This document shows positions 1 through 56,888 of a stretch of 56,888 nt of DNA, piece by piece. Source of the DNA: Chloroflexota bacterium (GTDB lineage: Bacteria; Chloroflexota; Ktedonobacteria; Ktedonobacterales; Ktedonobacteraceae); the NCBI GenBank assembly GCA_902812455.1, contig CADDZH010000022.1, forward strand, positions 1 to 56,888, read 5' to 3'. Position 1 is the first letter of the stretch. The number at the start of each line of letters is the position of its first letter. The notes below the pieces were generated by a model. The model was not told the DNA's origin. It saw only the letters and a list, made by a program, of their open reading frames with translations, and did not search any database. The translations under genes were made by a program, and so were the position numbers.

Positions 1-2
1 GA

Positions 3-1058
3 ACTGCCGTGATAGTTGGGCTTGTGCTCCTGGCGGCGGGCACCTTGCTGCGCGCCGTCTTACCCACGGTATTCTGGCTGTATTTCCTTACTGTGGTGCT
101 CAGCCTGGGTATCGCCATAGCCCAGACCGCTGCTCCTGTGCTCTCCCGCTACTGGTTTCCCAAACACATCGGGCTGGTGGTCGCGCTTTTTACCGATGGC
201 CTGATCCTGGGAGAGACGATAGCAGCAGGCATTACGCTCCCTCTTATGCTGCGCTTCCTGGGGCCGGATGCCTGGACTGCCACATTTATCCTGTGGGGCG
301 TGCCCGTGGTTGTCATGCTCGTTCTCTGGCTGTGGCTGGCCCCGCCTGCTCCTTCTACAACGGTTGAGGCCGCAGAAGCCGCGCAGGCTCTTCCACTCAC
401 AAATGAGGCAGCACAAGAAACGCCGCCAGGTAATATAGCACATCAAGGGCAGGCGCGTGTAAGCGCGTGGCAGTTAGGTTTCCTGCTGGGTGGAGGCAGC
501 CTTATCTACTTCGGCATGAATGGCTGGATTGCCACCTACAACCAGGCTACTCATCATAGCGCGCTGACAGCCTTGAGCCTGGCAATTCTGAACGGAGCGC
601 AACTGCCCGCCAGCCTGCTGGTTACGTTCTTTGCCCAGCAGCTTGCCGGCCGGCGCTGGCCCTTTATTGTCGCAGGCATTACCAGTATCATTGCCATAGC
701 TGGCTGGATCTTCGCACCTGCCGGGCTGGAACCGCTCTGGGCAGCGCTCCTGGGCGGCGCTTCTGCCCTCGTCTTCGCGCTTGGCCTGGCCCTGCCCCCA
801 CTTCTGGCTGCTCCAGGGCGCGTAGCCCACCTCACGGGTATCACTCTCTCGATCAGCTACAGCACAGCCTTCGCGGGGCCATTCCTCGGCGGTGGCTTCT
901 GGGACCTCTTGCACATCCCCGCCGTCGCTTTCCTGCCCGTCGCCCTCGCCAGCATCGCGCTGATCGTCCTGGGTTCGCTCCTTCCGCCTCGCTCCCATTT
1001 TGGCCCCAATGTGTTTTCAAGCACAGGGGCAAAGCGCACTGATGCGGCTGTACGCTAA
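3..1058 (+). CDS. MFS transporter, CynX/NimT-like, 5' end outside window
   Basis: A polytopic membrane protein of the major facilitator superfamily. The visible part (about 350 residues) has roughly eleven hydrophobic segments, with a hydrophilic, Ala/Glu/Gln-rich loop near residues 115-150 that looks like the central cytoplasmic loop joining the two six-helix halves. The reading frame is already open at the window edge and the first possible start (GTG at 9) falls inside a helix, so the true N-terminus lies upstream. Wording such as RYWFPKHIGLVVALFTDGL resembles CynX/NimT-type transporters of cyanate or small organic compounds; the substrate cannot be read from sequence. No partner gene on this strand follows closely. 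Confidence 0.8.
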   Translation, partial: TAVIVGLVLLAAGTLLRAVLPTVFWLYFLTVVLSLGIAIAQTAAPVLSRYWFPKHIGLVVALFTDGLILGETIAAGITLPLMLRFLGPDAWTATFILWGVPVVVMLVLWLWLAPPAPSTTVEAAEAAQALPLTNEAAQETPPGNIAHQGQARVSAWQLGFLLGGGSLIYFGMNGWIATYNQATHHSALTALSLAILNGAQLPASLLVTFFAQQLAGRRWPFIVAGITSIIAIAGWIFAPAGLEPLWAALLGGASALVFALGLALPPLLAAPGRVAHLTGITLSISYSTAFAGPFLGGGFWDLLHIPAVAFLPVALASIALIVLGSLLPPRSHFGPNVFSSTGAKRTDAAVR

Positions 1059-1069
1059 GAGCCTGTTTC

Positions 1070-1527
1070 CTACTCTTGCAGTGGTGGGCCGCCTGGGTCA
1101 TATGTCGTTGAATTCAGGACAACCAGCCAGTCGAAATCGGTGAAGCTTTGAGGAGTGAGCGGGAAGTAGTACCACGTACTCATTCACGATGCGAGCTCGA
1201 GGGAAACTGCTCTCGATGGCAATGGCGCTGTAGCCATGCGCCTCAACCAGGCGCTGGAAGAGCCGGTTGCGGAGTATGAGGATGTCCTGCCCGCCGTGAA
1301 GCGCTTCTCCCAGACCAAGCAATTCCACTGAGTCACCAAGTGAGGCGATCACTTTATCGACAGCAGCGTTGAAGGTCTCCGGCGAATCGACAGAGAAGGG
1401 AATCGCCTCGCGTGCAATCCAATCATCGAGCGTTGCATATTCTCTTTCAACGGGAAATAACTGTTCTATTGAGGAGCTCCTTTCTATGTGCGCTGATGCG
1501 TCTATAGATTGTCCTGAGATACCCTAT
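1070..1527 (-). pseudogene. erythromycin esterase family remnant
   Basis: The minus strand is open from about 1527 to 1098 and carries a recognisable N-terminal part of the erythromycin esterase family: LGLGEALHGG followed by a conserved LVEAHGYSAIAIESSFPRA stretch. Homology stops near ARIVNEYV. A different frame then continues to a TAG at 1070-1072 and contains FTDFDWLVVLNSTTYDPGGP, which resembles a C-terminal end of such proteins. The simplest reading is a gene that lost its middle (the full family is about 400 residues) plus a frame change. No ATG is visible at the 5' end. Confidence is good for the N-terminal family call and moderate for the C-terminal piece. Confidence 0.6.
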
Positions 1528-1629
1528 GATATTATTTTCAAGTAACCTCCGCCACCATTTTTACCACTATGTTGTAAGGCAAGGTTCAAATGTGAAGAGT
1601 AGACCCTGATATGTTGACTGGTCATACCA

Positions 1630-1750
1630 TGTCATGCTGAGCCCATTCCCCTTCGCTCCGCTCAGGGCTACGGCTCACTCGCTCAGGGGAAACTCCGCGA
1701 AGCATCTGATGCCGATCGACAGAGATCCTTCGCTTCGCTCAGGATGACAT
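1630..1750. repeat. dispersed TGTCAT...ATGACA palindromic intergenic repeat, copy 1
   Basis: Begins TGTCATGCTGAGCCCATTCC and ends TCGCTTCGCTCAGGATGACA, with an internal segment containing GATCGACAGAGATCC. The ends are inverted copies of each other. Related copies occur at 30975-31038, 29270-29335 and 50847-50946. All copies lie between genes. This copy sits just upstream of the methyltransferase gene. Confidence 0.85.
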
Positions 1751-1779
1751 AGCTGGAATAGATAGGAGAGCCTATTTTT

Positions 1780-2694
1780 ATGACCGGACAGACGCAAGAT
1801 CAATGGGCGCAATGGCTCCTCCAGCGCCGTCATGGTGGAGACCCTGAACAGCTACAAGAGATGCTGCAAGCTTTATTTCAAATTCGTGATAAGGTATTGC
1901 ATCATGCTCAACTGGCTCAGGGTGAAACTCTGCTCGATGTTGGCTGCGGTGATGGCCTGATTGCCTTCGGTGCCCTGCCCCTCGTTGGAGAGCAGGGAAA
2001 AGTAATCTTCAGCGATATCTCACAGGATTTGCTAGATCATTGCCAGGCTCTCGCCAACCAAATGGGAGCGCTTGATCGCTGCCAGTTTATTCAAGCCTCA
2101 GCCGATAATTTGAGCGTGATAGAGGCAAACTCTGTCGATGTTGTTACAACTCGCTCAGTCCTCATCTATGTACGAGAAAAGCAGCAAGCTTTCGGAGAGT
2201 TCTATCGCGTCCTCAAGCCAGGTGGGCGGATCTCGATCTTTGAGCCTATCAACAGCTTTACCTATCCTGAGCCGCCACACCTCTTCTTTGGATATGATGT
2301 AACTCCTATCATTCCCATTACTCGCAAATTGCTTGCTATATACGAGCGATTTCAACCAGGCTGCTCAGATCCCATGTTGAACTTCGACGAGCGCGACCTC
2401 GTGAAGTTTGCCGAACGCGCAGGGTTTACGGAAGTTCACCTCGAATTGCAGATTACAATTATCCCTGCTACACTTGAGAGCGGTGCTGCCGCTCCAAAAC
2501 CCAATTGGGAAACCTTCTTAAAATCATCTCCCAACCCTCTCGTTCCTACGCTTGAAGAAGCCATACACGAAGCTCTCACAGCAGAGGAAGCGGCTCAATT
2601 TACAGCGCACCTTCGTCCTCTCGTGGAAGCAAGGCAGAAGATAAAGCGCTCTGCGGTAGCGTATTTATGGGCAGTGAAGCACGAGGGTTCATAA
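1780..2694 (+). CDS. SAM-dependent class I methyltransferase
   Basis: A 304-residue protein with a Rossmann-like methyltransferase domain. Motif I is LLDVGCGDG at residues 51-59, followed by an acidic strand end (VIFSDIS) that would bind the SAM ribose, and the post-motif VLKPGGRISIFEP typical of UbiE/COQ5-like enzymes. About 90 C-terminal residues after the fold are helical and may shape the acceptor site. Translation starts at an ATG about ten bases after GGAGAG. The methyl acceptor is unknown; it is transcribed toward, and apparently independently of, the neighbouring lipopeptide-type operon, so a tailoring role there is only a possibility. Confidence 0.85.
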   Translation: MTGQTQDQWAQWLLQRRHGGDPEQLQEMLQALFQIRDKVLHHAQLAQGETLLDVGCGDGLIAFGALPLVGEQGKVIFSDISQDLLDHCQALANQMGALDRCQFIQASADNLSVIEANSVDVVTTRSVLIYVREKQQAFGEFYRVLKPGGRISIFEPINSFTYPEPPHLFFGYDVTPIIPITRKLLAIYERFQPGCSDPMLNFDERDLVKFAERAGFTEVHLELQITIIPATLESGAAAPKPNWETFLKSSPNPLVPTLEEAIHEALTAEEAAQFTAHLRPLVEARQKIKRSAVAYLWAVKHEGS

Positions 2695-2739
2695 TAGTCC
2701 GGACAATGGAAGCAGCGTGGAGGAGCCATGAGCAACTTT

Positions 2740-3915
2740 TTAGGCTTGCCTGTTCGCCAGAAATAACACAGGCAATGCTGCAAGCTGCAGCACGACCGAA
2801 AAGACGATCAGTGCCGGGATGGATACGTCATAGAGTAGCCCCATCGCGGCACTACCGAGAAACCAGGCGATGCCATAGCCTGTATCAAAGACCCCAAAGG
2901 CCGTGCTGCGTTTGCTGGCCTCGATGATCCCGGAAAGCAACGCCTTGAGGAGCGTGTCCTGGGCGCCCAGGCCAATCCCCCATAGCACCATGCCGAGCAA
3001 CGCCAGGACGAACTGCCCTAAGAACACCAGGGGTGCAAAGAACGCCGAGAGGAAAAAGGCGAGCAGAACCACAGAAAACCCGGCGCGATCAAGGAGGCGA
3101 CCAAACACCAGAGCGGCAAGAGCACCAGCAGCCATGGCCACAGCATATAAGACCGGGATGAGGGCCGCCGGGACGCTCCCTACTTTTTGGAAATGAAAGG
3201 CGATCAAGGAGAAATCAGCAAAGCCTGCCGCAATCAAGGCCCCGGCCGCGACGTAGGTCCAATAGGCGTGCGACAATCCCCGTGCCTGTAACGGCTGGGC
3301 AGTTTTCTGCTCCAGCTCCTGAGGATGGGGAAAGCGCAGCCATGCCACGGCAAGTGTACCTAAACATAACAGCGTGGAAATCAGCAGGATGGCAAAGCCG
3401 TTGCGATAGCCCCCTTTGAGGAACAACACCAGGGCCACGATCAACGGCCCGATGGTTGCCCCTGCCTGATCCAGCGTTTCATTAAGGCCAAACACCCATC
3501 CGCTTCCAAGCATGGGAGCAGTAGACGACAGCATGGATTCAACAGCAGGGCGCCGGATAGCCCGGCCCGTGCGCTCGGCAATCATCAAGGCCGCTGCCAC
3601 CGGCCAGATACCGGCGAGAGCGAGGGCCGGAACGGCCAGCATGTTAATGCTGTAGCCCACAAAGGTGACGATCCAGTACCTGTGCGTTTTATCTGCCAGA
3701 AAGCCGGAGACCGATCGCAGGCTATAGCCGAGCAGTTCGCCCAGGCCGGCAACCACGCCCACAATGAAGGCGCTGGCTCCCAGCGTCTCCAGGAATGGCC
3801 CCATAATGCTGCGCCCACCTTCATAGGTGAAGTCAGCGAACAAATTCACAACGCCAATGAGCAGCACAAATGTCAGGGCTGTGGCTGCAGTGGATGGAGT
3901 AAGAACTTTCTTCAT
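2740..3915 (-). CDS. MFS transporter, last gene of the FAAL-NRPS operon
   Basis: A 12-helix major facilitator of about 391 residues. The N-terminal motif LADKTHRYW matches the MFS loop 2-3 signature (GxLaDrxGrr) and IAERTGRAIRRPAVESML the region after helix 4. The ATG at 3913-3915 is preferred; an in-frame TTG at 3936 is only 3 bases from the end of the preceding glycosyltransferase gene, so translation is probably coupled whichever is used. As the last gene of a five-gene operon for a lipid-like product it is the obvious candidate exporter. It could equally be a drug-type efflux pump giving self-protection. Confidence 0.85.
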   Translation of the reverse strand: MKKVLTPSTAATALTFVLLIGVVNLFADFTYEGGRSIMGPFLETLGASAFIVGVVAGLGELLGYSLRSVSGFLADKTHRYWIVTFVGYSINMLAVPALALAGIWPVAAALMIAERTGRAIRRPAVESMLSSTAPMLGSGWVFGLNETLDQAGATIGPLIVALVLFLKGGYRNGFAILLISTLLCLGTLAVAWLRFPHPQELEQKTAQPLQARGLSHAYWTYVAAGALIAAGFADFSLIAFHFQKVGSVPAALIPVLYAVAMAAGALAALVFGRLLDRAGFSVVLLAFFLSAFFAPLVFLGQFVLALLGMVLWGIGLGAQDTLLKALLSGIIEASKRSTAFGVFDTGYGIAWFLGSAAMGLLYDVSIPALIVFSVVLQLAALPVLFLANRQA

Positions 3916-3939
3916 ACCGGTAATTACGCGCAACAAAGA

Positions 3940-5049
3940 CTAAATAAGGACAGACAATATCAACCCCTCCAGCAGTGGGTAAATCTTCTGGTTGGCTTCC
4001 GCATTCCATGCCCGGTACGCTCGCATACGTTCAAGCTTCTCGGCTACCATCGCCGGATCGCTCACCAGTTGGGCGATCAACTCTGCCTGCTCGTCTCTCT
4101 TCAGGCAAACCCAGCCCAGGTTATGCCGCTGGAGAAAGGCAAGATTGGGCGTTTCCTGCCCAGGGATGAAAGCTGTGGCAAGAAACGGCTTTCCTAGCAT
4201 AACGGCCTCAGCTAAAAAGTTCGGGCCTGCCTTGCCCACGATCACATCTGCGGCTGCCATGTAGGGAGCAATAGTTCGCGTAAAAGGCACCGCCCGCAGG
4301 TTCACAACCCCGGCAAAGAGCGATTCTAGCTGCTTATTCGTCCCCACAGCCAGCAGAATCTGGATAGGCTTGTCGATCGTGAGGATGCTCTTCACAGCCT
4401 GCTCGATGTGAGCAGCTCCTTCTGCTCCTCCTTGCAAGAACACCGTGAATACTGCCGGGTCAAGGCCGAGCGTAGAAAACATTTCTGCCCTGCTCTTTGT
4501 GTAGTCTTGCAAGAACTGCCGGCGCACAGGAAAACCTGCCAGGTGCAGCCGCTCTTCATCGATGCGCCGTCCTTGCGCCTGAGCATATATCTCGCGGGTC
4601 GGGACGAGATAAGCATCGGCATCCTTCACAGTGAGCCAGGTGGAATGCACAACCTCTAACTCGCTAAACTGAAAGACAAGCGGAATGTGCGCCCGGCTCT
4701 GCTTAATCGCCTGAGCAATCTCATAAGAGAGCAGCGTATGTGTCGTGATGATCAAGCTGGGTTTGACCTGCTCAATGAGGGTTTGTAATGGTCTCTTAAG
4801 GGAGAGGGTGAGCATTTTATGCACCAGTAACGCTCTTTGCTCAGTATCGGTGTATTTGTATTCCAATCCCCACAGCTTCAGAAAGTACCGGCCCGCCAGC
4901 GTATAGTACTGGTGAAAGATAGGCGGGTGAGGGTCTACGATGTGTGTTTCATAGTTCTCGCCTAGAATATCCTTTAAAGCCAGAGCAAGGCTCATATGGC
5001 CCCCACCGGTAAGCGAGGTGAGGATTAAAACATGTGGTTTTGCAGGCAT
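3940..5049 (-). CDS. MGDG synthase/UgtP-like glycosyltransferase (GT28 fold)
   Basis: About 369 residues with the two-lobed GT-B layout. The N-terminal part has LTSLTGGGHMSLALAL, matching the glycine-rich acceptor-side motif of MurG/MGDG synthase/UgtP enzymes that add a sugar to a membrane lipid. The C-terminal part has VGKAGPNFLAEAVMLGKPF, the nucleotide-sugar binding region of the same family. The start ATG shares one base with the stop of the SDR gene (TGATG), so the two are translationally coupled. The family acts on lipids at the cytoplasmic membrane face, and this supports a glycolipid-type product for the operon. The sugar donor and acceptor are not known. Confidence 0.85.
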   Translation of the reverse strand: MPAKPHVLILTSLTGGGHMSLALALKDILGENYETHIVDPHPPIFHQYYTLAGRYFLKLWGLEYKYTDTEQRALLVHKMLTLSLKRPLQTLIEQVKPSLIITTHTLLSYEIAQAIKQSRAHIPLVFQFSELEVVHSTWLTVKDADAYLVPTREIYAQAQGRRIDEERLHLAGFPVRRQFLQDYTKSRAEMFSTLGLDPAVFTVFLQGGAEGAAHIEQAVKSILTIDKPIQILLAVGTNKQLESLFAGVVNLRAVPFTRTIAPYMAAADVIVGKAGPNFLAEAVMLGKPFLATAFIPGQETPNLAFLQRHNLGWVCLKRDEQAELIAQLVSDPAMVAEKLERMRAYRAWNAEANQKIYPLLEGLILSVLI

Positions 5050-5855
5050 CACGCACCTATTACCCGCCTGCCTGTGCGAATGAACATATCTGCCAGCCAG
5101 GGGAACAGGCGATCAAACTCTATCATGGGCACGTAGTAGCGGGGCACCACCACTTCGCGGCGTGGTCTCGTCACCAGATCGGCAATGGTGCTGGCTACCA
5201 GTTCGGGACCCGGCAAATATTTCAGCCGCATGTGTTTGTTCATGGGGGTGCGAACGAACCCAGGAGAAACCAGCGACACAGAGACTCCGCTTCCGGCAAG
5301 CTGGCGTCGTAACGAAAGCGAGAAGCCGCGTATGCCAAATTTTGTCGCGCTATAGAGTGGATCGACTGCAATATGTGCTCCTACCGAAGCCACAGAGATA
5401 ATAGCTCCATGATGCTGTGCCAGCATTCCCGGCAGCACAGCGCGCGTCATCAGTATGGCTCCCAGCAGGTTGACATCGACGATCTGGGTAATCTCCTCCA
5501 CGGAATTCCTGGTAAACGGGTTCCTCAAAGCGATACCCGCATTGTTCACCAGTACATCCACCCGACCGAACATTTCCGTGGTCTGCTCCGCCAGGTGCGC
5601 TATCTGCTCTCTATCTGTGACATCGGTGGGAATAGCAACGGCACGATACCCGGCCTCAGTGATTGACTGCACCTGGGCATCTAGCTCGTTTGCTCGCCTG
5701 GCTGCCAGCACTACCTGCGCTCCACGCCGCGCAAGTTCCTGGGCCGTCGCCGCGCCGATTCCTGAACTGGCTCCCGTCACAATGGCTACCTCGCCTGCCA
5801 GTTCCGCTGTCTTGGGCATCTTTACTTCGTCTCTCGTCCTCGTTATGCTCATCAT
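5049..5855 (-). CDS. short-chain dehydrogenase/reductase
   Basis: A 268-residue classical SDR. The cofactor loop is TGASSGIG at residues 27-34, NNAG is at 104-107, and the catalytic residues are Ser157, Tyr168 and Lys172 (YSATK). AARR after the second strand suggests NADPH preference. A start at residue 13 (MPKTAEL) is also possible; the upstream start has AGGGAGAG about five bases before it and is used here. It lies 37 bases after the NRPS-KASIII gene and overlaps the glycosyltransferase gene. A sensible role is to reduce a 3-keto group formed by the KASIII domain, by analogy with ketoacyl and ketosphinganine reductases. That role is inferred from position only. Confidence 0.88.
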   Translation of the reverse strand: MMSITRTRDEVKMPKTAELAGEVAIVTGASSGIGAATAQELARRGAQVVLAARRANELDAQVQSITEAGYRAVAIPTDVTDREQIAHLAEQTTEMFGRVDVLVNNAGIALRNPFTRNSVEEITQIVDVNLLGAILMTRAVLPGMLAQHHGAIISVASVGAHIAVDPLYSATKFGIRGFSLSLRRQLAGSGVSVSLVSPGFVRTPMNKHMRLKYLPGPELVASTIADLVTRPRREVVVPRYYVPMIEFDRLFPWLADMFIRTGRRVIGA

Positions 5856-5892
5856 CGCTCTCCCTGGGGGCTAGGGCGACCGCAAGGGTTTC

Positions 5893-8800
5893 CTAAAAAT
5901 AATAAACGGCACAACCAACCTGTATGCCGGAACCAACACAGATCATCAACCCGATATCGCCCGGCTTCGCCAGACCACGCTCCCGAACATATTGTAGCGC
6001 GTAGGGCAGCGAAGAAGTAAAGAGGTCAGCGCCTTGTGTTACATCGACAAACCTTTCCCTGCCCAGCTCCAGCTCTTCGCTCAACCTGTCAATGAACGGC
6101 GCTGAAATTTGCGGCGGCAGCACGATATTGACCTGGGAAAGCTCCAGTTGCTCGAGGGCGAGTAATTCAGATACGGCCTTGCGAATGCAGCGCAGGTAGT
6201 AGCTCTCGATATCAGCGGCCTTCTCGTGATGTATCCACGTCTTGCCATGCTGCTGCCTGGTGTAAGATATGTAGGCCTCGAGATATTCGGTGCAATACTT
6301 GAAGACGAAGTTACCAAAGCCCGTTTTACCACCGGCGCTCTTATCCAGGATTATTGCTGAGCCTACCTGCGCTATGCCCAGTAGCTCTGCTGGACGAGAG
6401 AGCGCGTTGTTTTCAATTTCCGAGGCTACCACCATCGCATTGTTCATCTTGTTCGCCTGGATCATCCCCGTCGCCACGTGACAGGCATTGAGAAAACCCA
6501 CTGCTCCGTTAAGGAGATCGAAAGCAAAGGTTTTCTTGTCTTGCTGCGATTCAATCGTATCATTCATATGCAGTAGACCTTCAACGATGGAAGCGATAGC
6601 GGGTTCGCTCAGGAACTCGTCCCGGTACACGCCCGTGTAGATGAGGAGATCGATATCCTTGCGGCTATAAGAAGAACGTTCCAGGCAAGCTTCAGCAGCC
6701 AGGCGGGCCAGCTCTAGACCCTCTTTCTTCACCTGCGCCCCTTCAGGAATCGTGCCCACGCTTTCTACGCGCACCCTCGCTCTCTGCGTAGGAATTGAGC
6801 TAAGCCTCTTCTCGTCAGCATTTGTCGTTGCCGCGATCTTAGCAGGCTTCTGGCCGGAGGCGCTCCGGCGAAGGCGATCTGGCAGGTCATCAAACGTATA
6901 GAGGCCCGTGCCGATAGTGGCCCCGGAGCCGGTAATGCCGAAAACCACGTTTTCGCCCGATTTGATCTCACCTGAAAGAATATGATCCATGAGAGCAACC
7001 AGGTGCGTGGTGGTCGCAGTATTGCCCCGCTCGGCCAGATTGTAGATCACCTTGTTTCCACCACATACCTCTCGCCCAAAGTGATTGTTGATCTCGCGTG
7101 CCGCATCCCTGATCGACATCTGGGAGGTCTGGTGCATGATGATATGATCAATGGCATCAGGCGACCAGCCCGAACGCTCCAGCATATACGCAGCGTGAGA
7201 GACCGCCTGCGTAATATTGACTGCCGCCACTCTTACTGAGTCGGTGAACATGATAGCCCCGCCGTGCTCCCTGTCTGTGGCTTTGGCGATGCAGTCATAG
7301 CAGTAGCGCCCCAGCGTGTACAATTCAAGCTCGTGAAAGCCGACCGTATTGTCCGGCGCCTGCTCCAGGATCATGGCTGCTCCCGCATCACCAACCGTCA
7401 AACAGGCCAGGCGCGAGTCCATATATCCCTCGATCTCTTTCTGAGCCGTCAGAGTGAGGTGCGTGGTATACTCACCGCTGACAACCATACCACGCCGGAT
7501 CAGGCCAGCTTTGAGGAAGGCGTCAATAATAAGCGTAGCAGTAAACATGCCCGTACAGGCGTTGGAGATATCGAATCCGACCGTGTTGCTAAAGCCAAAA
7601 TGGTGTATTAGCTTTACGGCTGTGCTCGGCTCAAACGAGACCTGGAATTTTGGGCCGTCACAGCGCGAGATATTGGAGCAGATTAGCAGGTCAATATCCT
7701 CAGGCATGTATTTTGAGTTAGCAAGGCAGTGCTCCACTGCCTTCTTCGCCAGGTCAAGAGAAAACTCTGTTTCTCCGGCCATGCGCCTGGAATGGATGCC
7801 CGTGAATTGTTCCAATGGGAAATTGATAGGTACCTGGCAATGCTCCAATATTTCCCTGGTCGTCACTGCTTTCGGCGGCAAGTACACGCCAATGCTCTCG
7901 ATCAGCGTATTGCGAGCCCCAGGCTCGCCAGCCTCACTGGCGGGAGCTACCTGCACCTGCGTTCGAGGAGTTTGAACTGCACCCTGCTGGCTCGCCTCAA
8001 CCTGGCTATCGTGAAGCGTACCGGCTACAGCCGCCAGTTCTGCAATCGTCTGGTGTTCAAAAAGCATCTCAGGCGTGAGATGCAGTCCGGCTTCGTTGGC
8101 CTTTGCCACAACCTGCAGGCTCTGAATGGAAGCCCCACCAAGATCAAAATAGTTGTCGTGGATGCCGACTTTATCGATACCAAGCACCTGGGCGAATATG
8201 CCTGCCAGTAGCTCCTCGACGGGTGTGCGAGGCGCTACATAGGCCTTTTCCAGGTTTGGCCGTGCCATATCAGGCGCGGGCAGCGCCTTGCGATCCACTT
8301 TCCCATTGGGCGTCAAGGGCAGGGCATCCAGGTAGACGAAGGCAGCCGGAATCATGTAGTGCGGCAGCTTCTGCTTCAAGTAGTTGCGCAGCTCTTCGAC
8401 AAAGAGAGACTTTTCCTGTAACGAAGGTTCGAGCACGAGATATGCTACCAGCCGCTTCTCCCCCGGCGTGTCCTCGCGAGCAGTGACCACAACTTCCTTC
8501 ACTGAGGGATGCTCTGCCAGCACGGCCTCGATCTCGCCAAGCTCAATACGGAAACCCCGAATCTTCACCTGGTAGTCGGCGCGACCAAGAAACTCGATAG
8601 CTCCATCAGCCCGGTATCGCGCCAGATCGCCAGTCTTGAAGAGCCGTTTTCCTGGTTCGTTGCTAAACGGGTCGGGGACAAACTTCTCTGCTGTCAGTTC
8701 AGGCCGGTTGTAGTAGCCGCGAGCTACGCCCACTCCGCCAATGTACAGTTCGCCTGCTACGCCTACCGGCACCGACTGCATTGAGCGATCCAGGATATAG

Positions 8801-11313
8801 ATTTGCGTATTGGCAATTGGGCGACCAATTGGCACCGTCCAGTCGCGGCTCCCGCGCCGGCACTGCCAGCAGGTTACGTCGATCGAAGCCTCTGTTGGCC
8901 CATACAGGTTATGCAGTTCAACCGCCTCGAAGCGTGAGAAAAAGCGCTCTTGCAGTTCCACCGGCAAGGCTTCCCCGCTGCAGATCACTCGTTTGAGACT
9001 TCTACAACCCTCCAGGTCTGGCTGCTGTAAAAAGGCCTGCAGCATGGAGGGAACAAAGTGTATGGTCGTGATCTGCTGCCCGGCAATCAGCGCAGCCAGG
9101 TAAGCTGGATCCTGGTGGCCGCCAGGCCGGGCGACGACCAGGCGTGCCCCTGTCATGAGCGGCCAGAAGAACTCCCAGACCGAGACATCGAAGCTAAAAG
9201 GCGTCTTTTGCATTACCCGGTCTTCAGGCGTCAGGTGATAGGTTTGCTGCATCCAGTGCAGGCGATTCATCAGCCCGCGATGGATATTCATCACGCCTTT
9301 CGGTTTGCCAGTTGAGCCTGAGGTATAGATCATGTAGGCCAGGTTATCCGGCTGCACGCCGCTCGCAGGGTTAGCATCATACGCTAGCGAGGCCTGCCAG
9401 TCGATATCGGTGTCCAGGCACATGATCGTTGCCTGTTCCATAGCTGGCAATACATCCACGAGCCGCTTCTGCGTGAGCAGGACAGGCAGTTGAGCATCGC
9501 GTATCATGTAATCGAGCCGTTCTGCCGGATATGCCGGATCCAGCGGCACATATGCCCCGCCCGCTTTGAGGATGCCCATAAGGGCAATGACCATCTCAAG
9601 CGAGCGCTCCATACAAACGCCTACCAGCGTCTCCGGCCCTACGCCTAGAGATTGGAGCGTGTGGGCCAACTGGTTAGCCCGGCGGTTCAACTCCTGGTAG
9701 GTGAGCGTCTCGCCTTCAAAAACGACGGCGACCGCCTCTGGCTGCTGTTCTACCTGTGACTCAAACAACTGGTGGACGCAAGTATGTTCAGGATAGTCAC
9801 TCTTTGTATCATTCCATTCAACCAGCAACTGGTGGCGTTCTGCCTGCGATAGCAATGGCAGGTCTGAGACGGGCATTTCTGGATGGGCCACAATGCTTTC
9901 TAGCAAGATCTGGAAATGCTCGCTCATACGTGCAATGGTGGCCTTATCAAAGAGATCGGTATTGTAGCGAATTTCAGCCCAGAGCTGGTCATTGGCTTCG
10001 GACATCCTGAGCGTCAGGTCAAAAGGAGCGCCTTGCTGTCCCAAAGCTATTAGCTCCAGCTTGAGGCGCTCCTGTGCTACGCGGGTTGCTGTCTCGCCCT
10101 GGCCAAACCAGAGCGTCTGCGCGCCTCCCTCGCCATCTTCCAACTGGTGGAACCTATCCCAGACAAACACCGCCTGGAAAAGCGGCGAATAGCTGGGATC
10201 GCGGCGCGGCTGGCGCCGCTCCACAACGAGCGGGAACGGGTAATCTTGATGCTCGAGGGCTCCAATAACTGCGCGGCGCACCTGGCCAAGCAACTGCTGG
10301 AACGTTGGATTGCCAGAAAGATCTGCCCGCAATACGACGGGATTCGTCAGATAACCAATGATTCTTTGCTGATCAGCGCGGCTACGTCCAGCCGCAGGAG
10401 TTCCAACCAGGATATCGTCTTGATCGGTATAGCGGAAGAGAAATACCTGGAATGCTGCCAGCAAGAGCATGTACAGTGTAACTCGCTCTGCAGCGGCAAG
10501 CGCTTTGAGTTGCCCGCGTAATTCCTCGCTCAGTGTAAATCTATGCGCGGCTCCCCGGTAGGTCTGAACCGGTGGCCGGGGTCTATCGGTTGGCAGGCTT
10601 AAGACCGGCAGGTCACCGGCCAATACGCTCTGCCAGTACTCCCAGTGCCGCTCGCCTTCGGGGCCTGCCAGCATCTCAGCCTGCCAGCGGATATAGTCGG
10701 TGTATTGCGCAGTTCCCGTCTCTGGTGGCGCCTGTATACCAAGTTTTTCTGCTGCATACAGGACGGATAACTCATCCATGAGTAGCTCTAACGACCAGAA
10801 ATCTGCCACGATATGGTGAACCACCAGCTCGAGTACACAATCCTGAGGAGTTCGTTCAAACAATATGAGGCGCAGCACAGGCCCTTTTTCCAGGTCAAAC
10901 GGGCGATCAGCCTTCTCTTCCAACTGCTGCTCCAGGCTCTGCTGGCTCCAGTTTGTGGCATCGATCACCTCAAGATGTACCGGCTGCTCTGGATGAAATT
11001 GCTGGACAGGCTCACCATTGCGCGTGGTAAATGTAGCTGTGAGGATAGGATGGCGTTGAACTAATGCCTGCGCCGAGCGTCGCAGCAATGAAATATCGAC
11101 GGCAGAACGAACACGCACCGTATACATGAGGTTGTACGCCGGGCTTTGAGGCGCGAGGCGATGCAGGAACCATAAGGCTCGCTGGCCATGAGAGAGAGGA
11201 AGCCACTCATGGCTAGTCGAATCCTCTCCTTTCCCTGCCCTTTTCCGCAGCAGTTGCGCAAGATACGCTCGCTTTTCTTCAGCCGAAAGATTTGCCAATC
11301 CCTTAGGGATCAT
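5893..11313 (-). CDS. hybrid NRPS: C-A(Ser)-PCP-KASIII-KASIII(inactive)
   Basis: 1806 residues. Domains: condensation about 38-480, with HHIVADFW at 166-173 (the HHxxxDG motif with Phe in place of Gly); adenylation about 505-1010, with YTSGSTGKPKG at 663-673; peptidyl carrier about 1030-1100, with the phosphopantetheine Ser in LGGASIQS; a KASIII/FabH-like ketosynthase about 1136-1480, with Cys1253, His1394 and Asn1431; and a second KASIII-like domain about 1510-1806 with Ala1604, Pro1733 and Ala1762 at those positions. The ten specificity residues read D709 V710 W713 H752 I777 S779 L803 I811 D812 K1005, nearly identical to the EntF serine code. There is no thioesterase or reductase, so the KASIII pair probably handles release or chain extension. 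The start overlaps the FAAL stop by four bases (ATGA). N-acylation of serine by the FAAL-loaded acyl chain is inferred. Confidence 0.93.
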   Translation of the reverse strand: MIPKGLANLSAEEKRAYLAQLLRKRAGKGEDSTSHEWLPLSHGQRALWFLHRLAPQSPAYNLMYTVRVRSAVDISLLRRSAQALVQRHPILTATFTTRNGEPVQQFHPEQPVHLEVIDATNWSQQSLEQQLEEKADRPFDLEKGPVLRLILFERTPQDCVLELVVHHIVADFWSLELLMDELSVLYAAEKLGIQAPPETGTAQYTDYIRWQAEMLAGPEGERHWEYWQSVLAGDLPVLSLPTDRPRPPVQTYRGAAHRFTLSEELRGQLKALAAAERVTLYMLLLAAFQVFLFRYTDQDDILVGTPAAGRSRADQQRIIGYLTNPVVLRADLSGNPTFQQLLGQVRRAVIGALEHQDYPFPLVVERRQPRRDPSYSPLFQAVFVWDRFHQLEDGEGGAQTLWFGQGETATRVAQERLKLELIALGQQGAPFDLTLRMSEANDQLWAEIRYNTDLFDKATIARMSEHFQILLESIVAHPEMPVSDLPLLSQAERHQLLVEWNDTKSDYPEHTCVHQLFESQVEQQPEAVAVVFEGETLTYQELNRRANQLAHTLQSLGVGPETLVGVCMERSLEMVIALMGILKAGGAYVPLDPAYPAERLDYMIRDAQLPVLLTQKRLVDVLPAMEQATIMCLDTDIDWQASLAYDANPASGVQPDNLAYMIYTSGSTGKPKGVMNIHRGLMNRLHWMQQTYHLTPEDRVMQKTPFSFDVSVWEFFWPLMTGARLVVARPGGHQDPAYLAALIAGQQITTIHFVPSMLQAFLQQPDLEGCRSLKRVICSGEALPVELQERFFSRFEAVELHNLYGPTEASIDVTCWQCRRGSRDWTVPIGRPIANTQIYILDRSMQSVPVGVAGELYIGGVGVARGYYNRPELTAEKFVPDPFSNEPGKRLFKTGDLARYRADGAIEFLGRADYQVKIRGFRIELGEIEAVLAEHPSVKEVVVTAREDTPGEKRLVAYLVLEPSLQEKSLFVEELRNYLKQKLPHYMIPAAFVYLDALPLTPNGKVDRKALPAPDMARPNLEKAYVAPRTPVEELLAGIFAQVLGIDKVGIHDNYFDLGGASIQSLQVVAKANEAGLHLTPEMLFEHQTIAELAAVAGTLHDSQVEASQQGAVQTPRTQVQVAPASEAGEPGARNTLIESIGVYLPPKAVTTREILEHCQVPINFPLEQFTGIHSRRMAGETEFSLDLAKKAVEHCLANSKYMPEDIDLLICSNISRCDGPKFQVSFEPSTAVKLIHHFGFSNTVGFDISNACTGMFTATLIIDAFLKAGLIRRGMVVSGEYTTHLTLTAQKEIEGYMDSRLACLTVGDAGAAMILEQAPDNTVGFHELELYTLGRYCYDCIAKATDREHGGAIMFTDSVRVAAVNITQAVSHAAYMLERSGWSPDAIDHIIMHQTSQMSIRDAAREINNHFGREVCGGNKVIYNLAERGNTATTTHLVALMDHILSGEIKSGENVVFGITGSGATIGTGLYTFDDLPDRLRRSASGQKPAKIAATTNADEKRLSSIPTQRARVRVESVGTIPEGAQVKKEGLELARLAAEACLERSSYSRKDIDLLIYTGVYRDEFLSEPAIASIVEGLLHMNDTIESQQDKKTFAFDLLNGAVGFLNACHVATGMIQANKMNNAMVVASEIENNALSRPAELLGIAQVGSAIILDKSAGGKTGFGNFVFKYCTEYLEAYISYTRQQHGKTWIHHEKAADIESYYLRCIRKAVSELLALEQLELSQVNIVLPPQISAPFIDRLSEELELGRERFVDVTQGADLFTSSLPYALQYVRERGLAKPGDIGLMICVGSGIQVGCAVYYF

Positions 11314-13760
11314 TCCAAGCTCTCCTTTTCCACGAGCTGGCTGAGCAGGACATCTACCTCATCGTCCGAAAGCCGATCCAGTTCTGCCAGCAACTGTTCT
11401 GCCTCCTGCGCGCTGAATCCGGGAGTATCATCTGTCTCCTTGCTCGCCTCAGCCTGCTCATCCTCCGCGATCTGGCCAAGCAGCGCATCGATTTCTGCAT
11501 CCGAGAGTTGATCCAATCTCATCAACAGTTGTTCAGCTTCATGCGAACCAATCTCGTTCGCCAACCCATTGCTCATAACGTGCTGGCCATCCACATGCCC
11601 ATCCTGCCCAGCTCTATCCACCTGTGCTGTATTTGATTGAGATGAGCCTGCCGGCTCCAACTGCTCGAGCAACCGGGCAGCAAATTGACTGATGCTCGGT
11701 TCCTCAAGGAAGATGGCGATGGGCACCTCCACTGCCAGCTCCGCCTCGATCCAGCCCTTTAGCTCCATAGCCGTTAAGGAATCGAGTCCCAGGCTGTTGA
11801 GAGGACGCTCTACATCCAGCCCGGCAAGAGACAATTTCAGCGAAGCAGCTATTTTATCCCGCATGTAGTTCTCCAGGAGGCGCTGGCGTTCTGGTGGGGC
11901 GGTCTGGAGCAATTCCTCGCGGATACTCCTGCTGCGGTCTTCTATGGCTGCTGTGGCAGGTAAACCATCTTGATCCTGGAAGGAAGCTTCCTGCCAGCTC
12001 TCTTCAAGAGGCAGTGTCCATTCTCCCACAATTTCCAGATCGCGAGCCAGGTATTTCTCGCGGCAGGCACGGCGTTGCAGCTTGCCGCTGGACGTTTTTG
12101 GAATGCTGCCGGTCTTAATGAGTGCGACGGCGTAAACTTGCAGTTCGTGCTCTTCTGCTACGGCCCGGCGGATGCTCTCGGCCACCTCGTGCACATCCAC
12201 ATTCCAGTAGCGTCTTTCAACTTCCTGCACAATCACAAGTCGCTCTTCGCCCTGCGCCTCTATGGAAAAGGCCACGCCGCAGCCAGGTCGTAGCGCCGGG
12301 TGGCTCTGCTCTACCGTGAGTTCAATATCCTGCGGGTAGTAGTTGCGACCGCGAATGATGATCAGGTCTTTCAAGCGACCGGTGATGAATAACTCTCCAT
12401 CCTGCAAGAATCCGAGATCGCCCGTGCGCAAGAAGGGGCCTTCGCCGGTGTCTGCCAGGTAGGCCTGGAAGGTTTCCTTCGTCTCCTGGGGCCGCTGCCA
12501 GTAGCCCTGAGCTACACTTGGCCCGCTAATCCATACCTCTCCTACCTCGTCAGGCTGGCATGCCCGCAAGGTCTCCGGATTCGCTATGACGATCTTCTGC
12601 CCTCGTACCGTCTTCCCGCATGATACAAAGGTGCGCACATCTTTCTCTCCGCTGGTCGCTTCGACCACACGGTTATGGGCAAGCGCCTCGGCCTGCAAGG
12701 TGCGCACGACGGGGAATCTATCCCGCTCTCCTCCTGTAGCCATCAGCGACGCCTCTGCCAGCCCATAGCAGGGATAAAAGGCTTCTTTACGAAAGCCACA
12801 GGAGGCAAAGGTTTCTGCAAAGCGCTCTAAGGTTTCGAGCCGGATAGGCTCAGCGCCATTGAAGGCCAGCTTCCAACGTCTCAGATCGAGCTTTTCCTTC
12901 TGCTCAGGCGTGATCTTGCGGCAGCAAAGCTCATAGGCAAAGTTCGGCCCACCGCTCATGGTCGCTCCCGTATCCGAGACGGCTTGCAACCAGCGGATGG
13001 GGCGCTGCAAGAAGGCTACCGGTGACATGATGATATCGTGGGCGCCAGAGTAGATGGTCTCCAGGATCATGCCTATCAGGCCCATATCATGGTAAGGAGG
13101 AAGCCAGTTCACTCCACTGGTCTCAGGTGTAACGCCGAAATACTCGTAAATCATGGACATGTTGTACAGGAGATTACTATGGGTGAGCATGACCCCTTTC
13201 GGCAGGCCTGTTGACCCCGAAGTATACTGGATAAAAGCAAGCGTATCGCCGGTTATTGCCGGTTCCTGCCACTTACCTGCCGCGTCGTCCTCAATACTAT
13301 CGGTTGTAAGAAGAGGGGTTGTGGATAATTCCTCTTGAGCCAGGGCAAACAAATTCTCAACTGCTGATGTAAGCGATGAGACGGTGAGCACCACCGAGGG
13401 TTGAACATCTTTCACAATTGTGCGCAACTTCTCCAGGCTGCGCTTTGTACGTGTTTGAGGAGGATAGGTAGGAACAGCAATAATGCCAGCATACTGGCAG
13501 CCCAAAAAAGCTACGATAAATTCCGGAGCCGAGGGATACACCAGAAGAGCGCGCGCATCACCTCCTACACATGCTTGCAGGCGGGCGCCGATAGCGCGGG
13601 CCTTCCGATCCAGTTCACCATAGGTCAGGTGCACCTCTGGCGTTTCCCCATCACTTAGAAAGGTAAATGCCCACTTATCGGGATGCAAAGATGCTCTCCG
13701 CTGGAGAAGCTCGACCAGTGTAGTAGATTCAAAAGGCGAAGCGGAATAGTTTGTGTCCAA
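11310..13760 (-). CDS. fatty acyl-AMP ligase with C-terminal ACP and tandem docking-like tail
   Basis: 816 residues. Residues about 10-590 form an acyl-adenylating enzyme of the FAAL type (TSGSTGLPKGVMLTH; NWLPPYHDMGLIG; C-terminal TSSGKLQRRACR). The next domain is an acyl carrier with LGLDSL; Ser661 is the phosphopantetheine site. FAALs activate free fatty acids as acyl-AMP and load them onto a carrier protein, which starts lipopeptide and polyketide pathways. The last 88 residues contain two copies of a helix of the pattern EAEQLLxxLDxLSDxExDxLL (about 741-768 and 786-813), likely contact points for the next enzyme. The start codon is TTG at 13758-13760 with only a weak upstream AGG. This is the first gene of the five-gene operon. 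Confidence 0.92.
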   Translation of the reverse strand: MDTNYSASPFESTTLVELLQRRASLHPDKWAFTFLSDGETPEVHLTYGELDRKARAIGARLQACVGGDARALLVYPSAPEFIVAFLGCQYAGIIAVPTYPPQTRTKRSLEKLRTIVKDVQPSVVLTVSSLTSAVENLFALAQEELSTTPLLTTDSIEDDAAGKWQEPAITGDTLAFIQYTSGSTGLPKGVMLTHSNLLYNMSMIYEYFGVTPETSGVNWLPPYHDMGLIGMILETIYSGAHDIIMSPVAFLQRPIRWLQAVSDTGATMSGGPNFAYELCCRKITPEQKEKLDLRRWKLAFNGAEPIRLETLERFAETFASCGFRKEAFYPCYGLAEASLMATGGERDRFPVVRTLQAEALAHNRVVEATSGEKDVRTFVSCGKTVRGQKIVIANPETLRACQPDEVGEVWISGPSVAQGYWQRPQETKETFQAYLADTGEGPFLRTGDLGFLQDGELFITGRLKDLIIIRGRNYYPQDIELTVEQSHPALRPGCGVAFSIEAQGEERLVIVQEVERRYWNVDVHEVAESIRRAVAEEHELQVYAVALIKTGSIPKTSSGKLQRRACREKYLARDLEIVGEWTLPLEESWQEASFQDQDGLPATAAIEDRSRSIREELLQTAPPERQRLLENYMRDKIAASLKLSLAGLDVERPLNSLGLDSLTAMELKGWIEAELAVEVPIAIFLEEPSISQFAARLLEQLEPAGSSQSNTAQVDRAGQDGHVDGQHVMSNGLANEIGSHEAEQLLMRLDQLSDAEIDALLGQIAEDEQAEASKETDDTPGFSAQEAEQLLAELDRLSDDEVDVLLSQLVEKESLE

Positions 13761-13914
13761 TTGTTAACTTTACCTGCCTGTGCTTACAAACTTGACCGAC
13801 CTTACGAAATACCGCGCTACAATGCCAATGTATCTATCCACTTTTGGCAAAAAGATACTTTCCTCCCACATGCAAGCCCTCAAACGTTGAGTTATGCTGG
13901 ACAAAGCCTTAAAA

Positions 13915-14030
13915 CTTATTCGAAAACCTGGCCTCCACAAGGGAGGCCACTACATCTCACAGCCCCCGATGAAGCGTAATGTAGTAACCCCCCTTGTGGG
14001 AGTCAGGCCATCATCCGGTTTTCGGATAAG
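13915..14030. repeat. large imperfect inverted repeat (MITE-like or structured element)
   Basis: Left arm 13915-13955 (CTTATTCGAAAACC ... GGCCACTACAT) pairs with right arm 13979-14030 (ATGTAGTAACC ... GGTTTTCGGATAAG). The arms are complementary over most of their length with one six-base and some smaller gaps. Both arms also contain a local hairpin around CCACAAGGG. It fills the divergent space between the FAAL operon and the KARI-like gene. A shorter relative with the core CCTGGCCTCC...GGCCACTACA lies at 32571-32632. No coding potential was seen. Confidence 0.75.
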
Positions 14031-14210
14031 CCTTAGTCTCCCCCACTACCGGCCGGTACATACCCCGAAATATATACAAAACCTATTTACTGCAAGGATA
14101 TCTTATACCTTTGTCATTTGTCAAGTATGATAATGCCCTGGCCCTCCACTCTCATGCCAAAAATGCAGGATTCTTGCAGGTTTTGTCGCCATGTGCTAGC
14201 ATGTTTCATC

Positions 14211-15221
14211 ATGAGTACACGGATATACTACGATAGCGATGCAGACCTATCCATTGTCCGGTCGAGGAAACTTGCCTTTATTGGCTATGGCAACCAGGGA
14301 GCGGCGCAAGCGCAAAATTTGCGCGACAGCGGGGTTCGGGAGATCATTATCGGCAACCGTGAGGATGCTTATAAAGAGGCAGCGCTAGCTGATGGCTTTC
14401 AAGTTGTCCCCATTCCTGAAGCGGCAACCTGGGGAGACGTCGTCTTCCTGCTCATTCCTGACGAAGAGCAACCACAGGTATTTGGCGAGCAAATTGCGCC
14501 CTACCTCAAGCCGGGTTCGGCGCTTGTTGTGGCCTCTGGCTACAACATCGCCTTCAAACTGCTTGATGTCCCCGCATTCGTGTCTATCATTATGGTCGCC
14601 CCGCGCATGATTGGCGCTGGCGTGCGCGATCGCTTCCTGAGAGGGTTGCCTTATCCCTGTTTCGTCTCGGTCGAACGCGATATAAGCGGCGATGCTCTTC
14701 CCCTGGCGTTGTCGATTGCACGTGGCATTGGTGCGACGAGGGGCGGTGCGATCCAGTCATCAGCGCTTGAAGAAGCGGCGCTTGACCTCTTCTCTGAGCA
14801 GGCGATCTGGCCGCAAATCCTCATGGTGCTGCAAACAGCTTATGAGGTGCTGCACCAGGCCGGCTTCAGTGACGAGGCTATCCTATACGAGATGTACCTG
14901 TCCAAAGAACCTGCGGAAGTCTTTGAGCGCATTGCTGAACAGGGCTTATTTGGGCAGCTCACGCTCCATTCTCACACAAGCCAGTACGGGCAGTTGCGCG
15001 CCCTGGCGGCAGGAAATCGAGCATTGCTCCGCGAGCAGTTCAGGCATATCTTAGAGGACGATATTCTTTCTGGCGAGTTCGCCCGCGAATGGTCAGACGT
15101 CCAGGCTAAGGGCCTGGAACGCCTGGAACAGATGCGAGCCGCGGTTTTGGCAAGCCCCATAGCTCGCGCGGAGTCGGAAGTGTTGGGCAAGGGAGAGCTT
15201 AACTCTCAAGGTGAGCCGTAA
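14211..15221 (+). CDS. ketol-acid reductoisomerase-like reductase with altered active site
   Basis: About 336 residues from ATG 14211, the usual class I KARI length; an upstream in-frame ATG at 14118 would add residues unlike the family. The N-terminal Rossmann domain has FIGYGNQGAAQAQ at residues 23-35. The C-terminal knotted domain keeps the metal-binding LDLFSEQ (Asp and Glu) and an SHTSQYG region. Two normally invariant positions differ: AHG reads ASG (Ser109 for His), and APKGPGH reads APRMIGA (Arg132 for Lys). It is therefore unlikely to be the housekeeping ilvC and no other branched-chain synthesis gene is nearby. It is divergent from the lipid operon and could be a reductase recruited to it. 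The 3' end overlaps the OsmC gene by 23 bases. Confidence 0.8.
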   Translation: MSTRIYYDSDADLSIVRSRKLAFIGYGNQGAAQAQNLRDSGVREIIIGNREDAYKEAALADGFQVVPIPEAATWGDVVFLLIPDEEQPQVFGEQIAPYLKPGSALVVASGYNIAFKLLDVPAFVSIIMVAPRMIGAGVRDRFLRGLPYPCFVSVERDISGDALPLALSIARGIGATRGGAIQSSALEEAALDLFSEQAIWPQILMVLQTAYEVLHQAGFSDEAILYEMYLSKEPAEVFERIAEQGLFGQLTLHSHTSQYGQLRALAAGNRALLREQFRHILEDDILSGEFAREWSDVQAKGLERLEQMRAAVLASPIARAESEVLGKGELNSQGEP

Positions 15222-15642
15222 GCTGGATCTGGACATTGTTGCGCAGCGCATTTGAAACCGGGCAGCCCTGCTCGGCCTGCCGGGTAGCTTTTTCAAAGCC
15301 TGCTGCGTCTAGCCCGGGCACCCTGCCCCGAACGTCGAGGCGCATGGTCGTTATCTTGAACCCGCTCTCGACTTGCTCAAATGTACAGGTTGCGTCAACC
15401 ACTAATCTTTCGGCAGGAGTGCCGCCTGTAGCCAGCGTATGCGAGAGAGCCATGGCATAGCAGCCCGCATGAGCAGCAGCTATCAACTCCTCCGGGCTGG
15501 TTTTGCCATCCGAGCGTTCCGTGCGCGAAGCCCATGTGATAGGCACCGGGCCAAAGGCGCCGCTCTTCACGCTCGCCACGCCGCTTCCATGAATGAGGTC
15601 TCCTTGCCATGTTACCTCAGCGCTTCGTTCTGCTTTTACCAT
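15199..15642 (-). CDS. OsmC/Ohr-family peroxidase
   Basis: 147 residues, matching the OsmC family in length and in both reactive cysteines: Cys61 in AHAGCYAMALS and Cys127 in EQGCPVSNAL. These enzymes reduce organic hydroperoxides using a Cys-Cys redox pair in a swapped dimer. The N-terminus (MVKAERSAEVTWQGDL) fits the OsmC rather than the Ohr subgroup. The start codon follows AGGAGGAAC closely. It converges on the KARI-like gene with a 23-base overlap. No regulator is adjacent. Confidence 0.92.
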   Translation of the reverse strand: MVKAERSAEVTWQGDLIHGSGVASVKSGAFGPVPITWASRTERSDGKTSPEELIAAAHAGCYAMALSHTLATGGTPAERLVVDATCTFEQVESGFKITTMRLDVRGRVPGLDAAGFEKATRQAEQGCPVSNALRNNVQIQLTAHLES

Positions 15643-15765
15643 CGCTGTTCCTCCTTTAAGTAAGAAATAAAATTGTAAGAAGTTGTTATAACTATGTTAC
15701 CAGAAAGCACATATAAGATCATATCCGGGTAACCTTCGCAAGTCAACGTCCACCATTCGTCTATC

Positions 15766-16866
15766 TCACCCCCACCAGAACGAGACCGCGATAATACCAT
15801 ACAAGCCCATGAGAACCAGCCCTTCGAGCCATGTCGATTCGCCGTCATATGTGATCAGGGCGCTTACGAGAGCCGTAAGTCCTAAAGCCGCTACCAGAAG
15901 CGGGTCCAGCACAAGCGTCAGGTGTGTGCCTCCTATCAGGAGGCTGAGCAACACAAGCACAGGGATCAAGCCTAAAGCGACCTGCAGCGAGCTGTTCAGG
16001 ATGACGCTGATCGCGTAATCCGACAGATTGCGCGCGGCGAACTGGACGCCCACGACGTTTTCCACAGCATTGCCGGCGAGCGCCACTATAACCAGGCCGG
16101 TAAAAGCCTGGGAGATATGCAGGAAGGTGATCGCCGGTGTCAGGGCGGCCACAAACCAGTCCGAGACGAAAGCTGAGCCTATTCCCGCGCCGATTAATAT
16201 CGCTGTGGCCAGCCAGAGCGGCCAGGAATGAGGCGCCGGTACAGACTCTTCCAGCTCCTCAGAAACGCTTTGAGGAGCTCCCCGCATGGACATAGGAATG
16301 CTGGCGATAAAGACTGCCAGGAGGATGAGCGCGCAAGCGATGCTGAGGCCTTCTTCATGCCCGGCGGCAGGAGTATGCAGCCGGGAAACGAGCGTAGGTA
16401 CTGCCAGCGCAGCCACGGCCAGCAGGGTAAGCACGGCTATCATACGTGGCGATTCGGAGGCAAAGCGCTGGGTGCCATTACGCAGGCCGCCGACAAAGAA
16501 TGCCAGGCCAAGCACGAACAGGCTATTGCCCAGGATAGAACCAATGAGCGCCGCCTGAACAACTTCGACAAGCCCTGCTCGCAGCGCAAAAATGCCCACA
16601 AATAATTCCGGTAAATTGCCGAGCGCCGATTGCAGGACACCCGTCGCTCCTGCTCCAAGACGCGCCCCAAGCTGGTTTGTGGCTTCACCCACCAGTTCGG
16701 CAAGCAGCGCGAGGGCGGCCCCTGAGACGACAAAGATGAGAACCGCATTAGCCTGCGCGGCTGTGAGAATAGCCGACAGCAGGCTCAAGGCAAGCGTTCC
16801 GGCAATGATGAGCCATTCTTTCCGGCTCAGTAGCGTGCCTACCTTTCTCAAGGCAATACGTGACAC
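15766..16866 (-). CDS. cation/proton (Ca2+/H+-type) exchanger, CaCA family
   Basis: 366 residues with about eleven hydrophobic segments in two homologous halves. Each half has its alpha-repeat: GNLPELFVG in the first and GNAVENVVG in the second, with the acidic residues that coordinate the transported cation in CAX/ChaA exchangers. EATNQLGARLGAG is also typical of the first half. The start appears to be GTG at 16864-16866. It exchanges a divalent or monovalent cation for protons across the cytoplasmic membrane; the exact ion is not determined by the sequence. It stands alone on this strand between OsmC and a divergent receiver gene. Confidence 0.88.
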   Translation of the reverse strand: MSRIALRKVGTLLSRKEWLIIAGTLALSLLSAILTAAQANAVLIFVVSGAALALLAELVGEATNQLGARLGAGATGVLQSALGNLPELFVGIFALRAGLVEVVQAALIGSILGNSLFVLGLAFFVGGLRNGTQRFASESPRMIAVLTLLAVAALAVPTLVSRLHTPAAGHEEGLSIACALILLAVFIASIPMSMRGAPQSVSEELEESVPAPHSWPLWLATAILIGAGIGSAFVSDWFVAALTPAITFLHISQAFTGLVIVALAGNAVENVVGVQFAARNLSDYAISVILNSSLQVALGLIPVLVLLSLLIGGTHLTLVLDPLLVAALGLTALVSALITYDGESTWLEGLVLMGLYGIIAVSFWWG

Positions 16867-17002
16867 CTATGCTACTCCTGTTTTGTAAGGGCTATACATG
16901 TGTAACCAATGACGCTTGATACCCGTTACATTAACATACCACATAGTTTTGCTCATGCACTCGATCTGTGACAGAGAGGAAGGATCTAGGAAGGAAGAGA
17001 GC

Positions 17003-17452
17003 ATGCCAGGAGAAGTTATACCACCGGCCGCACAGCGCCCTCGCAGCAATACAATTCTTATTGTAGAAGACGATGCGGATATCGGGAACTTTCTTCAGCA
17101 ATTAATCGAGGAGGAGACTCCCTATCAAACTGTCGTTCTATCGGATGGCTGGCAAGCGCTGGACAAGGCGCCACAGATTCATCCCTGTCTCCTGCTCCTG
17201 GACTACAGGCTGCCGGGCCTGAACGGGGTCGAGCTGTATGACCGGCTGCAACAGAAAGAGGAGATAGCCGATGTACCGGCCATTATGATGAGCGCGACAT
17301 TACCTACGAGCGAACTCCAGCGCCGGGGGATTTATCCACTGCGCAAACCAATGGATATTGGCGGCGTCATCCGCCTGATTACTCACGCGCTGGCAACCTC
17401 CGAAGAGCGGCATCTCTACGAATATGAGCGCAGGCACTATCAAGCCGGCTAG
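17003..17452 (+). CDS. single-domain response regulator (receiver)
   Basis: About 149 residues: a CheY-like receiver with the acidic pair in LIVEDDADIG (residues 19-28), phosphoacceptor Asp67 in LLLLDYRLPG, the Ser/Thr position in IMMSAT and the Lys in PLRKPMD. There is no output domain, only a short tail. The ATG at 17003 is chosen because GGAAGGAAGAG lies just before it; an open frame extends upstream to 16916 without a good ribosome site. No histidine kinase is adjacent, so its partner is encoded elsewhere. Confidence 0.87.
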   Translation: MPGEVIPPAAQRPRSNTILIVEDDADIGNFLQQLIEEETPYQTVVLSDGWQALDKAPQIHPCLLLLDYRLPGLNGVELYDRLQQKEEIADVPAIMMSATLPTSELQRRGIYPLRKPMDIGGVIRLITHALATSEERHLYEYERRHYQAG

Positions 17453-17501
17453 CCGGTGCAGGCAGTAAGTAGCTACGCTACGTGCCTCTTTCTTGTGAAT
17501 C

Positions 17502-17510
17502 TGGTACAAT
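17502..17510 (+). promoter_or_regulatory. extended -10 promoter for the 41-residue basic protein
   Basis: TGGTACAAT is an extended -10 element (TGnTAnAAT) 65 bases upstream of the small ORF start. No convincing -35 hexamer is visible. The same element, TGGTACAAT, recurs upstream of the dipeptidase gene at 44865. Confidence 0.45.
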
Positions 17511-17574
17511 ACACACAGAGAGAAGGATATTTCTTACATTTCTTACAAAGAAGGAAGGTAGGTAGATATTAAGC

Positions 17575-17700
17575 ATGGCAAACAAAGAACAGAGAAAAGA
17601 GCAAAAAGCCCCTCCCAAGTCCAACAAGCAAAAGAAAGAGATGCGCAAAGAGAAGAAGGCAGCCAAAGCGAATGCCAGCCTCTCTTTGAAGAAAGAGTGA
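17575..17700 (+). CDS. small lysine-rich protein (41 aa)
   Basis: An ORF running ATG 17575 to TGA 17700, too short for most gene callers. It has AAGGAAGGTAGG about 8-15 bases upstream, an extended -10 element before it and a strong hairpin ten bases after the stop, so it looks like a complete transcription unit. The product (starts MANKEQRKEQKAPP) is nearly all Lys, Glu, Ala, Gln and Arg, and would be a charged helical or disordered peptide, possibly nucleic-acid binding. No family was recognised. Confidence 0.6.
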   Translation: MANKEQRKEQKAPPKSNKQKKEMRKEKKAAKANASLSLKKE

Positions 17701-17709
17701 TGTAGGAAA

Positions 17710-17750
17710 CCAGGGCAGGGGGTGCCACGGCGTGGCACCCCCTGCCCTGG
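17710..17750. terminator. perfect 19-bp hairpin between convergent genes
   Basis: CCAGGGCAGGGGGTGCCAC, a 3-base loop (GGC), then the exact complement. It lies between the small basic protein (plus) and the ABC ATPase gene (minus). No T-run follows on either strand, so it is either a bidirectional terminator of non-canonical type or an mRNA-stabilising hairpin. Confidence 0.65.
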
Positions 17751-17797
17751 TTATGGTGTTGATTGCCTGAGAATCGTATTCGCCAACAGATTCTGGG

Positions 17798-18907
17798 CTA
17801 AAAGTAAGCTTCGCCCGTATCCGTGTTAAACAGGTGAATATGGTTGGTATCGATCTGCAGCCTGGTTATGCCACCAGGATGCGCATCAGAACGCGGATTC
17901 AAGCGCGCCACAATAGGTTTGCCTGCCGCCGTCATGTGTACCAGAATCTCACTACCCAGGTGCTCTACAACATCTACCGGGGCCTCAATGATTGAGTTAT
18001 TGCGGGAATCTGGCGGGACGAGGTTGACATCCTCGAGGTGCTCTGGACGAATGCCAAAGGTAAGATTGGTCCCGGCTAGCTCCCTGGTTTGCTGGGCATA
18101 CAGGGGTGGCACCTCGACCTGCCCTACGCCTTCGAGCACAATCTTTGTTGTGCTACCTTCGCCTACTACCCTGGCATTATTGAAGAAATTCATGGCAGGC
18201 GAGCCAATAAAGCCTGCTACAAACAGATTTGCCGGGTGATCGTAGAGTTCCTGCGGCGCTCCCACTTGTTGAATAATACCGGCATTCAGCACGGCTATGC
18301 GATTGCCCATCGTCATGGCTTCAACCTGGTCGTGCGTCACATAAATGACCGTTGTCTGGATACGCTGGTGCAACTGGATGATGTTGGCGCGTGTCTCTAC
18401 ACGCAACTTGGCGTCCAGGTTCGAGAGCGGCTCATCCATCAAGAAGACCTTCGGCTCGCGCACAATAGCCCGGCCCAGCGCAACACGCTGGCGCTGCCCA
18501 CCGGACAGCTCTTTGGGCTTGCGTTTCAGCAAGCCTTGCAGGTTCAAAAGCTGGGCAGCTTCCTCCACGCGCTTCTTGATCTGATCCCTTGGGAAGTGAC
18601 GCAGCTTGAGGCTGAAGGCCATATTATCGAAGACGGTCATATGGGGATAAAGCGCGTAGTTCTGGAAAACCATGGCGATATCGCGATCTTTGGGGGGAAC
18701 ATTGTTGACGACCCTCTCGCCGATGAGGATTTCCCCTTCGCTGATATCCTCCAGGCCTGCTACCATGCGCAGGCAAGTGCTTTTCCCGCATCCTGAGGGG
18801 CCAACCAGGACAAGGAACTCCTTGTCATGGATATCCAGGTTGATATCATGCACAACCTCGACACTGCCAAAACGCTTGTAGACGTGCTCAAATTGCACTC
18901 CTGCCAT
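17798..18907 (-). CDS. MsiK/UgpC-type ABC transporter ATP-binding protein
   Basis: About 369 residues from ATG 18907, which has AGGAGT six bases upstream. Walker A is GPSGCGKST (residues 36-44), the signature [14 protein letters not shown], Walker [15 protein letters not shown], the switch His in [10 protein letters not shown], and the C-terminal TOBE/MalK regulatory domain is complete. This subfamily energises sugar importers. No permease or binding-protein gene is adjacent, so it probably serves several sugar transporters, as MsiK does in actinomycetes. Two palindromes lie upstream and may be operators. Confidence 0.93.
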
Positions 18908-18931
18908 AATTGTAACTCCTTCTGGCTCTTG

Positions 18932-18948
18932 CAACGGGTATCCCGTTG
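18932..18948. promoter_or_regulatory. palindrome upstream of the ABC ATPase gene
   Basis: CAACGGG-TAT-CCCGTTG, a perfect inverted repeat 25 bases upstream of the ATPase start. It could be an operator or a leader hairpin. Confidence 0.4.
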
Positions 18949-18990
18949 CTCTTCAATCAACACAAGAGCTTCGCTTAATGTGCATGCTGC

Positions 18991-19013
18991 AACCGGTAAC
19001 ACATTACCCGGTT
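18991..19013. promoter_or_regulatory. second palindrome, possible sugar-repressor operator
   Basis: AACCGGTAA-CACA-TTACCCGGTT, an inverted repeat with one extra base, in the space between the ATPase gene and ftsZ. LacI-family repressors often bind sites of this size. The assignment to a sugar repressor is inference. Confidence 0.35.
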
Positions 19014-19154
19014 GGGAGTCAGCATGACCTCTTCACGTTCTGCTGCCAGCCTGATTCCTCCTCATGAATGAGAAAAGAGGGCCGGGAACAAACGTTAAAA
19101 AAATTATAGCATAAAAAAATGGTATATTGACAAGAACGAACCTGAGCATTGGAC

Positions 19155-19184
19155 TTGACATCGTTGCTACAATGCAAGTAAAAT
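19155..19184 (+). promoter_or_regulatory. ftsZ promoter
   Basis: TTGACA (19155-19160), an 18-base spacer, then TAAAAT (19179-19184). Transcription would begin near 19191, which places the ATG at 19223 as the first usable ftsZ start. Confidence 0.6.
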
Positions 19185-19222
19185 GCCAGCAATATCCTAG
19201 AGACGAAGGAAATGGGGTTCGC

Positions 19223-20695
19223 ATGCAACCGATGTCACCAGATCATGACAATGCATACAAACGCCAGAAGACCCCGCAGGGATGGACGGGGAAGGCTGAT
19301 GCGACACCGGGTGCATATGATGTGGATGAGCAAGAGAGCCAGTGGGCCGTACTCCGGCATGAGGTGGAGGTAGAAGATATGACGAGGCAGGATGAGCGAG
19401 TCCGGCCGGATTGGGAGCAGCGAGACACAGAGGATGATACTCCCCCTTCTCGATCACCCTCCAATGAGCCAGACCCTAGCCAGTTGCGCCATGTCGATAT
19501 CGTAGTAGCAGGCGTTGGGGGCGGCGGCATGAACGCATTGAACCGCATGATGAGCGCCCAGGTACGTGGCGTGCGCTTCATCGCTATGAATACAGATTCC
19601 CAGGTGCTGGCTCTCTCCAGAGCAGAGCACTGCATTTGCCTGGGGCAGCATTACACCAAAGGACTGGGAGCTGGCGGCAATACGGCTCTCGGCATGCGAG
19701 CGGCAAGCGAGAGCGCGGACGAAATACGCGCCGCCCTAAGCGGGGCAGATCTTGTGTTCATCGCAGCCGGCCTGGGCGGAGGAACCGGCACGGGCGCCGC
19801 TCCCGTTGTTGCATCCATCGCCAGGAAATTGGGCGCCCTGACGATTGGCATTGTTACCCTGCCTTTCACGTTTGAAGGCGTGCAGCGCAAGCGTATCGCC
19901 CAGGCAGGTTTAGAGCAACTTAAGGCAGAGATCGATGCCCTGATCGCCGTCCCCAACGATCGCTTGCTGGCAAGCACGGGACGCGAACGCAGCCTGGCCG
20001 ACGCTTTTAAACTCGCCGACGACGTGCTGCGCCAGGGTGTCCAGGGTATTGCTGAGGTTATCAACGTGCCGGGCATGGTCAATGTTGATTTCGCCGATGT
20101 ACGCAGTGTTCTATCTGGCGCCGGTACTGCTTTAATGAGCATCGGGCAAGGGCAGGGACATGACCGCGCTCGACAGGCAGCAGAGCAGGCCATCGCTGGA
20201 GGCTTCCTCAACGTGACGATTCGCGGTGCTAACCGTGTCCTCTTCAACATTAGCGGCGGAGAAGATATGACGCTCTTTGAGGTCAACGAGGTGGCCGAGC
20301 GCATCAGGCAGGCCATAGATGCAGCAGCCGATATCACCTTCGGCGCAGTGATTGATCCCAGGCTGAAAGATAGCATCCGTGTGACTCTGATTGCCGCCGG
20401 TATGCAGGAATCGAGTACTTTACGACTGCCTACCGTGCGTATGGAACGCCCGCTCCCGGTATCGAGCGTTCCGCCCGCTGCGCAGTCCGCAAACACTCAA
20501 AAAGGAAGCAATGCTGCCCGGCCTGCTCCATTCCCGGCGGCTCCGGCGCAAGCTGGGCGCCAGCAGCGCAGCCTGGACGATCTGCGTGGCCTGCGCCATA
20601 TGGGGCGCCGTCACGAAATGCACAGGGGAAGCCAGGCAAGGGAAGAGGATGGGGAAGAGGTAGATGTACCGCCCTTTTTGAAGAAATCTCCATAA
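19223..20695 (+). CDS. ftsZ: cell division protein FtsZ with long N-terminal extension
   Basis: About 490 residues. The tubulin-like GTPase core begins with VAGVGGGGMNALNRM, followed by AMNTDSQVL, the GTP signature GLGGGTGTGAAPVVA and the T7-loop region NVDFADVRSVL. The C-terminus ends in DVPPFLKKSP, the conserved peptide that contacts membrane tethers. The core is preceded by about 90 charged, probably disordered residues, far more than in most FtsZ proteins. The start is set by a promoter at 19155-19184. The gene is not in a division-and-cell-wall cluster: its neighbours are an ABC ATPase and a KGG protein. It forms the division ring by GTP-dependent polymerisation. Confidence 0.96.
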   Translation: MQPMSPDHDNAYKRQKTPQGWTGKADATPGAYDVDEQESQWAVLRHEVEVEDMTRQDERVRPDWEQRDTEDDTPPSRSPSNEPDPSQLRHVDIVVAGVGGGGMNALNRMMSAQVRGVRFIAMNTDSQVLALSRAEHCICLGQHYTKGLGAGGNTALGMRAASESADEIRAALSGADLVFIAAGLGGGTGTGAAPVVASIARKLGALTIGIVTLPFTFEGVQRKRIAQAGLEQLKAEIDALIAVPNDRLLASTGRERSLADAFKLADDVLRQGVQGIAEVINVPGMVNVDFADVRSVLSGAGTALMSIGQGQGHDRARQAAEQAIAGGFLNVTIRGANRVLFNISGGEDMTLFEVNEVAERIRQAIDAAADITFGAVIDPRLKDSIRVTLIAAGMQESSTLRLPTVRMERPLPVSSVPPAAQSANTQKGSNAARPAPFPAAPAQAGRQQRSLDDLRGLRHMGRRHEMHRGSQAREEDGEEVDVPPFLKKSP

Positions 20696-20723
20696 AAAAG
20701 GGCACCCCACCAGAGGGGTGCCC
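20694..20723 (-). terminator. intrinsic terminator of the KGG-protein gene
   Basis: On the minus strand GGGGCACCCC, a short loop, GGGGTGCCC, then TTTTTT. It lies directly after the KGG gene and touches the ftsZ stop, so it may stop transcripts in both directions. Confidence 0.8.
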
Positions 20724-20742
20724 CGGCTATCGACAACTTGCC

Positions 20743-21012
20743 TCATTCTCTCTCAGGAGCAGCACGGCCCCGTTCGCCGCCCTTCCTGCCAATCTTGGAA
20801 TAAAATGCTGAGCCTTGCTGCCGCTTTGTGGATTCGCCGCCCTTTTTGCCGATTTCGGCATAGAATTGTGGCCCCCGTTTCTCCTTCACGGTTTCGCCGC
20901 CCTTCTTGCCGATTTTCGAGTAGAATTCAGAGCCATACTTTTCTCGTACCGCCTGGCCGCCGTGCTTTGCCTTCGGCGACCCTGCCTCTGGTCCTCGCTT
21001 GTTGTTTGCCAT
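20743..21012 (-). CDS. KGG-repeat stress-induced protein
   Basis: 89 residues made of three to four copies of a Lys-Gly-Gly motif unit (REKYGSEFYSKIGKKGGE, KEKRGPQFYAEIGKKGG, KRQQGSAFYSKIGRKGG). This is the family of E. coli YciG-like and plant-type stress-induced hydrophilic proteins. The product is highly charged and probably disordered. The ATG at 21012 has a GAGGTGG site upstream. An intrinsic terminator follows. The molecular role is not established; the family is linked to general stress and desiccation responses. Confidence 0.85.
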   Translation of the reverse strand: MANNKRGPEAGSPKAKHGGQAVREKYGSEFYSKIGKKGGETVKEKRGPQFYAEIGKKGGESTKRQQGSAFYSKIGRKGGERGRAAPERE

Positions 21013-21129
21013 AGAAGGTCCCACCTCTCTAATTACTCGTACTCCACGTACCTACCCACGAACAACGCGCTGAGACATTCCGATACGCCCGGCCTAACAT
21101 ACCTGTTTTCAGAACATCTCGCAGCTTTC

Positions 21130-21951
21130 CTACTGCAACTGATGCTCCCGCGCACGCGCCACACGGTTGGCAATCATCGCCGCCGTGATCCCTGCGCCAA
21201 CTCCGTTATCGATATTGACCACAGCTAATCCTGGCGCGCACGTTTGCAACATCGAAAGCAGTGCGGCAATCCCTTTGCCGCCTAACCCATAGCCAATCGA
21301 TGTCGGTAACCCGATTACAGGAACAGGAACCAGCCCTGCTACTACCGATGGCAGCGCTCCATCCATTCCAGCAGCTACAATCATCGCATCTATTTCCGCA
21401 GAGAGCAGGCCGCGCAGTGGCTCTACCAGGCGATACAAGCCCGCTACTCCCACATCATACACACGAAAGACGTGGCAACCCATTTCTTCCGCAATGAGTG
21501 CCGCTTCCTCAGCTACCGGAATATCGGATGTGCCGGCGCTGATCACTCCTACACGCCCGCCCGTCTCCCGCCGTAGATAGTCCGGCCTGTAGATAACCAC
21601 CATGCGAGCCGCTTCGTGCAAGGAGACCGTGCATCCGGCAAACGCCTCCTGCAGTGGCGCGATTGCCTCTGGACGCACTCGACTGATAATCGCTCTTCCC
21701 GTACCTCTCAGCAACTCCTGCGCCATTGCAATAAGTTGCGCGACTTCTTTTGTCTCGCCAAAGATTACCTCAGGTACCCCCTTACGCTCTTCGCGCCTGG
21801 GATCGGGGCGAACCTCGATGAACAATGGACGCTTACTACCCTCTGAGCCACATGCTTCTTGCTGCCCGCCGGCCGGCTGGATATCAGGCTGCTGGCTTTG
21901 ATCCCAACCAGATCGAGCCAGCAGGTTCAGGATTTCCAGTTGCTCATCCAT
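21130..21951 (-). CDS. larB: LarB-type pyridinium-3,5-biscarboxylic acid mononucleotide synthase
   Basis: About 273 residues from ATG 21951; a TTG at 21996 would extend it. The C-terminal half is AIR-carboxylase-like: GTSDIPVAEEAA, a central VAAGMDGALPSVVAGL, then VIGLPTSIGYG and VVNIDNGVGAG, all hallmarks of LarB. LarB carboxylates and hydrolyses nicotinic acid adenine dinucleotide in the first step of the nickel-pincer cofactor pathway for lactate racemase-like enzymes. larC and larE are not adjacent, so the cofactor path, if present, is split. About 40 low-complexity residues before RPDPRREERKGVPEVIFG are unusual. Confidence 0.9.
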   Translation of the reverse strand: MDEQLEILNLLARSGWDQSQQPDIQPAGGQQEACGSEGSKRPLFIEVRPDPRREERKGVPEVIFGETKEVAQLIAMAQELLRGTGRAIISRVRPEAIAPLQEAFAGCTVSLHEAARMVVIYRPDYLRRETGGRVGVISAGTSDIPVAEEAALIAEEMGCHVFRVYDVGVAGLYRLVEPLRGLLSAEIDAMIVAAGMDGALPSVVAGLVPVPVIGLPTSIGYGLGGKGIAALLSMLQTCAPGLAVVNIDNGVGAGITAAMIANRVARAREHQLQ

Positions 21952-22080
21952 TCCATGATCCACAGAAAGACATCCCTCAACTTGAGTATTACACAAACAT
22001 TGTTCATCTGGGAGTTTTCCAACCAGTCATAGTTTAGCATAGCCGGTTGAGATGAGCAAGTGTGCGATACTGGCAGCCTA

Positions 22081-22089
22081 TGCTATAAT
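22081..22089 (+). promoter_or_regulatory. extended -10 promoter of the lipoprotein gene
   Basis: TGCTATAAT, a perfect extended -10 element, lies 70 bases before the lipoprotein start. No good -35 hexamer is visible. Confidence 0.55.
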
Positions 22090-22158
22090 TTATCCTGATA
22101 TGTTATTTATTCGTTATGCTTATAGTTAGTGCTGAGTTTTATCAATTGAAAAAGGAAA

Positions 22159-22638
22159 ATGAATAAACGTCGACAAACCTTATTGATCTTTTGTTCTTTA
22201 AGTCTGCTGTTCCTTTTCGCGGCGTGCGCACCGCTTGCGCCGGTCTCCCCGGCTCCCAAACAGAAAACGGTGACGATTAGCAAAACATTCCAGGCTCAGG
22301 CCTCACCTGTACCGACTTTCCCACCCTATGTCTGCGCCGCCTGGTCATCAAACAATGCGCCCGGCCCCAACTCGACAATCAGCATCTATGCAAAAATCAC
22401 GAAACACATCGCCGGCGTGAGCGGGGCCGTCGCTACGGCAACTGTCCATTTCCAGTATCAAGATGTTACGCTTGACCAGCAGCCGGTGAGCGATAGTGGG
22501 GGATTCGTCACATTCACCCTGCCGCTCGAGGGACGCCAGCCGGTGGGAGTTCCGGCAACCGTGGATGTCACCTTTAGCAACATTCCAGGGCACCCTGGGC
22601 CATTGCAGTGTACCCCGGCATTCTTCACTCCACAGTAA
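22159..22638 (+). CDS. secreted lipoprotein, unknown function
   Basis: 159 residues. A classical type II signal peptide (MNKRRQT, then a hydrophobic stretch) ends in the lipobox LFAAC with Cys23 as the lipidated residue. The mature part begins with a Pro/Ala-rich linker and is followed by an all-beta region with ATVHFQYQDVTL and ATVDVTFSNIPG, which looks like a single immunoglobulin-like domain. The ribosome site is AAAGGAAA just before the ATG. It would be anchored on the outer face of the cytoplasmic membrane. The stop overlaps the convergent mutM gene by 14 bases. No family name can be given. Confidence 0.8.
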   Translation: MNKRRQTLLIFCSLSLLFLFAACAPLAPVSPAPKQKTVTISKTFQAQASPVPTFPPYVCAAWSSNNAPGPNSTISIYAKITKHIAGVSGAVATATVHFQYQDVTLDQQPVSDSGGFVTFTLPLEGRQPVGVPATVDVTFSNIPGHPGPLQCTPAFFTPQ

Positions 22639-23602
22639 GCCTTTGACAGTTCGGACAGAAATGTGTGCTGCGCTGGGCAACTACTATACGTTCGATGATT
22701 GTGCCACAGCGCACGCATGGCTCTCCATCTCGCTGGTACACCTGCACATGGTCGTAGTTGTCGCCAGCCTCGCCCCACAGATCGCGATAATCGTTAAAGG
22801 ATGTCCCACCATGCTCGATGCCCAGCGTAAGCGCTGAGATAATGCCTTGATGCAATGCCTTGATCTCATCTGCTGAGAGCGTATCAGCCCGCCTGAGAGG
22901 ATGGATCGAGGCGTAGAACAGCGCCTCATCCGCATAGATATTGCCCAGGCCGGCAACCACCTGCTGGTCAAGCAACACCTGCTTGATGGCTCCTTTACGC
23001 CCAGACAAAGCATTGTGAAGGCCTTCGACCGTAAATGCTTCGCCCAGCGGCTCCAGCCCCAGGCCAGCAAATACCTCCCCTTCGCGTTCGCGTGGCCAGA
23101 GTTCAATACGCCCAAACTTGCGTGGGTCGGTATAGAGCAATCGCCTGCCATCCGTCAAGTTGAAGCACACACGGCAATAGAACGTACCGGATAGCTTGAT
23201 GGGGTGGCCATCCGGCATGCAACCGGCTTCCGGCGCCAGCGGCCTGAATGCTGGCCCTTTTGTATCCCAGGCAAGAGGGTCCCTATCCCGCAAGCTCGTA
23301 TCTATCTCCCATCCAGGCGGCAAAAGCAACAAATTCCCCGTCATACGCCGGTGAATGGAAAGAAACCATCCTGACCCCTCATCGGACTTGTCCTCAACGG
23401 AAGGCGAAAGATCGATCAACAGAAACTTGCCGCGCCGCCGCACGCCTGTAATACGCATCCCGGCAACCTGGTGAAGAAAATCGGAGGGAGCAGGGTATCC
23501 AATGGTACGATCCCAGAAAACCAGGGCATCACGAATTGTGGCACCTACGAGGTTTGCACGCAATTGGCGGGCAGTATATTCTACTTCTGGCAATTCAGGC
23601 AT
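22625..23602 (-). CDS. mutM: formamidopyrimidine-DNA glycosylase
   Basis: 325 residues beginning MPELPEVE: Pro2 is the catalytic nucleophile and Glu3 the acid. The catalytic Lys is in RRRGKFLLIDL and the C-terminal zinc finger is CVRCG...FCPNC. The enzyme removes oxidised purines such as 8-oxoguanine and cuts the abasic site. The start at 23602 is fixed by the required N-terminal Pro; the frame is open upstream only by chance. At 325 residues it is longer than the usual 270-290, with an acidic and loop-rich insert near residues 75-115. It lies 7 bases downstream of the Fur-family gene and is probably cotranscribed with it. Confidence 0.95.
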   Translation of the reverse strand: MPELPEVEYTARQLRANLVGATIRDALVFWDRTIGYPAPSDFLHQVAGMRITGVRRRGKFLLIDLSPSVEDKSDEGSGWFLSIHRRMTGNLLLLPPGWEIDTSLRDRDPLAWDTKGPAFRPLAPEAGCMPDGHPIKLSGTFYCRVCFNLTDGRRLLYTDPRKFGRIELWPREREGEVFAGLGLEPLGEAFTVEGLHNALSGRKGAIKQVLLDQQVVAGLGNIYADEALFYASIHPLRRADTLSADEIKALHQGIISALTLGIEHGGTSFNDYRDLWGEAGDNYDHVQVYQRDGEPCVRCGTIIERIVVAQRSTHFCPNCQRLTVE

Positions 23603-23609
23603 AAGGCTT

Positions 23610-24044
23610 CTATGATCGGCAGCTCGCACAGCGGCCAAAAAATTCGAGGCGATGGCCCTCGATTGCGAAATCCGCCAGGCGCTCCACCCTGGCAATCTGC
23701 TCCGCGCTCAGGCAGGTCTCTACCTCGCTCACCTTGCCGCACACCGAACACGTAATGTGGTGATGATGGCGACCCGCATCATGGCAGAAACGAAAGCGGT
23801 GCGTCCCATCAGCGTACTCAACACGATCAAGTAGGCCTAGCTCTTGCAGTATCTCCACCGCTCTAAAAACCGTAGCCCGCCCAATATCGGGGTTGCGGGC
23901 CAGCACCATGTCCCACAACTGCTCAATTGTAAATTCCGAGCCAGGCGTCTCTACCAGCAACCTCGCGAGGGTACGACGTGGGCCGGTAATGCGCAGCCCT
24001 TTGCGTCGAAAAGCATTCAGGATAATATCAGCAGTGATGGTCAT
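23610..24044 (-). CDS. Fur-family metal- or peroxide-responsive repressor
   Basis: About 144 residues. The N-terminal winged helix contains LRITGPRRTLARLL and the recognition region RATVFRAVEIL. The C-terminal dimerisation domain has the His-rich GRHHHHITCSVCGK and a second CASC pair, which would form the structural zinc site. Fur, Zur and PerR cannot be separated with certainty; pairing with the oxidative-damage repair gene mutM favours a PerR-like or metal-stress role. ATG 24044 is preferred over an ATG 18 bases upstream. An inverted repeat at 24073-24106 covers its probable promoter. Confidence 0.9.
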   Translation of the reverse strand: MTITADIILNAFRRKGLRITGPRRTLARLLVETPGSEFTIEQLWDMVLARNPDIGRATVFRAVEILQELGLLDRVEYADGTHRFRFCHDAGRHHHHITCSVCGKVSEVETCLSAEQIARVERLADFAIEGHRLEFFGRCASCRS

Positions 24045-24072
24045 GGCACTCCATATGTTCAAGGGAAATTAT

Positions 24073-24106
24073 TGATACAAGATATCATTACATTTCCATT
24101 GTATCA
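24073..24106. promoter_or_regulatory. inverted repeat over the Fur-family gene promoter
   Basis: TGATACAA (24073-24080) and TTGTATCA (24099-24106) are exact inverted copies separated by 18 bases. Read on the minus strand the outer arm contains TACAAT, a likely -10 element. Autorepression by the Fur-family protein is a reasonable inference. Confidence 0.5.
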
Positions 24107-24122
24107 TGCAGCGAGCGAGGCG

Positions 24123-24761
24123 TCAAACGCTCACCTCCCATGTTCTGTAGCCAGCATCTGTATCCTCGACGAGCACAGATGCTGGCTGGCGCAGTATCCT
24201 CGCCGCCGTCCACACATCGCTCGCCGAACCGGAAATATTGCCTACGAAGGCAAATAGCGCATACGAAGCAAGCCCTGGTGCCACAAGCGTGAAGATCATC
24301 CCGGCCAGCGTTATGAAAACAAGCGGGGCCAAGCCCACAACGAGATACTGGTTACGGCGGAACAATTGATTTCTGGCCCCACAATAGAGAGCGAGCGGCA
24401 ACTTCGTACCAAAATAAGGCTTACCGCCCCAGAAGGCAAAGGCCAGGCCATGCACAAGCTCATGCAATGGGAGCATAATAATATAGGCGCCAGCATTGAT
24501 AAGCAGCCAGAATAAGACCTCCAGGAAGCCGAGCTGGCCGATTAGCCTGTGCGTTTGCACAAAGTATGCAGCGATATCCAGTATGCCAAAGAATACGCCG
24601 CCTGCCAGCAGCAGGAGCAGGCTCAGCCTAGCCAGCGGCTGCAATTGTTCTAGTTCCAGCACGGCCAGCTCATCACGTTTGCGTAACTGGCCCGCTTCTA
24701 TCGCCGCCTGCTGCTTCTCTCGCAGAGCCGGCTGGAAGCGATCGATCAAGGTGAGTGGCAT
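24123..24761 (-). CDS. DUF3267-type membrane protein with HExxH motif
   Basis: 212 residues with about four hydrophobic segments. The sequence MLPLHELVHGLAFAFWGGKP holds an HExxH zinc-binding motif just after a membrane segment, the arrangement of the DUF3267 group of putative membrane zincins. A further segment near the C-terminus (LVVGLAPLVFITLAG) matches the same family, where an Asn/Asp in this region may complete the metal site. The N-terminal 40 residues are charged. Proteolytic activity has not been shown for the family. It is transcribed alone, convergent to nothing and 60 bases downstream of the Fur-gene inverted repeat. Confidence 0.8.
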   Translation of the reverse strand: MPLTLIDRFQPALREKQQAAIEAGQLRKRDELAVLELEQLQPLARLSLLLLLAGGVFFGILDIAAYFVQTHRLIGQLGFLEVLFWLLINAGAYIIMLPLHELVHGLAFAFWGGKPYFGTKLPLALYCGARNQLFRRNQYLVVGLAPLVFITLAGMIFTLVAPGLASYALFAFVGNISGSASDVWTAARILRQPASVLVEDTDAGYRTWEVSV

Positions 24762-24920
24762 ATGTTCCTACCCTTTCCCCCACTTTCTGATATACTATAT
24801 CACCAATGGATAAAATGTACGGGCCGATTTATCGTGCCCATCGGTGATTGATCGGCCCACCCTCGTCAATCACTCACAGGACGGAGGCCCCGAAAAGGCG
24901 AAAGGCAGGGCAGGAAACCA

Positions 24921-25103
24921 TTGAAGTACGTGCATACCTGGAAATTCCTGATAGGGATTCTGGCCGTGTTCTGGATCATCTTCGCCATCATCCTGATCGT
25001 CGCCGGCCTGCCTTTTTATATTGTGAGCATCGCGCTCTCTACCATCGCCATGCTCTCGTTGCTGGTTGTTGTGCTGGCCTGGGCGTATACGCATGGGTAC
25101 TGA
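24921..25103 (+). CDS. small two-helix membrane protein
   Basis: 60 residues, starting at TTG 24921 with CAGGAAACC upstream. Two hydrophobic helices (about 9-30 and 33-56) joined by a short turn make up nearly the whole protein. It ends 19 bases before the RNase Z gene on the same strand, so the two are probably cotranscribed. No family was recognised. The reading could be chance, but the hydrophobic pattern and spacing favour a real gene. Confidence 0.5.
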   Translation: MKYVHTWKFLIGILAVFWIIFAIILIVAGLPFYIVSIALSTIAMLSLLVVVLAWAYTHGY

Positions 25104-25122
25104 AACGGAAGAATAAATTTTC

Positions 25123-26031
25123 ATGCTTGATATCTGCACATTAGGGACGTGTGGCATGATGCCCATGCCTGGGCGCTGGCTATCATGCGTCTTGCTGCGT
25201 TATGGCTCAACCCTCACCCTCTTCGACTGTGGCGAGGGGACTCAGGTTCCCTGGAAACAGTTGGGGTGGGGCTTTCGCCAGCTCGGCGCCATTTGCTTCA
25301 CGCATATGCATGCCGATCACGTTGCCGGGCTGCCAGGCGTGCTTTTTATGGTAGCACACGCTGGCCGCACCGAGCCGCTGGATATCTATGGCCCACCTGG
25401 AACGGCCTATGTCGTCGAGGGACTACGGCGCATCGCTGCCGATATGCCATTTCCGGTAATCATCCACGAACTGCAAAGTGGCGAGCAGTTTGACCTACCA
25501 GGAGGATTACATGCCTCCTGCGCCGCTGCTGTTCACGGCGTGCCTTGCCTGGCCTATCGAGTTGAACTCGCACGCCAGCCTGCTTTCCAGGTCGAGCGGG
25601 CGCTGGCCCTGGGCTTGCCTGTCCAAATCTGGTCACGCCTGCAGCATGGAGAAACGCTGGAATATAACGGGCAGACGATCAGGCCTGAGCAGGTGCTTGG
25701 CCCTCCACGGCGCGGCATCTCCTTCGCGTTCATTACCGATACCCGCCCGGCGCCCTCTCTGAGCGAATTCGCCCGCGACGTTGATCTGCTCATCTGTGAG
25801 AGCATGTATGATGATCCGGCAGATCTACCTCTGGCTCAGGCTCATATGCACATGCTGGCCGAAGAAGCCGCTGCTCTGGCCAGGGCAGCCGGTGCGCATG
25901 AACTGCTCCTGACCCACTTCAGCCCCAAGATCACCGATACCTCGGTGGCCGAGAGGGTTGCTCGCTACATTTTCCCCCACACACGAGCAGCTCGCGATGG
26001 CATGATTGTAACGCTGGCGTATGAACAATGA
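25123..26031 (+). CDS. rnz: ribonuclease Z / tRNA 3' endonuclease-like MBL protein
   Basis: 302 residues, the length of the short-form RNase Z. The metallo-beta-lactamase fold is shown by HMHADHVAGLPG, FDCGEGTQ near the N-terminus, the ITDTRPAPS strand and the C-terminal LLLTHFSP histidine motif. The expected loop after GLP that carries the tRNA-binding arm is present. The enzyme cleaves the 3' trailer of tRNA precursors that lack an encoded CCA. A more general phosphodiesterase function cannot be excluded because related MBL proteins share these motifs. Confidence 0.9.
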   Translation: MLDICTLGTCGMMPMPGRWLSCVLLRYGSTLTLFDCGEGTQVPWKQLGWGFRQLGAICFTHMHADHVAGLPGVLFMVAHAGRTEPLDIYGPPGTAYVVEGLRRIAADMPFPVIIHELQSGEQFDLPGGLHASCAAAVHGVPCLAYRVELARQPAFQVERALALGLPVQIWSRLQHGETLEYNGQTIRPEQVLGPPRRGISFAFITDTRPAPSLSEFARDVDLLICESMYDDPADLPLAQAHMHMLAEEAAALARAAGAHELLLTHFSPKITDTSVAERVARYIFPHTRAARDGMIVTLAYEQ

Positions 26032-26050
26032 CGCTAATTGTCCTACCCAC

Positions 26051-26079
26051 TTGATGAGCAACAAAAAATAAGGTATTCT
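26051..26079 (+). promoter_or_regulatory. promoter of the kinase-NB-ARC-TPR gene
   Basis: TTGATG (26051-26056), 17-base spacer, TATTCT (26074-26079). Transcription would begin near 26086, 42 bases before the ATG. Confidence 0.4.
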
Positions 26080-26127
26080 GCAATTGGATGAGATACGTGA
26101 TAAGAGATGCCTGAGAGTGGGTGAGAC

Positions 26128-29100
26128 ATGGTGGATCGCGTGGGGCAGCAATTCGGTAATTACCGCCTGCAGAGACTACTGGGGCAGGGCGGCTTTGCCG
26201 AGGTCTATCTCGGCGAGCATATCTACCTTCAGACACAGGCAGCCATCAAGATACTACGCATCCTCCTGCTGCGTAGCGAACTCAGGGATTTTTTGCGAGA
26301 GGCGCGCGTTCTTGCTCATTTAGAGCACCCACACATCATCCGGGTTCTAGATTTTGGCCTGCAAGAAAGTATCCCTTTCCTGGTTATGCAATATGCTCCT
26401 CATGGTTCCTTGCGGCAGCGCCATCCTCCGGGCACGCGCCTGTCCCTCGAGCAGGTTGTGGCCTATGTCAAGGATATTACCTCAGCTCTTCAATATGCTC
26501 ATGAGCAGCGCGTGGTACATCGCGATATCAAGCCGGAGAATATGCTGCTTGGGCGGCAGGACGAACTCCTCGTCAGCGATTTTGGCGTCTCAGTGGCCCT
26601 CATGAGAGCACAGAACGCGGGCCAGCAGGAAGCAGGAGGCACCATTCCATATATGGCCCCGGAGCAGATTCAAGGCAATGCATCTCCAGCCAGCGATCAG
26701 TATGCCCTGGGGGTGGTTGTCTATGAATGGCTCTGTGGCGCCCGCCCCTTCACAGGTTCTGCCGAACAGATCATCCAGCAACATACCAACGCACCACCAC
26801 CTCCTTTACGTGATAAGCTGCCGGCAATTCCTCCAGCAGTTGAGCAAGTAGTGCTCAAAGCGCTGGCCAAAGAACCGGGCGAGCGCTTCGCAAGCATACA
26901 GGACTTTGCAGTGGCCATAGAACAGGCTTGTGAAGAAGAGAAGAATAGCACGCTGGTTGTACCTGTACCTGTTGCGCCCTCTCTCGCGCAGGATTCTACA
27001 AAAGAACACGCAGAGGTGACCGCTGCCACTTCCCGGCCCGAATTTTGGAACGTACCCTACCGCCGCAATCCTTTTTTTACCGGGCGGGAAGATATCCTGC
27101 ACAATCTCCATCTATTGCTACAACAGAATAGCGGAGAGATGCAGGCGCTCAGCGGCCTGGGAGGGATTGGCAAGACACAAACGGCCATTGAATATGCCTA
27201 TCGCTACCGATCAGAATACCAGGCCGTTCTCTGGGCTGCTGCCGGCACTGAGGAAACGCTGTTTGCTGCATTTGCAAGCATTGCGAAGCTCCTGGACGTG
27301 GAACAGCCCGATCAGCAGAGCAGCATCGAGGCCGTGAAGGGCTGGCTGGCGACACATAGCGACTGGCTGCTCATCCTCGATAATGTCGAAGCCCTCACCA
27401 TGCTCGATCGCTTTATTCCTCCTGCCAGCAAGGGACACGTCCTGTTGACGACGCGCTCCCAGTTCACCGGAACCCTCGCCCATCCTATCGAGCTAGAGAA
27501 GATGCAACCGGACGAGGGAGCGCTCTTTCTCCTTCGCCGGGCAAAGCTTATTGAATCCTCGCTGGAAGAAGCCTCTGCCGCCGATGCTATCGAGGCCAGA
27601 GATATCGCCCAGATCATGGACGGTCTGCCCCTGGCACTCGATCAGGCCGGGGCCTATATCGAGGAGACAGGTTGCAGCCTGTTCGAATATATACGCCTCT
27701 ATCGCGAACAGCACAGTACGTTGCTCGACTGGCGCGGCGAAGCATCCTCCGAGCATCCAGAGCCTGTTACCACAACCTGGCTGCTCTCATTTGCAAAGGT
27801 TGAGCAGGCCAATCCGGCTGCTGCCGATCTGCTGAGGCTTTGTGCTTTTCTCGATGCCAATGGGATTCCCGAAGAGATCATCACCGCTGGCGCTGCCGAT
27901 CTCGGCGAACTACTCCAGCCGGTGGCCGCCGATCCCCACAAGCTAGATGCGGCTATAGCAACCCTGCGTCGCTTCTCGCTCGTGTACCGCAACCCCGATA
28001 GCAGGATGCTTACTATACACCGGCTGGTGCAGGTAATCGTGCGGGACAGGATGACAGAGGAGATGCAACGCACGTGGGCAGAGCGAGCAGTGCGCGCTGT
28101 CAACCGGCTGCTCCCTGGTGCAGAAGAGGTCGCAGCATGGCCTTTGTACCAGCGCTGCCTGTCTAATGTGCAAGCCTGTGTCCTGCTCATAGAACAATGG
28201 CATATGATATTTCCTGAAGCGGTGCGGCTGCTCTCGCAGGCCGGTTTGTACCTGCTGGAACAGGCGCAATATGCTCCGGCCCGGCAGCTTTTCAAGAAGG
28301 CGCTAGCCATCCGCGAACAACTGCTGGGGCCGGAGCACCTCGACGTGGCAGATAGCCTCAACGACCTGGCAAGCTCTTACCTGTACCAGGGCATGTACGC
28401 GGAAGCGGAGCCGCTCTTTCAGCGCGCGCTAGCAATCTTCACGCACATCCTCGGAACGCTGCATCCCGATGTGGCCGTCGCCCTGAATAATCTGGCCTTG
28501 CTCTATCATCAACAGGGAAAGTACGCGGAAGCGGAACCGCTCTTCCAGCAGGCGCTGGCAACCTGGAAGCAATCCAGCGGATTGGATCATGCTGATGCAG
28601 CACGCACGCTGAGCAATCTGGCTTTGCTTTATCACTACCAGCAAAGGTTTGCAGAGGCTGAGCCGCTCTACCTGCAAGCCATAGCCATCTGGGAAAGGAT
28701 ACGCGGGCCGGAGCATCCTCATGTGGCAGCTACGCTGAATAACCTGGCAATGGTCTACCAGAGCCTCGGCAAATACGAGCAGGCCGAGCCGCTCTTCCAG
28801 CGTGCGCTGGCCATTCGCGAGAAAACATTGGGACTGGAGCACCCGGCCATTGCCCAGAGCCTTAGCTACCTGGCCAGGCTCCATCAAAGCCAGTGGAGAT
28901 ATATCGAAGCTGAAGCGCTCTTTAAGCACGCCTTGCATATTCGCAGGCAAACGCTCGGCCCGGATCATCCAGGTGTTGCCAATGGCCTCAATAACCTGGC
29001 GCGACTCTACACCGCCACAGGCAAATACGCGGAAGCCGAGCCGCTTTATGAGCAGGCTCTTGACATTTATAAACGTACAGTGGGCCTGCAGCATCCGCAG

Positions 29101-29235
29101 GTAGCAACGATCTTGAGAAACTATGCTCTCTTGCTCTCAGCAACAGGGAGAAAAGCTGAGGCTGCCAGACTCGCCATGCAAGCCAAAGCCATGCGCATGA
29201 AACATGTGCCCCACCAATCTTCATTTGAGCGGTGA
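26128..29235 (+). CDS. Ser/Thr protein kinase fused to NB-ARC ATPase and TPR array
   Basis: 1035 residues. Residues about 8-270 are a eukaryotic-type kinase: glycine loop LGQGGFAEVYLG, Lys41, HRDIKPEN with Asp133, DFGVS from Asp151, and an APE motif. Residues about 310-640 are an NB-ARC/STAND ATPase: FTGREDIL, Walker A GGIGKT (345-350), Walker B LLILDN, the TTRS sensor and GLPLALDQAGAYI. From about 700 onward come at least seven kinesin-light-chain-type TPRs of 42 residues (HPDVAVALNNLALLYHQQGK). The kinase has every catalytic residue. Such fusions are signal-integrating switches in which the TPRs sense a ligand and the STAND module oligomerises; some relatives are antiviral. There is no transmembrane segment, so it is cytoplasmic. 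Confidence 0.92.
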   Translation: MVDRVGQQFGNYRLQRLLGQGGFAEVYLGEHIYLQTQAAIKILRILLLRSELRDFLREARVLAHLEHPHIIRVLDFGLQESIPFLVMQYAPHGSLRQRHPPGTRLSLEQVVAYVKDITSALQYAHEQRVVHRDIKPENMLLGRQDELLVSDFGVSVALMRAQNAGQQEAGGTIPYMAPEQIQGNASPASDQYALGVVVYEWLCGARPFTGSAEQIIQQHTNAPPPPLRDKLPAIPPAVEQVVLKALAKEPGERFASIQDFAVAIEQACEEEKNSTLVVPVPVAPSLAQDSTKEHAEVTAATSRPEFWNVPYRRNPFFTGREDILHNLHLLLQQNSGEMQALSGLGGIGKTQTAIEYAYRYRSEYQAVLWAAAGTEETLFAAFASIAKLLDVEQPDQQSSIEAVKGWLATHSDWLLILDNVEALTMLDRFIPPASKGHVLLTTRSQFTGTLAHPIELEKMQPDEGALFLLRRAKLIESSLEEASAADAIEARDIAQIMDGLPLALDQAGAYIEETGCSLFEYIRLYREQHSTLLDWRGEASSEHPEPVTTTWLLSFAKVEQANPAAADLLRLCAFLDANGIPEEIITAGAADLGELLQPVAADPHKLDAAIATLRRFSLVYRNPDSRMLTIHRLVQVIVRDRMTEEMQRTWAERAVRAVNRLLPGAEEVAAWPLYQRCLSNVQACVLLIEQWHMIFPEAVRLLSQAGLYLLEQAQYAPARQLFKKALAIREQLLGPEHLDVADSLNDLASSYLYQGMYAEAEPLFQRALAIFTHILGTLHPDVAVALNNLALLYHQQGKYAEAEPLFQQALATWKQSSGLDHADAARTLSNLALLYHYQQRFAEAEPLYLQAIAIWERIRGPEHPHVAATLNNLAMVYQSLGKYEQAEPLFQRALAIREKTLGLEHPAIAQSLSYLARLHQSQWRYIEAEALFKHALHIRRQTLGPDHPGVANGLNNLARLYTATGKYAEAEPLYEQALDIYKRTVGLQHPQVATILRNYALLLSATGRKAEAARLAMQAKAMRMKHVPHQSSFER

Positions 29236-29269
29236 TATTTAGAGTGTCAATTATGAAATTTGACAGTCC

Positions 29270-29335
29270 AGATCGGCAAGACCGGCGTGTGGCATGTCAT
29301 GTTTCGCTTCGCTCAGGATGACATGTGTTACCGAT
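29270..29335. repeat. dispersed TGTCAT/ATGACA repeat, copy 2 with leader GATCGGCAAGACCGG
   Basis: AGATCGGCAAGACCGGCGTG, then GCATGTCATGTTTCGCTTCGCTCAGGATGACATG. The leader part is shared with the copy at 50847. The segment lacks the central part of the longer copies. Confidence 0.75.
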
Positions 29336-29366
29336 TCTGGTTGTTAGAAATCATCATCGGAGAGCA

Positions 29367-29555
29367 TCAAGGCGAGAGACTGCCATCAATGCCAAGGTCA
29401 CATATGCCAATACAGCACGTTAATGCTAGTGGCTGGCTGCGACTGGCCGCCTCAGGCGGAGATTGTATGAGGAGTGGAAGTAGTAGGAGCATGGTGATGC
29501 TCAACAGAGGAAGCAAGAGCATGAAAAAATGCCAGCGCCTAAATATACGTGTCAT
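29367..29555 (-). CDS. possible small secreted or membrane peptide (62 aa)
   Basis: An ORF starting at ATG 29555 with GGAGG nine bases upstream. The product begins MTRIFRRWHFF and continues with a long hydrophobic run of Leu, Met and Pro (about residues 10-27), then SPPEAASRSQP and two adjacent cysteines. It looks like a signal peptide or membrane anchor followed by a short tail. No family was recognised and the stretch is otherwise gene-free, so chance is possible. Confidence 0.35.
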   Translation of the reverse strand: MTRIFRRWHFFMLLLPLLSITMLLLLPLLIQSPPEAASRSQPLALTCCIGICDLGIDGSLSP

Positions 29556-29698
29556 GAGTATGTGCCTCCAAGAGAGTGTATGGGGGGACTGCAAAACTAG
29601 CTCCCTCCTGGACATTAAAACCCTACCTGATCTTAATCGGCACATTGATGAATATCTATATATCAATTCATATCAAATCCTTTAGAATAGTAGTTATT

Positions 29699-29757
29699 CG
29701 GGGACACCCCAGACCCCGCCAGGGGCTGCCGCCCCTGGACCCCGCTCAGAAAACTTG
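29699..29757. repeat. GC-rich intergenic hairpin element
   Basis: GGGGACACCCCAGACCCC followed by CCAGGGGCTGCCGCCCCTGG, an 8-bp hairpin with a four-base loop. The pattern is like other short GC-rich intergenic repeats in this window (53607-53663, 49155-49250). It lies just after the 3' end of the downstream minus-strand hydrolase gene and could also terminate it. Confidence 0.5.
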
Positions 29758-29766
29758 CACATCGCG

Positions 29767-30807
29767 TTAGCTTGCCTCTGGCAGGTCTTCAGGTATTTTG
29801 CCCAGCTCGCCGGCCTCTGCTCTTGCCTGCTCTTCTGCTGCTTTCTCATCAGCACTGGATTCTACCAGGTGCAAACGTGGCTTCTTCAGGTAAAAATCGA
29901 AGAAGCTGAGGATCTTCTTTGTATAGGCGACGCGATCGATAAAGTAGGCTCCGCAATGATCGGCCTCGGGAAGGAACCACAGCTCCTTTGGTTCGCCGGC
30001 TGCGCGGTAGAGCAGCGTGGCATCACGAGGGTCTACAAGGGAATCTTTTCCGCCATGGATAATCAAGACGGGGCGAGGAGAGAGTAACCCAATTTCACGG
30101 AGTGGCTCAACTTGCTTAAAGTGGTAACCGGCGCGCCACCACATCAGTTGATCTGCCGTCCACACAAAGGGGGCAGAAGGCCGGACATAGGCCCGGCGCA
30201 CATTGTAATCGACGACGCTCCAGTGGGTCGCAAAGGCGCTATCGGCTACTACAGCCTCGATATCCTCGCAATGAGCGCTACACATAATGGCAATGGAAGC
30301 CCCCATGGAATAGGCCACCACGCCTAGCCGTGTATGAGGAGCGCGCTTTTTGGCATACGCTACCGCGCCCAGGAAATCGTTGACCTCGCGATACCCTAGC
30401 GTCACCGGCGCGCCGCTTGCAGCCCCGTGTCCATAAAAGTCGAACATCAAGACATTATGCCCGGCTTTCCATAAATGTGCTCCCATACCCAGCAAATCCG
30501 ACTTGCGTGTACGGTAGCCGGGACAGAGCATAATGGTCGTTGTGGTTTCAAGATGAGGCACAAACCAGCCACTCACCAGGTAATCGCCTTTGGCAGGGGG
30601 AAAGGTCACATTCTCAGCAGGCAGATCCAATTCATAAGGGCTAAACGTATACTCATCAAGGTAGCTGGCTTTCTTTGGGCGTATTAACGTTTCCACGATG
30701 TACAATCCACCTGCCAGCATAATACCTGCTATGCCAAGACCACCACCCAGGCCACTGAGGAAAAGCTGTTTTGCAGAAAGATGAAATCGCTTAAGATTCC
30801 GACTCAT
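29767..30807 (-). CDS. membrane-anchored alpha/beta hydrolase
   Basis: 346 residues. An N-terminal transmembrane helix (about 15-40) is followed by an alpha/beta hydrolase domain. The nucleophile elbow is VAYSMGAS with Ser167, the acid is in IIHGGKDSLVDP and the His in LPEADHCGAY. The oxyanion region is LCPGYRTRKSD. The C-terminal 30 residues are charged (Glu/Ala-rich). This arrangement fits the BEM46/DUF-type serine esterase group, active on the outer or inner membrane face. Substrate unknown. It stands alone, with a long 5' intergenic region. Confidence 0.85.
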   Translation of the reverse strand: MSRNLKRFHLSAKQLFLSGLGGGLGIAGIMLAGGLYIVETLIRPKKASYLDEYTFSPYELDLPAENVTFPPAKGDYLVSGWFVPHLETTTTIMLCPGYRTRKSDLLGMGAHLWKAGHNVLMFDFYGHGAASGAPVTLGYREVNDFLGAVAYAKKRAPHTRLGVVAYSMGASIAIMCSAHCEDIEAVVADSAFATHWSVVDYNVRRAYVRPSAPFVWTADQLMWWRAGYHFKQVEPLREIGLLSPRPVLIIHGGKDSLVDPRDATLLYRAAGEPKELWFLPEADHCGAYFIDRVAYTKKILSFFDFYLKKPRLHLVESSADEKAAEEQARAEAGELGKIPEDLPEAS

Positions 30808-31223
30808 AAATGCCCGCCAGACTTTCTAATAATGCCCTATAATGCCCTCAAAGAAACAGTCGTGTTTCTCTCATCAATATATAACACCGCCAGCCGCCAA
30901 TTTATGCCCTCTACTTACTAGACGTTTGCCAGGGTCAGTTAGACGAGTGACAGCTGTTACAATTCATCCACTTCTGTCATGCTGAGCCCATTCCCCTTCG
31001 CTGCGCTCAGGGCTTCGGCTCACTCGCTCAGGATGACAAACGATGCCTTAGATAAGAATCATATATTGGATTTCTCTCAAAAACTGGCCTATACTACGAA
31101 GTGGGTAAGAGCAGCTTGCTCCAAAAGTCACCAAACTATGTCATCGTAACGTATTTAGGATAGGCAAGACGTTGAAGCTGTTGTGCTTTCCGTAGCACTT
31201 TCCATACAAGGGAGGAAGGGTCT
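30808..31223. other. divergent intergenic region
   Basis: 415 bases between the hydrolase gene (minus) and the TauE gene (plus). Holds a direct repeat of TAATGCCCTA near 30825-30845 and one copy of the TGTCAT repeat at 30975-31038. No ORF with coding signs was seen. Confidence 0.6.
30975..31038. repeat. dispersed TGTCAT...ATGACA repeat, copy 3
   Basis: TGTCATGCTGAGCCCATTCC ... CGCTCAGGATGACA; nearly the same as the first part of the copy at 1630 but without the second half. Confidence 0.85.
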
Positions 31224-32555
31224 ATGCAGGCAAAGACTCCTACGACCGGAGAAGGCAAAGTAGATGCCCGGCAGGCTGCACCTGCCCCTGCTCAGCCAGA
31301 TCAGCAAAAAACCGCCCAGGCGGTGGATACGACTTACACCATTATCGGATGGATCCTGCAGGGTGGCGTCATGCTCAGCGCAGCCGTCATTCTTGCTGGT
31401 GTAATCATGTTGTCCTTACAGCCGAATAAGTTTGCTCCACAAAGGCTCGAGATATTTCCCCAGACTTTCGGCCAGGTATGGACGGGGTTGCTGGGCCTGC
31501 ATCCTCAGGCCGTCATTGCTCTTGGGCTGCTGCTGCTGATCGCTACGCCTGTTATGCGCGTGGCGGTATCCATCGTGGCATTTGCTGTTGAACATGACCG
31601 GCGCTACGTAGTGCTCACCTCTATTGTGCTGATCATTCTCCTGTTCAGCATCTTCTATGTGGGAGGCGTTGTATCGGTAGGGCAGCATACGTACTACCAG
31701 CATAGCGGTCAATACTCCTGGCTCTATCCGGTGATGATCTTCATAGGGGCCATTGCAGCCGGCTTGCTAGGCTCGCTTGTGGGTCTTGGAGGCGGCATAC
31801 TGATCGTGCCGCTGCTGACACTGGTTTTCGGCTTCCCCATTTACTTTGCTATCGGCGCAAGTATTATCTCGGTGATTGCCACCTCCAGTGGCGCAGCCGC
31901 TGCCTACGTCAGGGACCATATCACGAACCTGCGCGCGGGCATGTTCCTGGAAATAGGAACGACCTTAGGAGCAATTACTGGCGCATTCGTGGCGGGCTTG
32001 CTGGCCCCCGGCTTACTCTCGATCATTTTTGGCATCATCCTGCTCTTCTCCGCAGCTCCCCTGATGTTCAAGCTGGGCGAAGAACTTCCGCAAGGAGTAA
32101 AGAACGATCGCTGGGCCAACTTGCTGCATCTCAATGGCAGCTATCCCGATCAGCGCCTGCACCAGGAGGTGTCTTACCAGGTGACACGCACGCCGCTTGG
32201 CCTGCTCATGATGTATGTTGCGGGTCTCATCTCCGGCTTGCTAGGTATCGGCAGTGGCACATTCAAGGTGCTGGCCCTTGACGTGGCGATGCGCTTGCCT
32301 ATGAAGGTTTCTACCACGACCAGCAATTTCATGATCGGCGTCACAGCCGCTGCCAGCGCCGGCATCTACTTCTCGCGCGGGGATATCCCGCCTCTGGTGG
32401 CTGCTCCCGTTGCGCTGGGCATCCTGATCGGCGCTCTTACCGGGGCGCGGCTGCTTGCACATCTGAGCAACAGGGTCTTGCGGCTGATCTTCCTAGCAGT
32501 GATTATCGTGGCTGCTGTTGAGATGGTATTGCATGGGCTAGGCATTGCGGCTTGA
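31224..32555 (+). CDS. DUF1634-TauE/SafE fusion, probable sulfite/sulfonate exporter
   Basis: 443 residues. After a 40-residue charged tail, residues about 45-165 have three membrane helices of the DUF1634 type (WILQGGVMLSAAVILAGVIM). Residues about 170-440 form a TauE/SafE domain with two repeats: GLLGSLVGLGGGILIVPLL and GLISGLLGIGSGTFKVLAL. TauE/SafE proteins export sulfite, sulfoacetate or related anions. DUF1634 and TauE genes are often adjacent and here they are one protein. The ATG follows GGGAGGAAGGG. It converges on the sulfur-oxidoreductase operon, whose enzymes could make or consume sulfite. The transported ion is inferred. Confidence 0.88.
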   Translation: MQAKTPTTGEGKVDARQAAPAPAQPDQQKTAQAVDTTYTIIGWILQGGVMLSAAVILAGVIMLSLQPNKFAPQRLEIFPQTFGQVWTGLLGLHPQAVIALGLLLLIATPVMRVAVSIVAFAVEHDRRYVVLTSIVLIILLFSIFYVGGVVSVGQHTYYQHSGQYSWLYPVMIFIGAIAAGLLGSLVGLGGGILIVPLLTLVFGFPIYFAIGASIISVIATSSGAAAAYVRDHITNLRAGMFLEIGTTLGAITGAFVAGLLAPGLLSIIFGIILLFSAAPLMFKLGEELPQGVKNDRWANLLHLNGSYPDQRLHQEVSYQVTRTPLGLLMMYVAGLISGLLGIGSGTFKVLALDVAMRLPMKVSTTTSNFMIGVTAAASAGIYFSRGDIPPLVAAPVALGILIGALTGARLLAHLSNRVLRLIFLAVIIVAAVEMVLHGLGIAA

Positions 32556-32570
32556 GCCTGATTCCGCTTT

Positions 32571-32632
32571 CCTGGCCTCCTTTGTGGGGGCCACTACAAT
32601 TTTGTGCAGTGGCATCTCCTAATAGCCCCCAA
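32571..32632. repeat. hairpin repeat related to the 13915-14030 element
   Basis: CCTGGCCTCC, then GTGGGGGCCACTACAATTTT and TGCAGTGG. CCACTACA and TGCAGTGG pair with one mismatch. The core CCTGGCCTCC...GGCCACTACA is shared with 13928-13954. It lies between the convergent TauE and rhodanese genes and could terminate both. Confidence 0.5.
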
Positions 32633-32634
32633 GA

Positions 32635-34011
32635 TTATTGCACCAGCTCAAAATCAGCCCTCTTCCAGGCATCCATTCCTCCCACTACATTGAATACTTC
32701 ACTGAAGCTGTGCCGCTGGAGAATGGAAGCCGCAATGGTGCTGCGCTGGCCGCTCGCGCATAAAACAGCCAGCGGATAGGAGGCATCGAGTTCCTGCATA
32801 TGCTGTTCGAGGAAATAATACGGGATATGCATTGCCCCTTTAATATGTCCCTCATCCCACTCATCCTGGTCACGCACATCAAGCACATGCAACGAATGAC
32901 GCAGCGCATGTAGCTCATCGACTGCCAACTGCCGCAATTGCTGCACCGGGAAATCCGCATCGCGCCATGCCTCCATACCGCCATCCAGGTAGCCCACTAC
33001 CTGGTCAAAGCCCACCACAGCAAGCTGGGATACCGCATCGCGCAGATCACGCTCATTCTTGACCACGAGCAACAGGCGGCTATCAGCCGGGGCTACAAAA
33101 CCGGCGCGCGTCGCGAAAGCAGAGCCGTGCAGGTAGACGGACAGCGCGCCCGGAATATGCCCCTCGCCAAATTGGCCCGGCGAGCGCGTATCGAGCACCA
33201 GCGCCCCGCTCTCCATTTCGCGCTTGAATGCGAGCGGCTCAAGAGCTAGCGGCGCTAAAGGGGCCGGGTGATGCCTGTAATCAGTGCGGTTGCGCTCAAC
33301 AATGCTGGCCATATTCGGAGGACGCTGCGGCAGATTCTCATTCATATCGACAATGAACGCCTCGCGGGAACGGGCAGCAAGAACCGGGTTATGCTTGCGC
33401 TCAAAGCCGATGGTTGAGCTGGTTTTCGGGTTCATCCCTCGCCCGCAAAGTGATCCGGCCACGTGGGCAGGATACACCTCAACGCCATCTTCCAGCTTCA
33501 ATAAACGATCAAAAATGCTCTCATACAACTCGGCGGCGCCTTCCTCGCCACGGACAGCCAGATCGGGACGAGCAACATCGCCGATAAAGAGCGAATCCCC
33601 GGTGAGCACCAGCCAGGGATCATCGCTGCGGCTGGTATCCGAGATGGCCAGCGCGATGTGTTCTGGGCGATGGCCAGGAGTATGGATAACGCGCAGCTTT
33701 GCCACGCCGAATTCGAGCACGTCTCCATCTTTCAGATCTTTATGCGGATATTCCGCACCTGCCAGCTCGTGGACATAGATGGTCGCGCCTGTGCGACGCG
33801 CAATCTCTCCATGACCGGAAATATGATCGGCGTGGTTATGTGTCTCGATTACTGCTGCCACGCGCATCCCTTTGGCAGCCGCCAGTTCCAGGATTTCATC
33901 CGCCATATCCAGGCGCGGATCAATTACAGCGCATACACCCGCATTGGTGCAGCCAACTATATAGCTGGCGCAGCCCAGGTCCTCTTTGACAAGTTGCCTG
34001 AAGTACATCAT
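32635..34011 (-). CDS. persulfide dioxygenase-like MBL protein with two rhodanese domains
   Basis: 458 residues. The N-terminal 1-240 region is a metallo-beta-lactamase of the ETHE1/persulfide dioxygenase type: THNHADHISGHG, HTPGHRPEH and LTGDSLFIGDVARPD. Two rhodanese domains follow (about 260-355 and 365-455). The second has the active-site Cys in LAVLCASGQRS; the first has LLLVVKNERDL at the same place and so lacks the Cys. Proteins of this layout (CstB-like) turn persulfides into sulfite or thiosulfate using Fe and O2 with sulfur transfer by rhodanese. Its start overlaps the molybdoenzyme stop by four bases (ATGA), so the two are coupled. Confidence 0.88.
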   Translation of the reverse strand: MMYFRQLVKEDLGCASYIVGCTNAGVCAVIDPRLDMADEILELAAAKGMRVAAVIETHNHADHISGHGEIARRTGATIYVHELAGAEYPHKDLKDGDVLEFGVAKLRVIHTPGHRPEHIALAISDTSRSDDPWLVLTGDSLFIGDVARPDLAVRGEEGAAELYESIFDRLLKLEDGVEVYPAHVAGSLCGRGMNPKTSSTIGFERKHNPVLAARSREAFIVDMNENLPQRPPNMASIVERNRTDYRHHPAPLAPLALEPLAFKREMESGALVLDTRSPGQFGEGHIPGALSVYLHGSAFATRAGFVAPADSRLLLVVKNERDLRDAVSQLAVVGFDQVVGYLDGGMEAWRDADFPVQQLRQLAVDELHALRHSLHVLDVRDQDEWDEGHIKGAMHIPYYFLEQHMQELDASYPLAVLCASGQRSTIAASILQRHSFSEVFNVVGGMDAWKRADFELVQ

Positions 34012-36836
34012 TGTCCTCCATTCTTTCTAAATGCACTTGTTGCTGGGCGATAGGGACGAATCATCCACAACGGCCGCCGCAAGCCATCCGCCCGGTTCAA
34101 TTGTGGTCGCGTCATCGCCAACCACTGCCGGTACACTTCATAGGCCTTTTGTGTATCCACGTAGACATCCCCATAGCGGTCTCCAGGATGCACCACTTCG
34201 ACCTTCACCTTCTGGTGCCAGCAGTGCATGCCACTTACCGGGTCGGGATGCACGGCAAAGGTCAAATTCTGGTGCACCCCGCCCTCGCGCCAGAAGATAC
34301 GCGCCGAATCGGGATCATCGCTCTCGAACGGGCGTATACCCTCCAGTTGTCGCATGCGCCAGGCGCCCTCACTTTCTCTCCCCAACGATACCAGCGCCGA
34401 TGACCAGCGATCATTTCCCTGGCCGGTATCCAGGCGCCAGCGGCCCAGGTGATGCGAGCAAGCGACGATACCGGGACGAATGCCATCTGTAATCCAGGCT
34501 CGATTCACATAGTAACCAATCTCAGTAGTAATGCGCAAGAGATCGCCTGTCTCCACTCCTATGCGCCTGGCATCCACAGGATGCACCCATACAGGATTGG
34601 CGTTCGAGATTTCATACAGCCACTTCGCATTACCAGAGCGCGTATGAATGAGCGTTGGCAGGCGGTATGTGGGAATGAGCAGGTACTCGCCCTTTTCATG
34701 ATCGATATTCGATGGGTGAACATGGCTGCGAATATAACCAGGAATGGCGTATTCTGGCCATCCCCAGTCTTTCATGGTAGCTGAGTAAAACTCCAGTTTG
34801 CGCGACGCCGTAGGAAATCCTTCACATGCCTTGCCATCGACCATCACTCCTACCGTTGTACCATCGCGCACAATGGTCCCGCTGCCCTCTTCAACCTGTG
34901 TGCCTTCCAGTTCAGCAGGCTTCAATTCGCGCTCATTCAGTCTGAAAACAGGCGCCTTCTCTTGTGGAATTTCAAAGGCTCCATACTTTTGCATGTATTC
35001 CAGCGGCGTGAGACCTTCTTTAGCGGCTGCCTCCGGCAATCCAGGAACGCTATGCTCAAATATCCAGCGGTAGTACTCCTCAATCGAGAGTTTCTCGCCT
35101 GGCCGGTAGGGTGACTCAAAGTATCTTCGGATACCCAGGCTACCATCGGGATCGATGCGCCACGATAATTCGATCCAGAACTCGTCTTCCTCCCACACCT
35201 CGCCTGGATTGGCCTGGTAGGTATATTGCACATGCTCTCCGTGCCGATCTTTATAAACGCGCAGCACGGGCTGGCGATAGCCAATCCACCGGCCCGCATG
35301 GGTCTCCTGGCTCATCAGGTCGTGTCGCTCGCTGGCCACACCCATTGGCAGGACATAATCCGCGTACCAGGCCGTCTCGCTCCAGGTAGGGGTGAGAGCT
35401 GCATGTAGCTCCACCTGCTGCTCGTTGGCCAGCATCTCGATCCAGGCAATGCCATCTGGATTGGTCCAGACGGGATTGTAAACACGAGTGAAATAGGCTG
35501 CCAGTTTGCCTCGCCCTTCTTTCAGGAAATAGGGAAGCAACATGCTCATCTCATAGCTCGCTAGCGGGTACTCCGGTGGGAAAGTCAATTCGTTCCAGGC
35601 ATCAGTGGGAGCGGGCTTGAGAAATGGAGCGGGCACAAATTTGTTCCAGCTATTAGGGGCCGTTCCGCCAGGAGTACCGATACTGCCTGTCAGCACTGAC
35701 AAGAACCAGAGCGCACGCGAGACCTGCCAGCCGCCAAGATTGCCTGCGCAGGCTGCACGCCATGTATGGGCAGCAAAGGCTGTGCCGGCACGTCCGATCT
35801 GGCGAGCGATCTCGACGATGGTCTCCTCTGGAATGCCACTTTCCTGGGCGGCAAAGGCCGGGGTGTACGCTGCATACAGGTCGATCAGCAGCTCGATGAA
35901 ATGCTCGAAGGTCTGCGGCTCGCCAGGATGTTCAGCCGCCAGGTATTCTTGCCAGTTGACCCAGTGCCGCATGTACTCGCTGTTGTGGAGGTTCTCAACC
36001 AGGATCACGCGAGCCATGGCCAGCAGCACAGCCGCCTCAGAACCGGGCCACGTGGGCAGCCAGTAATCGGCCATGCTGGCAGTATTCGAGAGGCGCGGAT
36101 CCATCACCGCCAGCTTCGCCCCCTGCATTTTCCCTTCGATGATGCGCTGCGCCTGTGGATTGAAATAATGGCCCGTTTCCAGGTGCGAACTGATCAGCAA
36201 GATAAAGCGGGCATTGGCATGATCGGGCGAAGGTCGATCGGCGCCACACCAGATCTGGTAGCCGAAGCGGGCCGAGGACGAGCACACGTTGGTATGGCTG
36301 TTGTGCCCATCGACGCCCCACGCACTTAGCACGCGCTCCATATAGCCATCGTGCCCAGGCCGCCCAACATGGTACATAATCTCATTGCGCCGCCCCTCAA
36401 GGATCGCTGTGCGAATCTTGCGGGCAAACGTATCAAGCACTTCGTCCCACGTGGTGCGCTCCCACTTCCCCTCGCCGCGCTTGCCTGCTCGTTTGAGGGG
36501 ATAAAGAATGCGTTCGGGGTCATTCACCTGGTTAATGGTCGCCGGGCCTTTGGCGCAGTTGCGCCCGCGACTCCCTGGATGGTAAGGATTGCCCTCAAAG
36601 CGCCTGATACGCCCCATCTCTTTGTCTATATAAGCAAGCAGGCCGCAGGCAGCCTCGCAATTAAAGCAAATCGTGGGAATGATCTCATAGTGTTTCTCGA
36701 CCTTGCGCGGCCAGGCCTTCGCATCATATTCAACCCAATCCTGCCACTTCTCAGGTGGTGGGCACGATGCCAGGTCGCGCACGGTCATCGGCTCGCCGCT
36801 CGGCGCAATATGCTGCTCTAACGGTATTTCTGTCAT
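34008..36836 (-). CDS. molybdopterin oxidoreductase catalytic subunit (Psr/Phs/Soe-like)
   Basis: About 942 residues from ATG 36836, which has GAGGAG upstream. It binds bis-MGD molybdenum and one [4Fe-4S] cluster through Cys57, Cys60, Cys64 and Cys94 (CFNCEAACG ... NCAKG). A conserved HTNVCSSSARFGY stretch probably supplies the Mo-ligating Cys. There is no twin-arginine or other signal peptide, so the subunit should face the cytoplasm. That fits a SoeA-type sulfite dehydrogenase better than periplasmic polysulfide or thiosulfate reductases. The operon also has the electron-transfer and membrane subunits in one protein upstream and a persulfide dioxygenase downstream. Substrate specificity is inferred from context. 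Confidence 0.88.
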   Translation of the reverse strand: MTEIPLEQHIAPSGEPMTVRDLASCPPPEKWQDWVEYDAKAWPRKVEKHYEIIPTICFNCEAACGLLAYIDKEMGRIRRFEGNPYHPGSRGRNCAKGPATINQVNDPERILYPLKRAGKRGEGKWERTTWDEVLDTFARKIRTAILEGRRNEIMYHVGRPGHDGYMERVLSAWGVDGHNSHTNVCSSSARFGYQIWCGADRPSPDHANARFILLISSHLETGHYFNPQAQRIIEGKMQGAKLAVMDPRLSNTASMADYWLPTWPGSEAAVLLAMARVILVENLHNSEYMRHWVNWQEYLAAEHPGEPQTFEHFIELLIDLYAAYTPAFAAQESGIPEETIVEIARQIGRAGTAFAAHTWRAACAGNLGGWQVSRALWFLSVLTGSIGTPGGTAPNSWNKFVPAPFLKPAPTDAWNELTFPPEYPLASYEMSMLLPYFLKEGRGKLAAYFTRVYNPVWTNPDGIAWIEMLANEQQVELHAALTPTWSETAWYADYVLPMGVASERHDLMSQETHAGRWIGYRQPVLRVYKDRHGEHVQYTYQANPGEVWEEDEFWIELSWRIDPDGSLGIRRYFESPYRPGEKLSIEEYYRWIFEHSVPGLPEAAAKEGLTPLEYMQKYGAFEIPQEKAPVFRLNERELKPAELEGTQVEEGSGTIVRDGTTVGVMVDGKACEGFPTASRKLEFYSATMKDWGWPEYAIPGYIRSHVHPSNIDHEKGEYLLIPTYRLPTLIHTRSGNAKWLYEISNANPVWVHPVDARRIGVETGDLLRITTEIGYYVNRAWITDGIRPGIVACSHHLGRWRLDTGQGNDRWSSALVSLGRESEGAWRMRQLEGIRPFESDDPDSARIFWREGGVHQNLTFAVHPDPVSGMHCWHQKVKVEVVHPGDRYGDVYVDTQKAYEVYRQWLAMTRPQLNRADGLRRPLWMIRPYRPATSAFRKNGGQ

Positions 36837-36864
36837 TGCTCTCTCCTCAACCATCCTATGACGC

Positions 36865-38505
36865 TCAACTCAATGGCACAATTTGCCCGGCAACAATAAA
36901 ACAATACTCGTAGGCATACAGGCCAACGAATGAGAGAATGGCTGCAATGCCGGCAAGGGCAGGCTGAACCCCTGGAACCAGCAAGGCAATACATAACATG
37001 ATCACGGGAATAAGCGAGCCAGCAATCACAAATAGCCACCAGAAGACTTCTTTTAGCCCGCCGCGACTCATATACCTGGCAGCCGTCGCAACGTGGCTGT
37101 TCGCATGGGTGCCAAACACCTCAACAAAACCGAGGATCACGTGCAGCACAATGGCGCCCAGCAAGATGCCGACGAACAGCGTATCCAGGGGCTTATTCCC
37201 ACCGAGTATCCAGGAGAGTATTGCTAATCCCGCCGCACCGGCAAGCACTGCCTGCACAATGAGTATGGGAAACATGAGCTGGCCCTGCCAGAAATCACGC
37301 CCCTCGGCCTGCCCGAAGAGAAAAGCGCTATAGCCAGCCGCAGCTATGCCAAAAAGGATTGCAGGCACGATCAGCCAGCGCATGCCCTCGGTAAAGCCGA
37401 ACAGCGCGCAGAAGAACCAGGCCGCTTCGATCACCCCAAGCACACCCAGGATATAGCCGCCCCAGACCAGCCACGAGCTGGGATTGGGCTTCGTGACAAG
37501 ATAGAGCGCGCGATCTGGGCGTTTCAAGTCGGCAACCAGCAGAACAAGCGTGATGGCGATAAACAGCCCACCAATCACAGGCGCTCCAATGCCTAGCAGC
37601 ACGTTCATGCCGCTACTGATGGCTCCATGTAAGCCATAGAGCGCTAATGCCAGGGCCGCGACGATCATGACACCCGCTCCAAGCGATTTTGTGGCCAGAT
37701 AAGCCGAGACTTTCCAGCCCCAGGGCGCCTGGTTCTTGGGCGTATCATAGACAACTTGCGCGGTAGCCGGGTCTCCACTCATTGATGCTGATCGTGGATC
37801 AGGCGGCTCGTAGGGCTTGAGGGGATTGATCGTCTTTGGCCGGCGCAGCGATTTCTGCATGTCAATTGCCTTCTCATCTTCATGATGTGGCTTGAGCAGG
37901 GTGCTCCACATGGTCATGTTGGGCAGCTCCTCAACTGCCACTTCGGGATTAATGGCGGCCTCCTCGGCTCCCAGGTAATAGACATTCGGCCTGGTGCCCT
38001 GTTCCGGCTTGCGCACGCGCACCGGCTCGCGAGCGATGAGTTGGGCAATTTCTGTGTTTGGATCCTCCATATCGCCAGCGATGATCGCGTGTTCCGGGCA
38101 AACGATGACACAGGCAGGCTCCAGCCCTACCTCGGTACGGTGAGCGCAGTAGTTGCACTTGGCAGCCGTGTGGCTATATGGATCGATGTAGAGCGCGTCA
38201 TAAGGGCAGGCCTGCATACAGGACTTGCAGCCAATACAGCGACTGGAATCAAAATCAACGATGCCATCGTCGCGCTTGAAAAGGGCTTTCGTTGGGCAAA
38301 TCGTGACGCAGGGAGCATCGGTGCAGTGATTACAGCGGTTGACGAGGAAATAGCGGCGCGAGTTCGGGAACTCGCCTTTTTCAATGTACTTGACCCAGGT
38401 GCGGTAGACGCCGATGGGAACATCGTGCTCGGCCTTGCATGCCACAGTACAGGCATGACAGCCGATGCACTTGCGCTGGTCGATCACAAAGGCATACCTG
38501 GTCAT
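36865..38505 (-). CDS. ferredoxin-NrfD fusion: electron-transfer and membrane subunit
   Basis: 546 residues. Residues 1-190 hold four [4Fe-4S] clusters; the first is CIGCHACTVAC (Cys13, 16, 19, 23), the others CNHC...CVTIC, CIGCKSCMQAC and CNYC...CVIVC. After a linker of about 65 residues, residues about 260-546 form an NrfD/PsrC membrane domain with eight or nine helices. PsrB and PsrC functions are usually separate proteins. The fusion carries electrons between the quinone pool and the molybdenum subunit, whose gene starts 28 bases downstream. There is no signal peptide on the ferredoxin part, which agrees with a cytoplasmic orientation. Confidence 0.9.
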   Translation of the reverse strand: MTRYAFVIDQRKCIGCHACTVACKAEHDVPIGVYRTWVKYIEKGEFPNSRRYFLVNRCNHCTDAPCVTICPTKALFKRDDGIVDFDSSRCIGCKSCMQACPYDALYIDPYSHTAAKCNYCAHRTEVGLEPACVIVCPEHAIIAGDMEDPNTEIAQLIAREPVRVRKPEQGTRPNVYYLGAEEAAINPEVAVEELPNMTMWSTLLKPHHEDEKAIDMQKSLRRPKTINPLKPYEPPDPRSASMSGDPATAQVVYDTPKNQAPWGWKVSAYLATKSLGAGVMIVAALALALYGLHGAISSGMNVLLGIGAPVIGGLFIAITLVLLVADLKRPDRALYLVTKPNPSSWLVWGGYILGVLGVIEAAWFFCALFGFTEGMRWLIVPAILFGIAAAGYSAFLFGQAEGRDFWQGQLMFPILIVQAVLAGAAGLAILSWILGGNKPLDTLFVGILLGAIVLHVILGFVEVFGTHANSHVATAARYMSRGGLKEVFWWLFVIAGSLIPVIMLCIALLVPGVQPALAGIAAILSFVGLYAYEYCFIVAGQIVPLS

Positions 38506-38589
38506 AGACGATTATCCTGTTCTAGTAGGTGATTTTTCTATGTTTCTATAATACCAGAAATGCTGCGAATGGGACAGCTAGAACTTACG

Positions 38590-38618
38590 TTACAATCCCA
38601 TCCCGGTTACGTTATATA
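38590..38618 (+). promoter_or_regulatory. possible promoter of a small RNA
   Basis: TTACAA, a spacer of exactly 17 bases, TATATA. No coding region follows on this strand for more than 300 bases; a hairpin terminator is found at 38730-38779. Confidence 0.35.
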
Positions 38619-38624
38619 AGACGT

Positions 38625-38779
38625 AGGAGTAAATAGCTCCACATCAATATTTAGGCTTGTAGTGCGGAAGCGTAGTGCGTTTCGTAGTGCGTTTTCTGTA
38701 GGACAGGTTTCGTAATTGCTGTAATTCTCAGGGAGCACCAGGGCAGGGATAGCGCTGGCTAGCTCCCTATTTTATTTTT
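38625..38779 (+). ncRNA. candidate small RNA, about 155 nt
   Basis: Bounded by a promoter-like pair (38590-38618) and a hairpin ending in AGGGAGC/GCTCCCT followed by ATTTTATTTTT. Inside is a direct repeat of GTAGTGCG, three copies in about 40 bases (38670-38700). No ORF with a ribosome site was seen. It matches no RNA family that I recognise. It lies divergent to the sulfur operon and upstream of the CxxC protein gene. Confidence 0.35.
38730..38779 (+). terminator. hairpin with T-rich tail
   Basis: AGGGAGC (38730-38736) pairs with GCTCCCT (38762-38768), with an inner CCAG/CTGG pair, and is followed by ATTTTATTTTT. It stands 180 bases upstream of the next gene, so it ends a separate transcript. 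Confidence 0.6.
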
Positions 38780-38806
38780 GGGCACCAATCTTCGGGTCGG
38801 GAAGAT

Positions 38807-38835
38807 TAGACACTTCCATGTTGTTATGATATACT
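38807..38835 (+). promoter_or_regulatory. promoter of the small CxxC protein gene
   Basis: TAGACA (38807-38812), 17-base spacer, TATACT (38830-38835). Each hexamer has five of six consensus bases. The predicted 5' leader is about 118 bases. Confidence 0.55.
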
Positions 38836-38959
38836 GAGAACAACGTAATTGAGATATCAAAGCTGCCTCTTGCAGTGAAAACTATTATCTTAGTAATTCA
38901 GGCAACCAGAACACATACCAACTAACAACATAAAATAGACAGAAAGGGGTCTCATTTCA

Positions 38960-39148
38960 ATGGCAAGAAAGGGTGAACTGTCAAAGACCGCACGGGCCTC
39001 ACTGGCAAATCGCGAAGAGGCGAATCATATGACCAGCCGCATCTGCGCAAAGTGCGGTGAACCAATTACGCTCAAAGACTTGCAGCCGGTGAAAGTGCTC
39101 GGAAAGGGCATGGTCTACTACCACAAGGCCCACTACAACTTGCAGTAA
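38960..39148 (+). CDS. small CxxC protein, possible zinc-binding regulator
   Basis: 62 residues. The N-terminal 25 residues are basic and polar; then comes ICAKCGEPI (one CxxC) and near the end YYHKAHY with two His, so a Cys2His2 zinc site is possible. The gene is a complete unit: its own promoter, AGAAAGGGG ribosome site and a terminator with T-run just after the stop. The protein family was not recognised. It resembles short zinc-ribbon proteins that bind ribosomes or nucleic acid, but this is not shown. Confidence 0.7.
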   Translation: MARKGELSKTARASLANREEANHMTSRICAKCGEPITLKDLQPVKVLGKGMVYYHKAHYNLQ

Positions 39149-39175
39149 ATAGTAAGTAGAACCTTTAAATGCACG

Positions 39176-39203
39176 AGCCCCTGAATTCATAAGGGGCTTT
39201 TTT
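39176..39203 (+). terminator. intrinsic terminator
   Basis: AGCCCCT, loop, AGGGGCT, then TTTTTT; directly downstream of the CxxC protein gene. Confidence 0.85.
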
Positions 39204-39243
39204 ACTTTTGATAAGCTCCTTACCAAAGAAATCCGGAGAATAT

Positions 39244-39627
39244 ATGCCATTTAGCAAAAGAATGCTCATCCTGCTCAGCCGGGGGCTGCGCTTACGCTGC
39301 CCCGTCTGCGGTCAGGGAAAAATCTTTCGCGGCGTGTTCGCAACATATGAGTATTGCCCGTACTGCCATTTCAAGTATGAGCGCGAGCCAGGCTATTATA
39401 CCGGGGCGATCGCCGTTAACCTGGTTTTCTGCGAACTACTGATTGCGGCCATCTGCATTCCCCTGGCAGTTGATCAGAGCATACCGCTTATCCCATTAAT
39501 TATAGTGGGAGCAAGCATGCCCGTGCTCTTCCCGCTCCTGCTGTTCCGCCATACAAAAGGCCTCTGGATGGCCATTGATCACATGATTCACCCGGTCAGC
39601 AACGAGCGCGTTTTCTTCCCCGACTAA
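39244..39627 (+). CDS. DUF983 membrane protein
   Basis: About 127 residues from ATG 39244, which has CGGAGA upstream. The N-terminal part has two CxxC pairs, CPVCGQGKIF and CPYCHFKY, that form a zinc ribbon; YYTGAIAVN and two membrane helices follow. This is the DUF983 pattern found in many bacteria, sometimes near cytochrome oxidase genes. Here no oxidase gene is near, so the role is unknown. It is transcribed on its own after the terminator of the preceding gene. Confidence 0.85.
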   Translation: MPFSKRMLILLSRGLRLRCPVCGQGKIFRGVFATYEYCPYCHFKYEREPGYYTGAIAVNLVFCELLIAAICIPLAVDQSIPLIPLIIVGASMPVLFPLLLFRHTKGLWMAIDHMIHPVSNERVFFPD

Positions 39628-39633
39628 CCGTTA

Positions 39634-40662
39634 TTAGAGGAAAAATACGCGGAACTTGATCGCGCCACGAATGCGCCAGAAGACGGACAGGGGCGGTATC
39701 AATGCTGAGGTCACCAGCATCTCAGCTATATGAGATGGATGGTGCGAGGTTTGCTCTAAGCGCTGCAGGCAAAAACGCCCCGTCAATGCTACCCACAGGC
39801 AGCCAGCCGCAGCAGCCAGCCAGCGGTTTTTCGTGAATAGCCCTACCAGCATGCCCACCAGAGCACCTACAATGCCATAGTAGTGCCAGGGTGGGTTTGC
39901 CTGTATCTTCTGGCGATACAATTGGGGATGCTTTTTATAAAGTAGCGCGTTGAACATACTTTTGCGCTGCTGCTTCAAGCTAATACCCCACGGTGCAGGG
40001 CGAACCGGGTGAATCACAATAGCTTCGGGCGCGTTCACAAACCTGCCATGTGCATTCGTGGAGTGATGGTGCAGCAGGGTAAAGATAAGATCGCTGTCCT
40101 CGCGCCATGCAATGGTAAAGCGTTCATCGAAGCCGCCAACGGCAGCCAGGCAGTCGCGGCGATAAAAGCAGTTAGCGGTAATAAACTCCGCCGTTGCAAG
40201 CTGTGCGGCGTTGCGTTCGTAGTCTGTAGGAATGCTGCGAACAGGCATAACGAGCTTACCCGAGACCCCCACGACGCCATCCACAAAGGCTGCCATGCCT
40301 GCCTTTAACCACCCTGGAGCCGGTATACAATCATCATCTGTAAAGGCAATGATTTCTCCCTGAGCCGCGCGCCATCCGGCATTGCGGGCAGCAGCCGGAC
40401 CATGCGAACCTGTAACCGCTATGTAGCGCACGGTGTAGCCGCAAGCCACTACGCGCCTGGCATAAGCTTCCACCTGCTGCTTTGTTTCCTCACAAGCGGC
40501 ATCATCAGCTACGATCACCTCAAAGGAAGTTGCATCGAAATCTTGCTGCATGAGCGCTTGCAGGCAGCGCATGAGCAGGTCGGGGTGCTTGAATGTCGGT
40601 ATTACAACCGAAACACGATAGCGGTAGACTTCGCTGTCCTTTGACTCTGATATTACTTGCAT
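39634..40662 (-). CDS. family 2 glycosyltransferase with C-terminal membrane segment
   Basis: About 342 residues from ATG 40662. The GT-A fold begins with VSVVIPTFKHPDLLMRCL, has the nucleotide Asp in IVADDA and the metal-binding DDD in AFTDDDCIPAPGW. GWRAAQGEIIAF is typical of GT2 enzymes. Near the C-terminus, two hydrophobic segments (around 255-295) suggest membrane association. The first bases overlap the 3' end of the carbamoyltransferase gene by ten bases, so they form an operon with the MMPL exporter. It probably adds a sugar to a lipid or other exported metabolite. Confidence 0.87.
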   Translation of the reverse strand: MQVISESKDSEVYRYRVSVVIPTFKHPDLLMRCLQALMQQDFDATSFEVIVADDAACEETKQQVEAYARRVVACGYTVRYIAVTGSHGPAAARNAGWRAAQGEIIAFTDDDCIPAPGWLKAGMAAFVDGVVGVSGKLVMPVRSIPTDYERNAAQLATAEFITANCFYRRDCLAAVGGFDERFTIAWREDSDLIFTLLHHHSTNAHGRFVNAPEAIVIHPVRPAPWGISLKQQRKSMFNALLYKKHPQLYRQKIQANPPWHYYGIVGALVGMLVGLFTKNRWLAAAAGCLWVALTGRFCLQRLEQTSHHPSHIAEMLVTSALIPPLSVFWRIRGAIKFRVFFL

Positions 40663-42395
40663 GCGTGTGGTTTCTCCAGGAGGAATGATCCGATGACCAG
40701 GGCATCGAGTGGTGAAGACCAGAAACACTCTATCGCATCACGCGGCGTACACACTATCGGCGCGCCGCGTGTATTGAACGAGGTATTGACCAGCACAGGA
40801 ATGCCTGTTCGCTCCTGGAAGGCTTTAAGCAGGTCATAATAGAGAGGGTGTTGCCGCCGGTTGATCGTCTGGATGCGAGCCGTCCCATCCACGTGCCGCA
40901 CTGCCGGTATAGAGTCCGCCTTCTCCGGCAACACATCATAGACAAAAAGCATGAATGGGGAAACGCCAGCATGGGCAAACCATTGCCCGGCCTCTTCCTC
41001 CAGCACAACCGGCGCAACAGGGCGGAAGTCTTCACGGTCTTTAATTTCATTCAGTCGAGCCTGCATAGAAGCATGCATAGGCGATGCCAGGATCGAGCGC
41101 GCTCCAAGCGCACGCGGCCCAAATTCCATGCGTCCCTGGAACCAGCCGATAACTTTATCCTGCACCAACATATCAGCAACTTCATCTGGAATAGATGATA
41201 AGCGACGATACGGCAATTTCGACCAGCGCAAGAACTCTTCGATCTCATCATCGCCATATGCCGGCCCCAGGAAGGCGTGATCCATACAATAATGCCGCTC
41301 GCTACCTCCGTGCTCCTGGCGTTCCAGCGCATCGATCCAGAGCGCCGCGCCTAAAGCAGTCCCCGCATCGCCTGCCGCCGGCTGTACCCACACTCGCTTG
41401 AATGGCCCGCAGTCACGTACTCGTGCATTCATCACGCAATTGAGGGCCACTCCACCGGCCATGCACAGGCTATCAAGGTGAGTAGCATCATAGAGCCACC
41501 GAACAAGTTCCAGGACAGTTTCCTCCAGCACTACCTGCAAAGAATGAGCGATGTCGTAGTGGTGCTGCTCAAAAGGCTCGCCCTTCATCCTCGCCGGCCC
41601 AAAGCGTTCCACCAGGTGGATCGGCTGTATCGTGTACTGGCCGCCTGCCCCAACCTGGACAATCTCGCGAAAATCAGAGAGATAGCGCGGTTTGCCGAAC
41701 GAAGCCAGGGCCATTACCTTGTACTCATCCGAAGAAGGCAGGAAGCCCAGATATTCCGTGACTTTCTCGTAGAGCAGGCCAAGCGAATGCGGGAAGTTGA
41801 CCTGTCCCAGGCGATAGAGCTGGTTTCGTTCGCCAAGATTATAGCTTGTGGTCGCTCTCTCACCTCGTCCATCCAGGGTTAATACGGCTGCTTGCTCGAA
41901 AGGCGAAGCATAGAACGCGCTGGCAGCATGCGCTATGTGGTGCTCTACAAAATGCCAGCGATAGGGGCCATCTGCTCGCGCTCCTCTGAAGCGGGCTTGT
42001 AAATGATGGGGAGCGCCGCCAGCAAGGTGCCGGGGAGCATTGACAATCGAGGATAGGAAGAGTGGATCCCAGGCCGATTCCCATTCGGCAGGCGCGGGAT
42101 GAGCGCTCGGCTCCAGTGGAAGCGTGATGCTCGCGTCATAGCGATGAGGACCAAGCAGCAAAAAGGGATCATACGAGTACGCGACATGATCGACATCGAC
42201 AAGGCGTATACCCGCTTCCCGCAAGCAATAGTCGATGGCGTGAAAGGGCAATTCGTAGGTAGAAAAGGGAATGGGGCGCTTTCCATGTTTGATGCGCGTG
42301 AAACGCTCTTCCTCGGCAGCCGCGATCACGCGCCCATCCTGCACAAGACAGGCGGCAGGATCATGGTACGCGGCATTGATGCCAAGAATGTACAT
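40653..42395 (-). CDS. O-carbamoyltransferase, NodU/CmcH/TobZ family
   Basis: About 580 residues from ATG 42395. The N-terminal Kae1-like part begins MYILGINAAYHDPAACLV and has the metal-binding VEHHIAHAASAFYASPF and LTLDGRGE. The C-terminal YrdC-like part has GRMEFGPRALGARSILASP and FNTRGAPIV. These enzymes make carbamoyl-adenylate from carbamoyl phosphate and ATP and then carbamoylate a hydroxyl of a sugar or antibiotic. Neighbours are a glycosyltransferase and an exporter, so the acceptor is probably a glycosylated secondary metabolite or envelope glycolipid. All expected motifs are present. Confidence 0.93.
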   Translation of the reverse strand: MYILGINAAYHDPAACLVQDGRVIAAAEEERFTRIKHGKRPIPFSTYELPFHAIDYCLREAGIRLVDVDHVAYSYDPFLLLGPHRYDASITLPLEPSAHPAPAEWESAWDPLFLSSIVNAPRHLAGGAPHHLQARFRGARADGPYRWHFVEHHIAHAASAFYASPFEQAAVLTLDGRGERATTSYNLGERNQLYRLGQVNFPHSLGLLYEKVTEYLGFLPSSDEYKVMALASFGKPRYLSDFREIVQVGAGGQYTIQPIHLVERFGPARMKGEPFEQHHYDIAHSLQVVLEETVLELVRWLYDATHLDSLCMAGGVALNCVMNARVRDCGPFKRVWVQPAAGDAGTALGAALWIDALERQEHGGSERHYCMDHAFLGPAYGDDEIEEFLRWSKLPYRRLSSIPDEVADMLVQDKVIGWFQGRMEFGPRALGARSILASPMHASMQARLNEIKDREDFRPVAPVVLEEEAGQWFAHAGVSPFMLFVYDVLPEKADSIPAVRHVDGTARIQTINRRQHPLYYDLLKAFQERTGIPVLVNTSFNTRGAPIVCTPRDAIECFWSSPLDALVIGSFLLEKPHACK

Positions 42396-42485
42396 GCATT
42401 GCTCCCTCAGCAAACTTACTATCTCTATAATATAAACCCTAGAGAAGACACGATTCAGCTTGCTTCTTGAGAGACAGATTATTCC

Positions 42486-44807
42486 TTATCTTACAAAAGG
42501 GAGCCACCAGTTCCACTTGCCCAGCAATTGCATTGTGGCAGGCACCAGCAGCGAGCGAATGATTGACGCATCAACCAGGATCGCCACCGCCAATCCCAAA
42601 CCTATTTCTTTGGTGATGAGCAGGTTTGTGAAGATGAAGGCGCCGGCAACGATCACGAAGATTAAAGCCGCACTGGTAATCACACCGCCCGTTTGCTCTA
42701 AGCCGTGAGCCACTGCCCAACTGTTGTCATGTGTCTTCAACCACTCCTCGCGAATACGACTCAGCAGGAACACCTCATAGTCCATCGAGAGGCCAAAGAG
42801 CACACAGAACAGCAAAATAGGTATCAGGCTATCGATAAAGCCGTTGCTGGTAAAATCAAGCAGGTTTTTGAAATTCCCCCACTGGAAGACAAAGACCAGC
42901 ACCCCATATGACGCGCTCACCGATATCACATTCATGAGGATGGCTTTGAGCGGCAGCAGCACCGAGCGGAACATGATCAAAAGCAGGATATATGTTGTCA
43001 CCAGGATGAAGATGATCGTCTTCGGGAAATTCTTATAGAGGAAGCGATCAAAATCCAGGTAGATTGCCTGCAAGCCACCCGTCTTGACGATCAATCCTTG
43101 TCCCGCTGCTTTCTCGCCCGCGCGCAGTGTATTAATCAGCGCTTTTCCCGCGTTGCTATCGATGGTAGTATCCGTCTTCGCAGTGATAAACGTCGTATCG
43201 CCGGCCGTTGTCGATGTCACAAACTGTGCCAATTGTGGATAGTTCTTATACGCGCCCGTACTGTACAACGCTATCAATTGCTGCTGGCTGAGTGCAGGTC
43301 CAGCCGGCGTTACCGGCAACTGCATTAAACTACTTACTTGAGTGATATGATTCTGCCTGCCAACCCATTGTGTCAGGTGTGCCAGACGCTGCAGATTAGC
43401 GGGAGCTAGCATACTGGAGCCATCCGGCGACTGGACGAGGATGTACACAGGATTCTCATTCAATGAAGGGAACTGCGCGTTCAGGATATCCAGTCCCTGC
43501 CGCACCGTCGAACTTTCTGGTAAGGCCGTTTCACTCGAAGTGCCTATATTGAGCGAGAAGACAGGCCAGCCAAGGCCAAGCAAAATGACGACGACAATCA
43601 AGATAACCAGAATGGGCCGGCGCATAACGGCAAAGGCTAACCTGTGCCAGAATCCACGTGGCTGCTTCCCCTCATCTCGCGCTTTCTGGTCAACCGTATA
43701 GACGGTGAAACGGCTCAGAAAGGGCACTCGTAGCGCGTTTATTCGTGTGCCAATAATGCTCAAAAGAGCAGGTAGTAAGGTGAGCGCTCCCAGCACTGCG
43801 GAAACGACCACCAGTGCCCCGCCTATGCCCAATGATGACATGGATTGGAGACTTATGAGTAGCAGCCCGAAGAAGCCAATGATCACTGTCATACCACTGA
43901 AGAGAATGGCTTCACCCGCCGTCGCTACCGTCCATGCTACAGCCTCGCTCACACTGCGTCCGGCGGCCAGTTCCTCTCGGAAACGACGGGTCATGAACAG
44001 GCTGTAGTCAATAGAGATACCCAGGCCAATGATAGAAGCCAGGCTGAGTACCGAGGCATTCATCAAGCTCTGCGTTGCCACGCCGTAGATCAACGCCAGG
44101 GCGATTGGCACGGCTACCAGCGCCAGGATCAGCGGCATGAACGCGGCCAGCACCGTACCGAAAACTATCACTAGAACAGCCAGCGCGATCGGCAAGGCAA
44201 ACGCATCGGCATGTTCGCTATCGCTCTGCGCGATTTGCGTCAGCGCAGCTTCGGAAGCAACCTCTCCCGTCAGGTAGACGCGGGCCGGGCCTTGCTGCGG
44301 CAACAGGTTACTGAAAGCAGTCAATTGATTTTCTACGTCCTCTACCTTGTTGTTAAAGTTCACAACGACATAGGTTGTCCGCCCATCCTGGCCAACACCA
44401 CCTGGTACAACACTGGTTACAGTGTGAAATGTCTTCGCCCGCGTTATAAAATCCTGCACCTCACGCTGGTAGGAAGGATCGCTTACCGGTGTATTACTTG
44501 ATTGAAAAACAACCAGGGCCTGCGTTGGTGGAACGTGCAGTTTGTTTGTGACCGCGTTGTATACATCGTACGCCTCACTCCCGCTGAAATTATATCCACC
44601 ATTCTTCAGTACCGATGGGAGCCTTGCTGCAAATGGAAGGCTGGCAAGAAGGCCAATTATCCATATGGCAATGATGAACCAGCGGAAGCGATAGACCTGG
44701 CGACCATAGACCAGTCCAATCTGGTATAACTTGTGTTGCCTGAGAACATTTTCAGAAACACTTTCTGTCTCTTTTTCCTGCATTACCGGTTGTTCTTGCA
44801 TTCGCAT
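42486..44807 (-). CDS. MMPL-family RND transporter
   Basis: 773 residues with about 12 membrane helices and two extracytoplasmic domains. Both halves carry the proton-relay signature: GLGISIDYSLFMTRRFREEL and FGLSMDYEVFLLSRIREEW. This is the layout of MmpL/HpnN proteins, which export lipids or lipid-like compounds with proton energy. It lies 90 bases upstream of the carbamoyltransferase gene on the same strand, so its cargo may be the product of that pair. The first 20 residues are charged and cytoplasmic. Confidence 0.92.
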   Translation of the reverse strand: MRMQEQPVMQEKETESVSENVLRQHKLYQIGLVYGRQVYRFRWFIIAIWIIGLLASLPFAARLPSVLKNGGYNFSGSEAYDVYNAVTNKLHVPPTQALVVFQSSNTPVSDPSYQREVQDFITRAKTFHTVTSVVPGGVGQDGRTTYVVVNFNNKVEDVENQLTAFSNLLPQQGPARVYLTGEVASEAALTQIAQSDSEHADAFALPIALAVLVIVFGTVLAAFMPLILALVAVPIALALIYGVATQSLMNASVLSLASIIGLGISIDYSLFMTRRFREELAAGRSVSEAVAWTVATAGEAILFSGMTVIIGFFGLLLISLQSMSSLGIGGALVVVSAVLGALTLLPALLSIIGTRINALRVPFLSRFTVYTVDQKARDEGKQPRGFWHRLAFAVMRRPILVILIVVVILLGLGWPVFSLNIGTSSETALPESSTVRQGLDILNAQFPSLNENPVYILVQSPDGSSMLAPANLQRLAHLTQWVGRQNHITQVSSLMQLPVTPAGPALSQQQLIALYSTGAYKNYPQLAQFVTSTTAGDTTFITAKTDTTIDSNAGKALINTLRAGEKAAGQGLIVKTGGLQAIYLDFDRFLYKNFPKTIIFILVTTYILLLIMFRSVLLPLKAILMNVISVSASYGVLVFVFQWGNFKNLLDFTSNGFIDSLIPILLFCVLFGLSMDYEVFLLSRIREEWLKTHDNSWAVAHGLEQTGGVITSAALIFVIVAGAFIFTNLLITKEIGLGLAVAILVDASIIRSLLVPATMQLLGKWNWWLPFVR

Positions 44808-44864
44808 GCCAGCTACTCCCTATGTATGAATGAACACCTTTTCCCTTCGATTACCATTCTCTTA

Positions 44865-44873
44865 TGGTACAAT
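44865..44873 (+). promoter_or_regulatory. extended -10 promoter of the dipeptidase gene
   Basis: TGGTACAAT, the same extended -10 element as at 17502; 45 bases before the ATG at 44919. No clear -35. Confidence 0.5.
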
Positions 44874-44918
44874 AACACAGGCATTAAAGACCAGCTATCT
44901 CCACTAGAAAGGATCATC

Positions 44919-45992
44919 ATGACTTTTCCACACACCATTCCGGTTTTCGACGGTCACAATGATGTCCTGCTAAGCCTCTACCTTCCTGAACGGGGGCAGG
45001 GGCGCTCTTTTTTCGAGCAAAGTGATAAAGGACACATCGACCTGCCACGCGCTCAACAGGGTGGCTTCGGCGGCGGCTTCTTCGCCATCTTTGTGCCACC
45101 ACCTCCCTCAGAAAAGTTCTCCTGGCAGGCTAACTTGATCATTACAGATACTGGATATGAAATACGCATGGCTCCCCCCATCGATCCTATCTACGCGCAG
45201 AAAGTGGCCATCTCAGTCATGGCCCTGCTCTTCCGACTGGAGGAAGCATCGCAGAGGCAGCTCAAAGTCGTGGGCACGAGTGGAGAAATCGAAGACTGCT
45301 TGCGCAAGGGCGTGCTTGCCGCAATCTTGCATTTTGAGGGAGCCGAAGCTATCGATCCAGAATTGGATGCTCTCGAAGTATTCTATCGCGCAGGGCTGCG
45401 CTCGCTTGGTATCGTATGGAGCCGCCCCAATGCTTTTGGACACGGCGTACCCTTCAAATTTCCCCATTCCCCTGATACTGGGCCGGGGCTTACCGATGCA
45501 GGGAAAAGACTGGTCAAAGCCTGCAACCAGTTGGGCATCATGCTTGATCTCTCACATCTGAACGAGCAAGGTTTCTGGGACGTGGCAACCTTGTCCGACA
45601 AACCGCTGGTCGCCACACACTCGAACGTCCATGCTCTCTGCTCCACGACGCGCAATCTGACGGATAAACAACTGGACGCCATTAAAGAAAGCGGCGGGAT
45701 GGTTGGATTGAACTTCTCAGTTGGCGACCTCCGCGAGGACAGCAAACAGGATGTAAATACACCCATTGAGGTCATGATCCGCCACATCGATTATATGGTC
45801 GAACGTATGGGCATCGACCATGTTGGCTTTGGTTCAGATTTCGATGGCACAACCATCTCCCAAGAAATTGGGGATGTAACAGGCCTGCCAAAATTGATCA
45901 ACGCCCTGCGAGAGCACGGCTATGATGATGCTGCCCTGCGCAAGCTGGCGCACAAAAACTGGATTCGCGTACTATCCAAAACATGGAAATGA
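44919..45992 (+). CDS. membrane dipeptidase-like metallohydrolase (M19)
   Basis: 357 residues from ATG 44919 with AGAAAGGATC upstream; the frame is open further upstream across the promoter and so that part is not used. Zinc ligands of the M19 family are seen: FDGHNDVL (His-x-Asp), LHFEGAEAI (bridging Glu), DLSHLNEQGF and ATHSNVHAL (His), and HVGFGSDFDG (Asp). There is no signal peptide, so it acts in the cytoplasm. Family members hydrolyse dipeptides, often with D-residues, and some act on beta-lactams or opine-type compounds. Substrate not known. Confidence 0.9.
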   Translation: MTFPHTIPVFDGHNDVLLSLYLPERGQGRSFFEQSDKGHIDLPRAQQGGFGGGFFAIFVPPPPSEKFSWQANLIITDTGYEIRMAPPIDPIYAQKVAISVMALLFRLEEASQRQLKVVGTSGEIEDCLRKGVLAAILHFEGAEAIDPELDALEVFYRAGLRSLGIVWSRPNAFGHGVPFKFPHSPDTGPGLTDAGKRLVKACNQLGIMLDLSHLNEQGFWDVATLSDKPLVATHSNVHALCSTTRNLTDKQLDAIKESGGMVGLNFSVGDLREDSKQDVNTPIEVMIRHIDYMVERMGIDHVGFGSDFDGTTISQEIGDVTGLPKLINALREHGYDDAALRKLAHKNWIRVLSKTWK

Positions 45993-46099
45993 GCAGGGCG
46001 GCGCAAGCGCCCCCACCGCGCCTCCATCCCCGCTCCCGCCCCTACAGGAACGATCCACTTCTCAGGCGGACCACGTGAAAACCTATCCTTGTAAAGCTC

Positions 46100-46996
46100 T
46101 CAATCTCCCGTAGAGCGATCGATCTGGCCGCGCTCGCGAGCAATATGCTCGCTGATCCGGAAAATGCCTCCGCATACAACAATGGTTAGGACCGTCGTCA
46201 GCACCAGCAGTCCGGCGATGAGCGGCGTGCTGGAAACCGGAAACAGCTTGCCAATGGCATCGCCCAGGACTGCCCGGCGGATCAGCTCCAGCCAGTAGGT
46301 CAAAGGCATCACCAGCGCAACTTTCTCCAGCCAGCCCGGCAGAATGGATATGGGGAAGATCGTGCCTGCCAGCAGGTAGAGCGCTCCGGCGGTGGCATCG
46401 GGCATTGTCCAGGCCGTGCGCTTCATCATCAATGAAAGCCCCGCCAGGGCAATGCCTATGGCGACTATGGAGAAAAAGCCCACGATCAAAGCAAACAAGA
46501 GCAGCGGGTAATTCACGTGCAGCGGGTTGACCGGCACGCCCAGGATCAGGATGCCAAAGCTGACCGTGATCACAAAGGAAATCGATGCTGCAAAGAGACG
46601 TGGCACGCTGCGGCCAATGAGAAACACCACAAAGGACTGCGGAGCGATGTAGACATATTTCAGCATCGCATATTGTTCGCGGTCATCCAGCACAGCGCGC
46701 GGCAAGCCACTGATAATCTGCTCAACAAAGCTCCATGCAGCGCTGCCAACGATCAGGAAACCGAAAAAGCTGCCGTGCGTATGGAACCCACTGATGACCC
46801 AGTACATGAAAACCAGCACCAGCGCGGCTGTCAAGGGCTTGACCACCAGGTAGAGCAGGAACAGCCAGGGATTCGTCCAGTTCCCCTGCGACTGCCACTC
46901 TAACCAGCTAGCACTACGAACCACCTGCCGTATTCGCGACTGTGTAATAAGCTGCCACCAGGGTAGCGTGCTTTGTGTGCCGATAACATTTTGCAT
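46100..46996 (-). CDS. ABC-2 type permease, second membrane subunit
   Basis: About 298 residues. ATG 46996 is chosen because GGGGAG lies before it; an ATG at 47020 would overlap the preceding gene by ten bases. Six hydrophobic segments and the ABC-2 stretch LLAGTIFPISILPGWLEKVALVMPLTYWLELIRRA identify an ABC-2 exporter subunit. It is paired with the similar protein upstream, so the transporter is a heterodimer of two permeases with one ATPase, as in drug, polyketide or polysaccharide exporters. Confidence 0.87.
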   Translation of the reverse strand: MQNVIGTQSTLPWWQLITQSRIRQVVRSASWLEWQSQGNWTNPWLFLLYLVVKPLTAALVLVFMYWVISGFHTHGSFFGFLIVGSAAWSFVEQIISGLPRAVLDDREQYAMLKYVYIAPQSFVVFLIGRSVPRLFAASISFVITVSFGILILGVPVNPLHVNYPLLLFALIVGFFSIVAIGIALAGLSLMMKRTAWTMPDATAGALYLLAGTIFPISILPGWLEKVALVMPLTYWLELIRRAVLGDAIGKLFPVSSTPLIAGLLVLTTVLTIVVCGGIFRISEHIARERGQIDRSTGD

Positions 46997-47010
46997 CTCT
47001 TCAACTCCCC

Positions 47011-47868
47011 TCACTGCCATTTCAGGGACAATTTCCCCTCGATCTTAGCCCGCCGTTCGATGGCGCTGAATGACCATGCCGCCCCTATAAGAAAGATGAC
47101 CACGAGCGCAGCCAGGATCAACATCTCCCAACCCAGGGGAAGGAAAACCAACCAGCCGCCGGGAAACAACAACTGGCGCATCGCATCCAGACCCAGTGTC
47201 AGGGGAATCAGCGACGCTATACCGCCTGCAATACCGCCAAGGCTACGTATGGGAAAGTAGAAGCCGGTGATCAGCGCGACAGGCTCCTGGAGCATCTCCT
47301 GCATAGCCCAGATCTCGCGATTGTAGAACAGGTAGAGGCTGGCCAGCATACAGCCAAGGCCATAGAGCGCCACCAGCGTCAGCACGAAGACCAGAACAAG
47401 CCCCGGCAGGGAGACGATATGATAGGTCACGCCAAAAATCAGTGAACCTGCTACGGTTATTACCGCAGCGCGAAAGAGCGTGGACACAATCCCTCCGAAG
47501 GACATCCCTGCCAGAATCCAGAGCATCGACGGCGGAGCCATCAGGTACAATTCGAGATTGCCTGATTGGCGCTCCCAGTGAAGCTGCGCCGCCATTGACC
47601 AGAGCACATTGAGCCAGAAGGCGGTCATGGCTCCTCCCAGGATTACAAAGCCAATGTACTGCGGCGGCGCCTTCAACGTCTGGTACACCAGTGCAAAAGC
47701 GATCACGCGCAGCAAAGGCAGCGCCATCTCATAGAAGAGCCAGTCAGGCTCGCGAATGGTGCTGACAAAACGAGGATAGGCCCGCCCGATCATCGTTTTG
47801 AGGCCAAGCCGCAGCTTCTGCTGCCATGTCATGCCAGCAACGCCGGCAGAAAGAACAGGCGTCGCCAT
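47011..47868 (-). CDS. ABC-2 type permease, first membrane subunit
   Basis: 285 residues with six membrane helices. The stretch EPVALITGFYFPIRSLGGIAGGIASLIPLTLGLDAMRQLLF is the ABC-2 C-terminal signature region. The start codon shares one base with the stop of the ATPase gene (TAATG). The N-terminal 40 residues are basic and amphipathic. Confidence 0.87.
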   Translation of the reverse strand: MATPVLSAGVAGMTWQQKLRLGLKTMIGRAYPRFVSTIREPDWLFYEMALPLLRVIAFALVYQTLKAPPQYIGFVILGGAMTAFWLNVLWSMAAQLHWERQSGNLELYLMAPPSMLWILAGMSFGGIVSTLFRAAVITVAGSLIFGVTYHIVSLPGLVLVFVLTLVALYGLGCMLASLYLFYNREIWAMQEMLQEPVALITGFYFPIRSLGGIAGGIASLIPLTLGLDAMRQLLFPGGWLVFLPLGWEMLILAALVVIFLIGAAWSFSAIERRAKIEGKLSLKWQ

Positions 47869-48896
47869 TATCGCTGCACCTCGCCTTCGCCTTCATCCTC
47901 AGCAGGTTCGCCCACCAGCCGCACAAAAGCTTCTTCAAGTGTGGGTTCAATGCGCCGCAATGTGAGAATACGCCCGCCAAGCTCGCTCAGTGCTGCCATA
48001 GCGGGGGCTATCAACTCCTCGCAGCTTAGGGATAGGCGCAGTTCGACCCGCCCCTGGCGCTTCTCTACCTCGGCCTCCACCACTCCATCCGTGGAGCGCA
48101 GGCGCTCGACAAAAGCTGGCATCCACTCAGCCAGTTCGAGCTGAAAACGCGCGTGCTCTTGCAGGTCCCGCTTAAGGTCATTCGTCGTCCCTTGCGCTAC
48201 GATCTGCCCATGATTGATCACTGCGACATGGTCGCAGAGTTCATCTGCTTCAAACATATAATGTGTGGTCAGCAGGACAGTGCGCTCTGGATTTTGCCGC
48301 ATCCAGTTGCGCACATAGTTGCGTACCACTCGCGAAGCCTCCACATCCAGCCCCACCGTGGGTTCGTCCAGGAAAAGGATCTGCGGGTCCGAGATGAGCG
48401 CCCGGCATAGATTGATACGCTGGCGCATCCCTGTCGAAAGCGTATAGATTTTCTGGTTGGCCTGATCTGCCAGCTCAACAGCATCTAACAGCTCGTCAAT
48501 ACGCTTGTGCGCCACGCGCGATGGCACCCCGTAGAATTGCGCAAACATCCAGAGCTGCTCGCGCACCGTCAGAATGCCATAGCCCGATTGCTCTCCGCCG
48601 CTCACCATCGCAATGCGCTGGCGTACCGGCAGGACATAGCGCGTTACATCCAGGCCGTTCACAAATGCCTGCCCGCTCGTTGGCGCCAGCAATGTGGTCA
48701 AAATCTTGATCAACGTCGTCTTGCCCGCGCCATTACGCCCCAGCAAGCCAAAAATCTCTCCCCGGCTGATCGTTAAGCTGACGCCATCCAGCGCGTTGAT
48801 GGTTTTCACGACCTTGCCCCGATTGCGTACTTTATAGACGCGGCGCAGGTCTATCGTCTGGATAGCAGGAATATCACTTTGCAGCATTATTGGCAT
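47868..48896 (-). CDS. ABC transporter ATPase, DrrA/CcmA type
   Basis: 342 residues. Walker A is GRNGAGKTT, the signature is STGMRQRINLCRALI, Walker B LFLDEPTVGLD and the switch His TTHYMFEADEL. A C-terminal domain of about 90 residues with two beta-alpha units (DUF4162 type) ends in LRRIEPTLEEAFVRLV, typical of daunorubicin-resistance ATPases. It is the first gene of a three-gene exporter operon. No regulator is adjacent. The cargo is unknown; the operon might confer resistance to, or export, a lipophilic compound. Confidence 0.92.
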   Translation of the reverse strand: MPIMLQSDIPAIQTIDLRRVYKVRNRGKVVKTINALDGVSLTISRGEIFGLLGRNGAGKTTLIKILTTLLAPTSGQAFVNGLDVTRYVLPVRQRIAMVSGGEQSGYGILTVREQLWMFAQFYGVPSRVAHKRIDELLDAVELADQANQKIYTLSTGMRQRINLCRALISDPQILFLDEPTVGLDVEASRVVRNYVRNWMRQNPERTVLLTTHYMFEADELCDHVAVINHGQIVAQGTTNDLKRDLQEHARFQLELAEWMPAFVERLRSTDGVVEAEVEKRQGRVELRLSLSCEELIAPAMAALSELGGRILTLRRIEPTLEEAFVRLVGEPAEDEGEGEVQR

Positions 48897-49337
48897 AGAA
48901 GTATTTGCAGCCTCTTTCGTCTAACTTCTGATTGGCTATCATTGTATTCCAACCAGCACAACTGGTACACCGTACATTGGGCCAGTTGAGCACTGTACTT
49001 GAGAGCAGATGCACGTATACGAAGAGTATAGCATGGAAATGGAGAAAAAGTCAATGTCTCCTTCCATTAGAGCATGAAATTGTGATTAAATATTATTTAA
49101 TTTTTAATTTAATTAAAAGAGCGGGATAGAGTGATGAATCGTATATTAGGAAGCAGAGCAGGGACAAGCCCTGCCCCTACTATGGTGACGGCTGCGCGTG
49201 CCGAGCCGTATATGGTAGGGGCGGCCCTTGCGATCGCCCTGGCAGCCATTCTATTCCTGATGTTATTCGCCAGCAAGGTTCTTTATAGTCGCCCGTCTCT
49301 CTCCATCTTCTCCGCTTGGGTGGACCTAAGTGACCCC
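48897..49337. other. intergenic region with AT-rich tract and GC-rich repeats
   Basis: Contains the promoter side of the ABC operon, an AT-rich tract at 49075-49125 (ATTATTTAATTTTTAATTT) and, at 49155-49250, an inverted pair of short GC-rich repeats with the cores GGGACAAGCCCTGCCCCTAC and GTAGGGGCGGCCCTTGCG. An open frame on the plus strand here is made of repeat sequence and is not considered a gene. Confidence 0.55.
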
Positions 49338-49877
49338 TTACAGGTATCCTTGCTTCAACAACCGCTCCCCGGTCTGCATGAAGCCTTCTGCTGACGGAAT
49401 GGCAACATCTAGCGCGTCAGCTATGCGATCGATGATGTTAAAGAAGGCACAAACAACGAGGGCATCTTCGATGGCCTGTTCACTTACCCCCGCTGCACGT
49501 ACTGGCTTCACGTCCTCAGGACCTACCTCCTCTGGGGCCAGCGTGACTTTCTCCAGCAAGGCTAACGTTGCCCGCAACTTCTCGTCAATCGGGGCAGCAC
49601 GCCAGTTATCCAGGACTGCCGTGACCATCTCATCGTTGAGTGCCTTCGACGCAACTGCGCCGTGAGCGCCTGTTCAATAGGTACAGCTATTCGTGCGTGA
49701 GACGAAAGCAGCGAACAACTCCCGCTCACCCACGCTCCAGTCTGATGGGCCGCGCAGGACGGCCTCCAAACAGGCCGAGAACGGCTGGCCGAACAATTCG
49801 GGTCGATAGGACAGGACGCGCCGGATATCGGAGACCGGCTCATCTCGCCTCACCTGCTCAATCTTCTTGAGTCGCAC
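49338..49877 (-). CDS. AhpD/CMD-family peroxidase-related selenoprotein (in-frame UGA = Sec)
   Basis: The frame from ATG 49877 to the stop at 49338 is open except for one UGA at 49674-49676. Read through, it gives a single 179-residue protein of the CMD/AhpD peroxidase-related family: YRPELFGQPF, VLRGPSDWSVGERELFAAF, N-S-C65-T-Y-U68-T-G-A-H72, then EKLRATLALLEKVTLAPEEV and VVCAFFNIIDRIADALD. AhpD enzymes use CxxCxxxH, so UGA sits exactly at the second Cys. A hairpin fitting the bacterial SECIS model lies at 49642-49667. Sec would make a stronger redox centre. The start overlaps the preceding CMD gene by 20 bases. SelA/B/C/D are not in this window. Alternatives are a point nonsense mutation or a sequencing error; the intact downstream frame and hairpin argue against both. 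Confidence 0.8.
49642..49667 (-). promoter_or_regulatory. candidate bacterial SECIS element
   Basis: On the minus strand, 17 nt after the UGA there is an apical loop AGUU on a 6-bp upper stem (CGGCGC with GCGUCG, one G-U pair), then a 2x2 mismatch and three further pairs. The published bSECIS model needs an apical loop of 3-14 nt with G in the first two positions and 16-37 nt from UGA to loop; both hold here. Confidence 0.65.
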
Positions 49878-50214
49878 CTGTCTCTCCTTTCAGGGCCGCC
49901 AGCCCGCGCTCCAGTTGTACCATGCCAGCTCCGAGCGCTGCGCTCAATGTGATTTCGAAGATCGCATCCTCGCTATAGCCTGCCCTGCGCAGGGCCTCGA
50001 TATCTTCTCCAGTAGTCCTGTAGGCATAAAGAGCTACCTTTTTGACATACGCAGCCAGTTCCGGAGGAATCCGCTCGCCTTGCGGGGAGGAGTGAGAACT
50101 TAACTGAGCCGATTGCTCTTCAATCGCACGCCGTAATGTGGGATCGGTGGCTCCAGAGCTGTTCAGGATCGCATCGATCAGGTGCTGTATATATGGCGCA
50201 TATCGTGTATCCAT
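49858..50214 (-). CDS. carboxymuconolactone decarboxylase-like protein without CxxC
   Basis: 118 residues. The C-terminal half has the helical CMD pattern: ALYAYRTTGEDIEALRRAGYSEDAIFEITLSAALGAG. There is no Cys in the protein, so it cannot act as an AhpD-type reductase by itself. It overlaps the start of the selenoprotein gene by 20 bases and should be co-translated with it, which suggests a hetero-oligomer or an auxiliary function. The ATG has AAGGATGG upstream. Several family members are linked to peroxide or quinone stress. Confidence 0.82.
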   Translation of the reverse strand: MDTRYAPYIQHLIDAILNSSGATDPTLRRAIEEQSAQLSSHSSPQGERIPPELAAYVKKVALYAYRTTGEDIEALRRAGYSEDAIFEITLSAALGAGMVQLERGLAALKGETGATQED

Positions 50215-50331
50215 ACGACCATCCTTCTCTAGTGTGCAGAAAACTTGAAGAAATATGTCTCATCACATCAATAATACCGCCTGCACGCTCCATTTTCAAG
50301 CTCCGTAGGAGCGCTTGCGCCGCCCAACGTG

Positions 50332-50790
50332 TTATAACCTGAACGGCCGCAGTACCCATTTCAGGAAGGGTAAGGTCTGCTCCAGTGCTGACAGGTGATC
50401 GTAATCGCCGCGCTGCCTCTTGATCAAACCATCCTGCAGCGTGAAGATGCTGACTCCGTCAACCTGGAATGGACGCGAAAGCCAGGATTGTCCGAGTATA
50501 CGTGGGCTACGTCCCCGAACCGTCCAGGTAACGGCTGCCTGGTCTCCCATAAATAACTGGTTCGTGGAAGTATAGTTGATGGCCGGCATGGTGCGAAAGC
50601 GGGTAGTAAACCACTGTTCAATTTCGGCTCGTCCATGTCGCGGGTGTTTCATACCGGAATCAAACAATTCGGCATCCTCTGTATAGAGCGCTACAATAGC
50701 TGGCACATCATGATCGTTGAAAGCCTCGATCCAACGCTTGACTACAGCGCGCACCTCGTCTACTTGCATAGCCTGTTCCTTTGCTTCCAT
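50332..50790 (-). CDS. SnoaL-like NTF2-fold protein
   Basis: 152 residues of the SnoaL/nuclear transport factor 2 cone fold: RAVVKRWIEAFNDHDVPAIVALYTEDAELFD, then HGRAEIEQWFTTRF and VDGVSIFTLQDGLIKRQRGDYD. Such proteins are polyketide cyclases, steroid isomerases or simple ligand-binding proteins. The Asp/His needed in cyclases cannot be assigned without a structure. It is 117 bases upstream of the CMD gene on the same strand. Confidence 0.85.
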   Translation of the reverse strand: MEAKEQAMQVDEVRAVVKRWIEAFNDHDVPAIVALYTEDAELFDSGMKHPRHGRAEIEQWFTTRFRTMPAINYTSTNQLFMGDQAAVTWTVRGRSPRILGQSWLSRPFQVDGVSIFTLQDGLIKRQRGDYDHLSALEQTLPFLKWVLRPFRL

Positions 50791-50846
50791 ATGCTTCTGT
50801 TATAGTATATACTCATGTTGAGGCGCAATGATGATTTTAACAATCA

Positions 50847-50946
50847 AGATCGGCAAGACCGGTGTGGGGGCATGTCATGTTGAGCGAAGCGAAACATCTG
50901 AGCCGATCGACAGAGATCCTTCGCTTCGCTCAGGATGACATGTCCG
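50847..50946. repeat. dispersed TGTCAT...ATGACA repeat, copy 4, long form
   Basis: Begins AGATCGGCAAGACCGGTGTG (as in copy 2), then CATGTCATGTTGAGCGAAGC, GATCGACAGAGATCC and TTCGCTTCGCTCAGGATGACATG. The outer arms pair almost perfectly. It links the leader of copy 2 with the central part of copy 1. Confidence 0.85.
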
Positions 50947-51039
50947 GACTTTTCTGGTGATCGCGGAATTGTCACGCTCATTTGAGCCATGCCTAAACAT
51001 CATAAATTGCGCCCCCTACATTGACACAGGAGACATTAC

Positions 51040-51948
51040 ATGAAAACAAACACCAGGAATGCCAGCGCAACATCTACCATCGACGATGCAATGTTTCAGG
51101 CCGATGTGCAATATATCGAATCGCTCTGGCAGCGAAGAACCATCGACGGCGTAGATATGCCCATTATCGACATCGGGCAGGGTGAGCCGCTCGTCTTTGT
51201 GCCAATCCTCGAACACCTCGAGTTTGTCTATGCTCGCCAGATACGAGACTTCAGCCAGAAACGACGAGTAGTGATGTATCGCCGCCACGAGACACGCACG
51301 CAGCCGATCAGCCTGCTAGAACGGGCCGAGGAACTACGCCGGGTGCTCGATAGCCTGGGCATTGATGCTGCTGATTTCGTGGCGCACGGCGATGCTGCCA
51401 TGGTGCTCTTTGAGTTTGCTACTCGCTATCCCCAGCGCTGCCGTTCCCTGATCATCATTGCGCAAGGCGCTGACTACCAGATTGCACCGCATCCTTTGAT
51501 CTGGTTACTGCACGAGCTGTTCCTGCGCCTGCCCGTTGAGCACCTGCTCCCGGCTGGGTTTCTGCGCCGCACCGTTGTCAACTATATTATGGCATCTAGC
51601 TCTCATGGAAACGAAACAGAGAACAAACCTGTCGCCAGCCTGCCTCGCCATTGTATCGACGAGCAGTTCCGCAAAATCCAGCTCTGGCCGTCCGTTTACA
51701 AATTCTCGGTTCTCCCCGTTATCCACTACTATGACATGCGCAAGCGCCTGGATGCCTTAACCATGCCCGTGTTGCTGATCAACCGCGCCGATGACGTGCT
51801 CTCACCAGAGCCAAAGACGCGCTGGCTGGCAACTCACCTGCCAAATTGTGCCGGCTACCACGTTATACCAGGTGGAGAACGATTCTTCATGTATTCTGAG
51901 GCTGGTACTGTCAACAAGCTGATCGCGGATTTCCTGCGCCTTGATTGA
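51040..51948 (+). CDS. alpha/beta hydrolase fold protein lacking Ser and His
   Basis: 302 residues with the alpha/beta hydrolase order of strands. The nucleophile elbow reads VAHGDAAM (residues 114-121) where active members have GHSMGG, so Ser is Gly117 and the next residue is Asp118. The acid position is kept (INRADDVLSPE) but the usual His after GG is Glu (PGGERFFMY). The rest of the fold is well conserved. It is likely to be catalytically dead or use Asp118 in a way not typical of the family. It ends 139 bases before the halogenase-type gene on the same strand and could have a ligand-binding role in the same pathway. Confidence 0.75.
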   Translation: MKTNTRNASATSTIDDAMFQADVQYIESLWQRRTIDGVDMPIIDIGQGEPLVFVPILEHLEFVYARQIRDFSQKRRVVMYRRHETRTQPISLLERAEELRRVLDSLGIDAADFVAHGDAAMVLFEFATRYPQRCRSLIIIAQGADYQIAPHPLIWLLHELFLRLPVEHLLPAGFLRRTVVNYIMASSSHGNETENKPVASLPRHCIDEQFRKIQLWPSVYKFSVLPVIHYYDMRKRLDALTMPVLLINRADDVLSPEPKTRWLATHLPNCAGYHVIPGGERFFMYSEAGTVNKLIADFLRLD

Positions 51949-51949
51949 A

Positions 51950-51963
51950 GTGAGCTAGCTCAC
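51950..51963. promoter_or_regulatory. CRP-like operator, distal
   Basis: GTGAGCTAGCTCAC, a perfect palindrome of the CRP/FNR type (GTGA-N6-TCAC), centred about 70 bases before the predicted transcription start near 52026. Confidence 0.55.
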
Positions 51964-51976
51964 ACTCTGCGAGCTT

Positions 51977-51990
51977 GTGAACTTTTTCAC
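51977..51990. promoter_or_regulatory. CRP-like operator, proximal
   Basis: GTGAACTTTTTCAC, same GTGA-N6-TCAC pattern, centred about 42 bases before the predicted start and adjoining the -35 hexamer, the class II activator position. Confidence 0.55.
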
Positions 51991-52019
51991 TTGACTTGAT
52001 TGCTCAACTGAAGCATACT
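51991..52019 (+). promoter_or_regulatory. promoter of the halogenase-family gene
   Basis: TTGACT (51991-51996), 17-base spacer, CATACT (52014-52019). The weak -10 would suit an activator-dependent promoter. Confidence 0.55.
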
Positions 52020-52087
52020 TGTTTCAGAAGCTGCAAGCTAGAGCTTTACATACACCTTCTATTGTTCAGCTAGCTAAAGGAGACTGC

Positions 52088-53515
52088 ATGAACGCATCTA
52101 CTCAGGTTCTTGTTATTGGTGGTGGGCCAGCCGGGTCTACCGTGGCCAGTTTACTTGCACGCGAAGGTTTTGATGTCACGATTCTAGAGAGGGAGGTCTT
52201 CCCGCGCTATCATGTTGGCGAATCGCTGCTTCCTTCCGTCCTGGAAATTCTCGGTCTGATCGGTGCCCGAGAGAAGGTCGAAGCGTATGGTTTTGTGCGT
52301 AAGGAAGGCGGCTGGTTTGACTGGGGTAAGAATTCCTGGCAACTGGATTTCAATAAACTTCGCCATCCATACAGTTTCCAGGTCGTTCGCGCTGAGTTTG
52401 ATCAGCTCCTGCTGGAACACACTAAAGAGCAGGGCGTCAAGGTTCATGAGGGCATCGAGGTCAAGAGCCTGACTTTCGACGGAGAGCGGCCTATACGCGC
52501 AACATGGGCAGCAACGGCAGATCCTACCCGGAGTGGCGAGATCGCTTTCGATTTCCTGGTCGATGCTTCTGGACGCGCCGGTATTATGGCCAATCGCTAC
52601 TTGAGGAATCGCCACTTCCATGATGCTTTCCAGAATGTGGGCGTATGGGGGTACTGGCGCGGTGCCGGGCGCATGTCGTTCGCCCCTCAGGGTGCCATTG
52701 CCGTCGGTTCGATCAATGATGGCTGGCTGTGGGGTATTCCCTTGCACGATGGCACCATGAGTGTAGGCCTCGTAATGCACAAAACCACCTTCAAGGAGAA
52801 GCGGCAGCAAGGCAAAACGCCTGAAGAAATCTATATGGATGCCATCAAGGAGTGCCCATTGATCTCTGAGCTGCTGAAGAACGCCACATTCGAGCCGGGC
52901 AAAGGCATTCGCGCAGAGCAGGATTACTCCTACATGGCCGGCGATATTTCCGGCCCTGGCTACTTCATGGTGGGCGATGCCGCCTGCTTCATTGATCCGT
53001 TGCTCTCGACCGGTGTTCACCTTGCTACTCATGGAGCAATGCTAGCTGCTGCCAGCATTGCCAGTATGCTTCGCAAAGAGGTCACAGAGGAGCAGGCGCG
53101 CATATTCTACGAGCATAGCTACCGCCATGCTTACCTGCGCTTGATGGTCATTGTCTCAGGCCTCTACCAGCAATATGATGGAGAACCGACGTACTTCTGG
53201 CAGGCTCAGCAACTGACGCACAACGATTACAGCGATGCCGACGCCTTAAACGAAGCTTTCCTGTACGTTGTCTCGGGGATGGAAGACCTGAGAGATGTTG
53301 AGGAGATCACGCCGCAGGAATTGCCTATGGCAGAGATGGCACACCAGTTGCCCGCAGATCAGGCGCAGCGAGCTATGGCCATGTACAACATCTATAACAA
53401 GGTGTTCGTGCGTTCATCGATGTCTGAGAAGACAGCCATCGACAATATGTACGTCGCGACAAAGCCCCGTTTAGGCCTGGCAATAGTCCAGGATGAACAG
53501 GTAGCTACTACCTGA
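52088..53515 (+). CDS. flavin-dependent halogenase-family oxidoreductase
   Basis: 475 residues from ATG 52088, which follows AAAGGAG. The FAD-binding motif GGGPAGS is at residues 11-17, RYHVGESLLPS and VVRAEFD follow, WLWGIP gives the halogenase WxWxIP motif and GDAACFIDPLLSTGVHLA is the second FAD motif. FAD halogenases with WxWxIP and no tryptophan-binding inserts act on phenolic or carrier-bound substrates (CndH- or PltA-like). The C-terminal 100 residues are helical and could bind a carrier protein. The gene is controlled by a CRP-like promoter. Some family members are simple monooxygenases, so halogenation is not certain. Confidence 0.88.
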   Translation: MNASTQVLVIGGGPAGSTVASLLAREGFDVTILEREVFPRYHVGESLLPSVLEILGLIGAREKVEAYGFVRKEGGWFDWGKNSWQLDFNKLRHPYSFQVVRAEFDQLLLEHTKEQGVKVHEGIEVKSLTFDGERPIRATWAATADPTRSGEIAFDFLVDASGRAGIMANRYLRNRHFHDAFQNVGVWGYWRGAGRMSFAPQGAIAVGSINDGWLWGIPLHDGTMSVGLVMHKTTFKEKRQQGKTPEEIYMDAIKECPLISELLKNATFEPGKGIRAEQDYSYMAGDISGPGYFMVGDAACFIDPLLSTGVHLATHGAMLAAASIASMLRKEVTEEQARIFYEHSYRHAYLRLMVIVSGLYQQYDGEPTYFWQAQQLTHNDYSDADALNEAFLYVVSGMEDLRDVEEITPQELPMAEMAHQLPADQAQRAMAMYNIYNKVFVRSSMSEKTAIDNMYVATKPRLGLAIVQDEQVATT

Positions 53516-53606
53516 CCAGGTATAAAGTGCCTATTGCCAGTTTTTTAGCTCTATAATATAATTTACCTCACCAGTAATTGTGGCAGAGGTAATTATTAGA
53601 CAGTAA

Positions 53607-53663
53607 GGACAGGGGCAAGCCCTGTCCCTACCCTAGGGTAGGGACACCCCCTTGCGGGTGTCC
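53607..53663. repeat. triple hairpin intergenic element
   Basis: GGACAGGG-GCAAG-CCCTGTCC (53607-53627), the palindrome CTACCCTAGGGTAG (53628-53641) and GGACACCC-CCTTG-CGGGTGTCC (53642-53663) follow each other without gaps. It lies between the halogenase gene and the FHA-ABC gene. Confidence 0.75.
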
Positions 53664-53689
53664 TATACTAAAAAGGCAGGAGAGAAAGT

Positions 53690-56600
53690 GTGAACGGATC
53701 AAATCAGGGACCAGGCTCCGGCTCAATCAAGTTCCTTACAGGCCCGCTTGCGGGAAGAACCTTCCAGATCAGTAAAGCAGTTACCACCATTGGCAGGGAT
53801 GCGACCAACGATATTGTGATCACTGATGATCGGAAGGTATCAAGAAATCATGCGCGCCTCATATGGAACAATGGGACGTGGAGCATTGAGAAACTCGCTC
53901 CGCAGAATGTCGTCACTGTGAACCGTCAATCTGTACAGCAGGCATCCATTTACGATAACTCTATTATCGGACTAGGCGAAGACACGTCCTTTGTCTTCCT
54001 GGTTCAGTCAGAAGTAGCGGCCCAGGTGCGACCGCCGGCGCCACCGCCACCTCCTCCTCAGCCAAGCAGGCCAATCCCTGTGGCGGCCCCCCAACCTCAA
54101 CCAGCTCAGGTGTATCAATCGGTAGCGCCCCAGCCCTTTGGCGGCTCTCTTGCGGGATATGCTGGCTCCGGCTCCCGCATGGCCACAGGCCCGGTTGGTG
54201 TTCGCCCGGATGGGACCGTCATTGCCCCGCTGTCAGAACTGGGGGTGCCCTCGCTAGAGATCAGCAGCAATGCTTATAGCGCCCGGCAAACATATCCCCT
54301 CAACAAAGATGTGATCAATATTGGCCGGGATGACTCCAATGATATTGTGATCAAGGATCGCATTATTTCTGGCCAGCACATCCAGATTGTGCGCCGGGGC
54401 AATCAATTCGAGCTTATTCACCCGCATCCATCCAGGCCAAGTACGCTCAATGGGCTGCTCTACCAGGGGCGCAAAATTCGTGGTGATGAGCCGTTCCGCA
54501 AAATACTGGCCCGTGGCGATATCTTCCGTATCGGTGATGAAAACGGTACGCTGATATCGCTCATCTTCAACGATGGCAGCGGCACGGAGCCAGAAGTGCT
54601 CGCTCCGGTTCATCCCATCAAACTGGATATGCCTGTCCTGACCATCGGGCGGGCGACGGATAATAACCTCGTGCTCCCTCATCCGCAGGTCTCTGCACAT
54701 CATGCGCGCCTGGTACGAGAAGGCGATACCTATCGCATACTGGATTTGAACAGCACGAATCATGTCTACGTCAACTCTGAATTGACAACCAATCGCCTGC
54801 TCAAACTTGGCGACGAGATCCGTATCGGCCCCTATCGCCTTGTCTTCGAGATGAACCAGTTGACGCAATACGATGAGAGCAACTTCATCCGCATCGACGC
54901 GATCGGCCTGAAGAAGGTAGGGAACAACAATGTTACCCTGCTCAACAACATCTCGCTGACTATTCCCCCGCGCAAATTTGTAGCGCTGGTCGGTGGCTCA
55001 GGGGCTGGCAAATCTACCTTAATGGATGCGCTCAACGGCTTTAGACCGGCGCAGGAGGGCAAAGTCCTCTACAATGGCCAGGATTACTACAAGAATCTTG
55101 CCGCCTTCAGCTCGCAGCTTGGCTATGTGCCCCAGGACGATATTGTTCACCGCGACCTCACCGTAGAGCGTGCACTGTATTATGCCGCCAAGATGCGCCT
55201 GCCCAGCGACTTCACGCCTGGGCAGATTCGCCAGCGCATTAACGAAGTGCTGGAAGATGTCGAACTATCAGCTCGGCGCAAGCTGCTCGTCAAGAAGCTC
55301 TCCGGTGGCCAGCGCAAGCGCGTCTCCATTGCCCTTGAACTGCTTGCCAACCCCAGCGTTCTCTTCCTCGACGAGCCGACCTCGGGCCTCGATCCGGGGC
55401 TGGATCGCAAGATGATGTTCCTCTTGCGCCGGCTTGCCGACAAAGGGCATACCATCATCCTGGTGACGCATGCCACCAACAATATCAATGCCTGTGACTA
55501 CATCTGCTTCCTCTGTGCAGGGGGGCGTATGGCCTTCTTTGGGCCTCCTGATGAGGCCAAGGCCTACTTCGGCAAGACCGACTTTGCTGAAATCTATAGC
55601 AGCCTGGAGCCAACCGAAGAAAATCCCAATATACCGGAAGAGGCCGAGGCACGCTTTAGAACCTCTGAGCAGTACCGAAAGTATGTAATTGAGCCATACA
55701 GAACCGGACCAGCTCAGACAGGCGCCATCACCAGGCCGCAGGTGCAGCCACTGGCCCGCGCAAAGCGTGGAAACCCGGTATCACAGTTCATGTTGCTTGC
55801 CCAGCGCAACGTCGAACTGCTCAGAAACAATACATCTAACCTGGCCATCCTGCTCTTACAGGCTCCCCTTATTGCGCTGGTCTTGCTCCTGCTGATCAGG
55901 TTTGAGATAGGAGCCGGCGTTTTCAATGCGAACAACGTCGTCCAATGCACGCCGCGCATTCATACAACCAGGCTCGCGCTTCCGCCTCAGTCGGGTGGTT
56001 TCATTGGCCCAACCAGCGTCTCGACCAATAGCAACGGGACGGTGGATTGTAACACAATCCTGAATTACCTCAAAACCGATGCGGTCGGCAAGCAATTCGT
56101 CAACACATTCTCGGGCAGCACAACGCAAGATAAGCAAAATGCAGCCTTGCAAGAGTTCATCGTCCCAGGCAATGCTCTTAACGCGCAGACAGCCCTCTTC
56201 ATCATTGCCTTCATTGCAGTGCTGTTTGGTTGTATTAATGGCACTCGCGAGATTGTCAAAGAGTTATCCATCTACCGCCGCGAGCGCACCGTCAACCTGG
56301 GGATCGTGCCCTACATCCTCTCCAAAGTCCTGGTACTTGGAGCGCTCGCCCTCTTCCAGAGCTTCTGTGTGCTCGTGATTGTGGAACTCTTTGAGCCCGT
56401 GCAACAGGGAGTGATCTTCTCGCCAGTTCTGGAAACCTATATCACCCTGGCCTTAACCGCCCTGGCGGGGTTGATGGTCGGACTGACTGCTTCTGCTTTC
56501 GCGGCTAATGAAGATACCGCTAATAGCCTGTTGCCGTTCCTGCTGATCCCGCAGTTGATCTTTGCGGGAGTTGAATTCCCGCTCAAGGACTGGCCCTTAC

Positions 56601-56857
56601 AGATCGTCGGAGCTTTGTTCTCAATGCGCTGGACTATGACGGCGCTGGGAACGTCGATCGGCTTGCATAGCGATAAGATTGGCGGCGATCAGTTGTTTGG
56701 GAGCGATACGACCTATCACCCGCAACTCTTCTCCACCTTCACTCAGGCGGATTCGGCTCAACGCATCCTGATCTCATGGGTGGCGCTGGTCATTCTTATT
56801 CTGGCGCTGGCGGTGCTCACTGGTATCGGCCTGAAACGCAAGGACATTCGCTCCTAG
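53690..56857 (+). CDS. triple-FHA ABC transporter, Rv1747-like
   Basis: 1055 residues, starting at GTG 53690 after AGGAGAG. Three FHA domains: about 15-105 (IGRDATNDIVI...VSRNHARL), 200-290 (IGRDDSNDIVI...ISGQHIQI) and 310-390 (IGRATDNNLVL...VSAHHARL). A Pro-rich linker lies between the first two. An ABCG-type ATPase follows at about 400-640: GGSGAGKST, LSGGQRKRV, FLDEPTSGLD. The C-terminal part has six membrane helices with a large extracytoplasmic loop. FHA domains bind phosphothreonine, so a Ser/Thr kinase probably controls the pump, as PknF controls M. tuberculosis Rv1747, which has two FHA domains. The second FHA has Gln instead of Asn/Arg (SGQH) and may be weak. Confidence 0.93.
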   Translation: MNGSNQGPGSGSIKFLTGPLAGRTFQISKAVTTIGRDATNDIVITDDRKVSRNHARLIWNNGTWSIEKLAPQNVVTVNRQSVQQASIYDNSIIGLGEDTSFVFLVQSEVAAQVRPPAPPPPPPQPSRPIPVAAPQPQPAQVYQSVAPQPFGGSLAGYAGSGSRMATGPVGVRPDGTVIAPLSELGVPSLEISSNAYSARQTYPLNKDVINIGRDDSNDIVIKDRIISGQHIQIVRRGNQFELIHPHPSRPSTLNGLLYQGRKIRGDEPFRKILARGDIFRIGDENGTLISLIFNDGSGTEPEVLAPVHPIKLDMPVLTIGRATDNNLVLPHPQVSAHHARLVREGDTYRILDLNSTNHVYVNSELTTNRLLKLGDEIRIGPYRLVFEMNQLTQYDESNFIRIDAIGLKKVGNNNVTLLNNISLTIPPRKFVALVGGSGAGKSTLMDALNGFRPAQEGKVLYNGQDYYKNLAAFSSQLGYVPQDDIVHRDLTVERALYYAAKMRLPSDFTPGQIRQRINEVLEDVELSARRKLLVKKLSGGQRKRVSIALELLANPSVLFLDEPTSGLDPGLDRKMMFLLRRLADKGHTIILVTHATNNINACDYICFLCAGGRMAFFGPPDEAKAYFGKTDFAEIYSSLEPTEENPNIPEEAEARFRTSEQYRKYVIEPYRTGPAQTGAITRPQVQPLARAKRGNPVSQFMLLAQRNVELLRNNTSNLAILLLQAPLIALVLLLLIRFEIGAGVFNANNVVQCTPRIHTTRLALPPQSGGFIGPTSVSTNSNGTVDCNTILNYLKTDAVGKQFVNTFSGSTTQDKQNAALQEFIVPGNALNAQTALFIIAFIAVLFGCINGTREIVKELSIYRRERTVNLGIVPYILSKVLVLGALALFQSFCVLVIVELFEPVQQGVIFSPVLETYITLALTALAGLMVGLTASAFAANEDTANSLLPFLLIPQLIFAGVEFPLKDWPLQIVGALFSMRWTMTALGTSIGLHSDKIGGDQLFGSDTTYHPQLFSTFTQADSAQRILISWVALVILILALAVLTGIGLKRKDIRS

Positions 56858-56861
56858 CATG

Positions 56862-56888
56862 GAAGGGGCGCGGCCTTCGCGCCCCTTC
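56862..56888 (+). terminator. hairpin after the FHA-ABC gene
   Basis: GAAGGGGCGCG, loop GCCTT, CGCGCCCCTTC: an 11-bp perfect stem that begins five bases after the stop codon. The window ends inside the region where a T-run would be seen. Confidence 0.65.

Follow-up and report, generated by a model that had tools for sequence, protein, structure and literature searches.

The question raised by this locus is whether two minus-strand open reading frames that lie in the same frame, 49674-49877 (67 aa, GTG start) and 49338-49628 (96 aa), are pieces of a pseudogene, two separate peptides, or parts of a single gene that is translated through UGA. The stretch of Ktedonobacteraceae DNA analysed here as a whole (56,888 bases) is referred to below as the window. 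Our results indicate that positions 49877-49338 very probably encode one AhpD-like selenoprotein, in which UGA is decoded as selenocysteine (Sec), and that the gene that looks broken is, judged from its sequence, almost certainly that of an intact selenium-containing antioxidant enzyme, as predicted. The original prediction of a hidden selenoprotein of the AhpD family is supported by the alternation of UGA and Cys codons in 80 loci and by a covarying hairpin. The reading frame, the conservation of the codon, the covariation of the hairpin, the Sec machinery of relatives and the pairing with a neighbouring gene were all established computationally.

Reading frame, active site and conservation of the UGA codon

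Translation of 49877-49338 with TGA entered as U yields 179 residues between a GTG start and a TAA stop. Apart from a single TGA, the frame is free of internal stops, which confirms UGA at 49674-49676 as the sole stop between the two frames and, in the joined protein, the motif C-T-Y-U-T-G-A-H, where Sec68 replaces the second Cys of CxxC. The sequence AGGAG at 49884-49888, within the upstream gene, is a likely ribosome-binding site. With the Sec place entered as C, the read-through protein scored 99.2 bits against the TIGR01926 profile (cut-off 81.8) and 35 against Pfam CMD (cut-off 23). The dN/dS ratio is low on both sides of UGA.

The relay Glu-x11-Cys-x-(Tyr/His)-Cys/Sec-x3-His is present in the form of Glu53, Cys65, Tyr67, Sec68 and His72. 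A five-residue proton relay, Glu-Cys-(His/Tyr)-Cys-His, has been described for Mycobacterium tuberculosis AhpD and Pseudomonas aeruginosa PA0269, and its spacing, as described there, is identical in the window selenoprotein, although the chain topology of the M. tuberculosis protein is different (PMC3141380). In the proposed mechanism, the role of the second CxxC cysteine would fall to Sec68, which Cys65 would resolve, while Glu53, Tyr67 and His72 would form the proton relay; the predicted enzyme may act as a peroxidase or a disulfide reductase. Its structural model, calculated with Sec entered as C, is all-helical and AhpD-like (pLDDT 91.6) and matches structure 6k40 with an E value of 5.5e-9 and a TM score of 0.76 by query length. 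In both sequence and fold, the selenoprotein is most similar to the solved AhpD or peroxidase-related proteins 6k40 (Deinococcus radiodurans), 2oyo, 2pfx, 3c1l and 2prr; three alignments (6k40, 2oyo and 2pfx) have Cys at the Sec place, unlike the window protein.

To find relatives, each species was represented by a single genome, which was scanned with two peptide patterns that both leave out the Sec site. They proved to be encoded by 215 stretches, of which the best 80 were taken, so that the set of loci leans to the branch of the family to which the window belongs. In these best 80 of 215 loci, the codon aligned with Sec68 is TGA in 49, TGC in 28 and TGT in 3. The alignment across the UGA codon thus leaves Cys as the sole alternative in the 80 loci, with no UAA or UAG at the aligned codon, in keeping with the selenoprotein reading. 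Glu53 and His72 are present in all 80 loci, and Cys65 in all 49 UGA genes, whereas the 31 Cys genes have Cys (14), Ser (15) or Thr (2) at that place. In 48 of the 49 UGA genes the aligned frame contains no further stop. The exception is a gene of Ktedonobacter robiniae (L002:8001-8537), with TAA at the place of Tyr24 in addition to UGA; the genome of this species contains a second UGA copy (L098) that is free of the TAA. The soil isolate Ktedonobacter racemifer also has the gene (L001), with CAYU at the Sec site.

According to their taxon labels, the UGA genes belong to Chloroflexota, Gemmatimonadota, Actinomycetota, Myxococcota, Acidobacteriota, Planctomycetota and Thermodesulfobacteriota, and many of them come from metagenome-assembled genomes (MAGs). 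In the tree of these genes there are five changes of the Sec/Cys label, two of them forced by the starred branches, and the direction of change is not settled. Four genomes of the Ktedonobacter class (G001, G002, G102 and G113) contain two UGA copies each. The copy of G123 is represented by two pieces on two contigs (L102 and L094), and since both loci end at the UGA/SECIS stretch, the assembly of this genome seems to be broken there.

The SECIS hairpin and the residues that it restricts

Downstream of UGA, at 49662-49647 of the minus strand, lies the hairpin CGGCGC-AGUU-GCGUCG, with a 6-bp stem and a 4-nt loop (49653-49656). Limits given for bacterial SECIS elements are a loop of 3-9 nt with G in one of its first two positions, a stem of 4-16 bp, a spacing of 16-37 nt and an energy of at most -7.5 kcal/mol (PMC13188914). 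The AGUU hairpin had been placed 17 nt past UGA and inside such limits, and its loop, which begins 17 nt after UGA, does fit them, as do its stem and its folding energy (-8.1 kcal/mol for the 16 nt alone). Taken as a single sequence, the fold is unremarkable: a 53-nt piece has a z score of -0.92, and 38 of 200 shuffles are equal or better. With Rfam, no match was found in the window at gathering scores, and none at the locus up to an E value of 10. The case for SECIS therefore rests on comparison. When a covariance model was built on 57 UGA loci that did not include the window, its best match in the window was 49676-49644, with 47.6 bits (E 7.4e-14); the runner-up across the 56,888 bases scored 10.5 bits.

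The hairpin was compared between 60 UGA loci (the 49 above and 11 more of the Ktedonobacter class) and 34 Cys loci (31 and 3 more). Before these counts we removed L085, L087 and L093, which are the same loci as L001, L002 and L011, together with L094 and L102, the pieces of one gene; L086 and L088 (UGA) and L096 (Cys), which their loci carry on the minus strand, were kept out of alignments A4 and A5, and L012 out of alignment A6. All six pairs of the stem are intact in 53 of the 60 UGA loci, as compared to 5 of the 34 Cys loci. At UGA loci, the two sides of the stem vary in step (CGGCGC/GCGUCG, CUCCGC/GCGGAG, CGCCGC/GCGGCG, CACCGC/GCGGUG), and the loop is GGUC in 48 and AGUU in 12. In the 59 UGA rows that include the window, 97.4% of cells are paired, a value that none of 500 shuffles reached, and 19 cells are altered on both sides; the number of pairs with a change on both sides, one of five measures, is not extreme, being reached by 39 of 500 shuffles. 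The 33 Cys rows have 62.0% of cells paired, but their covariation score is also high (reached by just 4 of 500 shuffles), as kinship can cause. Since the shuffles leave kinship in, more weight belongs to the contrast in pairing between UGA and Cys rows.

The pairing of the stem limits residues 73 and 77 of the enzyme. In the region of residues 72-77, the 60 UGA genes have the hexapeptides HGAVAS (44), HAAVAA (7), HSAVAE (3) and HTAVAV (2) and four singletons, so that four combinations at positions 73/77 (G-S, A-A, S-E and T-V) account for 56 of the 60 genes, while 16 different hexapeptides occur at the same place in the 34 Cys genes. The locus is a clean example of a recoding signal within a coding region that restricts the permitted residue pairs of a protein. 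When the SECIS model was run over 507 kb of Cys loci, stray matches outside the gene reached 19.7 bits, much as chance would give, and its scores below about 20 therefore mean little. Weak matches of 12-14 bits are found at the Cys codon of four Mycobacterium homologues (L024:8166-8198, L030:8172-8204, L033:8172-8204 and L045:1242-1274), the genomes of which have tRNA-Sec; perhaps they are the fossil of a lost SECIS.

Selenocysteine machinery, database homologues and rival readings

By the unrelated window gene at 53690-56857, the nearest relatives of the source organism are G123 and G121 of the Ktedonobacter class (77% identity each over most of the length). The nearest genome with the selenoprotein gene, G123, is 82% identical in DNA to the window over 551 bases covering the partner gene and the first part of the selenoprotein gene, and it contains selA, selB, selD and tRNA-Sec. 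In G121, selB is present, but no tRNA-Sec was found at E 1e-9 and no selenoprotein homologue at E 1e-20. Among the 47 genomes of the Ktedonobacter class, all 11 with UGA genes have selA and selD together with selB and/or tRNA-Sec; as tRNA-Sec occurs in 40 and selB in 41 of the 47, the presence of the machinery in UGA genomes is consistent with Sec decoding rather than telling.

In the first scan, 79 genomes could be searched, and selB over the cut-off and/or tRNA-Sec of at least 52 bits occurred in 48 of the 49 with UGA genes and in 15 of the 30 with Cys genes (Fisher p 3.6e-7, with kinship not corrected for). For selB alone the proportions are 43/49 and 9/30, and for tRNA-Sec alone 42/49 and 15/30. 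The Cys-side count of selB is an underestimate, since five Mycobacterium matches fall just below the cut-off (226-236 vs. 242 bits). The threshold of 52 bits was chosen after the scores were known, because in our judgement matches near 47 bits resemble other tRNAs; in the first batch of 50 genomes it leaves 39 with tRNA-Sec, as compared to 41 at the Rfam cut-off. The one UGA genome outside these counts, G022, is a MAG with no selB over the cut-off and with a tRNA-Sec match of 47.2 bits. We infer that selenium is incorporated in the organism of the window as well, where SelB and tRNA-Sec would decode UGA at 49674-49676 as Sec under the direction of the hairpin at 49662-49647. A single in-frame TGA occurs in selD of 5 of the 11 UGA genomes of the Ktedonobacter class (G123:C711, G080:C22, G099:C33, G011:C2 and G091:C171); SelD that is itself a selenoprotein is known (PMC2398784).

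Among the 120 homologues listed of 1138 found in databases, the Sec place is occupied by Cys in CxxC (81), by Trp (14) or by Arg (2), one protein has SxxC, and 22 lack the motif, 17 of the latter being 101-aa pieces that start after UGA. In P0008 and P0036, Trp is found also at the junction of partner and enzyme, as if the TGA stop of the partner gene had been read as Trp, and we take this to mean that Trp at the Sec place originates from gene calling with translation table 4. The two proteins with Arg, P0009 and P0010 (CVFR and CPFR), are metagenome homologues and may reflect real loss, error or an effect of gene calling. Gene callers split, clip or mistranslate the gene, as 17 truncated proteins and 14 with Trp show among the 120 matches listed, and counts of this predicted selenium-dependent enzyme are therefore probably too low for soil Chloroflexota, Gemmatimonadota, Myxococcota and Actinomycetota. 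A megablast search of plasmids gave no match, and tblastn found 216 plasmid records, all below 60% identity, the 12 listed being annotated as ordinary CMD or peroxidase-related proteins.

The clipped 101-aa C-terminal frames are what would be expected if UGA were a true stop that leaves a pseudogene or two separate peptides, and TGA does terminate 14 of the 32 long ORFs of the window. Such a reading is nevertheless very improbable. It would require that 49 of the 80 loci have their catalytic motif interrupted at an identical codon, although dN/dS is low before and after that codon and a hairpin is conserved. The ordinary use of TGA as a stop also speaks against its being read here as Trp or Arg, whether by an alternative code or by plain readthrough. 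The 16 database homologues with Trp or Arg would agree with such decoding, but the Trp residues are ascribed, on the evidence of P0008 and P0036, to gene calling, the 80 genome loci have no codons other than UGA and those for Cys at this place, and the relatives possess the Sec machinery. On the grounds of stop use, Cys-only alternation and machinery we rejected decoding by table 4 or readthrough as highly unlikely.

That 31 of the 80 loci have a Cys codon at the position of Sec68 could point also to a sequencing error or a recent mutation from TGC or TGT. This is hardly credible, as UGA is common to separate assemblies from several phyla and is accompanied by a hairpin that most Cys genes lack. 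Decoding of UGA as Sec is the reading that we adopt, and it is nearly as secure as a computational analysis can make it.

The overlapping partner gene and known AhpD systems

Upstream of the selenoprotein gene, and overlapping it by 20 nt, lies a minus-strand gene (49858-50214) for a protein of 118 aa. The original prediction had described it as overlapping, free of Cys, CMD-like and unusual as a companion. The overlap with 49338-49877 and the lack of Cys proved correct. The CMD-like label is supported too, but it needed profile and fold evidence, because the protein has no Pfam match at E of 0.001 or less and only chance sub-threshold matches at a looser limit. In an hhalign comparison with the AhpD-like enzyme, the partner gives a probability of 94.2 and an E value of 1.1e-7, with a gap over enzyme residues 67-90, which include Sec68 and His72. 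TIGR01926 is matched at E of 0.001 or less by 34 of 88 aligned partner members, although not by that of the window, and the top fold matches are the solved AhpD or peroxidase-related proteins 6k40, 2oyo, 2pfx, 3c1l and 2prr. The CxxC/His active site is missing: 55 of the 88 members have no Cys, and one has CxxC. The partner is an AhpD homologue, likely of the same fold, that lost the active-site segment. Far from being unusual, the pairing is the rule in this branch, as the partner is found next to the enzyme gene at 59 of the 60 UGA loci and 30 of the 34 Cys loci.

No family specific to the partner was found in Pfam or NCBIfam. In the window and the 80 loci, among ORFs of at least 100 aa within 8-9 kb, no other neighbour recurs like it; once ORFs on or antisense to the gene pair were excluded, the largest other cluster of the 25 listed, which is unannotated, occurred on both strands and at no more than 14 of the 81 loci. 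We infer a physical complex of the two proteins from the adjacency of their genes, from their homology and from the tendency of AhpD proteins to form oligomers. Most likely the partner and the selenoenzyme would assemble into mixed oligomers, in which the partner would provide a scaffold or help to dock reductant or substrate. If it does bind, the complex would be an enzyme, often a selenoenzyme, with a built-in pseudoenzyme subunit, of which we found no description in the literature searched. More broadly, and tentatively, as we hold this to be a little short of an even chance, the gene pair might specify a widespread two-subunit antioxidant enzyme, made up of a catalytic AhpD protein, often a selenoprotein, and a homologue devoid of the active site that supports, docks or controls it, with SECIS dictating residues 73 and 77 of the former.

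Neither the partner nor this branch in Ktedonobacteria was found described in the literature that we searched, subscription papers being mostly outside the search. A figure on a UAG-decoded Sec AhpC of another bacterium also names protein D6TT72 of Ktedonobacter racemifer (PMC5330540). The window selenoprotein matches the (seleno)protein families NF041238 (AhpD_rel_CFYUT, 46 vs. 175 bits) and NF053654 (GroundWater_YciW, 21.5 vs. 310 bits) weakly and far below their cut-offs, and the same is true of classical AhpD, TIGR00777 (15.3 vs. 191.95 bits). AhpD-like CxxU families, assigned to COG2128, are on record (PMC9312934, PMC1088965, PMC2398784), and an AhpD-like selenoprotein of TIGR01926 with CxxU is tabulated with MCB9421940.1 as an example (PMC13188914). 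The enzyme family is therefore already known, as the original prediction had acknowledged. The window protein shares with the tabulated selenoprotein, as described there, the NCBIfam subfamily, Sec at the second position of CxxU and a downstream bacterial SECIS; that description names no partner gene, unlike the situation at the window locus. It is the conserved partner without an active site that sets this branch apart.
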